Shown: positions 1-37,538 of the stretch, piece after piece | How positions within the stretch are numbered: the first letter of the stretch is position 1 | How the letters are laid out: every line of letters starts with the position of its first letter | Origin: Candidatus Methylomirabilota bacterium | GTDB lineage: Bacteria > Methylomirabilota > Methylomirabilia > Rokubacteriales > CSP1-6 | Assembly: GCA_036002485.1 (NCBI GenBank) | Contig: DASYTI010000206.1 | Location: 1 to 37,538 of the forward strand | Direction of reading: 5' to 3' | DNA: 37,538 nucleotides | Notes under the pieces: generated by a model | Seen by the model: the letters and a program-made list of their open reading frames with translations, nothing else | Database searches by the model: none | What the model was told of the DNA's origin: nothing | Translations under genes and position numbers: made by a program

Positions 1-2
1 TC

Positions 3-236
3 AAGGCGATGCTGACCTATCCGATGAGCACGGGCCGCAACTTCGACGAAGTGCTGCGGCTGCTGGATTCCTGCCAGCTGACGGCGAAGCACAAGGTGGC
101 CACCCCCGTGAACTGGAAGCAGGGGGAGGACGTCATCATCGTGCCCGCCGTCTCGGACGCCGATGCCAAGCAGGCGTACCCGGGCGGCTGGAAGTCGCCG
201 AAGCCGTACATCCGGATCGTTCCCCAGCCGCGATAG
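3..236 (+). CDS. 1-Cys peroxiredoxin, C-terminal fragment
   Basis: This is the last 77 codons of a peroxiredoxin of the AhpC/TSA, Prx6 (1-Cys) type; the start and the peroxidatic cysteine lie before the window. The visible part carries the typical C-terminal region of the family: 'YPMSTGRNFDEVLR' (the post-core helix region), then 'TPVNWKQGEDVIIVP' and a closing 'YIRIVPQP'. Family members reduce hydrogen peroxide and alkyl hydroperoxides in the cytoplasm. The frame is open from base 3 and ends at TAG 234-236. A strong hairpin follows, so this gene probably ends its transcript. Identification rests on recognition of the conserved C-terminal motifs and is good for family level only. Confidence 0.88.
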   Translation, partial: KAMLTYPMSTGRNFDEVLRLLDSCQLTAKHKVATPVNWKQGEDVIIVPAVSDADAKQAYPGGWKSPKPYIRIVPQPR

Positions 237-246
237 ACACGGCGAC

Positions 247-284
247 GCTCACCGGCGGTGGCCGCGTGGCTACCGCCGGCGAGC
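247..284 (+). terminator. Hairpin after the peroxiredoxin gene
   Basis: Two 17-nt arms (247-263 and 268-284) pair with two non-Watson-Crick positions around a GCGT loop. It begins 10 nt after the peroxiredoxin stop. There is no T-tract after it, so it may be a 3'-end stabiliser or a factor-assisted terminator rather than a classical intrinsic one. Confidence 0.5.
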
Positions 285-348
285 GGCTTCCCCCGCCGGG
301 TCATCGTGGTGCCGAAGCTTCGTCCGGAAGACATAGGGAGCGCCGCGC

Positions 349-1728
349 ATGGCCAACCGCACCCTGAAGATCGAGAACGCGCGGTACGTCCTGACCCTGG
401 ATGGTCAGCGTCGCATCATCCGTGACGCCTCCATCCTCGTGGAGGACGGCCGGATCCGCCGCGTGGCCAAGGCGGCCGAGCTGGCCGCCCTGCCCGCCGA
501 CCGCGTGATCGACGCCCGACGGCTGCTCGTCACCCCGGGCTTCGTCAACGGCCACATGCACATCAGCTACGCGCACGCCGTCCGCGGGATCTTCCCCGAC
601 GAGCTGGCCAGCCCCCTCGTCCACGTGTTCGCCCTCCAGGAGGCCATGACCGAGGAAGAGGAGTATCACACGACCTTGCTCGGCCTCGTCGAGCTCCTGA
701 AGAACGGCACGGTGTGCTTCGTGGATCCGGGCAGCACGAAGTTTCCCGACGCGTGTCTGCAGGCCTACGAGGACTCCGGCATCCGGGTGATCCTCGGGGA
801 ATGCGTCACCGATCAGGACGCCCCCTTCAAGCTGCCCCGCTACGCCACCGGCGAGGCGGTCGCGCGGACGGCGTCCTTCGTCGAGAAGTGGCACGGGCGG
901 CTCCAGGGCCGCGTGCGGGCCTGGGCCATGCCCTTCTCGCCTGAGACCTGCAGCGGGGAGCTCTTGCGGGCGCTCAAGCGCGTGGTGGACGAGCGTGGCA
1001 CGGCCCTGACGCTCCATCACGGCAGCGGCCCCAAGGCGCGCCAGGAATACGCTGCTCGCCATGGCCGGCGACCGACGGAGTACCTGGAATCCCTCGGCGT
1101 GGTCGGACCCAACGTCGTCCTCGCGCACGCCCTTGGCCTGGACGACGCCGAGATCGACTGCCTGGCCCGCACGCAAACCGCCGTGGTCATGTGCCCCGTC
1201 ACCGCCGCCAAGAGCGGCCGCGGGGTGCCCGAGCACGGCCGGATGCCGGAGCTGCTGGCCAAGGGCGTCAAGGTCGCTCTGGGCTGCGACTCGCCCAACA
1301 ACTCCAACCACCTCGACATGGTCCGCGCCATGAACATGGCGGCCATCCAGTACAAGGACGCCCGCCAGGACTTGCGTCTCATCCCCGCCGAGTCCGCTCT
1401 CGAGATGGCCACGGTGGTGGGCGCGCAGGCCTTGAACGTCGGCGACGACCTGGGCTCCATCGAGCCGGGCAAGCGCGCGGACTTCGTGCTGTTCGATACG
1501 GAGAGGCCGGAGTGGCAGGCCCTCTTCAATCCCGTCAACAACCTCGTCTACAACGCCGACGGCCGGAGCGTGCACACGGTGGTGGTGGACGGCCGCGTCG
1601 TCGTGGAGGACCACCGTCAGTCCTTCGTCGACGAGGGCCGGCTCTTCGCCAAGGTGCAGGAGATCGGCGAGGGCCTGCAGGCGAGGACGGGCATCACCTT
1701 TCCCCGCTCGCGCTGGCCCATCGTCTGA
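349..1728 (+). CDS. Metal-dependent amidohydrolase (Atz/Trz, SAH deaminase-like)
   Basis: A 459-residue cyclic amidohydrolase of the ATZ/TRZ-chlorohydrolase and S-adenosylhomocysteine deaminase group, the usual length for the family. The metal site is visible: HxH at His69/His71 (NGHMH), a His pair at 223/224, His260 in 'VLAHALGL' and Asp314 in 'GCDSPNN'. The N- and C-terminal beta-sandwich parts ('RYVLTLDG', 'PGKRADFVLFD') flank the barrel. Such enzymes remove amino or other leaving groups from ring compounds in the cytoplasm; the substrate cannot be read from sequence. ATG 349 is preceded by AGGGAG at 335-340. The next gene, an LLM flavin oxidoreductase, starts 49 nt downstream on the same strand, so the two may act in one N-heterocycle or xenobiotic pathway (inference). 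Confidence 0.9.
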   Translation: MANRTLKIENARYVLTLDGQRRIIRDASILVEDGRIRRVAKAAELAALPADRVIDARRLLVTPGFVNGHMHISYAHAVRGIFPDELASPLVHVFALQEAMTEEEEYHTTLLGLVELLKNGTVCFVDPGSTKFPDACLQAYEDSGIRVILGECVTDQDAPFKLPRYATGEAVARTASFVEKWHGRLQGRVRAWAMPFSPETCSGELLRALKRVVDERGTALTLHHGSGPKARQEYAARHGRRPTEYLESLGVVGPNVVLAHALGLDDAEIDCLARTQTAVVMCPVTAAKSGRGVPEHGRMPELLAKGVKVALGCDSPNNSNHLDMVRAMNMAAIQYKDARQDLRLIPAESALEMATVVGAQALNVGDDLGSIEPGKRADFVLFDTERPEWQALFNPVNNLVYNADGRSVHTVVVDGRVVVEDHRQSFVDEGRLFAKVQEIGEGLQARTGITFPRSRWPIV

Positions 1729-1777
1729 ATCACCGAGCGCGAGGCGCTGACCTGAACCACCGTTCCGGAGGCACGTC

Positions 1778-2788
1778 ATGAAATTCGGTCTCTACAGCTC
1801 GATCGCCAATCCGCCTCGGGGCGAGAATCTGGACCGCTCCATCGACGAAGTCATCGCCGAGGCCCAGCTGGCCGAGGCGAGCGGCTTCGACTCGTGCTTC
1901 TTCGGCGAGCACCACCAGGACAAGGACGGCTTCCTGCCCTCGCCGCTGATCGTGGCCACCGCGGTGGCCTCCCACACGCGCCGGCTCAACGTCGGCACCT
2001 CGGTGATCCTGCTCCCCCTGCATCACCCGGTGCGCGTGGCCGAGGACGTCATCACGCTGGATCTGGTCTCCAAGGGCCGCGTCATCCTGGGGGTGGGCAT
2101 CGGCTATCAGCCCGCCGACTTCCGCGCCTTCAACGTGCCCATGGAGCACCGCGTGGAGCTCTTCGAGGAGGGCGTGGAGATCATCCGCAAGTGCTGGAGC
2201 GGGGAGCCATTCTCCCATCGCGGGAAGCACTACACGCTCGAGGACGTGCAGATCCGCCCGCGGCCGTTCCAGCAGCCGTCGCCGCCGCTGTGGATCGGGG
2301 CCAGCGTGCCCGCGGCCATCCGTCGCGCGGGCGTCCTCGCCGACGCCTTCGTGGCCACGCCCAGCACCACGCTGGACAGCGCCGTGAGCCAGGTCGAGGC
2401 CTACCAGGAGGCGGCGCGGAAGTCGGGACGGACGCCGCGGGTGGTCTTCATGCGCGATGCGTGGGTCGCGCAGACCCGGGGGGAAGCCGAGAGCGTGTAC
2501 GGCCCCGAGGTCATGACCGCGTACCAGTACTACTGGCAGAACCGGCTGGCGGAGTTCCGCAATATTCCGCCGGGCACGGAGTTCACCCTGAAGAATCTCG
2601 CGCCCCATCGGCTCATCGTGGGGGATCCCGAGACGTGCGTGCGGGAGTTCCATCGCTGGAAGGAATCGACGGGAGCGGAGTATTTCCTCCTCCGCCTGCG
2701 CCACGCCCATTCCGGCGGCCCCTCGCACGACAAGATCATGGCGGCCATCAAGCTCTTCGGCGACAAGGTGCTGCCGCACTGCCGCTGA
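1778..2788 (+). CDS. LLM class flavin-dependent oxidoreductase
   Basis: A 336-residue luciferase-like monooxygenase fold protein (bacterial luciferase / alkanal monooxygenase alpha superfamily), which uses FMN or F420. Family signs in order are an N-terminal strand 'MKFGLYSS', 'AEASGFDSCFFGEHH' near residues 30-46, 'VGTSVILLPLHHPVR' near 72-86, 'GRVILGVGIGY' near 102-112 and 'PPLWIGAS' near 170. Length is normal. A GGAGG-type ribosome site lies about 6 nt before ATG 1778. It follows the amidohydrolase gene closely and probably shares its transcript. Its end faces the next gene, which is on the opposite strand 24 nt away. The cofactor and the substrate are not decidable from these motifs. Confidence 0.9.
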   Translation: MKFGLYSSIANPPRGENLDRSIDEVIAEAQLAEASGFDSCFFGEHHQDKDGFLPSPLIVATAVASHTRRLNVGTSVILLPLHHPVRVAEDVITLDLVSKGRVILGVGIGYQPADFRAFNVPMEHRVELFEEGVEIIRKCWSGEPFSHRGKHYTLEDVQIRPRPFQQPSPPLWIGASVPAAIRRAGVLADAFVATPSTTLDSAVSQVEAYQEAARKSGRTPRVVFMRDAWVAQTRGEAESVYGPEVMTAYQYYWQNRLAEFRNIPPGTEFTLKNLAPHRLIVGDPETCVREFHRWKESTGAEYFLLRLRHAHSGGPSHDKIMAAIKLFGDKVLPHCR

Positions 2789-2812
2789 GGCGCCGCTCGA
2801 TCGCTCCTGGCC

Positions 2813-3946
2813 TCAGAGGCCGTACAGCTCCTTGGCGTTCTCGCAGAGGATGTGCCGCCGGGTCGAGGGGCCGACCGCCTTGAAGTTGTCCTCGATGGCT
2901 TTCTGCGATTCCGGCCACGTGCTGTCCGGGTGCGGGTAGTCGGACGCCCACATGACGCGGCTCTCCCCGAGGGTGTCGACGACCCGTACGCCCACGTGGT
3001 CGGTCTGGAAGGTGGCCCAGATCTGACGCCGGAAGTAGCCGCTCGGCGGCATGGTCAGCTGGAGTCCACCGTGGGTGCGCCAGTACTCCTCGGCGTCGAG
3101 AAACTTCCGGTACGTGTCGTCCATCCGCTCGAGCATGTAGGGCAGCCATCCGATGCCCGTCTCCGCGAGCACGATCTTCAGCGTGGGAAAGCGCTCGCAC
3201 GCCCCGGAAAAGATCACGGCGGCCAGCGGCTCATCCATCTGCAGGGTGGCGCAGGCCACCCGGACTCCGATATTCCCCGCGGTCGTCGCCTTCGGGCCGC
3301 TGTCCACGGTCGTGCGCAGCCCGCCGCCCAGGTGAAAGCCGATCGGCATGCCCGTCTCCGCCCCCGCCTCCCACAGGGGCTCCCAGTCCTCGTCCCAGAG
3401 CGGTCGCTCCACGCGGGCGGCCAGAAACATTCCCGTCCGGAGACCGATCTGCTTGAGATAGCGCACCTCGTCGGCGGCCTCCTTCGCGTCATCGATCGGA
3501 ATCAGTCCCGCCCCCACGAAGCGCGCGGGCGCCGTGGCGCAGAACTCGGCGAGCCAGTCGTTGTAGGCGCGATAGCACACGCGCCGCAAGCCGGGATCCT
3601 TGATGAGCAGCGGCACGATCGGCCCGTACATCACGGTGGCGTCGACGCCGTCGCGATCCATGTCCGCGAGGCGCAGGGCCGTGGTGGTGGGGCGCAACAC
3701 TCCGGGCTCGAGCACGCCGCCCCGCTCCAGCGCCGAGCGTCGACCGCTGAGCGCGCCCACGCCGCCCCGTCGGCCCCCCCACGCTTCCCATCGATCGTCG
3801 CCGCAGACCCAGTACGGCCCATCCGCCGTGTCGACGACGCGGGGGGCGCGCTCACGCCACTGGGCGGGCACCCTCTTCTGCCAGAGATCCTTGGGCAGCC
3901 ACGGCATGTCGATGTGATCGTCCGCCGAGATGATCCGGTATTCCAT
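2813..3946 (-). CDS. Amidohydrolase family 2 (ACMSD-like) metal hydrolase
   Basis: A 377-residue TIM-barrel protein of the Amidohydro_2 group, which includes ACMSD-type decarboxylases and related lactonases or hydrolases. It opens with 'MEYRIISADDHIDMPW', where the usual first metal motif appears as DDHIDM with a single His. Further family marks are a central His in 'GFHLGGGL', 'LAETGIGWLPYMLERMD' and the late Asp in 'VMWASDYPHPDSTWP'. The open frame extends 27 codons further upstream, but ATG 3946 is chosen because a strong AGGGAGGAGAGG lies just before it and the conserved protein begins here. The downstream side is convergent with the LLM gene. The substrate is unknown. The acyl-CoA ligase upstream on the same strand ends 126 nt before this start. 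Confidence 0.88.
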   Translation of the reverse strand: MEYRIISADDHIDMPWLPKDLWQKRVPAQWRERAPRVVDTADGPYWVCGDDRWEAWGGRRGGVGALSGRRSALERGGVLEPGVLRPTTTALRLADMDRDGVDATVMYGPIVPLLIKDPGLRRVCYRAYNDWLAEFCATAPARFVGAGLIPIDDAKEAADEVRYLKQIGLRTGMFLAARVERPLWDEDWEPLWEAGAETGMPIGFHLGGGLRTTVDSGPKATTAGNIGVRVACATLQMDEPLAAVIFSGACERFPTLKIVLAETGIGWLPYMLERMDDTYRKFLDAEEYWRTHGGLQLTMPPSGYFRRQIWATFQTDHVGVRVVDTLGESRVMWASDYPHPDSTWPESQKAIEDNFKAVGPSTRRHILCENAKELYGL

Positions 3947-4072
3947 GACCTCTCCTCCCTCCATCACGCGATGAACGCCGCCTCGTGGCGATCCGCCTCT
4001 GGTCGGCGGGTTCTCATGATGCGCCAATCGGGCCGGACGGGCAATCAGGATGTCGTAGCGCCGAGGTCCTCG

Positions 4073-5704
4073 TCAGCCGCGCTTCTTGCGGGCGCGGAGG
4101 TCGATGGCGCCGGGGCGCAGGCGCGGGTCCTCCCCTCGGGGGAAGATCTGGGCCTTCTGCACTTTCTGGGTGCCCGTGGTGGGCAGGCGGTCGACGAAGA
4201 GGACCCAGCCCGGCGCCTTGAAGTAGGCGAGCCGGCCGAGACACCAGCCCGCGAGCTCTTCGGCCAGGCGCGCGTCGGCCGTCGAGCCGGGCATGGGCAC
4301 CACACAGGCCATGACCTCCTCCTCGCGGATCTCGTCGGGCACGGCGAGCACCGCTACCTGCGCGACGGCTTCGTGGGCCTGCAGGCACGCCTCCACCTCC
4401 GCCGCCGCGATGTTCTCGCCGGAGCGGCGGATGATGTTCTTCTTGCGATCGACGAAGTAGAGCATGCCGCGGCCGTCCCGACGCACGACGTCGCCCGTGT
4501 GGAACCAGCCGCCGCGCCACGCCTCCTCGGTGGCCTCCGCGTTCTTCAGATAGCCGGCGAAGAAGCCGTGGCGTGGGCCTTCGGGTCCGCTCCAGCGGAT
4601 GAGGAGCTCGCCCTCGCCATCCACGGGCAGCTCGCCGTCACGCTCGTCGACGACGCGGGCCTCGAGGCCGCCGTGGGGCCGTCCGAAGGCGCGCGTGTGG
4701 ACCTCGCGCGGCTCGAAGCGATCGGCCAGGATGCGGCCCGTCTCGGTCATCCCCCAGACCTCCACGAGAGGGAAGCCGAAGCGTTTCTCGAAAAGCTCGT
4801 GAAGCTCGGGCTCGACGCCCGCGCCCAGGCCGAACTTGATGCGATGCCGGCGCTCCTCGGGCGCAGGCTCCTGGTTGAGGAGGAGCGGAGGCATCACGCC
4901 GAGATAGTGAATGATGGTCGGACGCGAGGCGTCCACTTCGGGCCACCAGCGGCGCGGGCTGAAGCGCTCGGGCAGGATGACGCAGTTGGCGGTGAGGATG
5001 GCGCACGTCGCCGTCACCGCCTGGCAGTTCATGTGAAAGAGCGGCAGCGGATTCATGAAGCGCTCGCGCCCGTGCTCGATGGCAAGCCGCCCGCCCAGGT
5101 CGCGGTACCAGGCCCCGGCGTTCAGATAGTAGAAGTTGGTGAGGATGCAGCCCTTGGGCCGTCCCGTGGTACCCGAGGTATAGAGGAGGCCGCACTCGGT
5201 GTCGAGCCCGGGCGCTCCCGCACGCGGGGCCGGTCTCGCTTTGGGAAGCTCGGCGGGCAGGGCCTCGGCATCGACCACGGGCAGCGGTGTCTTTCGTTCG
5301 CGCGCCACCGCCTCGAGGACGCCGACGCGTGACGAGATCGTCACCGCCAGCTCCACCTCGGAGTGGTCCATCTGATACAGGAGCTCGTCGTGGCGATAGT
5401 CGGGATTGATGGGGACGATGCCCACGCCGAGCGCATTGAGGGCCAGATAGTGGAAGAAGAACTCCGGCCGGTTCTCGAAGAGGAGGGCCACGCGATGGCC
5501 GTGGCCATGGCCGGCGGCCGCGTAGCGCTCGCGCAGGGCCAGCGCCTCGGCGCGAACCTGCGCGTAGGTGTACTCGACACCGGCGGGATGATAGGCGCGC
5601 CCGGGGGATGGTGGCGCGCAGAGGAAGGCCTGGTCGGGCGCAGCCTCCGCGGTGGCCAAGAACGCGTCGAAGACCGTGCTTGGCGTCGAGGCTCCGCGCG
5701 TCAC
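4073..5704 (-). CDS. AMP-dependent acyl-CoA ligase (CaiC-like)
   Basis: A 543-residue ANL-superfamily adenylating enzyme that would activate a carboxylic acid with ATP and join it to CoA. The phosphate-binding P-loop 'LLYTSGTTGRPKG' is at about residues 173-185. 'EVWGMTETGRI' is the A5 core motif and 'GWFHTGDVVRRDGRG' and 'DRKKNIIRRSGENI' are the A7-A8 hinge motifs. The overall pattern resembles crotonobetaine/carnitine-CoA ligases rather than acetyl-CoA synthetase. The start is GTG 5704 without a clear ribosome site. The stop of the coiled-coil gene upstream is only 8 nt away, so translational coupling is likely. Acid specificity cannot be assigned. The neighbouring Amidohydro_2 gene on the same strand may supply or use the same acid (inference). 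Confidence 0.9.
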   Translation of the reverse strand: MTRGASTPSTVFDAFLATAEAAPDQAFLCAPPSPGRAYHPAGVEYTYAQVRAEALALRERYAAAGHGHGHRVALLFENRPEFFFHYLALNALGVGIVPINPDYRHDELLYQMDHSEVELAVTISSRVGVLEAVARERKTPLPVVDAEALPAELPKARPAPRAGAPGLDTECGLLYTSGTTGRPKGCILTNFYYLNAGAWYRDLGGRLAIEHGRERFMNPLPLFHMNCQAVTATCAILTANCVILPERFSPRRWWPEVDASRPTIIHYLGVMPPLLLNQEPAPEERRHRIKFGLGAGVEPELHELFEKRFGFPLVEVWGMTETGRILADRFEPREVHTRAFGRPHGGLEARVVDERDGELPVDGEGELLIRWSGPEGPRHGFFAGYLKNAEATEEAWRGGWFHTGDVVRRDGRGMLYFVDRKKNIIRRSGENIAAAEVEACLQAHEAVAQVAVLAVPDEIREEEVMACVVPMPGSTADARLAEELAGWCLGRLAYFKAPGWVLFVDRLPTTGTQKVQKAQIFPRGEDPRLRPGAIDLRARKKRG

Positions 5705-5712
5705 CGCCCGCG

Positions 5713-6189
5713 CTACCGCCGCCGGCGGCGCCGGCGGGGCTTTCGATCGACTTCTTCAAGAGTCGTAACGCGTGCCTCGAGCCTCAAGACCCGGTCTCCG
5801 AGGCCGTCGCTCCGCCCCGACTGTTCGCCGAAACGCTGGTGCGATAGCTCGTTAGAAAGGGCCATGGCCTCCGCGAGCCCGCGCATGTCTGCACGAAGCG
5901 ATTCGGCAACCACATCGAAGTGCCGGCGCGTCTCGACGGCGGAAGTCTGGATCCGCTCGTCGACGTAAGTACGCGTCTCGGCGGCGGAGATTTGAATCCG
6001 TTCGTCTACGTAGGTACGCGTCTCGGCAGCGGAGGTCCGAAGCTGACCGTCTATGTAGGCGCGGGTCTCAGCGGCAGAGGCTCCGATGGCCCCATCGACG
6101 AAGATGTGGGTCCTGTCTTCGCTCGAGCGGAACTCGCCGAGCAGATCTGCGCGCAACCGGTCGATGGCGTCACGCGTTTCCGGGTCCAC
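5713..6189 (-). CDS. Coiled-coil protein with 15-residue tandem repeats
   Basis: A protein of about 158 residues not matched to a named family. It starts near 'VDPETRDAIDRLRADL', continues through three near-identical 15-residue repeats of the form SAAETRTYVDERIQT plus a partial fourth, then a helical segment 'VLRLEARVTTLEEVDRK', and ends in a run of seven arginines. Composition (Glu, Arg, Ala, Ile/Val spacing) points to a long alpha-helical coiled coil; no signal peptide or membrane segment is seen. GTG 6189 is proposed as the start. The frame stays open further upstream, but that sequence reads as untranslated DNA and overlaps the divergent gene. The gene lies 8 nt before the acyl-CoA ligase. 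A structural or tail-fibre-like oligomerising role is possible, but no function is claimed. Confidence 0.6.
   Translation of the reverse strand: MDPETRDAIDRLRADLLGEFRSSEDRTHIFVDGAIGASAAETRAYIDGQLRTSAAETRTYVDERIQISAAETRTYVDERIQTSAVETRRHFDVVAESLRADMRGLAEAMALSNELSHQRFGEQSGRSDGLGDRVLRLEARVTTLEEVDRKPRRRRRRR
5927..6081 (-). repeat. 45-bp coding tandem repeat
   Basis: Three 45-bp units lie at 5927-5971, 5972-6016 and 6017-6061, with part of a fourth to about 6081. Each starts CGCGTCTCG on the + strand and encodes a 15-residue SAAETR...D unit on the - strand. Units differ by a few bases, mostly at third positions, so the repeat is maintained as protein sequence. Confidence 0.85.
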
Positions 6190-6338
6190 GGCCCAAGTCT
6201 CGCCGCGCTCGCGCAGCTTGTCAACGTCGCTGGGTGGATACGTCGACGCCAGGCCGAGCGCCCCCCACTTAAAGGAGGGGTGGGCGAGGAAACAATCCGG
6301 CCAAAACCTTGGCCAAAACTTTGGGAAGTCGGGCGTGT

Positions 6339-6379
6339 CATAATCGGGGGGAGAAACCTCATTCACCCGAGAGGAAAGG
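6339..6379 (+). promoter_or_regulatory. Possible -10 box and ribosome site
   Basis: CATAAT at 6339-6344 resembles a sigma-70 -10 element in otherwise GC-rich DNA, and GAGGAAAGG at 6371-6379 is a good ribosome-binding site for ATG 6389. No convincing -35 at 16-18 nt was found. Just upstream a direct repeat GGCCAAAAC(C/T)TT occurs twice (about 6299-6322), which could be a binding site. Confidence 0.3.
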
Positions 6380-6388
6380 CCCCGAACC

Positions 6389-6790
6389 ATGGCGACTGAG
6401 CCCAGTGCCCTCGAGCTCAAGATGGACCCGGCGAACCTCTATCGTGAGGACAGCTTCACGGACCGGCGGATGGGCTTGATCCGTGTGCTCACGCCCGTCA
6501 AATCTGACGGGCTGACCGACGCGAGCCGCAAGGTTGTCTATATCGGGGAGGCGCAGCTGCTGACGGCCGCCGGGCCGCTGCCCCTGAGCTTCGAGATCGA
6601 GGCGGCCTCGCTCGGCGAGGCCGCCGAGCGCTTCGGCGACGGCGCCAAGGCCGCCGTGGAGCGCGCCATGCGCGAGCTCGAGGAGATGCGGCGGGAAGCC
6701 GCCTCGTCCATCGTCATTCCCGGTCGCGATCCGCTCGGATTCGGCAAATCCGGCCCCATGCCCGGCGGCGGCAAGCTCCAGTTCCCGTAA
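6389..6790 (+). CDS. Uncharacterised 133-residue cytoplasmic protein
   Basis: I do not recognise the family. The protein has a beta-rich N-terminal half ('GLIRVLTPVKSDG', 'VVYIGEAQLLTAAGPLPLSFEIEA') followed by a charged helix ('ERAMRELEEMRREAAS') and a Gly/Pro tail. There is no signal peptide or membrane segment. The codon pattern is typical of the surrounding genes, and ATG 6389 has a well-placed GAGGAAAGG, so it is very likely expressed. It lies 43 nt before the class III aminotransferase gene on the same strand and may be co-transcribed with it. The N-terminal half could be a small ligand-binding or oligomerising domain, but nothing in the sequence decides this. Confidence 0.75.
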   Translation: MATEPSALELKMDPANLYREDSFTDRRMGLIRVLTPVKSDGLTDASRKVVYIGEAQLLTAAGPLPLSFEIEAASLGEAAERFGDGAKAAVERAMRELEEMRREAASSIVIPGRDPLGFGKSGPMPGGGKLQFP

Positions 6791-6833
6791 CCGGGCCCAC
6801 GAGCACCATCCACCCTTACATCCGAGGTAGGCC

Positions 6834-8153
6834 ATGGCTGAGCCGACGAAAGTGCGGTCTGCGAGAGAAACCGAGCTGCTGGAGCGGGCCAGGAAGCGCC
6901 TGCCCGGCGGCGTGCTGGGCACGTACAAGTACGCGTCCGATGCCGCCTTCGTGGTCAAGCACGGCAAAGGCTCGAAGATCTACGACATGAGCGGGCGCGA
7001 GTACATCGACTACGTCCTGGCCTCGGGCCCGCTCGTCCTCGGCCACGCCCATCCGGCGGTGGTGGCCGCGGTCCGCGAGCAGATCGAGGGCGGCAGCACG
7101 TACTTCATGGTCAACGAGCCCATCATCCAGCTCGCCGAGGAGATCTGCGAGGCCATGCCGTGCGCCGAGCAGGTGCGCTTCACCTCCACGGGCTCGGAGG
7201 CCACGTTCTTCGCCCTGCGCGTGGCCCGCACCTATCGCCAGCGTGACAAGATTCTGAAATTCGAGGGCGGCTACCACGGCGCCCACGACTACTCGATGAT
7301 GAGCTCGGCCCCGCGCGCTCCCAAGGCCTTCCCGGCGCCCGTGCCCGACTCTGCGGGCATTCCCCACTCGATCGAGAGCGAGGTGCTGATCGCGCCCTTC
7401 AACGATCTCGGCACGGTGGAGGGCATCATCGCCACCCACGCCGATGAGCTGGCCGCGGTGCTCGTCGAGCCGCTGCAGCGCCTGGTGCCGCCCCAGCCCG
7501 GATTCCTGCAAGGGCTGCGCGAGATCACCCGCCGCCACGGCGTGCTCCTCATCTTCGACGAGGTGGTGACGGGGTTCCGCCTGGCGTATGGCGGGGCCCA
7601 GCAATACTACGGGGTCGTACCCGACCTCGCGGCCATCGGCAAGATCGTGGGCGGCGGCTTTCCTCTCGCCGCGGTGTGCGGCTCCGAGGAGCTGATGCGC
7701 CCCTTCGATCCGGAGTACGACGGAAAGGGAGACTTCATCTCCCAGTCGGGCACGCTGAATGGCAACCCGATTGCCGCGGTGGCCGGTCTCGCCACCCTCG
7801 CCGAGCTACGCAAGCCCGGCGCCTACGAGACGATTCATGGCACGGGCCGGCGCCTCATGGCCGGATTGACCGAGCTCGTGGGCAAGGCGAGACTGCCCGG
7901 GCAAGTGGTGGGTGAGCCCGTGTGCTTCGACGTCCTCTTCACCGACGAGCCCGTGATCGACTACCGCGCGGTCCAGAGGGCGGACGGCGCGCTTTCCCGG
8001 ACCTTCACCACCGAGCTGATCAAGCGCGGGGTGGTGAAGAACAACCAGAAAATGTACATGTCCCTCGTGCACTCGCCCGAGGACGTGGCCAAGACGCTCG
8101 AGGCCTGCGAGGACGCCTTGAAAGCCTTGCCCAGGAAGAAAGCGCGGGAGTAG
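6834..8153 (+). CDS. Class III aminotransferase (GSA aminomutase-like)
   Basis: A 439-residue PLP enzyme close in pattern to glutamate-1-semialdehyde 2,1-aminomutase and related class III aminotransferases. The lysine that binds PLP is Lys270 in 'AAIGKIVGGGFPLAA'. 'LLIFDEVVTGFRLAYGGAQ' before it holds the Asp that contacts the pyridine nitrogen, and 'STGSEATFFALRVAR' near residue 120 supplies the phosphate-binding Ser/Gly. The last 60 residues ('GVVKNNQKMYMSLVHS') match the small domain. Because no other heme genes are nearby, and the neighbours are catabolic, it more likely acts on an amino acid or amine than in tetrapyrrole synthesis (inference). ATG 6834 follows a GAGG-type ribosome site; a hairpin terminator follows the stop. 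Confidence 0.9.
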   Translation: MAEPTKVRSARETELLERARKRLPGGVLGTYKYASDAAFVVKHGKGSKIYDMSGREYIDYVLASGPLVLGHAHPAVVAAVREQIEGGSTYFMVNEPIIQLAEEICEAMPCAEQVRFTSTGSEATFFALRVARTYRQRDKILKFEGGYHGAHDYSMMSSAPRAPKAFPAPVPDSAGIPHSIESEVLIAPFNDLGTVEGIIATHADELAAVLVEPLQRLVPPQPGFLQGLREITRRHGVLLIFDEVVTGFRLAYGGAQQYYGVVPDLAAIGKIVGGGFPLAAVCGSEELMRPFDPEYDGKGDFISQSGTLNGNPIAAVAGLATLAELRKPGAYETIHGTGRRLMAGLTELVGKARLPGQVVGEPVCFDVLFTDEPVIDYRAVQRADGALSRTFTTELIKRGVVKNNQKMYMSLVHSPEDVAKTLEACEDALKALPRKKARE

Positions 8154-8183
8154 TCGCGACCCCTCGAGCGGTTGCCCCCTCAC

Positions 8184-8234
8184 CTACTCAGCCCTCGCCT
8201 CGTCGCCCGAGGCGGGCGTCTCGGCTCGAACTGC
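8184..8234. repeat. Short relative of the 17.7-kb foldback repeat
   Basis: The sequence from CTACTCAGC (8184-8192) to GCTCGAACTGC (8224-8234) resembles part of the right arm of the element at 17668-17887, read on the opposite strand, and has its own inner hairpin (CGCCTCG 8196-8202 with CGAGGCG 8208-8214). It fills the gap between two convergent genes. Confidence 0.55.
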
Positions 8235-8236
8235 GG

Positions 8237-8270
8237 CCCTCTCCCCCGATGGGGGAGAGGGATTTGTTTT
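8237..8270 (+). terminator. Terminator between convergent genes
   Basis: A perfect 11-bp stem (8237-8247 with 8251-8261, CCCTCTCCCCC type) with a GAT loop is followed by ATTTGTTTT. It is 84 nt after the aminotransferase stop and just before the stop of the convergent RidA gene, so it can serve the + transcript. The same CCCTCTCC/GGAGAGGG stem recurs at 13699, 13736 and 35013. Confidence 0.7.
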
Positions 8271-8276
8271 GAGAGG

Positions 8277-8669
8277 TCAGCCGGGCAGGACGGCGACCGC
8301 GGAGATCTCGATGACGGCGCCTTCGCGCAGCAGGCCCTTGACGATGACACCCGTGGCCGTCGGGTAGCGGCCCTTGAAGAGCTCGCGCCGCACGCCCGCC
8401 GTCCGCGCGTAGTTCTCGGTGGTGGTGATGTAGTCCGTGGTCTGCACGATGTGCTCGAGTCCGCCGCCCGCCGCCTCGAGCAAGCGCTCGAACTTCCGGA
8501 AGATGACGCGCGTCTGCTCCACGATGTCGCCGGGCGCCACCACCTGCCCACGCTCGTCGGTGGCGGTAGCTCCCGAGAGAAAGAGAAGATTGCCCGCGCG
8601 CACCGCCGGGGAAAACGTATAGCGCTCCGGCCACGGAGTGGGCCCCGTGATCACCTCGAAGGTGGTCAT
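8277..8669 (-). CDS. RidA/YjgF/UK114 family protein
   Basis: A 130-residue Rid-family protein, the standard length for these trimeric proteins. Marks include 'NLLFLSGATATDERGQVV' near 27-44, 'VQTTDYITTTENYARTAGV' near 75-93 and the closing 'GAVIEISAVAVLPG'. Aligning the C-terminal strand places Leu114 where enamine/imine deaminases of the RidA class have their catalytic Arg105, so this copy probably belongs to one of the other Rid subfamilies and need not be a 2-aminoacrylate deaminase. Its ATG (8667-8669) overlaps the TGA of the upstream acyl-CoA ligase in an ATGA, so it is the third gene of a coupled MaoC-ligase-Rid operon. Its role is probably in the same catabolic route, on an unknown intermediate. 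Confidence 0.9.
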   Translation of the reverse strand: MTTFEVITGPTPWPERYTFSPAVRAGNLLFLSGATATDERGQVVAPGDIVEQTRVIFRKFERLLEAAGGGLEHIVQTTDYITTTENYARTAGVRRELFKGRYPTATGVIVKGLLREGAVIEISAVAVLPG

Positions 8670-10321
8670 GCTCGCTCCTTGGCGTGCGCGGGCGACGTGG
8701 GCCGGCGCAGCAGAAAGCGCTGGATCTTTCCCGTCTCCGTCTTGGGCAGCTCCGTCAGAAACTCGACCTCGCGCGGGTACTGGTGCCTTCCCACCCGGGT
8801 CTTGACGATCTCGACGATCTCCTCCGTGAGCCCGGGATACGACCGTCCTCCGGGCTTCAGGACCACGAACGCCGCGACGATCTGTCCTCGCAGCGGATCC
8901 GGCCGGCCCACCACCGCCGCCTCCGCGACGGCAGGGTGGAGAAGAATGGCGCTCTCGACCTCGAAGGGCCCGATCCGGTAGCCCGCGCTCTTGATCACAT
9001 CGTCAGCTCGGCCTTCGAACCAGAAGTATCCGTCGCCATCGCGTCGACCGAGATCGCCGATGGTCATCCACCCGCCCCGATGAGCTTCGCGCCACCGCGC
9101 CTCGTCTCGCCAATAGCCGAGAGCGTAGTACCCTTGGGGATCCTGGCGCATGGCGATATGCCCGACTTCCCCTCGCGCGACCTCGCGACCTTCGTCATCC
9201 ACGATGGCCATCGTGCATCCGGGAAACGGGAGACCCATGGAGCCGGGCCGCACTTCCATCTCGAGCGCGCTGCCGTTGCCGATGGGGAGGCCGAACTCGC
9301 TTGCGCCGTAGTGGTCCATCACGGTGACGTTCCAGCGGTCCTGGAAGAAGCGCACCACCTCCGCGTTGAGGGGCTCCCCGCAGCTGCTGACCCGACGCAA
9401 ACGGACGGGTGCGCGTCGGAGACAATCCGGGGGAAGCGCCATGATGCCGCGGAGCACGGTCGGTGTGGTGGCGAGGTTGGTGACACCGTCGCGGGATAGA
9501 CGCTCGAGGCAATACTCGGGCGAGGGCGGCCCCTCGTGGCACGACACGGTGGTACCCATGGCCAGGGCAACCATGTAGCAGACGAGGCCGTAACCCCAGC
9601 CTGGATCGCCGGTCGGCCAGAAGACGTCGTCTGGACGAAGGTCAACGCCGTAGAGCATCCACGGATGCACCGCGGCCACGAAATTGGCGGCGATCTGCAC
9701 CCCTTTGGGAGCGCCCGTGGAGCCGGAGGTGTAGAGCAGGACGGCGGGATCGTCCCGTCGACGCACCACGGGTGCCACGCGATCGGGCGGTCCCCCCACG
9801 GCGGCCCCGAAGCTCACATCTCCCTCCGGGAGCGGGGCGCGGCCGGCGATGGTGACGATGGGGGCGCCGCCCGGCAGCGGCGCCGGCACGCGCGGTCGGT
9901 GTTCCCACTGCGTGCACAGGACCTTAGCCTCGCTGTGCCTCACCCGGAACTCGATGGCGTCGGCGCCGAAGCCGGTGAAGATCGGGACGTAGACTCCGCC
10001 AGCCTTCCACGTGCCGAGTATGACGGCGATCGTCTCGGAGATGCGAGGCAAGAAGCCGGCCACGCGATCCCCCTCGCCCACGCCGTGAGCGCGAAGCCAG
10101 CCGCAGAAGCGCGAGCTGAGCTGGCTGAGCTCCTCGAAGGAGCAGGTTCGCGAGGCGCCGTCCTTGCCGTGCCAGCGCAGGGCGGGGCGGCTCGCGCCCA
10201 CGTGGCGATCCACAATGGTCCCGGCGAGATCGATAGGAGCAGAGGGCTCCCACTCGAGCGATCGAAACGTGTCACTCCAGCGGAACCCTCGACATGCCTC
10301 GAGGTAGCTCGGGCGCCTCAT
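8666..10321 (-). CDS. Acyl-CoA synthetase (AMP-forming)
   Basis: A 551-residue ANL-superfamily ligase, nearer to acetyl/propionyl and medium-chain or aryl acyl-CoA synthetases than to the CaiC-like enzyme at 4073. Motifs are the P-loop 'LLYTSGSTGAPKG' at about 195-207, 'MDHYGASEFGLPIG' (A5), 'GGWMTIGDLGRRDGDGYFWFEGRADDVIKSAGYRIGP' region (A7-A8, about residues 425-460) and the catalytic Lys near the C-terminus in 'LPKTETGKIQR'. It would activate a carboxylic acid to its CoA ester. Both ends overlap neighbours by ATGA: its ATG with the stop of the MaoC gene, and its stop with the start of the Rid gene. This indicates stoichiometric, coupled translation of the three genes. Confidence 0.9.
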   Translation of the reverse strand: MRRPSYLEACRGFRWSDTFRSLEWEPSAPIDLAGTIVDRHVGASRPALRWHGKDGASRTCSFEELSQLSSRFCGWLRAHGVGEGDRVAGFLPRISETIAVILGTWKAGGVYVPIFTGFGADAIEFRVRHSEAKVLCTQWEHRPRVPAPLPGGAPIVTIAGRAPLPEGDVSFGAAVGGPPDRVAPVVRRRDDPAVLLYTSGSTGAPKGVQIAANFVAAVHPWMLYGVDLRPDDVFWPTGDPGWGYGLVCYMVALAMGTTVSCHEGPPSPEYCLERLSRDGVTNLATTPTVLRGIMALPPDCLRRAPVRLRRVSSCGEPLNAEVVRFFQDRWNVTVMDHYGASEFGLPIGNGSALEMEVRPGSMGLPFPGCTMAIVDDEGREVARGEVGHIAMRQDPQGYYALGYWRDEARWREAHRGGWMTIGDLGRRDGDGYFWFEGRADDVIKSAGYRIGPFEVESAILLHPAVAEAAVVGRPDPLRGQIVAAFVVLKPGGRSYPGLTEEIVEIVKTRVGRHQYPREVEFLTELPKTETGKIQRFLLRRPTSPAHAKERA

Positions 10322-10764
10322 CGGCAGCGCAAGAGATACACGTGGTGGCCCTCGAGCACGGTCTCGCTCTTCTGGTTCACCATGGCAATCCGCAGGCGCA
10401 GGATCCCGCGCTCCCCCTTGCGCTCGAGGGCGGCCACCTCGAACTCTGCGTGCACGGTGTCATTGAGGAGAACCGGCTTGAGGAAGCGACAGCCCTGCTC
10501 CAGGAAGGCGATCATCGAGGCTTCGAGACGCGGGGACATCGGTGAGCCGCCCAGCGCCGACATGGCCATGACCAGGAGCCCGTGGGCTACCCGGGCGCCG
10601 AAGCGCGTCCGGCTCGCGTACTCCTCGTCGTAGTGGAGCGGGTGGTTGTCCCCCGTCAGGCCAGAGAAGAGGAGAAAGTGGGCGTCACCCAGCGTGCGGG
10701 CGGGGCTGCGGAAGCGATCGCCGAGCTCGAAGTCGTCGAAGTAGAGCTGCCCGTCCTGGTCCAT
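10318..10764 (-). CDS. MaoC-like hot-dog dehydratase
   Basis: A 148-residue single hot-dog-fold protein of the MaoC/R-hydratase group, which hydrates or dehydrates enoyl-CoA or related thioesters. The hydratase signature is visible as 'FSGLTGDNHPLHYDEEYA' near residues 35-52 with the catalytic Asp/His pair, followed by 'ARVAHGLLVMAMSALG'. It is the first gene of a - strand operon. Its stop overlaps the start of the acyl-CoA ligase (ATGA), which suggests that the CoA ester made by the ligase is a relative of this enzyme's substrate. It is divergent from the M20 gene, with a gap of about 75 nt that must hold the promoters for both directions; no clear boxes were identified there. Confidence 0.9.
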   Translation of the reverse strand: MDQDGQLYFDDFELGDRFRSPARTLGDAHFLLFSGLTGDNHPLHYDEEYASRTRFGARVAHGLLVMAMSALGGSPMSPRLEASMIAFLEQGCRFLKPVLLNDTVHAEFEVAALERKGERGILRLRIAMVNQKSETVLEGHHVYLLRCR

Positions 10765-10840
10765 GGCTGCCCGGCCATTCTAGCAGGAAGCCGACGGCCA
10801 CTTGACCCCGCGCTCGTTTTTGCCGATGCTTCGGCCTGAG

Positions 10841-12061
10841 ATGGACATGGAGAAGCAGGCTCAGGCCGCAGCCGCCGCCGTCGACACTCGGGAGCTCGTC
10901 TCGCTCCTCCAGCAGATGGTGCGCATCCGCAGCTACTCCGCGGGCGGCGAAGAGGGCACCATCGCTCGCTTCATGCGTGACTATCTCGCCAAGCTCGGCC
11001 TCGAGGTCGAGCTCCAGGAAGTCCAGCCCGACCGCTTCAACTGCATCAGCCGGATGCCGGGGGCGGGCGGCGGCACCAGCCTCATGCTCAACGGCCATCT
11101 CGACACCAATCCCGCGGGCGAGGGCTGGACGAAGGATCCCTTGGGGGGCGACGTCGACGACGAATGCATCTACGGGATCGGCGTGTCCAACATGAAGGCC
11201 GCGGACGCGGCCTACGTGGCGGGGCTTCACGCGGTGCAGCGGGCGGGAATCCGGCTCCGGGGGGATGTGATCCTGGCCCACGTCGTCGGCGAGCTGCAGG
11301 GCGGCGTGGGCACGGTGCACATGCTCGAGCAGGGCGTCCGCGCCGACCGGTTCGTGGTGGGGGAGCCGACCGACAACTCGGCGCTCACCCTGCACGCGGG
11401 ATCGCTCGAGGCGGAGCTGACCGTGCACGGGCGAACGCGGCACCTCTCCAAGATGGAAGAAGGCGTCGACGCCATCGCCAAGATGTTCACGGTCATCCCC
11501 GCCCTCAACGCCATGTCTTTCTCGGGACCGGATCGGGCGGACTACCGGGGGCTCCGGCGCGTGGGCATCGGCGTCATCCGCGGCGGGCTCGGGCCCGAGT
11601 ACCAGGACTGGCGGCCCTCCCTCCTGGCTGATCGCTGCTCGATCAAGTTCTCCGCGCGCTACAGTCCGGGGCAGACGCCGGAGATGGTCGCCGAGGACAT
11701 TCGGGCGCTCATCGCGCGCATGCAGAAGGACGATCCCGATCTGGTGGCGGACGTGCGCCTGAACCAGAGCGGGCAGCGGATGCTCATGGGACCCTTCGAG
11801 GTCGCGCGGGACGCGGACATCGTGCAGACCGTCGCGCGCGCGCATCGGGAGGTCGTCGGGGAGGAGCCGAAGATCGGGGACGTGGCCCCATACAAGTTCT
11901 ACGGCACCGACGCCGCGCACCTGTCGCGGGCGGGAATGACGGGGCTGGTGTACGGGCCGGGAGGCAAGTACAACACCATGCCGGACGAGCGGGTGGAGCT
12001 ACGCGATCTCTTCAACGCGGCACGCGTGTACGCGCGCGTGATCGTGGAGACGTGCGCGTGA
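10841..12061 (+). CDS. M20-family hydrolase with altered metal site
   Basis: About 406 residues with the layout of ArgE/DapE/carboxypeptidase G2-type M20 proteins: catalytic domain, dimerisation insert around 180-290, and return to the catalytic domain. HxD is present (His86/Asp88 in 'NGHLDT'), as are Glu151 ('VVGEL', general-base position), Glu175 ('GEPT') and His201 ('TRHLS'). Three usual ligand positions differ: Asn117 replaces the bridging Asp ('GVSNMKA'), Leu152 replaces the second Glu of the EE pair, and Thr379 replaces the late His ('NTMPDE'). It may be a divergent subfamily with a one-metal site or a non-peptidase role. Start choice is uncertain: TTG 10802, ATG 10826, 10841 and 10847 are all in frame with no strong ribosome site. 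It lies 22 nt before a peptide-type binding protein, so it may process the imported ligand. Confidence 0.85.
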   Translation: MDMEKQAQAAAAAVDTRELVSLLQQMVRIRSYSAGGEEGTIARFMRDYLAKLGLEVELQEVQPDRFNCISRMPGAGGGTSLMLNGHLDTNPAGEGWTKDPLGGDVDDECIYGIGVSNMKAADAAYVAGLHAVQRAGIRLRGDVILAHVVGELQGGVGTVHMLEQGVRADRFVVGEPTDNSALTLHAGSLEAELTVHGRTRHLSKMEEGVDAIAKMFTVIPALNAMSFSGPDRADYRGLRRVGIGVIRGGLGPEYQDWRPSLLADRCSIKFSARYSPGQTPEMVAEDIRALIARMQKDDPDLVADVRLNQSGQRMLMGPFEVARDADIVQTVARAHREVVGEEPKIGDVAPYKFYGTDAAHLSRAGMTGLVYGPGGKYNTMPDERVELRDLFNAARVYARVIVETCA

Positions 12062-12083
12062 GATCTGAGGGGGAGGATCGACC

Positions 12084-13661
12084 ATGACCCATACTCGGCG
12101 TGACTTCCTTCGCCGCACGGCCATCGGCGCCGGCCTCGCGGCTCCCCTCGCGCAGACCCTGGCCCGTCCCTCCGTGGCGCGGGCCCAGGGCGACAAGCAC
12201 GGAGGCACCCTGCGCATCAGCGCTACCTTCGGGCTCAGCACCATCAACCCGGTGGCCCACATCAGCGGGGCGGAGTGGCTGGCCACGCGCTGGCTCTACA
12301 ACAACCTCACGCGGCTCAACATCAAGCGCGAGGTGGTGCCCGACCTCGCCGAGTCGTGGGCGGCCTCCGAGGGCGGGCGCGTGTGGACCTTCAAGATGCG
12401 GCGGGGAGTCCAGTTCCACATCGGACGTGAGGTCGTCGCGGACGACGCGGTGGCGACCATGCAGACCATCCTGGATCCCAAGACGGCCTCGCCGTACCGC
12501 GGCGAGATCGGCCCCATCGAACGCGTCGACGCCATCGACAAGTACACGGTGCGCTTCACGCTGCGGGCGCCCTTCGCCGACTTTCCCGCCATGATGACGC
12601 TGCCCGTCGCGCGCATCGTGGCCCGCGAGGGGCTGGCCGACCTCAAGGCGCTGGCCGCCAAGGAGTTCGGCTCGGGGCCCTTCCGGCTGCGCGAGTTCGT
12701 CCCGGGCGACCGCGTCACCGTGGAGCGCTTCCCGGGCTACTACCGCAGCGGGCTGCCCTACCTCGACGCGGTATCCCTCAAGATCTTCCCCGAGCCGACG
12801 ACCGAGCTGACGGCGTTCAAGGGGAAAGAGACGGACGTGATCTGGGACGTGAGTCCGGACCTGTTCTCACAGGTCGCGGGCACGCCCGGGGCGGACGCCA
12901 TGGCGGTGTCTGGCGGCACCTTCGCCAACGTGATCCTGCCGTCGGACAAGCCGCCCTTCAACGACAGCCGCGTGCGCGAGGCCATCAAGTACACCGTCGA
13001 TCGCGCGAAGATGCTGGCCGCCATCCATGGCACGCACGGCGAGCTCGCCAACGACCATCCCGTCTCCTCCGCGTACACCTTCTACTCGCAGCTGCCCCTG
13101 CGCACCCCCGATATCAACAAGGCGAAATCGCTCCTGCGCGAGGCCGGCCACGGGGGCGGGATCTCGTTCAAGATCTCCGTGGCGGGCTCGCCGCCCATCC
13201 GCGAGCAGGTGGCCGTCATCCTCAAGGAGATGGCGAAGCCGGCGGGCTTCAACATCGACGTCGAGGTGCTGCCCTATGACCGCTACCTCGCCCAGGTGTG
13301 GAACAAGGGGGTGCCCTACGTCGGCTTCTACGCCACGCGGCCCACCGCGGACACCATCCTCATGAAGCTCTACCATCCCAAGGAGGGGCTCGACGAGGGG
13401 CGGTGGGCGCCGTCGCACGCGGAGGCCGTGAAGATGCTCGAGCAGGCGCGCGAGACCCTGGATGTCGCGCAGCGGCGCCGGCTGTACGCGCAGTTCCAGA
13501 AGATCGCCCGCGACGACGGGCCGTTCATCATCCCCTTCTTCCGCAACGAGCTGAGCGGCAAGTGGGCCTACGTGCGGGATTTCCGGCTGAATCCGAGCAA
13601 TTTCGAGATGGACCTCGAGGAGGTCTGGCTCACCGCCGACGCGCCGCGGAAAAAGGCCTAG
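12084..13661 (+). CDS. ABC transporter substrate-binding protein, Tat-exported (SBP family 5)
   Basis: A 525-residue peptide/nickel-type solute-binding protein (DppA/OppA cluster). The N-terminus 'RRDFLRRTAIGAGLAA' with cleavage near 'ARAQG' is a twin-arginine signal, so it is probably folded before export. Family features are 'GGTLRIS', 'LYNNLTRLN', 'LAESW', 'TFKMRRGVQFH' and 'YPGYY'-like 'FPGYYRSGLPYLD' in the first 250 residues, and 'VREAIKYTVDRAKML' later. GGGGGAGG lies just before ATG 12084. The gene is followed by two hairpins and then the permease pair and fused ATPase, so it is the binding component of a complete importer. Its ligand is likely a short peptide or an amide-like molecule, in view of the M20 gene just before it (inference). 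Confidence 0.93.
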   Translation: MTHTRRDFLRRTAIGAGLAAPLAQTLARPSVARAQGDKHGGTLRISATFGLSTINPVAHISGAEWLATRWLYNNLTRLNIKREVVPDLAESWAASEGGRVWTFKMRRGVQFHIGREVVADDAVATMQTILDPKTASPYRGEIGPIERVDAIDKYTVRFTLRAPFADFPAMMTLPVARIVAREGLADLKALAAKEFGSGPFRLREFVPGDRVTVERFPGYYRSGLPYLDAVSLKIFPEPTTELTAFKGKETDVIWDVSPDLFSQVAGTPGADAMAVSGGTFANVILPSDKPPFNDSRVREAIKYTVDRAKMLAAIHGTHGELANDHPVSSAYTFYSQLPLRTPDINKAKSLLREAGHGGGISFKISVAGSPPIREQVAVILKEMAKPAGFNIDVEVLPYDRYLAQVWNKGVPYVGFYATRPTADTILMKLYHPKEGLDEGRWAPSHAEAVKMLEQARETLDVAQRRRLYAQFQKIARDDGPFIIPFFRNELSGKWAYVRDFRLNPSNFEMDLEEVWLTADAPRKKA

Positions 13662-13698
13662 CCTGGATTGTTCGCAAGACAACGCCACCCTCACCCTG

Positions 13699-13760
13699 CC
13701 CTCTCCCTCTCCGAGGGAGAGGGATTCATTTGATACCTCTCCCCCGCGGCGGGGGAGAGG
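13699..13760 (+). terminator. Double hairpin between binding protein and permease genes
   Basis: Two stems: 13699-13709 with 13713-13723 (11 bp, loop TCC, followed by ATTCATTTGAT), and 13736-13745 with 13751-13760 (10 bp, loop GCGGC). Placed between the binding protein and the permeases, they could attenuate the transcript so that the binding protein is made in excess, as is usual for ABC importers (inference). Confidence 0.55.
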
Positions 13761-13778
13761 GCAATTCGAGCTGAGTAG
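13761..13778. repeat. Short fragment related to the 17.7-kb foldback repeat
   Basis: GCAATTCGAGCTGAGTAG matches GCAGTTCGAGCTGAGCGG, part of the right arm of the 17668-17887 element, at 15 of 18 positions, in the same orientation. It directly follows the CCTCTCC stem, the same pairing of motifs seen at 8184-8261. Confidence 0.45.
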
Positions 13779-13841
13779 ACAAGGGGGAGGCCAGAATTGG
13801 GTGCGCGCGCTCTTGAATAGGTCGGGCTAGCCCGGGAGCTT

Positions 13842-14789
13842 GTGAGCTTCTACGTCGCTCGACGGGCGCTGTCGATCGCGCTCGTCCTCGTCCTCATCTC
13901 GCTGATCGTCTTCGTGGCCATCCACGTGCTGCCGGGAAGCGCGGCCACCCTCATCCTGGGCGAGTACGCCACCCCACAGAGCCTGCGCGCGCTCGAGCGC
14001 GAGATGGGCCTCGACCGCCCATTCGCCGTCCAGTACGTCGCGTGGATCGGGGGCGTGGTGACGGGCGACTGGGGCTATTCGCTCGCCATGAAGCAGCCCG
14101 TCACCGCGATCATCGGGCTGCGGCTGCGCAACTCCGCCCTGCTCGCCGGCTTCGCTCTCCTGGCCGTGGTCCTCGTCGCGATCCCCCTCGGCACCCTCGC
14201 CGCCCTCCGGCGCGGCCGCGCGCTCGACTTCGCGATCCTCACGGCCTCGTACGTCGGGATCTCCGTGCCCGAGTTCGTCACCGGCATGGTGCTCATTCTC
14301 GTGCTCGCGGGGCCGTCGCTTCATCTCTTTCCGACCGGCGACTACGCGCCCCTGGCCGCCGGGCTGCGCACGTGGCTCTCGCACCTGGTGCTACCGGCCC
14401 TGACCCTCACCCTCGTCCTGATCGCCCACGTGCTCCGCCAGACGCGCTCCGGGCTCGTGGAGGTCCTCCAGTCCGCCTACGTGAGAACGGCGCGGCTCAA
14501 GGGGGCGACCGAGCGCCGCGTCGTCGTGCGCCACGCCTTGCGGAACGGGCTCCTGCCCGCGGTGACGGTGATCGCCCTCGACCTCGGCTACCTCATGGGC
14601 GGCATCGTCGTGGTGGAGGAGGTGTTCGCGTATCCGGGGATGGGGCGGCTCATTCTCTACGCGATCCAGAACCGCGACGTGCCGCTCCTGCAGGTATCGA
14701 TCCTCATCGTCGCCGCCACCTACGCCTTCGCCAACTTCGCGGCGGACATGGCGTACGCGTGGCTCGATCCGCGGATCCGATTTCAATGA
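13842..14789 (+). CDS. ABC transporter permease (DppB/OppB type)
   Basis: A 315-residue inner-membrane permease of the peptide/nickel importer family with about six membrane segments; the first is 'ALSIALVLVLISLIVFVAIHV' region (residues about 8-28). The DppB-specific N-terminal part 'LPGSAATLILGEYATPQ' and 'LEREMGLDRPFAVQYV' is present, and the cytoplasmic loop that docks with the ATPase reads 'RLKGATERRVVVRHALRNG'. It starts at GTG 13842, with GGGAG only 3 nt before it. Its stop overlaps the start of the next permease (ATGA). It forms the membrane channel with the following gene. Confidence 0.93.
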   Translation: MSFYVARRALSIALVLVLISLIVFVAIHVLPGSAATLILGEYATPQSLRALEREMGLDRPFAVQYVAWIGGVVTGDWGYSLAMKQPVTAIIGLRLRNSALLAGFALLAVVLVAIPLGTLAALRRGRALDFAILTASYVGISVPEFVTGMVLILVLAGPSLHLFPTGDYAPLAAGLRTWLSHLVLPALTLTLVLIAHVLRQTRSGLVEVLQSAYVRTARLKGATERRVVVRHALRNGLLPAVTVIALDLGYLMGGIVVVEEVFAYPGMGRLILYAIQNRDVPLLQVSILIVAATYAFANFAADMAYAWLDPRIRFQ

Positions 14790-15610
14790 CCACCCTGGCG
14801 GGGGCTGTCCGCGCGAACCCGCCCCTGGCCATCGGCACCCTCATCCTCGCCTGCGTGCTCGCCCTCACCGTGCTCGCGCCCTTTCTCGCCCCGTACGGGG
14901 TGGCCGAGCAGAGCATTCTCGATCGCCTCCAGCGGCCAGGCGCGAGCCACCTGCTCGGCACCGATCAGTACGGCCGCGATCTCCTGACCCGCACGCTCTT
15001 CGGCGGGCGCACCGCGCTCTTCCTGGGACTGGGCGCCGTCGCCCTCGGCCTCCTCCTCGGCGTGCCCATCGGCCTGGCCAGCGGCTATGCGGGCGGGCGG
15101 ACCGACGAGGTGGTCATGCGCGTGGTCGACGCCTTCCTCTCCTTCCCCGCTCTCCTCATGGCCCTCATGATCGTCACCGCGCTCGGAGCCAGCACCGCGC
15201 ATGCGCTGCTCGCCATCGGCGTCGCCAATGCCCCCGGCATCGCTCGCATCGTGCGAAGTCAGACCCTGGCCGTGACGCACGAGGAATTCGTGGTGGCCGC
15301 ACGCGCCCAGGGCGATTCGCATGCCTACATCATGTTCGGCGAAATCCTGCCCAACCTCCTGCCCCCCATCGTGATCGAGGCGAGCATTCGCGTGGGCTTT
15401 GCCATCCTCGCTTCGGCCAGCCTGTCCTTCCTCGGCCTCGGCGTCCAGCCGCCCACGGCGGATTGGGGGTTGATGATCCGCGAGGCGCGCCAGCACATCT
15501 TTCTCTCACCCTGGCCGCTCCTCTGTCCCGGCCTCGCGCTCGCTCTGACCATCGTGGGCTTCAACCTCTTCGGCGACGGCGTTCGTGATCGCCTGGCCGG
15601 GCGTACGTGA
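14786..15610 (+). CDS. ABC transporter permease (DppC/OppC type)
   Basis: A 274-residue partner permease. It carries the N-terminal DppC pattern: one membrane segment ('LAIGTLILACVLALTVLAPF'), then the typical 'HLLGTDQYGRDLLTRTLFGGR' periplasmic segment near residues 53-73, and the binding-protein-dependent transport fold with the ATPase-contact loop 'AARAQGDSHAYIMFGEILP'. ATG 14786 overlaps the DppB-type stop by 4 nt, and its own TGA (15608-15610) overlaps the ATG of the fused ATPase gene by one base. The frame is open much further upstream, but only this start gives the conserved N-terminus. Confidence 0.93.
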   Translation: MTTLAGAVRANPPLAIGTLILACVLALTVLAPFLAPYGVAEQSILDRLQRPGASHLLGTDQYGRDLLTRTLFGGRTALFLGLGAVALGLLLGVPIGLASGYAGGRTDEVVMRVVDAFLSFPALLMALMIVTALGASTAHALLAIGVANAPGIARIVRSQTLAVTHEEFVVAARAQGDSHAYIMFGEILPNLLPPIVIEASIRVGFAILASASLSFLGLGVQPPTADWGLMIREARQHIFLSPWPLLCPGLALALTIVGFNLFGDGVRDRLAGRT

Positions 15611-17664
15611 TGTCGCGGCAAACGCCCGAGCCCGCTCTCCAGATCGAGCGGCTATCCGTGAGCTTCGAGACGCCGCGCGGCGAGGTCCAGGCGCTCCGCG
15701 ATGTCAGTCTCGAGATCGGGACCGGCGAGGTCTTCGGAATCGCGGGCGAGTCGGGCTCGGGCAAGAGCACGCTCGCCTTCGCGATCATGCGCGATCTGGC
15801 GTCCAACGCGAGGGTGGTCGGCGGCGCCATCCACTTCGCGGGCAAGGACCTCCTCGGCCTGGCCCCGGACGCCCTCCGGAGCATTCGGGGCCGGCGCATC
15901 GCCATGGTCTACCAGGACCCGAAGTCCGCCCTCAACCCGTCGATGCGCGCCGGGCAGCAGATCGCCGAGGTGCTCGAGATCCACGCGCTTGCCTCCCGGG
16001 CGGGCGCGGCGGCGCGCGCGCTCGAGCTGCTGGCCCTGGTCAACATCCCCGACCCATCGGCGGTCGCCCGCGCCTATCCGCATCAGCTCAGCGGCGGCAT
16101 GCAGCAGCGGGTGGTCATCGCCATGGCCCTCGCGGGTGACCCAGCCCTCCTCATCATGGACGAGCCGACCACGGGGCTCGACGTCACCACGCAGGCGCGG
16201 ATCCTCGAGCTGGTGGCCGGCTTCAGACACAATATCGGCGCGGCCATCCTCTACATCAGCCATGACCTTGCCGTCATCGCCCAGGTGAGCGACCGGGTGG
16301 GCATCCTCTACGCGGGCGAGCTGGTGGAGGCGGCGCCGGCCGCGCGGCTCTTCCGTCGCCCCGCGCACCCCTACACGAGCGGCCTGCTCGACGCCCTGCC
16401 TGATCTCGACCTGGCGCGCGCCTTCCGGCCGATCCGCGGCCGGCTCCCGGACCTCACGCACCTGCCCGAGGGCTGCGTCTTCGCGCCCCGCTGCGACTTT
16501 GTGGAGGATGCCTGCACTCGCGGGCAGCCTCCCATGGTCACCGTCGGCCCGGCGCACGCGGCACGCTGCCTGCGGTGGGAGACGGTGATCGCGACCCCGC
16601 CCACCCCCCAGGCGCGGCGCGCCGCCCTTCCATTGCCCGAGATCGCCGCACCTGTCGCGAGTGTCGAGAGCCTCACCAAGCACTACGACGAGCCGGGCGC
16701 CCTCACGCGGTGGCTGGGACTCGCGCGTCCACCCGTGCACGCGGTCGACGACGTGACGTTCGACGTCCGTGGCGGTGAGGTCCTGGCTCTCGTGGGCGAG
16801 AGCGGCTGCGGCAAGACCACGCTCGGTCGCCTCCTCCTGAGACTGCTGCCCCCGACCTCCGGCGCCGTGAGCATCCGCCGTCGGCAGTCCTTTGCTGAGA
16901 TCACGAACGACGCGGAGTTCCGCCGCGTGGTCCGCGTCGTGTTTCAGAACCCCGATTCATCGCTGAACCCCACCAAGCGCGTCGCGGCCATTCTCGAGCG
17001 TCCGCTGGCCATCCAGGGCGTGCCACGCCCGGCGCGCCGGGCCCGGGTCCGCGAGCTGCTCGAGGCCGTGCGCCTCGACGCCGGCTACCTTCGTCGCTTG
17101 CCTCGCGCGCTGAGCGGAGGAGAGAAGCAACGGGTGGCCATCGCGCGCGCCTTCGCCACGGGGCCCGAGCTGGTCGTCCTGGACGAGCCGCTCTCCGCGC
17201 TGGACGTGTCGAGCCAGGCCTCGGTGGTCGATCTCCTCACCGAATTGCGGAACCGGCTCGATGCGACGTACGTGTTCATCTCGCACGACCTGAGCCTCGT
17301 GCGCCACTTCGCCGACCGCATCGGCGTCATGTATCTCGGCCGCCTGGTGGAGCTAGGCACCATGGACGAGATCTTTGACCCGCCGTATCACCCCTACACG
17401 CGGGCGCTGCTCTCCTCGATCCCCGTGCCCGATCCGTCCGCGCGGGCGGTCACGGTCAGGCTCGAGGGCGCCGTGCCGAGCGCCCGCCGCCCACCGCCCG
17501 GCTGCCGCTTCCACACCCGCTGCCCGAGCAAGCTCGGTCGTATTTGCGAAGAGGTCGAGCCTCCCCTCCAGCGCGCGGACGGCACGCACTGGCTCGCTTG
17601 TCATATCCCGCTCGACGACCTGCGGCGCGAGCGGCCCGTTCGACCGGCCCGCGACTCAGTTTGA
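15610..17664 (+). CDS. Fused dipeptide-type ABC ATPase (DppD-DppF in one chain)
   Basis: A 684-residue protein holding both nucleotide-binding domains of a peptide importer. Domain 1 has Walker A GESGSGKST at 46-54, signature LSGGMQQ near 160 and Walker B 'LLIMDEPTTGLD' near 181-192. It is followed by the oligopeptide-transporter C-terminal extension with a Cys cluster ('GCVFAPRCDF...C'). Domain 2 has Walker A GESGCGKTT at 396-404, signature LSGGEKQ near 501, 'LVVLDEPLSALD' and a second Cys-rich extension ('CRFHTRCPS', 'ACHIP') that in the family can bind an iron-sulphur cluster. ATG 15610 overlaps the permease stop; a GTG one codon earlier is less likely. It powers the upstream permeases and may also serve the second permease set, which has no ATPase of its own nearby. 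Confidence 0.93.
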   Translation: MSRQTPEPALQIERLSVSFETPRGEVQALRDVSLEIGTGEVFGIAGESGSGKSTLAFAIMRDLASNARVVGGAIHFAGKDLLGLAPDALRSIRGRRIAMVYQDPKSALNPSMRAGQQIAEVLEIHALASRAGAAARALELLALVNIPDPSAVARAYPHQLSGGMQQRVVIAMALAGDPALLIMDEPTTGLDVTTQARILELVAGFRHNIGAAILYISHDLAVIAQVSDRVGILYAGELVEAAPAARLFRRPAHPYTSGLLDALPDLDLARAFRPIRGRLPDLTHLPEGCVFAPRCDFVEDACTRGQPPMVTVGPAHAARCLRWETVIATPPTPQARRAALPLPEIAAPVASVESLTKHYDEPGALTRWLGLARPPVHAVDDVTFDVRGGEVLALVGESGCGKTTLGRLLLRLLPPTSGAVSIRRRQSFAEITNDAEFRRVVRVVFQNPDSSLNPTKRVAAILERPLAIQGVPRPARRARVRELLEAVRLDAGYLRRLPRALSGGEKQRVAIARAFATGPELVVLDEPLSALDVSSQASVVDLLTELRNRLDATYVFISHDLSLVRHFADRIGVMYLGRLVELGTMDEIFDPPYHPYTRALLSSIPVPDPSARAVTVRLEGAVPSARRPPPGCRFHTRCPSKLGRICEEVEPPLQRADGTHWLACHIPLDDLRRERPVRPARDSV

Positions 17665-17667
17665 GCG

Positions 17668-17887
17668 CTGGCACTGGGGCAAGTTGCGAGCCAGATCAAC
17701 TCAGCTCTCGCCTCGGGCTGCGCCCTCAGCTCGAACGGCCACGCGCGAGCGGGCCGGCAGCCCGAGGCGTACGTGGGTGTACGTTGAGGGTTGCTGGCCC
17801 GCTCGCAACGTGGCAGTTCGAGCTGAGCGGCTCGGCCGCGAAGCGAGGGCTGAGTGGATCTGGCGAAGTAAATTGACCCAGTGCCGG
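17668..17887. repeat. 220-bp foldback element (imperfect inverted repeat)
   Basis: Almost the whole 295-bp gap between the fused ATPase and the next binding protein is one imperfect palindrome. Arms of about 100 nt (17668-17772 and 17779-17887) pair around a short GTGGGT loop. Terminal parts read CTGGCACTGGGGCAAGTT on the left against CCGGCACTGGGTCAATTT as the complement of the right, and later blocks AGCTCGAAC and GCGAGCGGGCC pair exactly. It has no transposase or convincing gene. It could be a MITE or foldback element, or a processed transcript end. Its right end overlaps the region upstream of the next gene's promoter. Confidence 0.85.
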
Positions 17888-17959
17888 TGGCGCCCACGCC
17901 TTGCGCCCTGCCGCACCCGCTGCTAACATCGGCGCCCACCATTCCAGAGGAGGCGCTCA

Positions 17960-19570
17960 ATGCGCAGGCATGTCCGCTTGATCATGATCATGGCCGTCGC
18001 GCTCTTCACTGCCCTGCACTCCACGCCGTCTCCGGAGACCGAGGCCCAGCCCAAGCGCGGAGGCACCCTGGTCATGCTGGTGCAGCCCGAGCCGCCGACG
18101 CTGGCCTCGTATCTCTCCACCTCGGGGCCGATCGGGCAGGTCACGGCCAAGGTCTACGACGGGCTGCTCGAGTACGACTTCAACCTGAACCCGTTGGCGA
18201 GCCTGGCCGAGTCGTGGCAGGTGGCCGCGGATGGGAAGAGCGTCACCTTCAAGCTGCGGCGAGGCGTGCGCTTCCACGACGGCAAGCCGTTCTCGAGCGC
18301 GGACGTGAAGTTCTCGGTGATGGAGGTGCTGAAAAAGGTGCATCCGCGGGGGCCCAACACCTTTCGCTCGGTGACCGACATCGAGACGCCGGACGAGGCG
18401 ACGGCCGTGTTCAAGCTGGACCAGCCCGCGCCCTATATCCTGCGGGCGCTGTCGGGCTACGAGTCACCCATGCTCCCCAGGCACCTCTTCGAGGGGCAGG
18501 ATCCGAAGAGTGCTCCGAATGCCAACAAGCCCGTGGGCACGGGGCCCTTCAAGTTCGTGGAGTGGGACAAGGGGCAGTTCATCCGGCTCGACCGCAATGA
18601 CCAGTACTGGAAGCCGGGGCAGCCCTATCTGGACCGCATCGTGGCGCGCTTCATCCCGGATCCCTCCACGCGCTCGGCGGCCATGGAGAAGGGGGAGGTG
18701 CACTTCGCGGCCTTCGACGCCATCCCGTTCGTGGACGTGAACCGCCTGAAGGCTCTGCCCCACATCGCCATCACCCTCGAGGGCTATTCGATGGTCAATC
18801 CCATCACGCTCCTCGAGATGAACAGCAAGCACCCGCCTCTGGACAAGAAGGAAGTCCGCCAGGCCATCGCCTACGCGGTGGACCGGAAGTTCATCATCGA
18901 GAATATCTGGTTCGGCTTCGGCCGCCCCGCCACGGGCCCGCTCAACGCCAACTTCGCCAAGACGGGACTGTACACGAGCGAGGTGCGGCGCTATGACACC
19001 CCCGACCGGATCGAGCGGGCCAACAGGCTTCTCGACGCGGCGGGGCTCAAGCGCGGGGCCGACGGCATGCGCTTCAAGATCATCCACGACATCCTGCCCT
19101 ACGGCGAGCAGTGGCAGCGGCTCGGCGAGTACATCAAGCAGGCCCTCGGCCAGATCGGCATCGACGTCACCCTGCGCCACGAGGACGTGCCCAGCTGGCT
19201 CAAGCGCATCTTCACCAACTACGACTTCGACCTGACCTCGGACTTCTACTACAACCTGGCTGATCCCGTGCTGGGCGTGCACCGTCAGTACCTGACGGAT
19301 CAGATCCGCCAGGGCACGGTCTTCGTCAACAGCACGCGCTACTCGAACCCAAAGGTGGACGATCTGCTGAAGTCGGGGACGATCGAATCCAACCCGGCCA
19401 AGCGCGCCGCCCTCTACAAGGAGTTTCAGAAGACCGTGGTGGACGACAGCCCCATCGTGTGGCTCTTCGACATGCAGTTCGTCAACATGTCCAACAACCG
19501 CTTCCAGGACATCATCACGAGCCCGCTCGGCGTCTACGGTAGCTTCGACCGGGCCTGGCAGAAGCCGTAG
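17960..19570 (+). CDS. ABC transporter substrate-binding protein (SBP family 5)
   Basis: A 536-residue peptide/nickel-type solute-binding protein with a Sec-type signal ('RLIMIMAVALFTALHS', cleavage near 'TEAQP'), unlike the Tat signal of the binding protein at 12084. Family marks are 'KRGGTLVMLVQPEPPTL', 'VYDGLLEYDFNLNPLASLAESW', 'TFKLRRGVRFHDGKPFSSADVKFS' region (residues about 94-116) and 'VRQAIAYAVDRKFII'. AGAGGAGG at 17946-17953 gives a strong ribosome site for ATG 17960. Two permeases follow within 50 nt, but no ATPase gene. No lipobox Cys is seen, so anchoring to the membrane is not indicated. The ligand is unknown. Confidence 0.93.
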   Translation: MRRHVRLIMIMAVALFTALHSTPSPETEAQPKRGGTLVMLVQPEPPTLASYLSTSGPIGQVTAKVYDGLLEYDFNLNPLASLAESWQVAADGKSVTFKLRRGVRFHDGKPFSSADVKFSVMEVLKKVHPRGPNTFRSVTDIETPDEATAVFKLDQPAPYILRALSGYESPMLPRHLFEGQDPKSAPNANKPVGTGPFKFVEWDKGQFIRLDRNDQYWKPGQPYLDRIVARFIPDPSTRSAAMEKGEVHFAAFDAIPFVDVNRLKALPHIAITLEGYSMVNPITLLEMNSKHPPLDKKEVRQAIAYAVDRKFIIENIWFGFGRPATGPLNANFAKTGLYTSEVRRYDTPDRIERANRLLDAAGLKRGADGMRFKIIHDILPYGEQWQRLGEYIKQALGQIGIDVTLRHEDVPSWLKRIFTNYDFDLTSDFYYNLADPVLGVHRQYLTDQIRQGTVFVNSTRYSNPKVDDLLKSGTIESNPAKRAALYKEFQKTVVDDSPIVWLFDMQFVNMSNNRFQDIITSPLGVYGSFDRAWQKP

Positions 19571-19619
19571 CGCCGGTATCTGGTCGCCGGCTCCGCGGGA
19601 ATGGCGGGCGGCGCTGCCC

Positions 19620-20597
19620 ATGAGTCCCCGCGTCCGCTACGTCGCCCGCCGGCTCCTCCACGCCATCCCCATCGTCCTGGCCATCGTGGTGCTCAATTTC
19701 TTCCTGCTGCACCTGGCCCCCGGCGATGCGGCCACCGTGCTGGCGGGCGAGGCGGGCTCGGCCACGCCGGAATACATGGCCCAGCTCCGCGCGCGCTTCG
19801 GGCTCGACCAGCCGCTCGGGCTTCAGCTCTGGGCCTATACGCGGAACATCCTCACGCTGAATCTCGGGTATTCCTTCCGTCACGACCAGCCGGTCTTCAC
19901 GCTGATCGTGGCCCGGCTCTGGCCGACCCTGCTCTTGATGGTGACCACGCTCGTCCTCTCGGTGACGGTGGGCTCGCTGCTCGGACTGCTCGCCGCCACG
20001 GGTCTTCATCGCTGGCGCGACACCGTCATCTCGATCTTCGCCCTCGTCTCCTATGCCACCCCGCTCTTCTGGCTGGGCCTCATGCTCATCGTGCTGTTCT
20101 CGATCCGGCTGGGCTGGCTGCCCACGAGCGGGATGGAGAGCATCGGCGCCTTCAAGACGGGCTGGGCGCGCGCCCTCGACATCGGCCGGCATCTGATCCT
20201 GCCCACGGGCGCGCTCTCGCTCTTCTACATGGCGCTCTACACCCGCCTCATGCGGGCCTCGCTGCTGGAGCAGGCGGGCATGGACTACGTGACGACGGCG
20301 CGGTCCAAGGGGCTCTCGGAGGGGCGCATCGTCTGGGCCCACACGCTGCGAAACGCGCTCCTGCCCGTGGTGACCATGGCGGGGCTGCAGACCGGGGGCT
20401 TGCTGGGTGGCTCCGTCATCGTGGAGACGGTGTTCGGCTGGCCGGGGCTCGGACTCCTGGCCTTTCAGTCGCTCTTCGCACGCGATCTGAACCTGCTCCT
20501 CGGCATCTTCTTCCTCTCCGCCTGCACGGTGGTGGTGGTGAACCTGGCCGTGGATCTCCTCTACACGCTGCTCGACCCGCGCATCGAGGTCGCCTGA
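19620..20597 (+). CDS. ABC transporter permease (DppB/OppB type)
   Basis: A 325-residue permease with the DppB-type N-terminus 'RYVARRLLHAIPIVLAIVVL' and periplasmic 'APGDAATVLAGEAGSATPEYM', then 'LRARFGLDQPLGLQLWAY'. Core membrane segments follow, with the ATPase-contact loop 'ARSKGLSEGRIVWAHTLRNA' near residues 225-245. ATG 19620 lies 49 nt after the binding-protein stop with no strong ribosome site. Its TGA overlaps the ATG of the next permease by one base. It forms the channel of the second importer with the following gene. Confidence 0.93.
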   Translation: MSPRVRYVARRLLHAIPIVLAIVVLNFFLLHLAPGDAATVLAGEAGSATPEYMAQLRARFGLDQPLGLQLWAYTRNILTLNLGYSFRHDQPVFTLIVARLWPTLLLMVTTLVLSVTVGSLLGLLAATGLHRWRDTVISIFALVSYATPLFWLGLMLIVLFSIRLGWLPTSGMESIGAFKTGWARALDIGRHLILPTGALSLFYMALYTRLMRASLLEQAGMDYVTTARSKGLSEGRIVWAHTLRNALLPVVTMAGLQTGGLLGGSVIVETVFGWPGLGLLAFQSLFARDLNLLLGIFFLSACTVVVVNLAVDLLYTLLDPRIEVA

Positions 20598-21421
20598 TGG
20601 CCGCCTTCTCGCGCCGCTATGGCCGGAATCGCGCGGCGGTGCTCGGCCTCTGCATCCTGGGCGCCGTCGTCCTCCTGGCCCTGGCCGCGCCGTGGATCAG
20701 CCCGGGGAGCCCCTTCCGGCTCGCGGGCAAGCCGCTTTCCCCGCCCTTCGGCGAGTATCTCTTCGGCACCGACACGCTCGGCCGCGATGTGGCCGCGGGC
20801 ATCACGCACGGCGCGCGCACGTCGCTCCTCATCGGGCTGGTGGCCACGACGATGGCGGTGGCCGTGGGCACCGTGCTCGGCGGGCTGGCGGGCTTCTACG
20901 GCGGCATCGTGGACGATCTCTTGATGCGGGTGACGGAGTTTTTCCAGACCATTCCGGCCTTTCTCTTCGCCATCGTGCTGGTCGCGGTGCTTGGCTCGTC
21001 ACTCTCGAGCACGGTGATGGCCATCACCGTGGTGTCCTGGCCCGCGGTGGCGCGGCTCGTGCGCGGAGAGTTCCTCGGCATGCGCCGGCGCGACTTCGTC
21101 CAGGCGTGCATCGGACTCGGGATGCCGGATGCGCGCATCATCTTCCGCCACATCCTGCCGAACTGCCTGGCCCCGATCATCGTGCTCGCCTCCCTCATGG
21201 TCGCCACGGCCATCCTCATCGAGTCGGGCCTCTCCTTCCTCGGGCTCTCCGATCCCAACGTGATGAGCTGGGGCTTTCAGGTAGGGGCCGGGCGCGGCGT
21301 GCTCCGGGTGGCCTGGTGGCTCTGCGCCATTCCGGGCGTGGCCATTCTCCTCACCGTGCTGGCCATCAATCTGGTGGGCGAGGGCCTGAACGACGCGCTG
21401 AACCCCCGTCTCCGGCGGTAG
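20597..21421 (+). CDS. ABC transporter permease (DppC/OppC type)
   Basis: A 274-residue permease, the same length as the DppC-type gene at 14786. The N-terminal segment 'VLGLCILGAVVLLALAAPW' is followed by the family's 'EYLFGTDTLGRDVAAGITHG'. The ATPase-contact loop reads 'ACIGLGMPDARIIFRHILP'. ATG 20597 overlaps the preceding TGA; the open frame extends far upstream, but only from here does the sequence match the family. No ATPase gene follows: the next gene is an antitoxin 60 nt on. The pair must borrow ATPases, most simply the fused one at 15610 (inference). Confidence 0.93.
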   Translation: MAAFSRRYGRNRAAVLGLCILGAVVLLALAAPWISPGSPFRLAGKPLSPPFGEYLFGTDTLGRDVAAGITHGARTSLLIGLVATTMAVAVGTVLGGLAGFYGGIVDDLLMRVTEFFQTIPAFLFAIVLVAVLGSSLSSTVMAITVVSWPAVARLVRGEFLGMRRRDFVQACIGLGMPDARIIFRHILPNCLAPIIVLASLMVATAILIESGLSFLGLSDPNVMSWGFQVGAGRGVLRVAWWLCAIPGVAILLTVLAINLVGEGLNDALNPRLRR

Positions 21422-21427
21422 GCACTC

Positions 21428-21467
21428 TTGACCGTGATGCCATATGGCGGTACCATTGCTGCCATAT
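21428..21467 (+). promoter_or_regulatory. Toxin-antitoxin promoter with paired operator sites
   Basis: TTGACC at 21428-21433 and TACCAT at 21451-21456 are separated by exactly 17 nt, a good sigma-70 promoter. TGCCATAT occurs at 21438-21445 inside the spacer and again at 21460-21467 just after the -10. The two copies are 22 nt apart, two helical turns, and the first lies in the perfect palindrome GCCATATGGC. This fits autorepression by the antitoxin or the toxin-antitoxin complex (inference). Confidence 0.6.
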
Positions 21468-21481
21468 TGCAGGAGGCGGCC

Positions 21482-21916
21482 ATGGTCACAGCCCTGATGA
21501 TCGCGGAAACCCTCGGGGGCCGAAACGTGCTCCGGGAGCGTCTGGCAGACTACTCGGCCGTCGTTCGTCGGACACGAGAGGGGCTGCCCTACGCCGCCCT
21601 GTCGGCTGTCGCGAAACGTTACGGCATCCCCCTGGCCACCCTGGCCCGCGTGATCGGTCTCCCGGAACGCACCATGGCGCGCCGGAAGAAGGAGCGACGA
21701 CTCAGAGCGGATGAGTCGGACCGGCTGCTCCGCGTGGCGCGCGTGGCCACGTCGGCCGAGGACATACTGGGAGCCCAGGCCAAGGCGGGGCGGTGGCTGC
21801 AGAATCCCAACCGGGCCCTCGGCGGCGCGATGCCCCTCGACCTGCTGGACACTGACCTCGGCGCCGAGGAGGTCGTGACGATCCTCGGTCGCATCGAGTA
21901 CGGCGTCTACAGCTGA
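21482..21916 (+). CDS. Xre/MbcA/ParS-type antitoxin (DUF2384)
   Basis: A 144-residue antitoxin of the RES-Xre type. It has an N-terminal helix-turn-helix-like region ('YAALSAVAKRYGIPLATLARVIGLPERTM', residues about 37-66) and the C-terminal toxin-binding domain ('AEDILGAQAKAGRWLQNPNRALGGAMPLDLLDTDLGAEEV', split over residues about 93-132), with the typical 'GRIEYGVYS' end. ATG 21482 is chosen because GGAGG lies just before it. An apparent earlier TTG in frame at 21428 is the -35 box of the promoter. The TGA (21914-21916) overlaps the proposed CTG start of the RES toxin. The protein should neutralise the toxin and repress its own promoter. Confidence 0.92.
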   Translation: MVTALMIAETLGGRNVLRERLADYSAVVRRTREGLPYAALSAVAKRYGIPLATLARVIGLPERTMARRKKERRLRADESDRLLRVARVATSAEDILGAQAKAGRWLQNPNRALGGAMPLDLLDTDLGAEEVVTILGRIEYGVYS

Positions 21917-22371
21917 TCCGGGTCTGGCGCCTCACGCAGTCTCGGCACGCCGCCTTCGACGGAGAAGGCGCACGGCTCTTCGGCGGGCGCTGGAACCATC
22001 GCGGAACCCCTCTCGTCTACACGTCGTCCGCGCTGTCCCTTGCCGCCATGGAATTGCTCGTGCACGTGGATGACGAGGATCTCGCGGAGAACTACGTGGC
22101 TCTGGCCGCGGACATTCCGGATTCCGTGGAGATCACGCGAGCTCGAGCTTCCGATCTCCCACGGGACTGGAGAACCCTTCCGCGGCCGCAGGCCCTCGCC
22201 GATCTGGGCAGCCGCTGGGCCGCCGCGCACGCGACCGCGGTACTCGCGGTGCCGTCGGCGGTCATTCTCCAGGAGCTGAACTACCTCCTCAACCCGCTCC
22301 ACCGGTACTTCAAGCGCATCCGCATCGGCCGGCCCGAGCCGTTCTCCTTCGATCCGCGGCTCTGGCGGTAA
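21913..22371 (+). CDS. RES-domain toxin, apparent CTG start
   Basis: A 152-residue RES toxin. Members of this family (ParT, MbcT, Pseudomonas Res) deplete or modify NAD or ADP-ribosylate a target. The three key residues line up with the Arg35/Tyr45/Glu56 spacing known for P. putida Res: Arg26 in 'GGRWN', Tyr36 in 'LVYTS' and Glu47 in 'AAMELLVH'. The conserved N-terminus 'IRVWRLTQSRHAAFDGEGARL' lies before the first ATG in frame (22048, which would remove Arg26 and Tyr36). No ATG, GTG or TTG exists near the required start; CTG 21913 overlaps the antitoxin stop as CTGA, the same arrangement as the common ATGA coupling. Starting at 22048 would give an inactive stub, so the longer reading is preferred. 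Confidence 0.85.
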   Translation: MIRVWRLTQSRHAAFDGEGARLFGGRWNHRGTPLVYTSSALSLAAMELLVHVDDEDLAENYVALAADIPDSVEITRARASDLPRDWRTLPRPQALADLGSRWAAAHATAVLAVPSAVILQELNYLLNPLHRYFKRIRIGRPEPFSFDPRLWR

Positions 22372-22394
22372 GCGACTTCACCCTCTCCCCGCTC

Positions 22395-22538
22395 TCAGGG
22401 TTTAGGAATCTCGCAGGCCTTGGACTTCCAGACGCCACCCTCTCTCTTGCAACGCTCCTCATCCGACATGCCCGCGCATGCCACCATGCCGATAGCGACG
22501 ATCATCAGGGTGACGGCGATCCAGGATCTCTTCCTCAT
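22395..22538 (-). CDS. Small lipoprotein, 47 residues
   Basis: A short - strand gene. A GGAGGG ribosome site precedes ATG 22538, and the product begins 'MRKRSWIAVTLMIVAIGMVAC', a lipoprotein signal with lipobox MVAC (Cys21). The mature part of 27 residues has two further cysteines ('EERCKREGGVWKSKACEIP'), which could form a disulphide. The product is probably anchored in a membrane facing the periplasm. No function is recognised; the pattern 'C..eGG.W....C' is seen in small secreted proteins of various bacteria. It is divergent from the SIMPL-like gene and ends 24 nt after the convergent RES toxin stop. Confidence 0.75.
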   Translation of the reverse strand: MRKRSWIAVTLMIVAIGMVACAGMSDEERCKREGGVWKSKACEIPKP

Positions 22539-22726
22539 GGCGCCCTCCGGTGAAATGCCCACGGCTCAGGTTAGTCTCCGCCGGCGTGGCCGGTCAATGT
22601 TGGGCATTCCTCTGACGACACTTGTCACATGTCGGCGGGAGCCGCTCGCGTGCCATTCGGCGGGTCCGTAGTCGCGGCCACTTACCGCGCCTGAGCGGTG
22701 GCACCCCCCTTGCTCCCCGCAATGGC

Positions 22727-23523
22727 ATGAGAAAATTTCGCGTCGCCGTCAGGCTGCTGGTCCTGGTCCTCGCACTGCTCATGCTCCACTCGGCGGCGCA
22801 GGGGCAGACGGGCCGTTCCGCCCAGGTCTATCAGATGGCCGGCACGTGCTCGGTCGAGGTGAGGCCGGATGTCGCCGTGATCGTCGGGGGCGTCGCCGCG
22901 GGCGCGCTCCAGCCCATCGAGGCCGTCGACAAGCTCGAGAAGCAGCTCGCGCTCCTTCGCGGCTATCTGGACAGCAATCGCGGCCAGCTCCAGCTCCTCG
23001 AGCGTGTGCGGACCCTGAGAACTTCCCCGGCGCGCCGCCCCCTGGATGCGGAGCCGCCCTTCCAGGTGGTGCAGCGGCTGCGCGCGGAGCTTCCCGTCAA
23101 CGCGCCCATCGATCAGATCCTTCAGCGACTGATCGAGCTGGGGCTCGACCGCTTCGGCGATGACGTCCTGAACACGGGTGGCTCCCGGCGCGAGCCGGTG
23201 GTGCGCTCATTCGCGACCTGGATGCGAAGCTCAACGACCTCCAGCAGAGCTGCGCCACGGCCGCCTGGAAGGCCTGGTGCCTGACCACTCCCGACGCCGC
23301 GGGAATCTGCGCGGGCGACAAGCCGCCCGCCGAGCTCCAGGTGCAGAACTTCAACGTGCAGTCGGAGGAAAAAGTCCTCCGTCCCGACGGGGGCGTCAAC
23401 TACTGGCGATTCAATGTCTCGCGCGGCCAGCGCTCCGGGGAGCGGCCCGAGCTGCTCGGCAACGTCTCCCTTCGCCTCACCGGAAATATCTACGCGGTCT
23501 ACCGCCGCGAGCCCACCCTCTAG
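22727..23523 (+). pseudogene. SIMPL/DUF541-like secreted protein, frameshifted
   Basis: The first 160 codons (22727 to about 23210) encode a signal peptide ('VAVRLLVLVLALLMLHSAAQG') and a SIMPL-like start 'GTCSVEVRPDVAVIVGGVAAG', a periplasmic fold found in proteins of mostly unknown role. Coding then continues one frame back: 'IRDLDAKLNDLQQSC', 'AWCLTTPDAAGICAGDKPP' and 'VNYWRFNVSRGQ' up to TAG 23521-23523. A single missing base between about 23200 and 23212 would explain it; restoring one gives ...EPVVR-x-IRDLDAKL. Without it the first frame ends in low-complexity residues at 23284. It may be a real mutation or a sequencing error. The whole protein would be about 265 residues. No clear ribosome site precedes ATG 22727. 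Confidence 0.65.
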
Positions 23524-23525
23524 AT

Positions 23526-23813
23526 AGCTCCGAGGGGGGCTCCGCCCCCCTTCCGAAGCCTCCCCCCGGACGGCGTGCGAGCCGCAGGACGTCGTGGGGC
23601 TGGGGCCCCACCGTCCGAGGCGAGCAATCTGAGAACTGCGCCGGCGGAGCCGGCGCTCGAAGCGGAACATCCTGCTCGCGAGACCATAAGCAGTATTTGA
23701 ACAAACCCTACAGACCTCTCGGAGCAGGTCTCAGGATCGAGGTTCGAGCGCCAGCTTCGCCGGCGCAACCTGGGGGGAGGTTCGGAAGGGGGCAAAGCCC
23801 CCCTCCGAGGTCT
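23526..23813. repeat. 288-bp highly structured foldback element
   Basis: The element fills the gap between two convergent genes. Its ends are inverted repeats (23526-23567 and 23772-23813, about 36 of 42 pairs), and each end is itself a hairpin with a run of G then C. A second nested pair (23638-23661 with 23743-23766) matches at 22 of 24 positions, and ATCCTG...GAGACC pairs with GGTCTCAGGAT further in. The left half also has its own stem (GGACGG 23568-23573 with CCGTCC 23611-23616, enclosing GTGGGGC/GCCCCAC). The centre is unusually AT-rich. No gene is convincing here. It may be a MITE-like repeat or a structured RNA. Confidence 0.8.
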
Positions 23814-24905
23814 CTAGCGGCGAAGCTCGGCGATGGCGCGCAGGGGCGTGCCATCCTTGCGTGTGATGGCGCGGCGGGTGGGCCTGGTCTGATTGCCGAA
23901 GGTGGGCTGCCAGCAGGAGTGCTTGCCCGCGCCGCCCACCACGATCACCGACAGATCATCAGCCGACTTCACGATGGGGAGCATGGTGTCGGGGGCGGCG
24001 GGCATCTTGCGGCTCTCCACGTGGTGACGCTGGTACTCCTCGCCGAGCCGCGCCAGGGGAAAGCGCGCGTGCTCGAAGACGAACTCCTTCACCTGCTGCT
24101 TGCCGTAGCCGTCGCGCGCGATGGTGGCGGCATGCTCGGGCCCGAGAGAGAGCAACGGATGGCCGGCCGCGAGCAGATTGTTGCTCCCGGCCTGTCCCAT
24201 GGCCCCGGCAATGATCTTGAGGATGCCCAGGCCCGTGTAGCTGTAGTGGTCCTGGATATTGTGCGGCCCCTCGCAGCCGATGGTGGTCACCGTGCTGACG
24301 TCGGCGGGAAAGCCGTGCTCGACGTGAAGCGGCTCCCAGGGATTCTCCGCCTCGTTCTCGGCGATGCAGTAGGCCATCTTGGCCGGGCTGCCCTGGGTGG
24401 CGCGGTCTCCTGTCCCGGGCAGCCCGCCCCCGACATTCATCAGGAGCAGCCGCACGGAGCGGCCAATGGTCATGTTGGCGCGGAAACCCTGGCCGAAGGC
24501 GTTGTAGCCGGCATTGATCTCGAGCTCGCGCGCGATGGGACCGTTGACGATCATGAGCGGGGCCACCGGATGTGTGGTGGCCTGGATGGAGTCGAGGTTG
24601 AAATCGGGATCGGCGAGGGCCTCGACCGCCGTGATGATCACGGGCAGATATTCGGGCTTGGCGCCGGCCATGACCGCGTTGATGGCGATCCGCTCCACGG
24701 TCGCCTCGCCCTGTCGCGGGGGGAGCACGGCCACCACCTCGCGCGGATCGCGATCGGTCCAGCGCAGAAACTCGCGCACGGCGTCGTCCGTGGGCGGAAC
24801 AATGGGCAGCCCGTCGGTCCAGCCGCGCTCCTGGTAGAGGCGGTTGATGGCCGTATAGGAGCCGTCCAGCCGGAAGGTCTTGGCCGCCGGGCCGGCCGTG
24901 CTCAT
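23814..24905 (-). CDS. Uncharacterised partner of the UGSC selenoprotein
   Basis: A 363-residue protein of a family I cannot name. No signal peptide or membrane segment is evident, so it is probably cytoplasmic. Conserved-looking blocks are 'RGWTDGLPIVPPTDDAV' near residues 28-44, 'PEYLPVIITAVEALADP', 'THPVAPLMIVNGPIARELEIN' (about 110-131), 'GCEGPHNIQDHYSYTG' with a Cys, and 'GGAGKHSCWQPTFGNQ' near the C-terminus with another Cys. ATG 24905 overlaps the selenoprotein stop (ATGA), so the two are translated together and probably act together. Given the Sec-containing redox or lyase-like partner, it may be the second subunit of the same enzyme (inference). The gene ends at the structured element at 23526-23813. 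Confidence 0.85.
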   Translation of the reverse strand: MSTAGPAAKTFRLDGSYTAINRLYQERGWTDGLPIVPPTDDAVREFLRWTDRDPREVVAVLPPRQGEATVERIAINAVMAGAKPEYLPVIITAVEALADPDFNLDSIQATTHPVAPLMIVNGPIARELEINAGYNAFGQGFRANMTIGRSVRLLLMNVGGGLPGTGDRATQGSPAKMAYCIAENEAENPWEPLHVEHGFPADVSTVTTIGCEGPHNIQDHYSYTGLGILKIIAGAMGQAGSNNLLAAGHPLLSLGPEHAATIARDGYGKQQVKEFVFEHARFPLARLGEEYQRHHVESRKMPAAPDTMLPIVKSADDLSVIVVGGAGKHSCWQPTFGNQTRPTRRAITRKDGTPLRAIAELRR

Positions 24906-25432
24906 GACCGGGTGACGGCGTTCACCACGGCCTCGATGGCCAGATCGGCCTTTTTCACCACCTCTTCCTCGTGAATGCCGCCCAGCGGATGGGGAATGAG
25001 GGCCAGGGGCAGCTCAGCCAGTCCGCGATTCCTCGCTTCGAGCGTGGCAAGCGACTCGAACTCCTTGGTGCCCATGACGACGGTGGGAATGCCGTGCTGC
25101 TCCAGCACGATGGCGCCGTGGATACTCCACGACGTGCACGACCCTCAGTCGGCGCTCCCGACGAGGACGAAGTCGCACGTCGTCAGGTCGGCGAGGATGG
25201 ACGGCGAGGGCGGGCCCGCGATGCCCTTCTCGCGCTTGATGACGTCCCGCACCCCGTAGCGCTCCTTCAAGCGCTCCACCACGGCCAGCATCAGGGTGCC
25301 GGCATTGGCCTTGCTGTTGTCGAGAATGCCCGCGCGCTTGCCTTGAAGGCTGGCCAGGCGCGGGGCCAGGCCCGTGGCCAGGATCCTGGGATCGGCCGTC
25401 GGGTCGTAGAGCAGGTCGCCGCTGTCGCTCAT
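24902..25432 (-). CDS. UGSC-motif selenoprotein (in-frame TGA = Sec96)
   Basis: Reading TGA at 25145-25147 as selenocysteine gives one 176-residue protein; otherwise it splits into a 95-residue front and an orphan tail with no proper start. The junction reads 'FVLVGSAD-U-GSCTSWS', the UGSC motif that defines a family of selenoproteins and Cys homologues. The N-terminal part includes 'LQGKRAGILDNSKANAGTLM' and the C-terminal 'LEQHGIPTVVMGTKEFESLA'. The U-G-x-C-T pattern followed by 'E..GIPTV' recalls the Sec region of glycine/betaine reductase GrdB (inference, distant). A strong GAGGAGGG precedes ATG 25432, and a hairpin suited to a bacterial SECIS follows the TGA. The stop overlaps the start of the 363-residue partner. 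SelA, SelB and SelC would be needed elsewhere in the genome. Confidence 0.87.
25105..25137 (-). promoter_or_regulatory. SECIS-like hairpin after the UGA codon
   Basis: In the mRNA, 13 nt after the UGA, CGUGGA (25131-25126) pairs perfectly with UCCACG (25122-25117) around a GUA loop. An outer GCACG/CGUGC pair (25137-25133 and 25109-25105) extends the structure. The apical loop, with G and U, lies 20-22 nt from the UGA, within the range of bacterial SECIS elements recognised by SelB. The structure lies inside the coding sequence, as expected in bacteria. Confidence 0.6.
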
Positions 25433-25542
25433 GGATTGCCCTCCTCTCTCCGGATCTCACATCACCTGCACGTGGCGTAGTCTACCTCCGCGGCTGATGT
25501 CGCGGGGCGCCCAAATGCGCGTGGTTCGACATTGTGAATAGG

Positions 25543-25571
25543 TTGACGATGTGGCGCGCGGGGACTAGGCT
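25543..25571 (+). promoter_or_regulatory. Predicted sigma-70 promoter
   Basis: TTGACG (25543-25548) and TAGGCT (25566-25571) are 17 nt apart, 57 nt before the GTG start of the D-aminoacylase-like gene. The gap is divergent from the selenoprotein gene, whose promoter must lie in the same 196 bp. Confidence 0.5.
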
Positions 25572-25628
25572 CACATCGTTTCCGACTCGCGACGCTCAGG
25601 GTCGACCACCCGAAGGAGGCCCCACGAC

Positions 25629-27314
25629 GTGCACGATCTCGTCATAGACAATGCGCGCATCGTCGATGGCCTGGGCTCCCCGGCGCGCGAGGGAAGCGTC
25701 GCGGTTGCCGGCGGCCGCATCGTCGCCATCGGGCGCGGCCTGGGCCCGTCCCGGCAGACGGTGAACGCGCAGGGGCTCTGCCTGGCCCCGGGCATCGTGG
25801 ACATCCATACGCACTATGACGCCCAGCTGACCTGGGATCCCTTCGCCACGCCGTCGACCTCGCTCGGCGTGACCACGGTGGTCATCGGCAATTGCGGCTT
25901 CACCATCGCCCCGTGCCGGCCTCAGAACCGCGACCTGATCATGCGCAATCTCACCCACGTGGAGGGCATGTCGCTCGACGCCATGCGCGCGGGCATTCAG
26001 TGGGACTTCGAGAGCTATCCGGAATATCTCGGCGCCATGGAGCGTCGCGGTGTCGTGCCGAACGTGGCCTCCTTCGTTGGGCATTCCTCGGTGCGCACGT
26101 ATGTCCTGGGCGAAGAGGCGGCCCGCCGCCCCGCCACGGACGCCGAGATCGCCGAGATGAAGCGCATCGTGCTCGAGGCGGTGAAGGCGGGGGCCATCGG
26201 CTTCGCCACCTCCACCCTGGAGCAACACAATGGCGAGAACGGCATTCCCATGCCCTCGCGGCTGGCCGACGAGAAAGAGATGCTCGCCCTCACGGGAGCG
26301 CTGGGCGAGGCCGGGCGGGGCATCTTCATGCTGACCAAGGGCATGACCTCGACCATTCCGTGGCTCGAGAAGATCGCGGGGCACAATGGCCGGCCCGTGA
26401 TGATCGCGGCCATGTTCGTGGATCCGGGCGATCCCGGCCGCGTCTTCAAGGAGCTGGGCGAGATCGAGCAGGCGCGCTCGCGCGGCCGCGAGCTCTGGGC
26501 GCAGGTAGGTTGCTTCCCGCTCGGCATGGAGTTCACGCTGCGCCACCCGTATCCGCTGGAGGCCCTCATGGCGTGGCGGCCCGCCCTGACCGCGCCCGAC
26601 GAGGTGCGCTACCGGCAGGTGCTGGCCGACCCGGGCTTTCGCCGCGCCCTGACCAAGGAGATGGGCGAGCCCGGCGTGCCGAATCGCATCAGCAATGCGA
26701 ACTGGGATTACCTGACCATCGCCGAGGTGAAGAAGCCCGCGCTCCGGCCTCTCGAGGGCAAGACCATCGGCGAGCTGGCCAGAGAGCAGAAGCGAGAGCC
26801 CTTCGATGTCTTTCTCGATTTCGGGCTGGCCGATGACCTCGACACCATGTTCGACTGCCGGCTCTTCAACACGGATGAAAAGAAGGTCTCCGAGCTCCTG
26901 CGCCACCCGTGCGCGGCCGTGGCCCTCTCGGATGCGGGCGCCCACCTCTCCTTCCTGTGCGACGCGGGCTTCGGCCTCCATCTCTTCGGGCACTGGGTGC
27001 GCGAGCGCGGCGACCTGACGCTCGAGCAGGCGGTGCGCGCGGTCACGAGCACGGTGGCCGACGCCTACCGCATCAAGGACCGCGGCCGGGTCGTGCCGGG
27101 GGCCTGGGCGGATCTGATCCTTTTCGATCCCGCCCGGGTCGGGCGAGGCGAGAAGCGCCGGGTGAATGATTTGCCCACGGGCGCCTCGCGCCTGGACACG
27201 CCGGCCGTCGGCCTCCACGGCGTCTGGGTCAATGGCGCGCGCACGGCGGACGAGGGCGGCGTCATCGCCGACTGTGGCCGGCCGGGGCGCGTGCTACGGG
27301 AGTTCGGGGCGTAG
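25629..27314 (+). CDS. N-acyl-D-amino-acid deacylase (D-aminoacylase family)
   Basis: A 561-residue amidohydrolase of the D-aminoacylase group (COG3653), which cleaves N-acyl-D-amino acids and related amides. The metal site includes His60/His62 in 'DIHTHYD', Cys89 in 'VVIGNCGFTIAP' (the bridging Cys typical of this group) and the late Asp in 'LSDAGAHLSF'. The N-terminal beta-sandwich 'DLVIDNARIVDGLG' and the closing 'GAWADLILFDP' match. Length is close to that of the longer family members. GTG 25629 follows GAAGGAGG at 25612-25619. No signal peptide is seen, so it acts in the cytoplasm. The gene stands alone but fits the amide-hydrolysis theme of the region. Confidence 0.9.
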   Translation: MHDLVIDNARIVDGLGSPAREGSVAVAGGRIVAIGRGLGPSRQTVNAQGLCLAPGIVDIHTHYDAQLTWDPFATPSTSLGVTTVVIGNCGFTIAPCRPQNRDLIMRNLTHVEGMSLDAMRAGIQWDFESYPEYLGAMERRGVVPNVASFVGHSSVRTYVLGEEAARRPATDAEIAEMKRIVLEAVKAGAIGFATSTLEQHNGENGIPMPSRLADEKEMLALTGALGEAGRGIFMLTKGMTSTIPWLEKIAGHNGRPVMIAAMFVDPGDPGRVFKELGEIEQARSRGRELWAQVGCFPLGMEFTLRHPYPLEALMAWRPALTAPDEVRYRQVLADPGFRRALTKEMGEPGVPNRISNANWDYLTIAEVKKPALRPLEGKTIGELAREQKREPFDVFLDFGLADDLDTMFDCRLFNTDEKKVSELLRHPCAAVALSDAGAHLSFLCDAGFGLHLFGHWVRERGDLTLEQAVRAVTSTVADAYRIKDRGRVVPGAWADLILFDPARVGRGEKRRVNDLPTGASRLDTPAVGLHGVWVNGARTADEGGVIADCGRPGRVLREFGA

Positions 27315-27357
27315 GCGCGCGCCGTCGCGGACCCCGTGATCCGCTAGAGGACCGGCA

Positions 27358-29673
27358 CTGACCGCCATCCTGCTGCTCTACTCCGCCACCATGTTCGTGG
27401 GGGCGACGCTCCTCTTCGTCGTCCAGCCCATGGTGGGCAAGATGGTCCTCCCGCTCCTCGGCGGCACCCCGGCCGTGTGGAGCACGTGCATGGTCTTCTT
27501 CCAGGCCGCGCTCCTGGCCGGGTATGCGTATGCGCACGCGAGCACGGCGTGGCTCGGCGCCTCTCCCCGTCAGGCCCTGCTCCATCTGGGCATCCTCGCC
27601 ATACCCTTGGCCGTCCTGCCCCTGGCCGTGAATCCGCACTTCTTGCACGGCGGCGAGGCGAACCCGGTGCTGGATGTGCTGCTGCTCCTCTCCGTGTCGG
27701 TCGGGCTGCCCTTCTTCGTGGTCAGCGCCACCGCGCCCCTGCTCCAGAAGTGGTTCAGCCACACGGGACATCCGGCGGCCCACGATCCGTATTTCCTCTA
27801 TGCCGCGAGCAATCTCGGCAGCATGCTGGCCCTCCTGGGCTATCCAACCCTGATCGAGCCGCGGCTGCATCTGCGAGGCGAGGGCTGGATGACGCAGACG
27901 CGGCTGTGGAGTCTCGGTTACCTCTCGCTCGCCGTCCTGATCGCGCTCTGCGCGTTCGTGCTCTGGCGACGCGTGGTGACAGCCGCGCCCGTCGAACCAT
28001 GGGAGGCGCCGGAGCCATCGGATCAGGCCGTCTCGCTCGTCCATGAGCCGCCGGGCCTGGCCCTCCGGCTGCGCTGGATCATTCTCGCCTTCGTGCCCTC
28101 GAGCCTCTTGATCGGCGCCACCACCTACATCACGACGGATCTGGCCGCCGTGCCTCTGCTGTGGGTCTTGCCGCTTGCCGTCTATCTGCTGAGCTTCATC
28201 CTGACCTTCGGCCACTGGCCCGACCGGCTCCATCGCCTGGTCACCACGGCCACCCTCCCCGTCATCCTGGTCGTCCTCTTTCTCATGATCTCGGCTTTCA
28301 AGCAGCGCATCTGGATCACCATGCTCTGGCATTTCCTGCTGCTCTTGCTCGTCGCCCTCGCCTGCCACGGTGAGCTGGCCCGCCGCCGGCCGGCTTCCAG
28401 ACACCTGACCGAGTTCTATCTCCTGCTCTCCGTGGGCGGGGTGCTGGGCGGCCTCTTCAACGCGCTCATCGCCCCTGTCGTCTTCAGGTCGCTCGTGGAG
28501 TACCCGCTGATGATGGTGCTGGCCGCCGTGCTCGTGAGCGCGCGCGGGCACGCCTCCGGCAGACCTCTTTGGGCAGACCTGGGTCTGGCCCTCGCCGTGG
28601 TCGCCCTGGGGCTCGTCCTCTATTCGGACTCGCTCAGCGTGCGGATCGATTTCGAGTTTCTCTCCGGTCTGCTCAAGATCCCGTCTGACGCGGCCGTGGA
28701 GTGGCTGACCCCGATCCGGCGGGCCATGAACAAGCTCCTGATGTATGGACTTCCGCTCGCCGGAGCCTTCTTCCTCCGACGGCGCCCCTGGGTCATGGGC
28801 CTTGCCCTGGGCGGCCTGCTCCTCGTGGCAGGCTACATCGATGCGCGGCGGGACGACCAGATCCGCCTGGCCCGGAGCTTCTTCGGCGTGCTCCAGGTCT
28901 CCCGCGACGAGAGCTACACCGAGCTGCACCACGGCACCACGCTGCACGGCCGCCAGAGCCGTGATCCCGCGCGGCGAGCCGAGCCGCTCTCGTACTACTC
29001 GCGGGAAGGGCCCGTGGGAAGGCTCTTCGCCGAGCTCGATCAGCGCACCATCGTGCGGCGCATGGCTGTCATCGGCCTGGGGACGGGGACGCTGGCCGCC
29101 TATGCGCGGCCCGGGGATGCCGTCACCTTCTACGAGATCGATCCGCTGGTCCGCGACATCGCCTTCGATCGCCGGTATTTCACTTACGTGTCGGACGCGG
29201 AGGCCCGGGGCGTCTCCATCCGCACGGAGCTGGGCGATGCCCGCATTCGCCTCGACGCCGTACGCAAGGAGCGGCCCGGCGAGCGCTACGACCTGATCGT
29301 GGTCGATGCCTTCAGCTCGGACGCCATTCCCGTGCATCTGCTCACGCGCGAGGCCCTGCGCCTCTATTTCGACATGCTCAACGTGGGCGGCCTGCTCGCG
29401 CTGCATCTCTCGAACCGCTATCTCGCCCTCGAGCCGGTGGTGGCCAACCTCGCCGAGGAGGCGCAGCTGGGCGGGCAGCTGATCTGGTCGGACGAGTCGC
29501 CGCCGACCGACGGCGCCACCAGCTCGACCTGGGCGGTGCTGGCCCGGACGCGGGCGGCCCTCGGGAACATGGCCCGCGACGAGAAGTGGAATGCCACCAA
29601 GCTCGAGGGCAATCCACGCGTCGGCCTCTGGACGGATGACTTCCACAACTTGCTGAGGGTATTTTCCTGGTGA
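27358..29673 (+). CDS. Membrane protein fused to spermidine synthase-like domain
   Basis: About 771 residues. The first 500 or so form some 10-12 membrane segments, beginning 'ILLLYSATMFVGATLLFVVQ' and 'MVGKMVLPLLGGTPAVW', as in fused MFS/spermidine synthase proteins. The last 270 form a spermidine-synthase/SAM-methyltransferase-like domain with 'MAVIGLGTGTLAAYARPGD', 'VTFYEIDPLV' and 'YDLIVVDAFSSDAIPVHLL'. Whether it makes polyamines is unknown for this fused group. The usual N-terminus begins before the first ATG (27391). CTG 27358 fits well because AGAGGA sits 6 nt before it and an in-frame stop (27337) rules out a much earlier start; ATG 27391 remains possible and would clip the first membrane segment. 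A hairpin follows the stop. Confidence 0.87.
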   Translation: MTAILLLYSATMFVGATLLFVVQPMVGKMVLPLLGGTPAVWSTCMVFFQAALLAGYAYAHASTAWLGASPRQALLHLGILAIPLAVLPLAVNPHFLHGGEANPVLDVLLLLSVSVGLPFFVVSATAPLLQKWFSHTGHPAAHDPYFLYAASNLGSMLALLGYPTLIEPRLHLRGEGWMTQTRLWSLGYLSLAVLIALCAFVLWRRVVTAAPVEPWEAPEPSDQAVSLVHEPPGLALRLRWIILAFVPSSLLIGATTYITTDLAAVPLLWVLPLAVYLLSFILTFGHWPDRLHRLVTTATLPVILVVLFLMISAFKQRIWITMLWHFLLLLLVALACHGELARRRPASRHLTEFYLLLSVGGVLGGLFNALIAPVVFRSLVEYPLMMVLAAVLVSARGHASGRPLWADLGLALAVVALGLVLYSDSLSVRIDFEFLSGLLKIPSDAAVEWLTPIRRAMNKLLMYGLPLAGAFFLRRRPWVMGLALGGLLLVAGYIDARRDDQIRLARSFFGVLQVSRDESYTELHHGTTLHGRQSRDPARRAEPLSYYSREGPVGRLFAELDQRTIVRRMAVIGLGTGTLAAYARPGDAVTFYEIDPLVRDIAFDRRYFTYVSDAEARGVSIRTELGDARIRLDAVRKERPGERYDLIVVDAFSSDAIPVHLLTREALRLYFDMLNVGGLLALHLSNRYLALEPVVANLAEEAQLGGQLIWSDESPPTDGATSSTWAVLARTRAALGNMARDEKWNATKLEGNPRVGLWTDDFHNLLRVFSW

Positions 29674-29683
29674 GGCAGGCATG

Positions 29684-29723
29684 CCGACGCCGGAGCGCCC
29701 ACCGTGGGGCGGTCCGGCGTCGG
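29684..29723. terminator. Bidirectional hairpin between convergent genes
   Basis: A perfect 11-bp stem (29684-29694 with 29713-29723) encloses a second CGCCC/GGGCG pair. It lies between the convergent ends of the membrane-fusion gene and the secreted 127-residue protein. There is no long T-tract on either side. Confidence 0.6.
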
Positions 29724-29753
29724 GTTCAGCGGGACGGGACTGTGGGAATCTCG

Positions 29754-30137
29754 CTATTGATTGTCAGCCGTGGGCCGCACGGCCTGCACCTGGACGGCGA
29801 CCGCGCGCTTCCCTTGCGGCTCGACCTCGATGGTGACGTAGTCGCCCGCGCGAAGATCGGAGGGCTCGAGCGCGCGCTCCGTGAACGCAAACGGCCACCC
29901 AAGGCTTCCGTCCGGCGTCCGCTCCGCCAGCGCAACCCTCGTGCCCGGCGTGATCTGGAAGACGCGACGGGCGGGAGCCGTACTCGGACCACGCCAGGGT
30001 CCCATCTCTTCGATGGTGATGGTGCGCTGATCGGCGGCCACGATGACGCCGGAATGCTTTTCGCTGCTCGCCGCCCATATGGGCGACGCCGTCAAAAGCA
30101 GACCGAGGGCAAAGCCAACGCTGGAATATCGCATCAT
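29754..30137 (-). CDS. Secreted protein of unknown function, 127 residues
   Basis: A signal peptide ('VGFALGLLLTASPIWAASS', cleavage near residue 23) is followed by a small beta-rich domain: 'HSGVIVAADQRTITIEEMGPW', 'RVFQITPGTRVALAER' and 'GDYVTIEVEPQGKRAVAVQVQAV', split over residues 27-123. The layout is that of a small OB- or DUF5666-like exported protein ('V..v....ti.i', 'GD.V.ve...'), but no family is assigned. Two adjacent ATGs are possible (30137 and 30134); the AGGAGG is better spaced for the second. The 234 bp upstream, to the end of the DUF3300 gene, hold no gene or recognisable promoter. Confidence 0.75.
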   Translation of the reverse strand: MMRYSSVGFALGLLLTASPIWAASSEKHSGVIVAADQRTITIEEMGPWRGPSTAPARRVFQITPGTRVALAERTPDGSLGWPFAFTERALEPSDLRAGDYVTIEVEPQGKRAVAVQVQAVRPTADNQ

Positions 30138-30371
30138 TGTCCTCCTCGTGGTTCGGACTACGCCAGATCTGTGCTCACCCAGTCCAGCATCGGATGTGCC
30201 AGTCTGTCGGCCGGTCCCCCTTTACCGATTTCCGAGACGCCGCTGACCCGAAATGACGGGATCAGAGCGCGGAATCGGTCGTCTTCGCCCGGGAAGTGGG
30301 CGCGAGCTCAAATCGAGTGTGAGACACCGAGTAAGAACTGCTCGGGAAGGATTTCCCTCGGACTGACGCAA

Positions 30372-31949
30372 CTACCTTGGCGCGGTTACACCCGCAGGGC
30401 TGACCATCGACGTCGTCTCGCGAGCGGAGCCGTACCGCTTTCCGCTACCGGGAGCGCCGCCGCCTGGAGGCCTCTGCTGCGCCGGAGGGCCCGTGGGTGC
30501 CGGGGCAATCGCGGCAGGGGCAGGGCTCGGCGGAGCCGCCACGCTCGGGGGCCGGACAGCTCCGCTCGGAGCGCTCACCGGCGGTGGCGGGGTACGAACC
30601 GCAGGGCTCGGCGGGGCAATGACCTGATGGCCTTCACGCTGATGGCCTTCACGGCCGCGGTCGCCATGGGTCCGAGCATCGCCACCGCCTCTCACACCCT
30701 GAGGCATGCCGGGCTCCCGTCGCTGTTCCGGCGCCGGAGGCGCGCTCTCCACGCGTGGCGCGCTCACCGGCTGACCCCGGCCGGCCTCGGGTCGCGGCGG
30801 TGCCTGCACACCTGGTCGCGGTGGGTCGGCCGGAGGCTGCGCTCGTCCGTGGCGCACGCGGTCGACCCAATCGGGCTGCGCTCGGTCGTGATCAGTCCGG
30901 CTCGACTGAGCCCGTGGGGGCTCCACGCGGCCGGGCTCGATCCGCGCTTGAGGGACCTGGACCTGATCCGCACGAGCCGGCTCCCCTCGGCCCCGGAAGG
31001 GCTCACGCGATGCCCGGTCGGGCGGGCGTGGCCAGCCGACACGCTCCTGCGGTATGGCCGCGTCGCGGTATGCCACGCCTCTCCGGTGTAGCGCATTGTG
31101 CTCCCATGCGAATCGGTCGCCCTCGACGCGCACGGCCCGGACCCGCGCCAGCTCGCCACGCCGCGCTTCGACGTTCACCACCTCGGTGAAGCGATGGTAT
31201 CGGGGTGCATCGATGACCACGACGTGGCGATGCCAGTGGCAAATCGCCCACAGCCCGAACCCCACGAAGATGGGAGGGCCGAACGAGACGAAAACCCTGC
31301 CCACTGGCCAGCCTGCCGGGTAGTAGTAGTAGGGGGGATAGGCCGGATAGGGCCAGGGGCCATAGACCACGACAGGGTTGTAGACCGGCACGTAGACGAT
31401 CTCGGGATTCACCGGCACGATCTGGATGAGGGGCTGGGGAGCCTGCTCCACGACGACGGTTTGCTGCGGCGTGCTGGCGAGCGTGCCCTGAGCCTGCGCC
31501 CGCGCGCGGAGCCGCTGGACGGCATCCATCAGCTCGCGCGGCTGGCCCAGGAAGGCGTCGCCGAGCTTCTGGGTCCAGTCGAGCCTGTCGTTCATCATGG
31601 CGAGCACCTGCGGGAAGAGGGCCAGCGATTTCACGCTGTCATCCCACGACCGCGCCCTGAGCGCGTCATTGAGCGGGCCACCCTGAAGCGTGGGGTTGGC
31701 CTGGATGAAGCGCGCCGCTTGAACAACCTCGAGCGGATAGGTTGCCGCCATCAGCACCTGCCCGAGCAGTGGGTCCGGATAGAGGGCAATCGGGGCGGCG
31801 ATCTGCTCCAGCTGCTCGGGAAAGAAGAGCGCCGGTGGCGCGGACGGCGGTGGAGGCGGGATGGGGGACGGCACCTGGGCGAGGAGCGAGGCGGGCAAGG
31901 CCATGAGTAGAGCCAGCACACCCGACAGAGCTTGCTTCCAGAGTCTCAT
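30372..31949 (-). CDS. DUF3300 domain protein with long low-complexity tail
   Basis: A 525-residue secreted protein. A signal peptide ('ALSGVLALLMALPASLLAQ') and a proline stretch are followed by the DUF3300 domain: 'EQLEQIAAPIALYPDPLLGQ' near 46-65, 'MAATYPLEVVQAARF', 'WDDSVKSLALFPQVLAMM' and 'EIVYVPVYNPVVVYGPWPY'. The domain is known but its function is not. From about residue 290 the sequence is Arg/Pro/Ala/Gly-rich and disordered ('RVEPPRAQSSR', 'AVRTPPPPVSAPSGAVRPPS'), which could bind acidic polymers or the cell wall. AGGAGG lies 12 nt before ATG 31949, a slightly long spacing. The gene is divergent from the DapA-family gene across 158 bp. Confidence 0.88.
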   Translation of the reverse strand: MRLWKQALSGVLALLMALPASLLAQVPSPIPPPPPSAPPALFFPEQLEQIAAPIALYPDPLLGQVLMAATYPLEVVQAARFIQANPTLQGGPLNDALRARSWDDSVKSLALFPQVLAMMNDRLDWTQKLGDAFLGQPRELMDAVQRLRARAQAQGTLASTPQQTVVVEQAPQPLIQIVPVNPEIVYVPVYNPVVVYGPWPYPAYPPYYYYPAGWPVGRVFVSFGPPIFVGFGLWAICHWHRHVVVIDAPRYHRFTEVVNVEARRGELARVRAVRVEGDRFAWEHNALHRRGVAYRDAAIPQERVGWPRPPDRASREPFRGRGEPARADQVQVPQARIEPGRVEPPRAQSSRTDHDRAQPDWVDRVRHGRAQPPADPPRPGVQAPPRPEAGRGQPVSAPRVESAPPAPEQRREPGMPQGVRGGGDARTHGDRGREGHQREGHQVIAPPSPAVRTPPPPVSAPSGAVRPPSVAAPPSPAPAAIAPAPTGPPAQQRPPGGGAPGSGKRYGSARETTSMVSPAGVTAPR

Positions 31950-32035
31950 CGCGCTTCAAGACCTCCTGCGTTCGCCGCCAACCCGCCTACCACAACGCGT
32001 CAAGGAGGTCCAGGTCAGGAGCGCCCTCGCCGCCC

Positions 32036-32065
32036 CGGACAAGACTCCCATGGCGGTGGTACGAT
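32036..32065 (+). promoter_or_regulatory. Possible promoter for the DapA-family gene
   Basis: CGGACA (32036-32041) and TACGAT (32060-32065) are separated by 18 nt, 42 nt before the GTG start. The -10 is good, the -35 weak. The site lies in the 158-bp gap divergent from the DUF3300 gene. Confidence 0.35.
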
Positions 32066-32107
32066 AGGCGCCGGCATCCACCCCCAAGATTCCAAGGAGC
32101 CCCGATC

Positions 32108-33046
32108 GTGAGAGCCAAAGACCGCATCAGCGGTGTCCTCTCCCCCGTGGTCACGCCGTTCAAGCCTGATCTTTCTACCGACCCGGAGCGCTTCGTCCGG
32201 CAATGCCGCTGGCTCCTGACTCAGGATGTAGGACTGGCGGTGTTCGGAACTAATTCAGAGGCCAATTCACTTTCCACCGAGGAGAAGATCGAGCTTCTGG
32301 ACCGGCTGGTGGGGGCGGGGCTCGACCCCGCCCGCATGATGCCCGGCACGGGCTGCTGCGCCCTCCCCGATTCGGTCCGGCTCTCCGCGCATGCCATGAA
32401 GCTCGGCTGCGGCGGGGTCCTCATGCTGCCGCCCTTCTACTACAAGGGCGTCAGCGACGACGGGCTCTTCAAGAGCTTCGCGGAAGTGATCGAGCGCGTG
32501 GGGGACCAGCGGCTGCGCATTTACCTCTACCATATCCCGCCCGTGTCCCAGGTGCCCATCACGGTGGGGCTCATCGAGCGGCTGCTCAAGGCCTATCCGG
32601 GCATCGTGGCGGGTGCCAAGGACAGCTCGGGCGACTGGAACAATACCCAGGCCTACCTGGCTAACTTCGCCAGCCAGGGCTTCGACGTCTTCGCGGGGAG
32701 CGAGACCTTCTTGCTGCAGAACATGCGCAATGGCGGAGCCGGGTGCATCAGCGCCACCGCCAACGTCAACCCCGGGCCCATCGCCAAGCTCTTCGCCACC
32801 TGGAAAGAGGCCGACGCCGATCAGCAGCAGGCCAGGCTCGATCAGATCCGCGGCATCGTCTCCCGCTATCCCATGATCCCGGCCCTCAAGGCCACCATCG
32901 CGCACCATGGCGGGGATCAGTCATGGGCGACGGTGCGGCCGCCGCTGGTCGCCCTCACGCCCGAGCAAAGGGCTTCCCTGGTCAAGGAGCTCGACGGGGC
33001 CGGCTTCACCATGCCGGGTCTCAAGGACGCAGGATCGAAGCGCTAG
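32108..33046 (+). CDS. DapA/NAL-family aldolase or lyase
   Basis: A 312-residue TIM-barrel protein of the dihydrodipicolinate synthase / N-acetylneuraminate lyase superfamily. The Schiff-base lysine is Lys171 in 'AGAKDSSGDWNN'. The catalytic tyrosine is Tyr141 in 'YLYHIPPVSQ', and the substrate-carboxylate loop reads 'FGTNSEANSLS' in place of the GTTGE of true DapA. That change, together with a stand-alone location, suggests a 2-keto acid aldolase or dehydratase in catabolism rather than lysine synthesis. AAGGAG at 32094-32099 serves GTG 32108. The start of the next gene, a small secreted protein, is 160 nt after its stop. Confidence 0.9.
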   Translation: MRAKDRISGVLSPVVTPFKPDLSTDPERFVRQCRWLLTQDVGLAVFGTNSEANSLSTEEKIELLDRLVGAGLDPARMMPGTGCCALPDSVRLSAHAMKLGCGGVLMLPPFYYKGVSDDGLFKSFAEVIERVGDQRLRIYLYHIPPVSQVPITVGLIERLLKAYPGIVAGAKDSSGDWNNTQAYLANFASQGFDVFAGSETFLLQNMRNGGAGCISATANVNPGPIAKLFATWKEADADQQQARLDQIRGIVSRYPMIPALKATIAHHGGDQSWATVRPPLVALTPEQRASLVKELDGAGFTMPGLKDAGSKR

Positions 33047-33053
33047 GCGTGCT

Positions 33054-33065
33054 GTAAATTGACCC
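33054..33065. repeat. 12-bp match to the end of the 17.7-kb foldback repeat
   Basis: GTAAATTGACCC occurs here and at 17868-17879 near the right end of the foldback element, followed in both by a short G/C stretch with GGCAC or GTGCC. An AT-rich 12-mer shared by chance is unlikely in DNA of this composition, but it is too short to prove a relation. Confidence 0.35.
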
Positions 33066-33206
33066 GGGCACCCGCGATGCAGAGGCATATACTGAATTCA
33101 GGCGAGGCGGCGGGCAGGCTCGGCGAACCGGGCGTGCCCCCGGTCGCCCGGAGTTTCAGATCCAGACCGACGCGCTGAAGCGAGCCTGGCGCGAAGGAGA
33201 GCAGCC

Positions 33207-33611
33207 ATGAAAAAGGCCCTGGCGATTCTGGGATTGCTGGCGATTCTGACGGCCCTCGTCCCGATGGCCGCGGAGGCCAACGGACGCGGTCACCGCGGCT
33301 TCCACCGTGGCGGACGAGTGTTCGTAGGGATCGGAGTGGGCTTCCCCTGTTGCGGGTTCTACCCCTGGCCGTACTACTACCCGACTTACTATCCTGCGCC
33401 GGTGGTCTACACCGCTCCGGAGGCCAGCTACACGGCTCCGGCAGCCACGTACACGCAGCAGGCGCCCCAGGTCGATCGCGAGGTCATTTTCCCCGAAGGC
33501 CGCTATATCCTCCAGGGCGACGGCGTGACGACGGCCTACAAGTGGGTATGGGTGCCGAACCCCCCGGCCCCGCCCACCGCGCCGCCGACGGCAACGCCGC
33601 AGCCGCGCTAG
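33207..33611 (+). CDS. Small secreted Tyr/Pro-rich protein
   Basis: A 134-residue exported protein with a clear signal peptide ('KALAILGLLAILTALVPMAAEA', cleavage near residue 25). The mature part has a His/Gly/Arg start ('GRGHRGFHRGGRVFVG'), a Tyr/Pro segment ('CCGFYPWPYYYPTYYPAP') and a short ordered stretch 'REVIFPEGRYILQGDGV' before a Pro/Thr tail. No family is assigned; similar Gly/Tyr/Pro-rich small proteins occur at the surface of many GC-rich bacteria. GAAGGAGAG precedes ATG 33207. Its TAG shares the bases CTAG with the stop of the convergent amidase gene, so the two coding regions overlap by 4 nt tail to tail. Confidence 0.8.
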   Translation: MKKALAILGLLAILTALVPMAAEANGRGHRGFHRGGRVFVGIGVGFPCCGFYPWPYYYPTYYPAPVVYTAPEASYTAPAATYTQQAPQVDREVIFPEGRYILQGDGVTTAYKWVWVPNPPAPPTAPPTATPQPR

Positions 33612-34999
33612 TCGACTTTCGGATGGCGTGTGTGCCAGTCGGTGAGCGACTGGTACGCGCGGGCGGCGGCCAGGACGCGGTTCTCCTCCCACGCGCGACC
33701 CATGAACTGAAGGCTCGTCGGTAGCCCGCGCGCGCCCACCCCATTCGGCACGCAGACCGCGGGCAGCCCGGCCCCATTGCCCACGGCGCCCATCACGTCC
33801 TTGGCGGTGGCGCGAATGGCGCTCCGGAATTCTTGCCCCAGCCGTGGCGCCTCATTGATCCGGCCCGGGGACACCAGAGCGTCGTACGGACTGATCACGC
33901 GGTCGATCTCGCGCGCCATCACGCCGCGCAGGCGCACGGCCTTGAGGTAGTCGTGGGCGAGGATGGCCTCGCGGGCATAGGGCGTGAAGCGATCCTCGGG
34001 CGCCGTCAGCTCCGCGATGCCCCCGCTTTCGATGAGGTCCTCGAAGGCGCTGATGGCCTCGACCTGGAGAATGGTGCGTGTGATCTGCTCGTAGGGCAGA
34101 TCGGGCAGCGCCACCTCCTCCACCGTGCCGATCTTCCCGAGCTCGTCGAGCGAGCGGCGGAAGTTCGCGATGACGGCCTCCTCGCAGCCGTCAGTGACGC
34201 CGGGGATCACCCCGAAGCGAAAGCCTCTCCCATCGGCCACCTCGTATCGATATGGACGCTCGCTCGCCGTGGGGTCGGCGGGATCCGCGCCGGCGATGGC
34301 CTCGAGGACGAGCCCGCAGTCATCCGCGGTGAGAGCGAGCGGCCCCAGCTTGTCGAGCGTCCAGCACAACGCCATGGCGCCGCGCCGACTGACCCGGCCA
34401 TAGGTGGGGCGCAGCCCCGCGAGACCGCAATAGCCCGCGGGCGAGAGGATGGAGCCCCACGTTTCCGAGCCGATGGCGAAGGGCACCAATCCTGCCGCCA
34501 CCGCGGCCCCGGACCCGCTTGACGATCCGCCGGTCCAGGCATCCGCGTCCCATGGATTGATACACGGTCCCGTGAAGGACGCCGTGGGCTGGCGATAGCC
34601 CATACCCCCCGCCAGCTCGATCATGGCGAGCTTGGCGCAGAGTACGGCCCCCGCCTCTTCGAGCTTGAGGATGACGGTGGCGTCGAAGTCGAAGCGCTGC
34701 TCGCGATAGGGCGCGGCGCCCCACGTCGTCGGCGTGCCCGCGGTGGCCAGGAGATCCTTGGCGCCATAGGGAATGCCGTGGAGGGGTCCGCGGTAGCGCC
34801 CCGCCGCGATCTCGCCCTCCGCGCGCCGCGCCTGGCTGAGCGCCCTCTCGCGGGTGACGGTGACCACGGCGTTGTATTTCGGGCCGAGGCGCTCGAGGCG
34901 ATCGAGGCACAGCTCGGTCAGCGCCACGGGCGAGAGCCGGCGCGCGCGCACGAGGGCAGCAAGCTCGCGCACCGGCTTGAAGAGAAGATCGGAGCTCAC
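33608..34999 (-). CDS. Amidase (GatA / amidase-signature family)
   Basis: A 463-residue amidase-signature enzyme. The Ser-cisSer-Lys triad is readable: Lys81 in 'IPYGAKDLLA', the cis-Ser in 'GGSSSGSG' (residues 158-165) and the nucleophile Ser183 in 'GSETWGSILSPAGYCG'. Trp replaces the usual first Gly of the GG before that Ser. It hydrolyses an amide to an acid and ammonia; the substrate is unknown. GTG 34999 is proposed as the start; the frame runs on upstream, but through the CCCTCTCC repeat and into the next gene, so a longer protein is unlikely. It follows a small GatC-like gene and a peptide-type ABC transporter on the same strand, which suggests that the imported compound is an amide. 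Confidence 0.88.
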   Translation of the reverse strand: MSSDLLFKPVRELAALVRARRLSPVALTELCLDRLERLGPKYNAVVTVTRERALSQARRAEGEIAAGRYRGPLHGIPYGAKDLLATAGTPTTWGAAPYREQRFDFDATVILKLEEAGAVLCAKLAMIELAGGMGYRQPTASFTGPCINPWDADAWTGGSSSGSGAAVAAGLVPFAIGSETWGSILSPAGYCGLAGLRPTYGRVSRRGAMALCWTLDKLGPLALTADDCGLVLEAIAGADPADPTASERPYRYEVADGRGFRFGVIPGVTDGCEEAVIANFRRSLDELGKIGTVEEVALPDLPYEQITRTILQVEAISAFEDLIESGGIAELTAPEDRFTPYAREAILAHDYLKAVRLRGVMAREIDRVISPYDALVSPGRINEAPRLGQEFRSAIRATAKDVMGAVGNGAGLPAVCVPNGVGARGLPTSLQFMGRAWEENRVLAAARAYQSLTDWHTRHPKVD

Positions 35000-35006
35000 G
35001 GCTGAT

Positions 35007-35252
35007 TCACATCCCTCTCCCCTCAGGGGAGAGGGGAGGGTGAGGAGTGGGGTCACCCCGGTAGGCCGTGAACGCCTGAAAGGGCTCGTCGGCGTTGCCG
35101 AGCCTCACCGCGCGCAGCGCGCGGGCCATCTCCACCTGTCCCTCGACCATCTTCTTGATCTCGTCGAGCTGCTCCGTGGTGAGCCGGCCGCCATAGCGAT
35201 TCACGACCAGCGCGAAGAGCGTCACCGCTTCCGGATTCGGTGTCTCGGGCAT
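35007..35252 (-). CDS. Small GatC/AtzG-like protein (candidate amidase partner)
   Basis: An 81-residue protein. The core 'VTLFALVVNRYGGRLTTEQL' and 'ARALRAVRLGNADEPFQAF' has the size, helix pattern and 'L.n.dEP...F' ending of the small GatC- or AtzG-type subunits that bind amidase-family partners. This is a resemblance, not a firm match. It lies between a DppC-type permease and an amidase gene 8 nt downstream, which supports the idea. GAGG 5 nt before ATG 35252 sets the start; a GTG two codons earlier has no room for a ribosome site. The last dozen residues ('PTPHPPLSPEGRGM') are encoded by the CCCTCTCC hairpin repeat and look like an acquired tail. Confidence 0.7.
   Translation of the reverse strand: MPETPNPEAVTLFALVVNRYGGRLTTEQLDEIKKMVEGQVEMARALRAVRLGNADEPFQAFTAYRGDPTPHPPLSPEGRGM
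35013..35035. repeat. CCCTCTCC-type hairpin repeat
   Basis: A perfect 10-bp stem (35013-35022 with 35026-35035) with a TCA loop. The same sequence family occurs at 8237, 13699 and 13736. Here it lies inside the end of the small GatC-like gene instead of between genes, so that gene's tail is repeat-derived. Confidence 0.75.
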
Positions 35253-35259
35253 GGTCACC

Positions 35260-36090
35260 TCAGCGCAGGCGGGGGTCGAGCGCGTCGCGCAGCCCGTCGC
35301 CCAGGAGATTGAAGCCGAGCACGGTGAGGAAGATGGCCATGCCCGGCAGCGCCGCCACGTGCGGCGCGACGTTGAGATACTGGCGGCTCGCCGACAGCAT
35401 GCTCCCCCAGTCGGAGGTCGGCGGCTGGACGCCCAGGCCCAGAAAGGACAGCCCGGCCAGCGCGGTGATCATCCCGCCCACGTTGAGGGTGATGGCCACG
35501 ATGAGCGGGGCCAGACAATTGCGCAGCACGTGCGTGAGGGCGAGGCGAAGCTCCGAGATCCCCAGCGCTCGCGCGCTCTCGACGTACTCTGTCTGCTTCA
35601 CGGAGAGCACGGTGGCCCGCACGATGCGCCCGTAGAACGGAATGTTCACGACGGCGACGGCGACCATGCCGTTGACGAGGCCGGGGCCGAGGGCGGCGAT
35701 GATGGCCACGGCGAGAAGAAAATACGGGAAGGCGAGCAGCGTGTCGATGGAACGCATGATGAGCTGGTCGACCCAGCGCCCGATGAAGCCGGCGAGGAGC
35801 CCGCACAGCGAGCCCACGAGGGCGGCCAGGGCCGTGGCGGTCAGCCCCACCACCAGGGAAATGCGCGCGCCGAAGAGGAGCCGGCTCAGGAGGTCGCGGC
35901 CGAACTCATCGGTGCCGAGCGGGTGCCCGGCCGTCAGGATCGGCGCGAGGCGCCGCGCCGTGTCGATGGCATCGGGGTCGCGCGGGGCGATCCACGGCGC
36001 CAGCGCCGCGAGCACGGCCATGACGGCGACGAGCCCCAGGCCGAAGAGGGCCGAGCTGCTCTTGCGGAACATGCGGACGAGATCACTCAT
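35260..36090 (-). CDS. ABC transporter permease (DppC/OppC type)
   Basis: A 276-residue permease of a third peptide/nickel-type importer. The N-terminal segment 'SALFGLGLVAVMAVLAALAPW' is followed by 'HPLGTDEFGRDLLSRLLFGA', the family's periplasmic motif, and the ATPase-contact loop 'SARALGISELRLALTHVLRN'. ATG 36090 overlaps the stop of the upstream DppB-type gene by 8 nt. The next gene is the small GatC-like protein, whose start lies 7 nt after this stop. No ATPase gene follows in this window on this strand, so either one lies before the binding protein or the ATPases are shared. Confidence 0.93.
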   Translation of the reverse strand: MSDLVRMFRKSSSALFGLGLVAVMAVLAALAPWIAPRDPDAIDTARRLAPILTAGHPLGTDEFGRDLLSRLLFGARISLVVGLTATALAALVGSLCGLLAGFIGRWVDQLIMRSIDTLLAFPYFLLAVAIIAALGPGLVNGMVAVAVVNIPFYGRIVRATVLSVKQTEYVESARALGISELRLALTHVLRNCLAPLIVAITLNVGGMITALAGLSFLGLGVQPPTSDWGSMLSASRQYLNVAPHVAALPGMAIFLTVLGFNLLGDGLRDALDPRLR

Positions 36091-37054
36091 AGCGGATGCG
36101 CGGATCGAAGACGGCGTAGAGGAGATCGACGACGAGGTTGACGAGCACGAAGGTCGTGGCGATGAGGAGCACGCCGCCCTGGACGAGCGGATAGTCGCGC
36201 GCCTGGATGGCGCGCACCATCATGGAGCCGAGCCCCGGCCAGGAGAAGACCGTCTCCGTCAGGATGGCCCCGCCCAGGAGAAAACCCACCTGCAGCCCCA
36301 GCACCGTGATGATGGGATTGATCGCGTTCTTGAGCACGTGCCGCGCGATGACGGCGCGCTCGGCCAGGCCCTTGGCGCGGGCCGAGCGGACGTAGTCCTG
36401 GCGGATGATCTCGAGCACGCTCGAGCGCGTGAGCCGCGCCAGCGCCGCCGCCGAGGCGGTGCCGAGGGTCACCGCGGGGAGGACCAGGTGCCAGAGCACG
36501 TCGGCCACGCCGCTGCCGTAAGGAGAGCTCATCCCGCTCGAGGGAAACCAGCGGAGCTGGAGCGCGAAGAGCAGGATGAGCATGATCCCCGTCCAGAAAA
36601 CGGGCAGGCTCACGCCGGTCACGGCCACCCCCATGCTGATGCGATCGAGCCACGTGTACTGCTTGACCGCCGAGACGATGCCCGCGGCAAGACCCAGAAG
36701 GATGGCGATCAGGAGCGCGCCCCCGGTGAGGACCAGGGTGGCCTTGAAGCGCAGCAGCACCTCGGGCAGCACGGCGCGACCGAGCGGGATGGAGCGACCA
36801 AGATCGCCCTGGAGGACGTGTCCCATCCACCGCGCGTACTGGATGACCAGCGGCTGGTCGAGGCCCAGATCCCGATGGAGCCGAGCGACGTCCTCCCTGG
36901 TGGCCTGGGCGCCGAGCATGATGGCGGCGGGGTCCCCCGGGGCGAGGTGCAGGACGGCGAAGACCAGCACCGACACCCCGAAGAGCACGGGGACGGCGAG
37001 GAGCAGGCGGCGAAGGGCGTAGGCGGGAAGCCCGCCGCCTCCTACTGCAGCCAC
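36083..37054 (-). CDS. ABC transporter permease (DppB/OppB type)
   Basis: A permease of about 323 residues: 'LLLAVPVLFGVSVLVFAVLH' as first membrane segment, 'LAPGDPAAIMLGAQATRED', 'LHRDLGLDQPLVIQYARWMG' and the ATPase-contact loop 'ARAKGLAERAVIARHVLKNA'. GTG 37054, 13 nt inside the end of the binding-protein gene, is proposed as the start. A strong TAGGAGG lies just after that GTG, better placed for a start at the rare codon CTT or at a later codon, so the exact N-terminus is uncertain. The stop overlaps the DppC-type start by 8 nt. The open frame extends upstream through the binding-protein gene but is not coding there. Confidence 0.9.
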   Translation of the reverse strand: MAAVGGGGLPAYALRRLLLAVPVLFGVSVLVFAVLHLAPGDPAAIMLGAQATREDVARLHRDLGLDQPLVIQYARWMGHVLQGDLGRSIPLGRAVLPEVLLRFKATLVLTGGALLIAILLGLAAGIVSAVKQYTWLDRISMGVAVTGVSLPVFWTGIMLILLFALQLRWFPSSGMSSPYGSGVADVLWHLVLPAVTLGTASAAALARLTRSSVLEIIRQDYVRSARAKGLAERAVIARHVLKNAINPIITVLGLQVGFLLGGAILTETVFSWPGLGSMMVRAIQARDYPLVQGGVLLIATTFVLVNLVVDLLYAVFDPRIRYE

Positions 37055-37538
37055 ACCTGCGTCAGCACGAGATCGAAGTTCGGGTGGAGCTTGAAGCTCT
37101 GCACGCGCTTCCGGTGGATGATGATCTGCCGCCCGTGGTCGATGAAGATCCACGGCGCCTCGTCGCTGATGATGCGCTGGGCCTCCCTGTAAATGGCCGC
37201 GCGCTCGGCGTCTCCCACGGTGGTCCGCCCCTTGCGGAGCAGCTCGTCGACCCGCGCGTTCTGATAGAAGCCCGCGTTGAAGGCGGGCGGGAACCGATCC
37301 GAGGAAAGCAGCATGTAGGTGACGTGGTCGGGATCGCCGATGGACGGGTTCCACGACATCTCCGCCATGTCGGGGCCGTCGAGATACTTCTTCAAGTAGG
37401 CGCCCCACTCCATGGTCTGGATCTTGGCCTTGATGCCCACGGCCTGGAGCTGCGCCTGGATGACCGTGCCCATCTCCACGGGCTGCTGCATGCCCGAGCC
37501 CGACTCGGGGACGAGGAAGGTGACCTCGAAGCCGCCCG
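37042..37538 (-). CDS. ABC substrate-binding protein, C-terminal part
   Basis: The last 165 codons of a peptide/nickel-type binding protein (SBP family 5); the gene begins beyond the window. The visible part has 'VIQAQLQAVGIKAKIQTMEW', 'EMSWNPSIGDPDHVTYMLL', 'RVDELLRKGRTTVGDAERAA' and 'AQRIISDEAPWIFIDHG', all typical of the second lobe. The gene leads a - strand set of two permeases, a small GatC-like protein and an amidase, so the ligand may be an amide (inference). Confidence 0.92.
   Translation of the reverse strand, partial: GGFEVTFLVPESGSGMQQPVEMGTVIQAQLQAVGIKAKIQTMEWGAYLKKYLDGPDMAEMSWNPSIGDPDHVTYMLLSSDRFPPAFNAGFYQNARVDELLRKGRTTVGDAERAAIYREAQRIISDEAPWIFIDHGRQIIIHRKRVQSFKLHPNFDLVLTQVWLQ

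Follow-up and report, generated by a model that had tools for sequence, protein, structure and literature searches.

The window analysed here is a stretch of 37,538 nucleotides from a soil bacterium related to the Rokubacteria, and constitutes contig C206 of a draft genome that totals 4.45 Mb in 253 contigs and has a completeness of 95.7%. The locus under study comprises the following features:

24902..25432, minus strand: putative UGSC-family selenoprotein gene, 176 aa with U96 (read-through translation and PF24696 match)
25145..25147, minus strand: in-frame TGA at codon 96, predicted Sec codon (sequence; Cys aligned in homologues)
25114..25134, minus strand: SECIS-like hairpin, stem 25134-25126 with 25122-25114, loop 25125-25123 (GUA), AGU codon 25126-25124
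24902..24905, minus strand: ATGA overlap of the UGSC terminal TGA and the partner start ATG (sequence)
23814..24905, minus strand: partner gene, 363 aa (ORF directly downstream; no Pfam or NCBIfam family)

The UGSC gene starts with an ATG at 25432-25430, preceded at a short distance by AGGAGG, and ends with a terminal TGA at 24904-24902; when the in-frame TGA is read through, the product contains the stretch ...VGSAD-U-GSCTSWSIH.... An earlier note on this DNA, which was silent on the strand, had taken the in-frame TGA to join the two halves of one UGSC protein, and this was borne out by a profile search with the 176-residue translation, in which PF24696 ('UGSC family') matched residues 9-174, on both sides of the TGA (1.5e-44; 152.6 bits, gathering cut-off 25), while for NF041046 the score, with U entered as C, was 124.5 bits where the cut-off is 125. 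The note had also foreseen that automatic annotation would end at residue 95; the mechanical ORF list indeed gives only the 95-residue front at 25145-25432, and annotation would shorten the gene accordingly. The motif in the window protein reads D95 U96 G97 S98 C99, i.e., [U/C]-G-S-C after an aspartate. Its D, U/C, G and C columns are invariant in an alignment of 54 sequences, in which N39, D95, G97, C99, E111 and F125 are the invariant residues. The UGSC-containing (seleno)protein family goes back to Zhang and Gladyshev 2008 (PMC2398784; PF24696, NF041046), and is still counted among the largely uncharacterised selenoproteins (PMC13188914). Both the family and the fact that it includes selenoproteins are already known, and the window gene, being of the same sequence family with the UGSC motif and Sec or Cys there, is a further member that is no different in kind. 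The genome harbors six UGSC copies including that of the window, all six with a TGA, and in 60 related genomes every PF24696 match among those listed contains one TGA and no other stop. One homologue, L132 (G053:C175, 2233-2718 minus), has U-S-S-C in place of U-G-S-C.

Cys homologues carrying CGSC were found, with the Cys exactly in the U96 column; this form occurs in haloarchaea, sphingomonads and actinobacteria, and the TGA form in Rokubacteria and a few Chloroflexi, Myxococcales and actinobacteria. The window gene thus has what is looked for in a bacterial selenoprotein gene, an in-frame UGA aligned with Cys and homology on both sides of it. It also has what is looked for in a bacterial SECIS element, a hairpin soon after the UGA with G-U in the apical loop: an AGU codon extends into the apical loop 18 bases past the TGA. 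All 41 distinct TGA-type sequences have AGU at the loop, versus none of the 12 Cys-type sequences encoding Ser there (p 4e-12), a contrast that may in part reflect codon habit since the two sets come from different lineages; as a baseline, AGT makes up 2.8% of the Ser codons in 19 window genes. In the hairpin stem, pairing holds in 92% of cells, versus at most 47% for slid versions, and pairs 19-29 and 21-27 vary on both sides. None of 500 shuffles reached its pairing score or its covariation score, although the number of pairs with double changes (two) is not above that in shuffles. Taken from the window's gene alone, the hairpin has a folding energy only modestly better than that of shuffled sequences (z of -2.3 over 60 nt and -0.8 over 50 nt), and an Rfam search across the UGSC gene returned no relevant family. 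Comparison with a congener gave a dN/dS of 0.10 before the TGA and 0.06 after it, with 15 synonymous and 3 non-synonymous differences past the TGA, indicating purifying selection on both sides. Furthermore, in the fetched set of named genomes, selA is present in 6 of 6 that harbor a TGA-type UGSC gene versus 10 of 36 with Cys-type genes only. The TGA could be read as another amino acid (e.g., Cys or Trp through a suppressor tRNA) or be a sequencing error for TGC, and the Cys in homologues and the lack of a tRNA-Sec in the draft would fit this; however, the TGA recurs in every relative copy among the matches listed, from independent assemblies, the AGU hairpin is specific to TGA-type genes, and every fetched genome with a TGA-type gene has selA, so we consider this extremely improbable. 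On the strength of the family match, the Cys homologues, the conserved hairpin and the purifying selection past the TGA, the claim of a UGSC-family selenoprotein is supported, and the window gene almost certainly encodes one, as far as sequence evidence goes.

The earlier note had named the absence of selA, selB and selC from the same genome as grounds for rejecting this claim. In the draft, selD was found, while profile and DNA searches of the window's own assembly, on which the absence of the other genes rests, gave no match for selA and only sub-threshold matches for selB. The hits of the tRNA-Sec model were likewise sub-threshold, and the eight of these loci that were fetched are ordinary tRNAs (Leu, Ser, Trp, Arg, Gly and others). 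Read to the letter, the draft thus lacks these three genes, and one might suppose that the lineage has lost Sec decoding and that the gene now ends at residue 95, as a pseudogene or a short protein. However, purifying selection continues past the TGA, the TGA is kept in all six UGSC genes and in the better of two selD copies (...AACAG-U-ASK...), and selA is present in 56 of 60 relatives, including a congener with a 96%-identical UGSC orthologue, all of which weighs against rejection. Moreover, it is not the sel genes alone that are missing, but their neighbours too. In three congeners tRNA-Sec(UCA) lies beside selA, followed by a SelB-like frame in the one that was read fully. Of the nearest congener's 8.6-kb sel region, its non-sel genes included, only short dispersed elements were found here, and the 14-kb sel region of another congener is mostly missing, its far left flank being present on contig C219. 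Contig C84 was considered as a remnant of the sel block and rejected, since its match lies outside selA/selB, in a tatA-like gene (by eye). As the sel genes are gone together with their surroundings, relatives have selA and a TGA-containing selD is kept, the missing genes are likely best explained by a lost contig; alternatively, the sel block may have been deleted recently. Loss of Sec decoding with an end at residue 95 we regard as very improbable. Nor is the window a stray contig from another phylum, as it is collinear over 24331-30043, at 84-91% DNA identity with gaps aside, with L016, a Candidatus Rokuibacteriota MAG. L016 has a UGSC orthologue at 96% identity (95% by tblastn), and its selA matches have the same coordinates as those of G004, which is listed as the same genus. 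Separately, the drafts of three other relatives, G035 (listed as 100% complete), G003 and G025, have TGA-holding UGSC genes and no selA that we could find. A dispersed DNA element of ~35-125 bp, at 70-92% identity, occurs at L109:8436-8580, just past selA, and in about ten places in the window's genome (G000).

Directly downstream of the UGSC gene lies the 363-aa partner gene, joined to it by the ATGA overlap; such a junction is a typical sign of translational coupling. The partner matches no family in Pfam or NCBIfam, and is annotated as 'hypothetical protein' on annotated plasmids; it represents a conserved family missing from both databases. A relative of about 350 aa adjoins UGSC, either upstream or downstream, at nearly all loci: among 102 UGSC copies, the partner shares one ORF with UGSC in 28, lies on the same strand within 1.5 kb in 71 and is 3 kb off in one, while for the other two the fetched stretch contains no partner. 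In the fused forms UGSC comes first, followed by a linker of ~25-50 residues, and the window's own genome contains such a fusion on C14 (L128), where a Sec-type UGSC at 1451-1942 minus and the partner form one ORF of ~500 aa. Since they are fused and constantly adjacent, UGSC and its partner very likely act as one functional, two-component unit, judging from gene arrangement. The 'Unknown_1' domain described in a UGSC fusion in 2008 (PMC2398784) may be the same partner. The partner is not itself a selenoprotein, its in-frame TGA codons being terminal stops only, and its family has no invariant Cys. A relationship to GrdE was rejected (profile comparison prob 0.2, with three GrdE-like sequences only), and so was a class I fumarase fold, for which there were only weak PDB matches (E about 1e-3, TM 0.26). 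Sequence searches of the PDB with UGSC or the partner gave no convincing homologue.

The AF2 model of UGSC, built with 54 sequences (pLDDT 92.8), predicts five strands alternating with helices in a flavodoxin-like arrangement, with U96 just ahead of a helix and after strand 3. Its PDB structure matches are mostly Rossmann- or flavodoxin-like domains with TM around or below 0.5. No thioredoxin fold appears in the model, which therefore speaks against the Trx-like fold proposed in 2008. The window's relatives also carry GrdB proteins and short GrdB/PrdB-like selenoproteins, and hhalign aligned UGSC with the Sec domain of the GrdB/PrdB-like proteins at prob 95.6 and E 1.3e-8, with 31% identity over 74 columns, placing Sec on Sec and continuing through the helix and the G-[IL]-P-T strand. 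The score was 57.6, whereas 60 column shuffles gave 20 at best and the reversed profile 15.6, and with the four UxxC motif columns masked it was still 43.1 (E 3.5e-6). None of the 54 UGSC members was listed for PF07355 by HMMER up to E 10. We conclude that UGSC is very probably homologous, if distantly, to the Sec domain of GrdB/PrdB.

Thioredoxin genes lie beside several UGSC loci. On an Arthrobacter plasmid the gene order is trxB-trxA-partner-UGSC; in Roseovarius it is partner-UGSC-trxB, beside a TRAP transporter and a CoA transferase; and in Variovorax trxB is near UGSC. Because these plasmid loci were hand-picked from 24 hits, we counted trxB across the contig set, which has 62 copies in 223 Mb; 4 UGSC loci have trxB at a distance of about 6 kb or less, against an expectation of 0.13 (P about 1e-5). 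No trx gene is near the window's own copy. A thioredoxin reductase-thioredoxin fusion at L041 4226-5572, in a Mycobacteriaceae MAG, lies upstream of a UGSC-partner fusion gene. UGSC is also found near TRAP/TTT transporters, SDRs, CoA transferases, acyl-CoA dehydrogenases and DUF6282, a set that suggests catabolism of small organic acids or amides. In the window the neighbours are amidohydrolases, an amidase, a luciferase-like monooxygenase and oligopeptide-type ABC transporters (the transporters identified by eye).

Chemistry of the GrdB/PrdB type is known from anaerobic amino-acid fermenters. UGSC resembles GrdB/PrdB (PF07355; glycine/sarcosine/betaine and D-proline reductases) in the succession of strand, U-x-x-C, helix and G-[IL]-P-T, and in the two-component architecture. 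Unlike them, it is a short stand-alone domain with no direct PF07355 match, it is widespread with Cys for Sec in actinobacteria, proteobacteria and haloarchaea, and its partner is not GrdE-like, so that a pyruvoyl partner of the GrdE/PrdA type is lacking. In glycine reductase, electrons pass from NADPH through thioredoxin reductase and thioredoxin to GrdA/GrdB (PMC3091704); for UGSC, the likeness in thioredoxin-linked reduction comes from nearby trx genes only. The substrate carbon is the presumed target of the GrdB Sec (PMC10838667). A further precedent may be seen in the monofluoroacetate-reducing Cloacibacillus, where the GrdB-like selenoprotein FarB is thought to attack the C-F bond, and its GrdE-like partner FarE lacks the pyruvoyl-processing cysteines (PMC10838667), much as the UGSC partner lacks an invariant Cys. 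However, FarB and FarE are true relatives of GrdB and GrdE, whereas the UGSC partner is unrelated to GrdE; therefore, substrate activation must differ from that in the GrdB system.

Taking these lines together, we favour, as the reasonably probable best overall explanation, a two-component reductase that depends on thioredoxin and in which the partner holds the substrate that Sec attacks. In this scheme the UGA at codon 96 would be decoded as Sec with the aid of the hairpin just downstream, a step that is well supported. UGSC would form the catalytic half and the 363-aa protein the other half, as adjacency and natural fusions suggest, and Sec would sit where the helix following strand 3 begins, in a flavodoxin-like domain distantly akin to the GrdB/PrdB Sec domain. 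The selenolate might then attack a polarised carbon-heteroatom bond in a small substrate of carboxylate or amide type, held together with the partner, by analogy with the GrdB-type systems; Cys99 of the UxxC motif may resolve the intermediate, leaving a selenosulfide; and thioredoxin/thioredoxin reductase would reduce the latter and thereby reset the enzyme. Cys-type members presumably carry out the same chemistry with a thiolate. That the reaction itself is a reductive cleavage is slightly favoured on grounds of analogy. The suggestion of a redox or reductive-cleavage enzyme, a guess when the earlier note made it, has become a better-supported reading through the predicted GrdB/PrdB-like domain and the thioredoxin genes nearby. 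The protein might instead be a selenoprotein of general thiol/peroxide redox function (selenosulfide exchange, peroxidase or disulfide reductase) that cleaves no substrate, as would suit the UxxC motif, the thioredoxin system nearby, the Trx-like fold assumed in the 2008 paper (PMC2398784) and the peroxidase activity reported for GrdB itself by a study cited in PMC3091704. Yet the predicted fold is flavodoxin-like rather than that of thioredoxin, and the constant ~350-aa partner and the catabolic, transporter-bearing neighbourhoods point to a specific substrate, and we hold a general redox function to be rather unlikely.

There is perhaps an even chance that UGSC and its partner make up a new class of thioredoxin-coupled reductive-cleavage enzyme, composed of a compact GrdB/PrdB-type Sec/Cys domain and an unrelated, hitherto undescribed substrate-binding subunit, which would occur beyond the anaerobic amino-acid fermenters, in haloarchaea and in bacteria of soil and water, often in multiple copies per genome that may differ in substrate. 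The literature yielded no biochemistry for UGSC members and no mention of a GrdB/PrdB link, a partner family or a thioredoxin association, in a search that covered subscription journals sparsely, and an earlier mention is possible. The homology to GrdB/PrdB, the constant partner and the thioredoxin connection make the function of UGSC directly testable.

Two further observations were made along the way. Relatives of the window have short GrdB/PrdB-like selenoprotein genes that stand alone and carry motifs including UPVC, UPIC, UPFC and UQLC (L148, L163, L159, L154, L161, L165, L164, L152, L156, L153 and L155); these are probably under-annotated because their PF07355 matches are only weak. Finally, positions 27391-29673 of the window hold a 760-aa ORF with no Pfam match, which has a membrane N-terminal half and a C-terminal half that by eye resembles spermidine synthase, and an ORF resembling it adjoins another UGSC copy (L129).

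Follow-up and report, generated by a model that had tools for sequence, protein, structure and literature searches.

A UGSC-family selenoprotein and its conserved partner as a probable two-subunit enzyme

Among the closest described systems to the gene pair reported here are D-proline reductase (PrdB/PrdA) and glycine reductase (GrdB/GrdE). Like the pair, each has a selenocysteine (Sec) subunit, homologous to UGSC around the Sec, and a second, larger subunit. In the mechanism proposed for D-proline reductase, the Sec of PrdB attacks the alpha carbon of the substrate, a Cys of PrdB cleaves the selenoether to give an Se-S bridge, and the bridge is regenerated by dithiol exchange (PMC3091704). 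PrdB shares its UxxC motif with UGSC. Glycine reductase relies on the thioredoxin reductase/thioredoxin couple (PMC3091704), and recycling of this type is also proposed below for the pair. FarB/FarE of Synergistota is a proposed fluoroacetate reductase, in which a GrdB-type Sec protein has a non-amine carboxylate as its substrate and no pyruvoyl proprotein takes part. Unlike the UGSC pair, FarB and FarE are homologues of GrdB and GrdE, and they are found in anaerobes (PMC10838667).

UGSC was reported as a selenoprotein family in 2008, in the Global Ocean Sampling study, which also describes a UGSC/'Unknown_1' fusion in which the UGSC domain is joined to a conserved domain without known function (PMC2398784). 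Unknown_1 very likely belongs to the partner family described here. The study assigns UGSC a likely thioredoxin (Trx)-like fold and a redox role, while the present analysis gives a Rossmann-like model. The original prediction spoke of a possible undescribed selenoenzyme system. The fusion of UGSC with an unknown domain has been in print since 2008, but no published function for UGSC or the pair was found, including in reviews up to 2026.

The gene pair and its selenocysteine codon

The window is the whole stretch of 37,538 nucleotides that was analysed (contig DASYTI010000206.1 of assembly GCA_036002485.1, Candidatus Methylomirabilota bacterium). Direct reading of the sequence confirms that the two genes and their overlap are present as predicted; both genes lie on the minus strand (Table 1).

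Table 1. Features of the gene pair in the window
Feature	Position	Strand	Details and basis
UGSC-family selenoprotein gene	24902..25432	-	176 aa; Sec at codon 96
UGSC gene start and stop	ATG at 25432; TGA at 24904-24902	-	
In-frame TGA read as selenocysteine codon, UGSC motif	25147-25145	-	codon 96, ADUGSCTSW; stem conservation
SECIS-like hairpin	25115..25133	-	8-bp stem, GUA apical loop; comparative pairing
Shine-Dalgarno-like AGGAGG	25445-25440	-	7 nt upstream of UGSC start; direct reading
ATGA shared by the UGSC stop and the partner start	A24905 to A24902	-	direct reading
Partner gene	23814..24905	-	ATG at 24905; 363 aa; without recognised family; predicted fold at pLDDT 93.6

The first gene is a member of the UGSC family with Sec in the UGSC motif, and it shows no difference in kind from that family. 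Its product matches Pfam PF24696 over residues 9-174 (E 1.5e-44, 152.6 bits, cut-off 25) and NCBIfam NF041046 with E 3.4e-36 and 124.5 bits, which is 0.5 bits short of the cut-off of 125. The partner falls outside both models. Around the pair are genes for a peptide-type ABC transporter (permeases, ATPases, and two family-5 binding proteins) and for amidohydrolases and amidases, at 12084-21421, 25629-27314, and 33608-35056.

Comparison across the family indicates that the in-frame TGA reads as a selenocysteine codon. All six UGSC genes of the genome contain one TGA each. In Sec genes, a stem of 8 bp capped by a GUN loop begins 11 nt past the TGA codon, at a fixed distance. Canonical pairing of this stem reaches 95.5% over 101 distinct Sec genes, and it falls to 18.7% after one arm is slid by one base. 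Two of the base pairs show compensatory changes, which replace G-C by C-G in 26 of these genes and U-A by G-U in 21. Cys-form UGSC genes pair less well in the same region (78%, in a small sample of four). The comparative pairing was decisive for the reading; no Rfam match to a SECIS element was found, and judged by thermodynamics alone the window's hairpin is unremarkable (z -0.77). The compensatory changes turn W-S-x-H in the protein into G-S-x-L or similar and keep the hairpin. In one UGSC subfamily, positions 102 and 106 (W...H) switch jointly to G...L with the SECIS hairpin still paired, and this protein covariation appears to be driven by RNA structure.

In the window's own assembly, which has 253 contigs, is 95.7% complete, and holds the six TGA-containing UGSC genes, selA was not found, and no tRNA-Sec or SelB reached the cut-off. 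A search of 60 genomes found selA in 56, among them three of the other four members of the genus, and the missing genes are therefore read as a gap in the assembly. On a Paracoccus ferrooxidans plasmid, a Sec-containing UGSC gene (L175:5360-5929) is annotated as two hypothetical proteins split at the TGA; the same plasmid carries selB, some 3.3 kb downstream of the partner.

Conservation and predicted structure of the pair

The pairing of the two genes is deeply conserved. A gene-neighbourhood survey covered 80 partner loci from Rokubacteria, Chloroflexota, Beta-, Gamma-, Delta-, and Alphaproteobacteria, Nitrospinota, Binatia, Actinobacteria, and the haloarchaeon Natrialba. In 76 of them a UGSC gene neighbours the partner and has the same orientation, with a median gap of 83 bp, and two of the other four are cut by contig ends. 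The UGSC gene comes first in 70. Within these loci, which were selected by the partner, 87 of 89 UGSC genes have a partner within 1 kb. A plasmid search made from the UGSC side gave 14 records, and the partner adjoins in all 13 that could be checked. Among 60 related genomes, the same 45 have both genes and the same 15 have neither. In addition, 27 reading frames encode UGSC and partner as one natural fusion. The pairing is thus conserved well beyond chance, as the original interpretation requires.

In the window's own genome, each of the six UGSC genes has a partner gene next to it or nearby. The two overlap in the window, are fused in contig C14, adjoin in C239 and C73, and are separated by 1.2 kb in C251 and 2.9 kb in C175. 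The genome additionally has two lone partner genes and one fragment. Genomes carry up to 12 UGSC copies. That one genome can hold several paralogous pairs, whose catabolic surroundings vary, suggests that different pairs act on different substrates.

Structure prediction is consistent with the shared complex that had been proposed. The partner alone is predicted with a high pLDDT (Table 1), and a natural UGSC-partner fusion reaches pLDDT 94.9 and pTM 0.93. A pTM this high on a two-part chain implies confident relative placement of both parts. The fused form is predicted to be one well-packed, compact unit, with an interface read from this one global pTM. In the model, strands and helices of the UGSC part alternate as in a Rossmann-like alpha/beta domain, and the Trx fold was rejected on this predicted pattern. 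In structure comparison, the UGSC domain mostly matches generic Rossmann folds; the highest-scoring match, chain H of the methyl-CoM reductase activation complex 8s7v, has Z 10.5 and exceeds the others by only about 1. For the partner there is no convincing relative among solved structures. Its residues 211-340 weakly resemble a chorismate-mutase-like fold (Z about 5).

Relation of the two proteins to known reductases

The Sec region of UGSC is homologous to that of GrdB, as its resemblance to the GrdB Sec segment had suggested. In a profile comparison of UGSC with Rokubacterial GrdB by hhalign (probability 94.6, E 6.5e-8), the two share HPLG and Sec falls on Sec; these GrdB proteins have their own Sec in ILTSTUGTSTRCG. 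The glycine reductase selenoprotein B model TIGR01917 matches 28 of 98 homologues, with a best value of 2.2e-6, and the PrdB model TIGR04483 appears among the homologues at 1.9e-4. The window protein itself scores 13.4 bits with the full-length GrdB model, below the cut-off of 602.2.

The partner shows no such relationship. Hhalign gives it a probability of 0.1 against Rokubacterial GrdE, for which four sequences were available, and 0.3 against GrdB; both were dropped as candidate relatives. PF09338 is absent among the listed Pfam matches of 98 members, and a relation to GrdE is not supported. GrdA was not found in the window's own genome, is present in 6 of 36 relatives, and is missing from most UGSC-bearing genomes. 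Because the partner shows no relation to GrdE or GrdB and GrdA is mostly missing, the pair is not a member of the glycine/proline reductase family, even though UGSC is related to the GrdB Sec domain. Several Rokubacterial relatives (G011, G012, G005, and others; L148-L154) have a full-length Sec-containing GrdB with GrdE, a few of them also GrdA, and so hold a glycine-reductase-type system beside UGSC.

The partner has no recognised family, as first described. No match was found in Pfam, NCBIfam, or PDB sequences with the single sequence, family scans repeated on an alignment set of 98 UGSC, partner, and fused sequences still gave none for the partner, and a 68-sequence partner profile found nothing in the PDB. 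No partner was found in phages. The protein is large and has many invariant residues. The two cysteines that had looked conserved are not: C211 (GCEGPHN) is Cys in only 12 of 68 homologues, and position 331 (KHSCWQP) is most often Ala, Ser, or Val. They were rejected as active-site residues for want of conservation in the family. The family-conserved cysteines are instead at position 82 (66 of 68, NAVMAGC) and position 180 (58 of 68). In the window partner, position 82 is occupied by Ala, as it is in the fused copy on contig C14. None of the 68 partners' cysteines is invariant, so there is no conserved Cys that could form a pyruvoyl group. In this, and in not being detectably related to GrdE, the partner differs from GrdE and PrdA.

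Proposed function and alternatives

The pair is very probably a conserved two-subunit enzyme, with Sec or Cys at its active position. There is about an even chance that it is a selenol/thiol reductase that is linked to thioredoxin and acts on small carboxylates, its paralogues serving different substrates. We infer that the two proteins form a complex in the cell, that the chemistry is that of a reductase, and which class of substrate is used. The reductase reading is favoured because of the UxxC motif and its PrdB precedent, the TrxB-type neighbours, and surroundings typical of organic acid catabolism. UGSC would be a stand-alone version of the GrdB/PrdB-type Sec domain, with Sec96 placed after a central strand and before the helix that follows, and Cys99 three positions later. 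The partner would pack against it and most likely bind or activate the substrate, taking the place of GrdE or PrdA with an unrelated sequence. The Sec96 selenolate would attack the substrate, probably at the leaving-group-bearing carbon of a small carboxylic acid. Cys99 would then resolve the selenium intermediate to an Se-S bridge, which thioredoxin and thioredoxin reductase would reduce. C-X bond cleavage by the pair is possible. The original reading of a two-subunit, GrdB-like reductase is thus partly supported: it keeps the conserved pairing, the predicted compact unit, the GrdB-homologous Sec domain, and the partner without a family, but there is no support for a relation of the partner to GrdE, for oxygen independence as a rule, or for the named cysteines.

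The second Cys of UxxC, C99, is present in 59 of 60 UGSC rows. It is lost in loci L116 and L140, and Sec/Cys is lost altogether in two fusions, from Lambdaproteobacteria (L142:6017-7636) and a Sporomusa termitida plasmid (L173:5332-7056). The proposed cycle therefore cannot hold for such members. The link to thioredoxin comes from four cultured strains of distant lineages: trxB adjoins the pair in Roseovarius, the order in Arthrobacter is trxB-trxA-partner-UGSC, trxB is two genes from the pair in Variovorax, and a TrxB-like CAKC flavoprotein adjoins it in Haloterrigena. This link is only suggestive, since all four of these few cases are Cys forms and a thioredoxin reductase gene adjoins the pair in none of the 80 partner loci, where one weak match lies about 5 kb away (L070).

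The surrounding genes point to organic acid (carboxylate) catabolism. They include TctC, TRAP receptors, CoA-transferase III, MmgE/PrpD, CoA ester lyases, aldolases, and amidohydrolases. No third gene is constant; TctC is the commonest, with 16 of 129 operon-like neighbours. A DUF6282 gene lies directly downstream of the partner in L070 (9090-9968) and in the haloarchaeal loci L110 (7410-8243), L168 (7044-7895), and L182 (7045-7878), and its product is a possible pathway partner. The pair, mostly in its Cys form, also occurs on plasmids of haloarchaea, Paracoccus, Roseovarius, and Arthrobacter. These hosts are aerobes, and the oxygen independence that had been predicted is therefore unlikely as a general rule and is not supported.

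In a non-redox enzyme, the selenolate or thiolate would be the covalent nucleophile of a carboxylate lyase, hydrolase, or isomerase, and the partner would supply the rest of the active site. Lyases, amidohydrolases, and MmgE/PrpD among the neighbours are in keeping with this, as are the members without Sec and Cys. The partner also has some likeness to class I fumarase (Foldseek E 6e-4, TM about 0.25) and to cyclic amide hydrolases (VIA Z about 5), but these matches are weak and mostly local, and the fumarase likeness was not taken as a guide to function. The near-universal C99 and the trxB/trxA neighbours suit redox turnover better, and a non-redox role is fairly unlikely.

A general thiol-redox role, in which a thioredoxin- or peroxidase-like UGSC would act on disulfides or peroxides with the partner as a scaffold, agrees with the UxxC motif and with the assignment in the 2008 study (PMC2398784). 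The predicted Rossmann-like fold speaks against it, and the large partner with its invariant residues, the many UGSC copies per genome, and the catabolic neighbours suggest specific substrates, which makes this role improbable. A role in handling selenium, sulfur, or metal ions, in place of a carbon substrate, is very improbable. A Paracoccus plasmid does carry selB and genes for cysteine desulfurase, TusA, and DsrE, all no farther than 6 kb from the pair, but such neighbours are not general, and haloarchaeal Cys-form loci are without them nearby.

The thioredoxin-linked reductase of small carboxylates is thus the preferred reading. The near-obligate partner, the homology to the GrdB Sec site, and the trxB neighbours make an orphan selenoprotein a testable two-subunit enzyme. 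Because cultured strains carry Cys versions, expression is possible without selenium insertion. Tentatively, the pairs may represent a widespread class of two-subunit selenol/thiol reductases that break bonds in small organic acids in aerobic and anaerobic bacteria and archaea. Such enzymes would join a GrdB-type Sec domain to a new substrate subunit and would occur in several copies of different specificity per genome.
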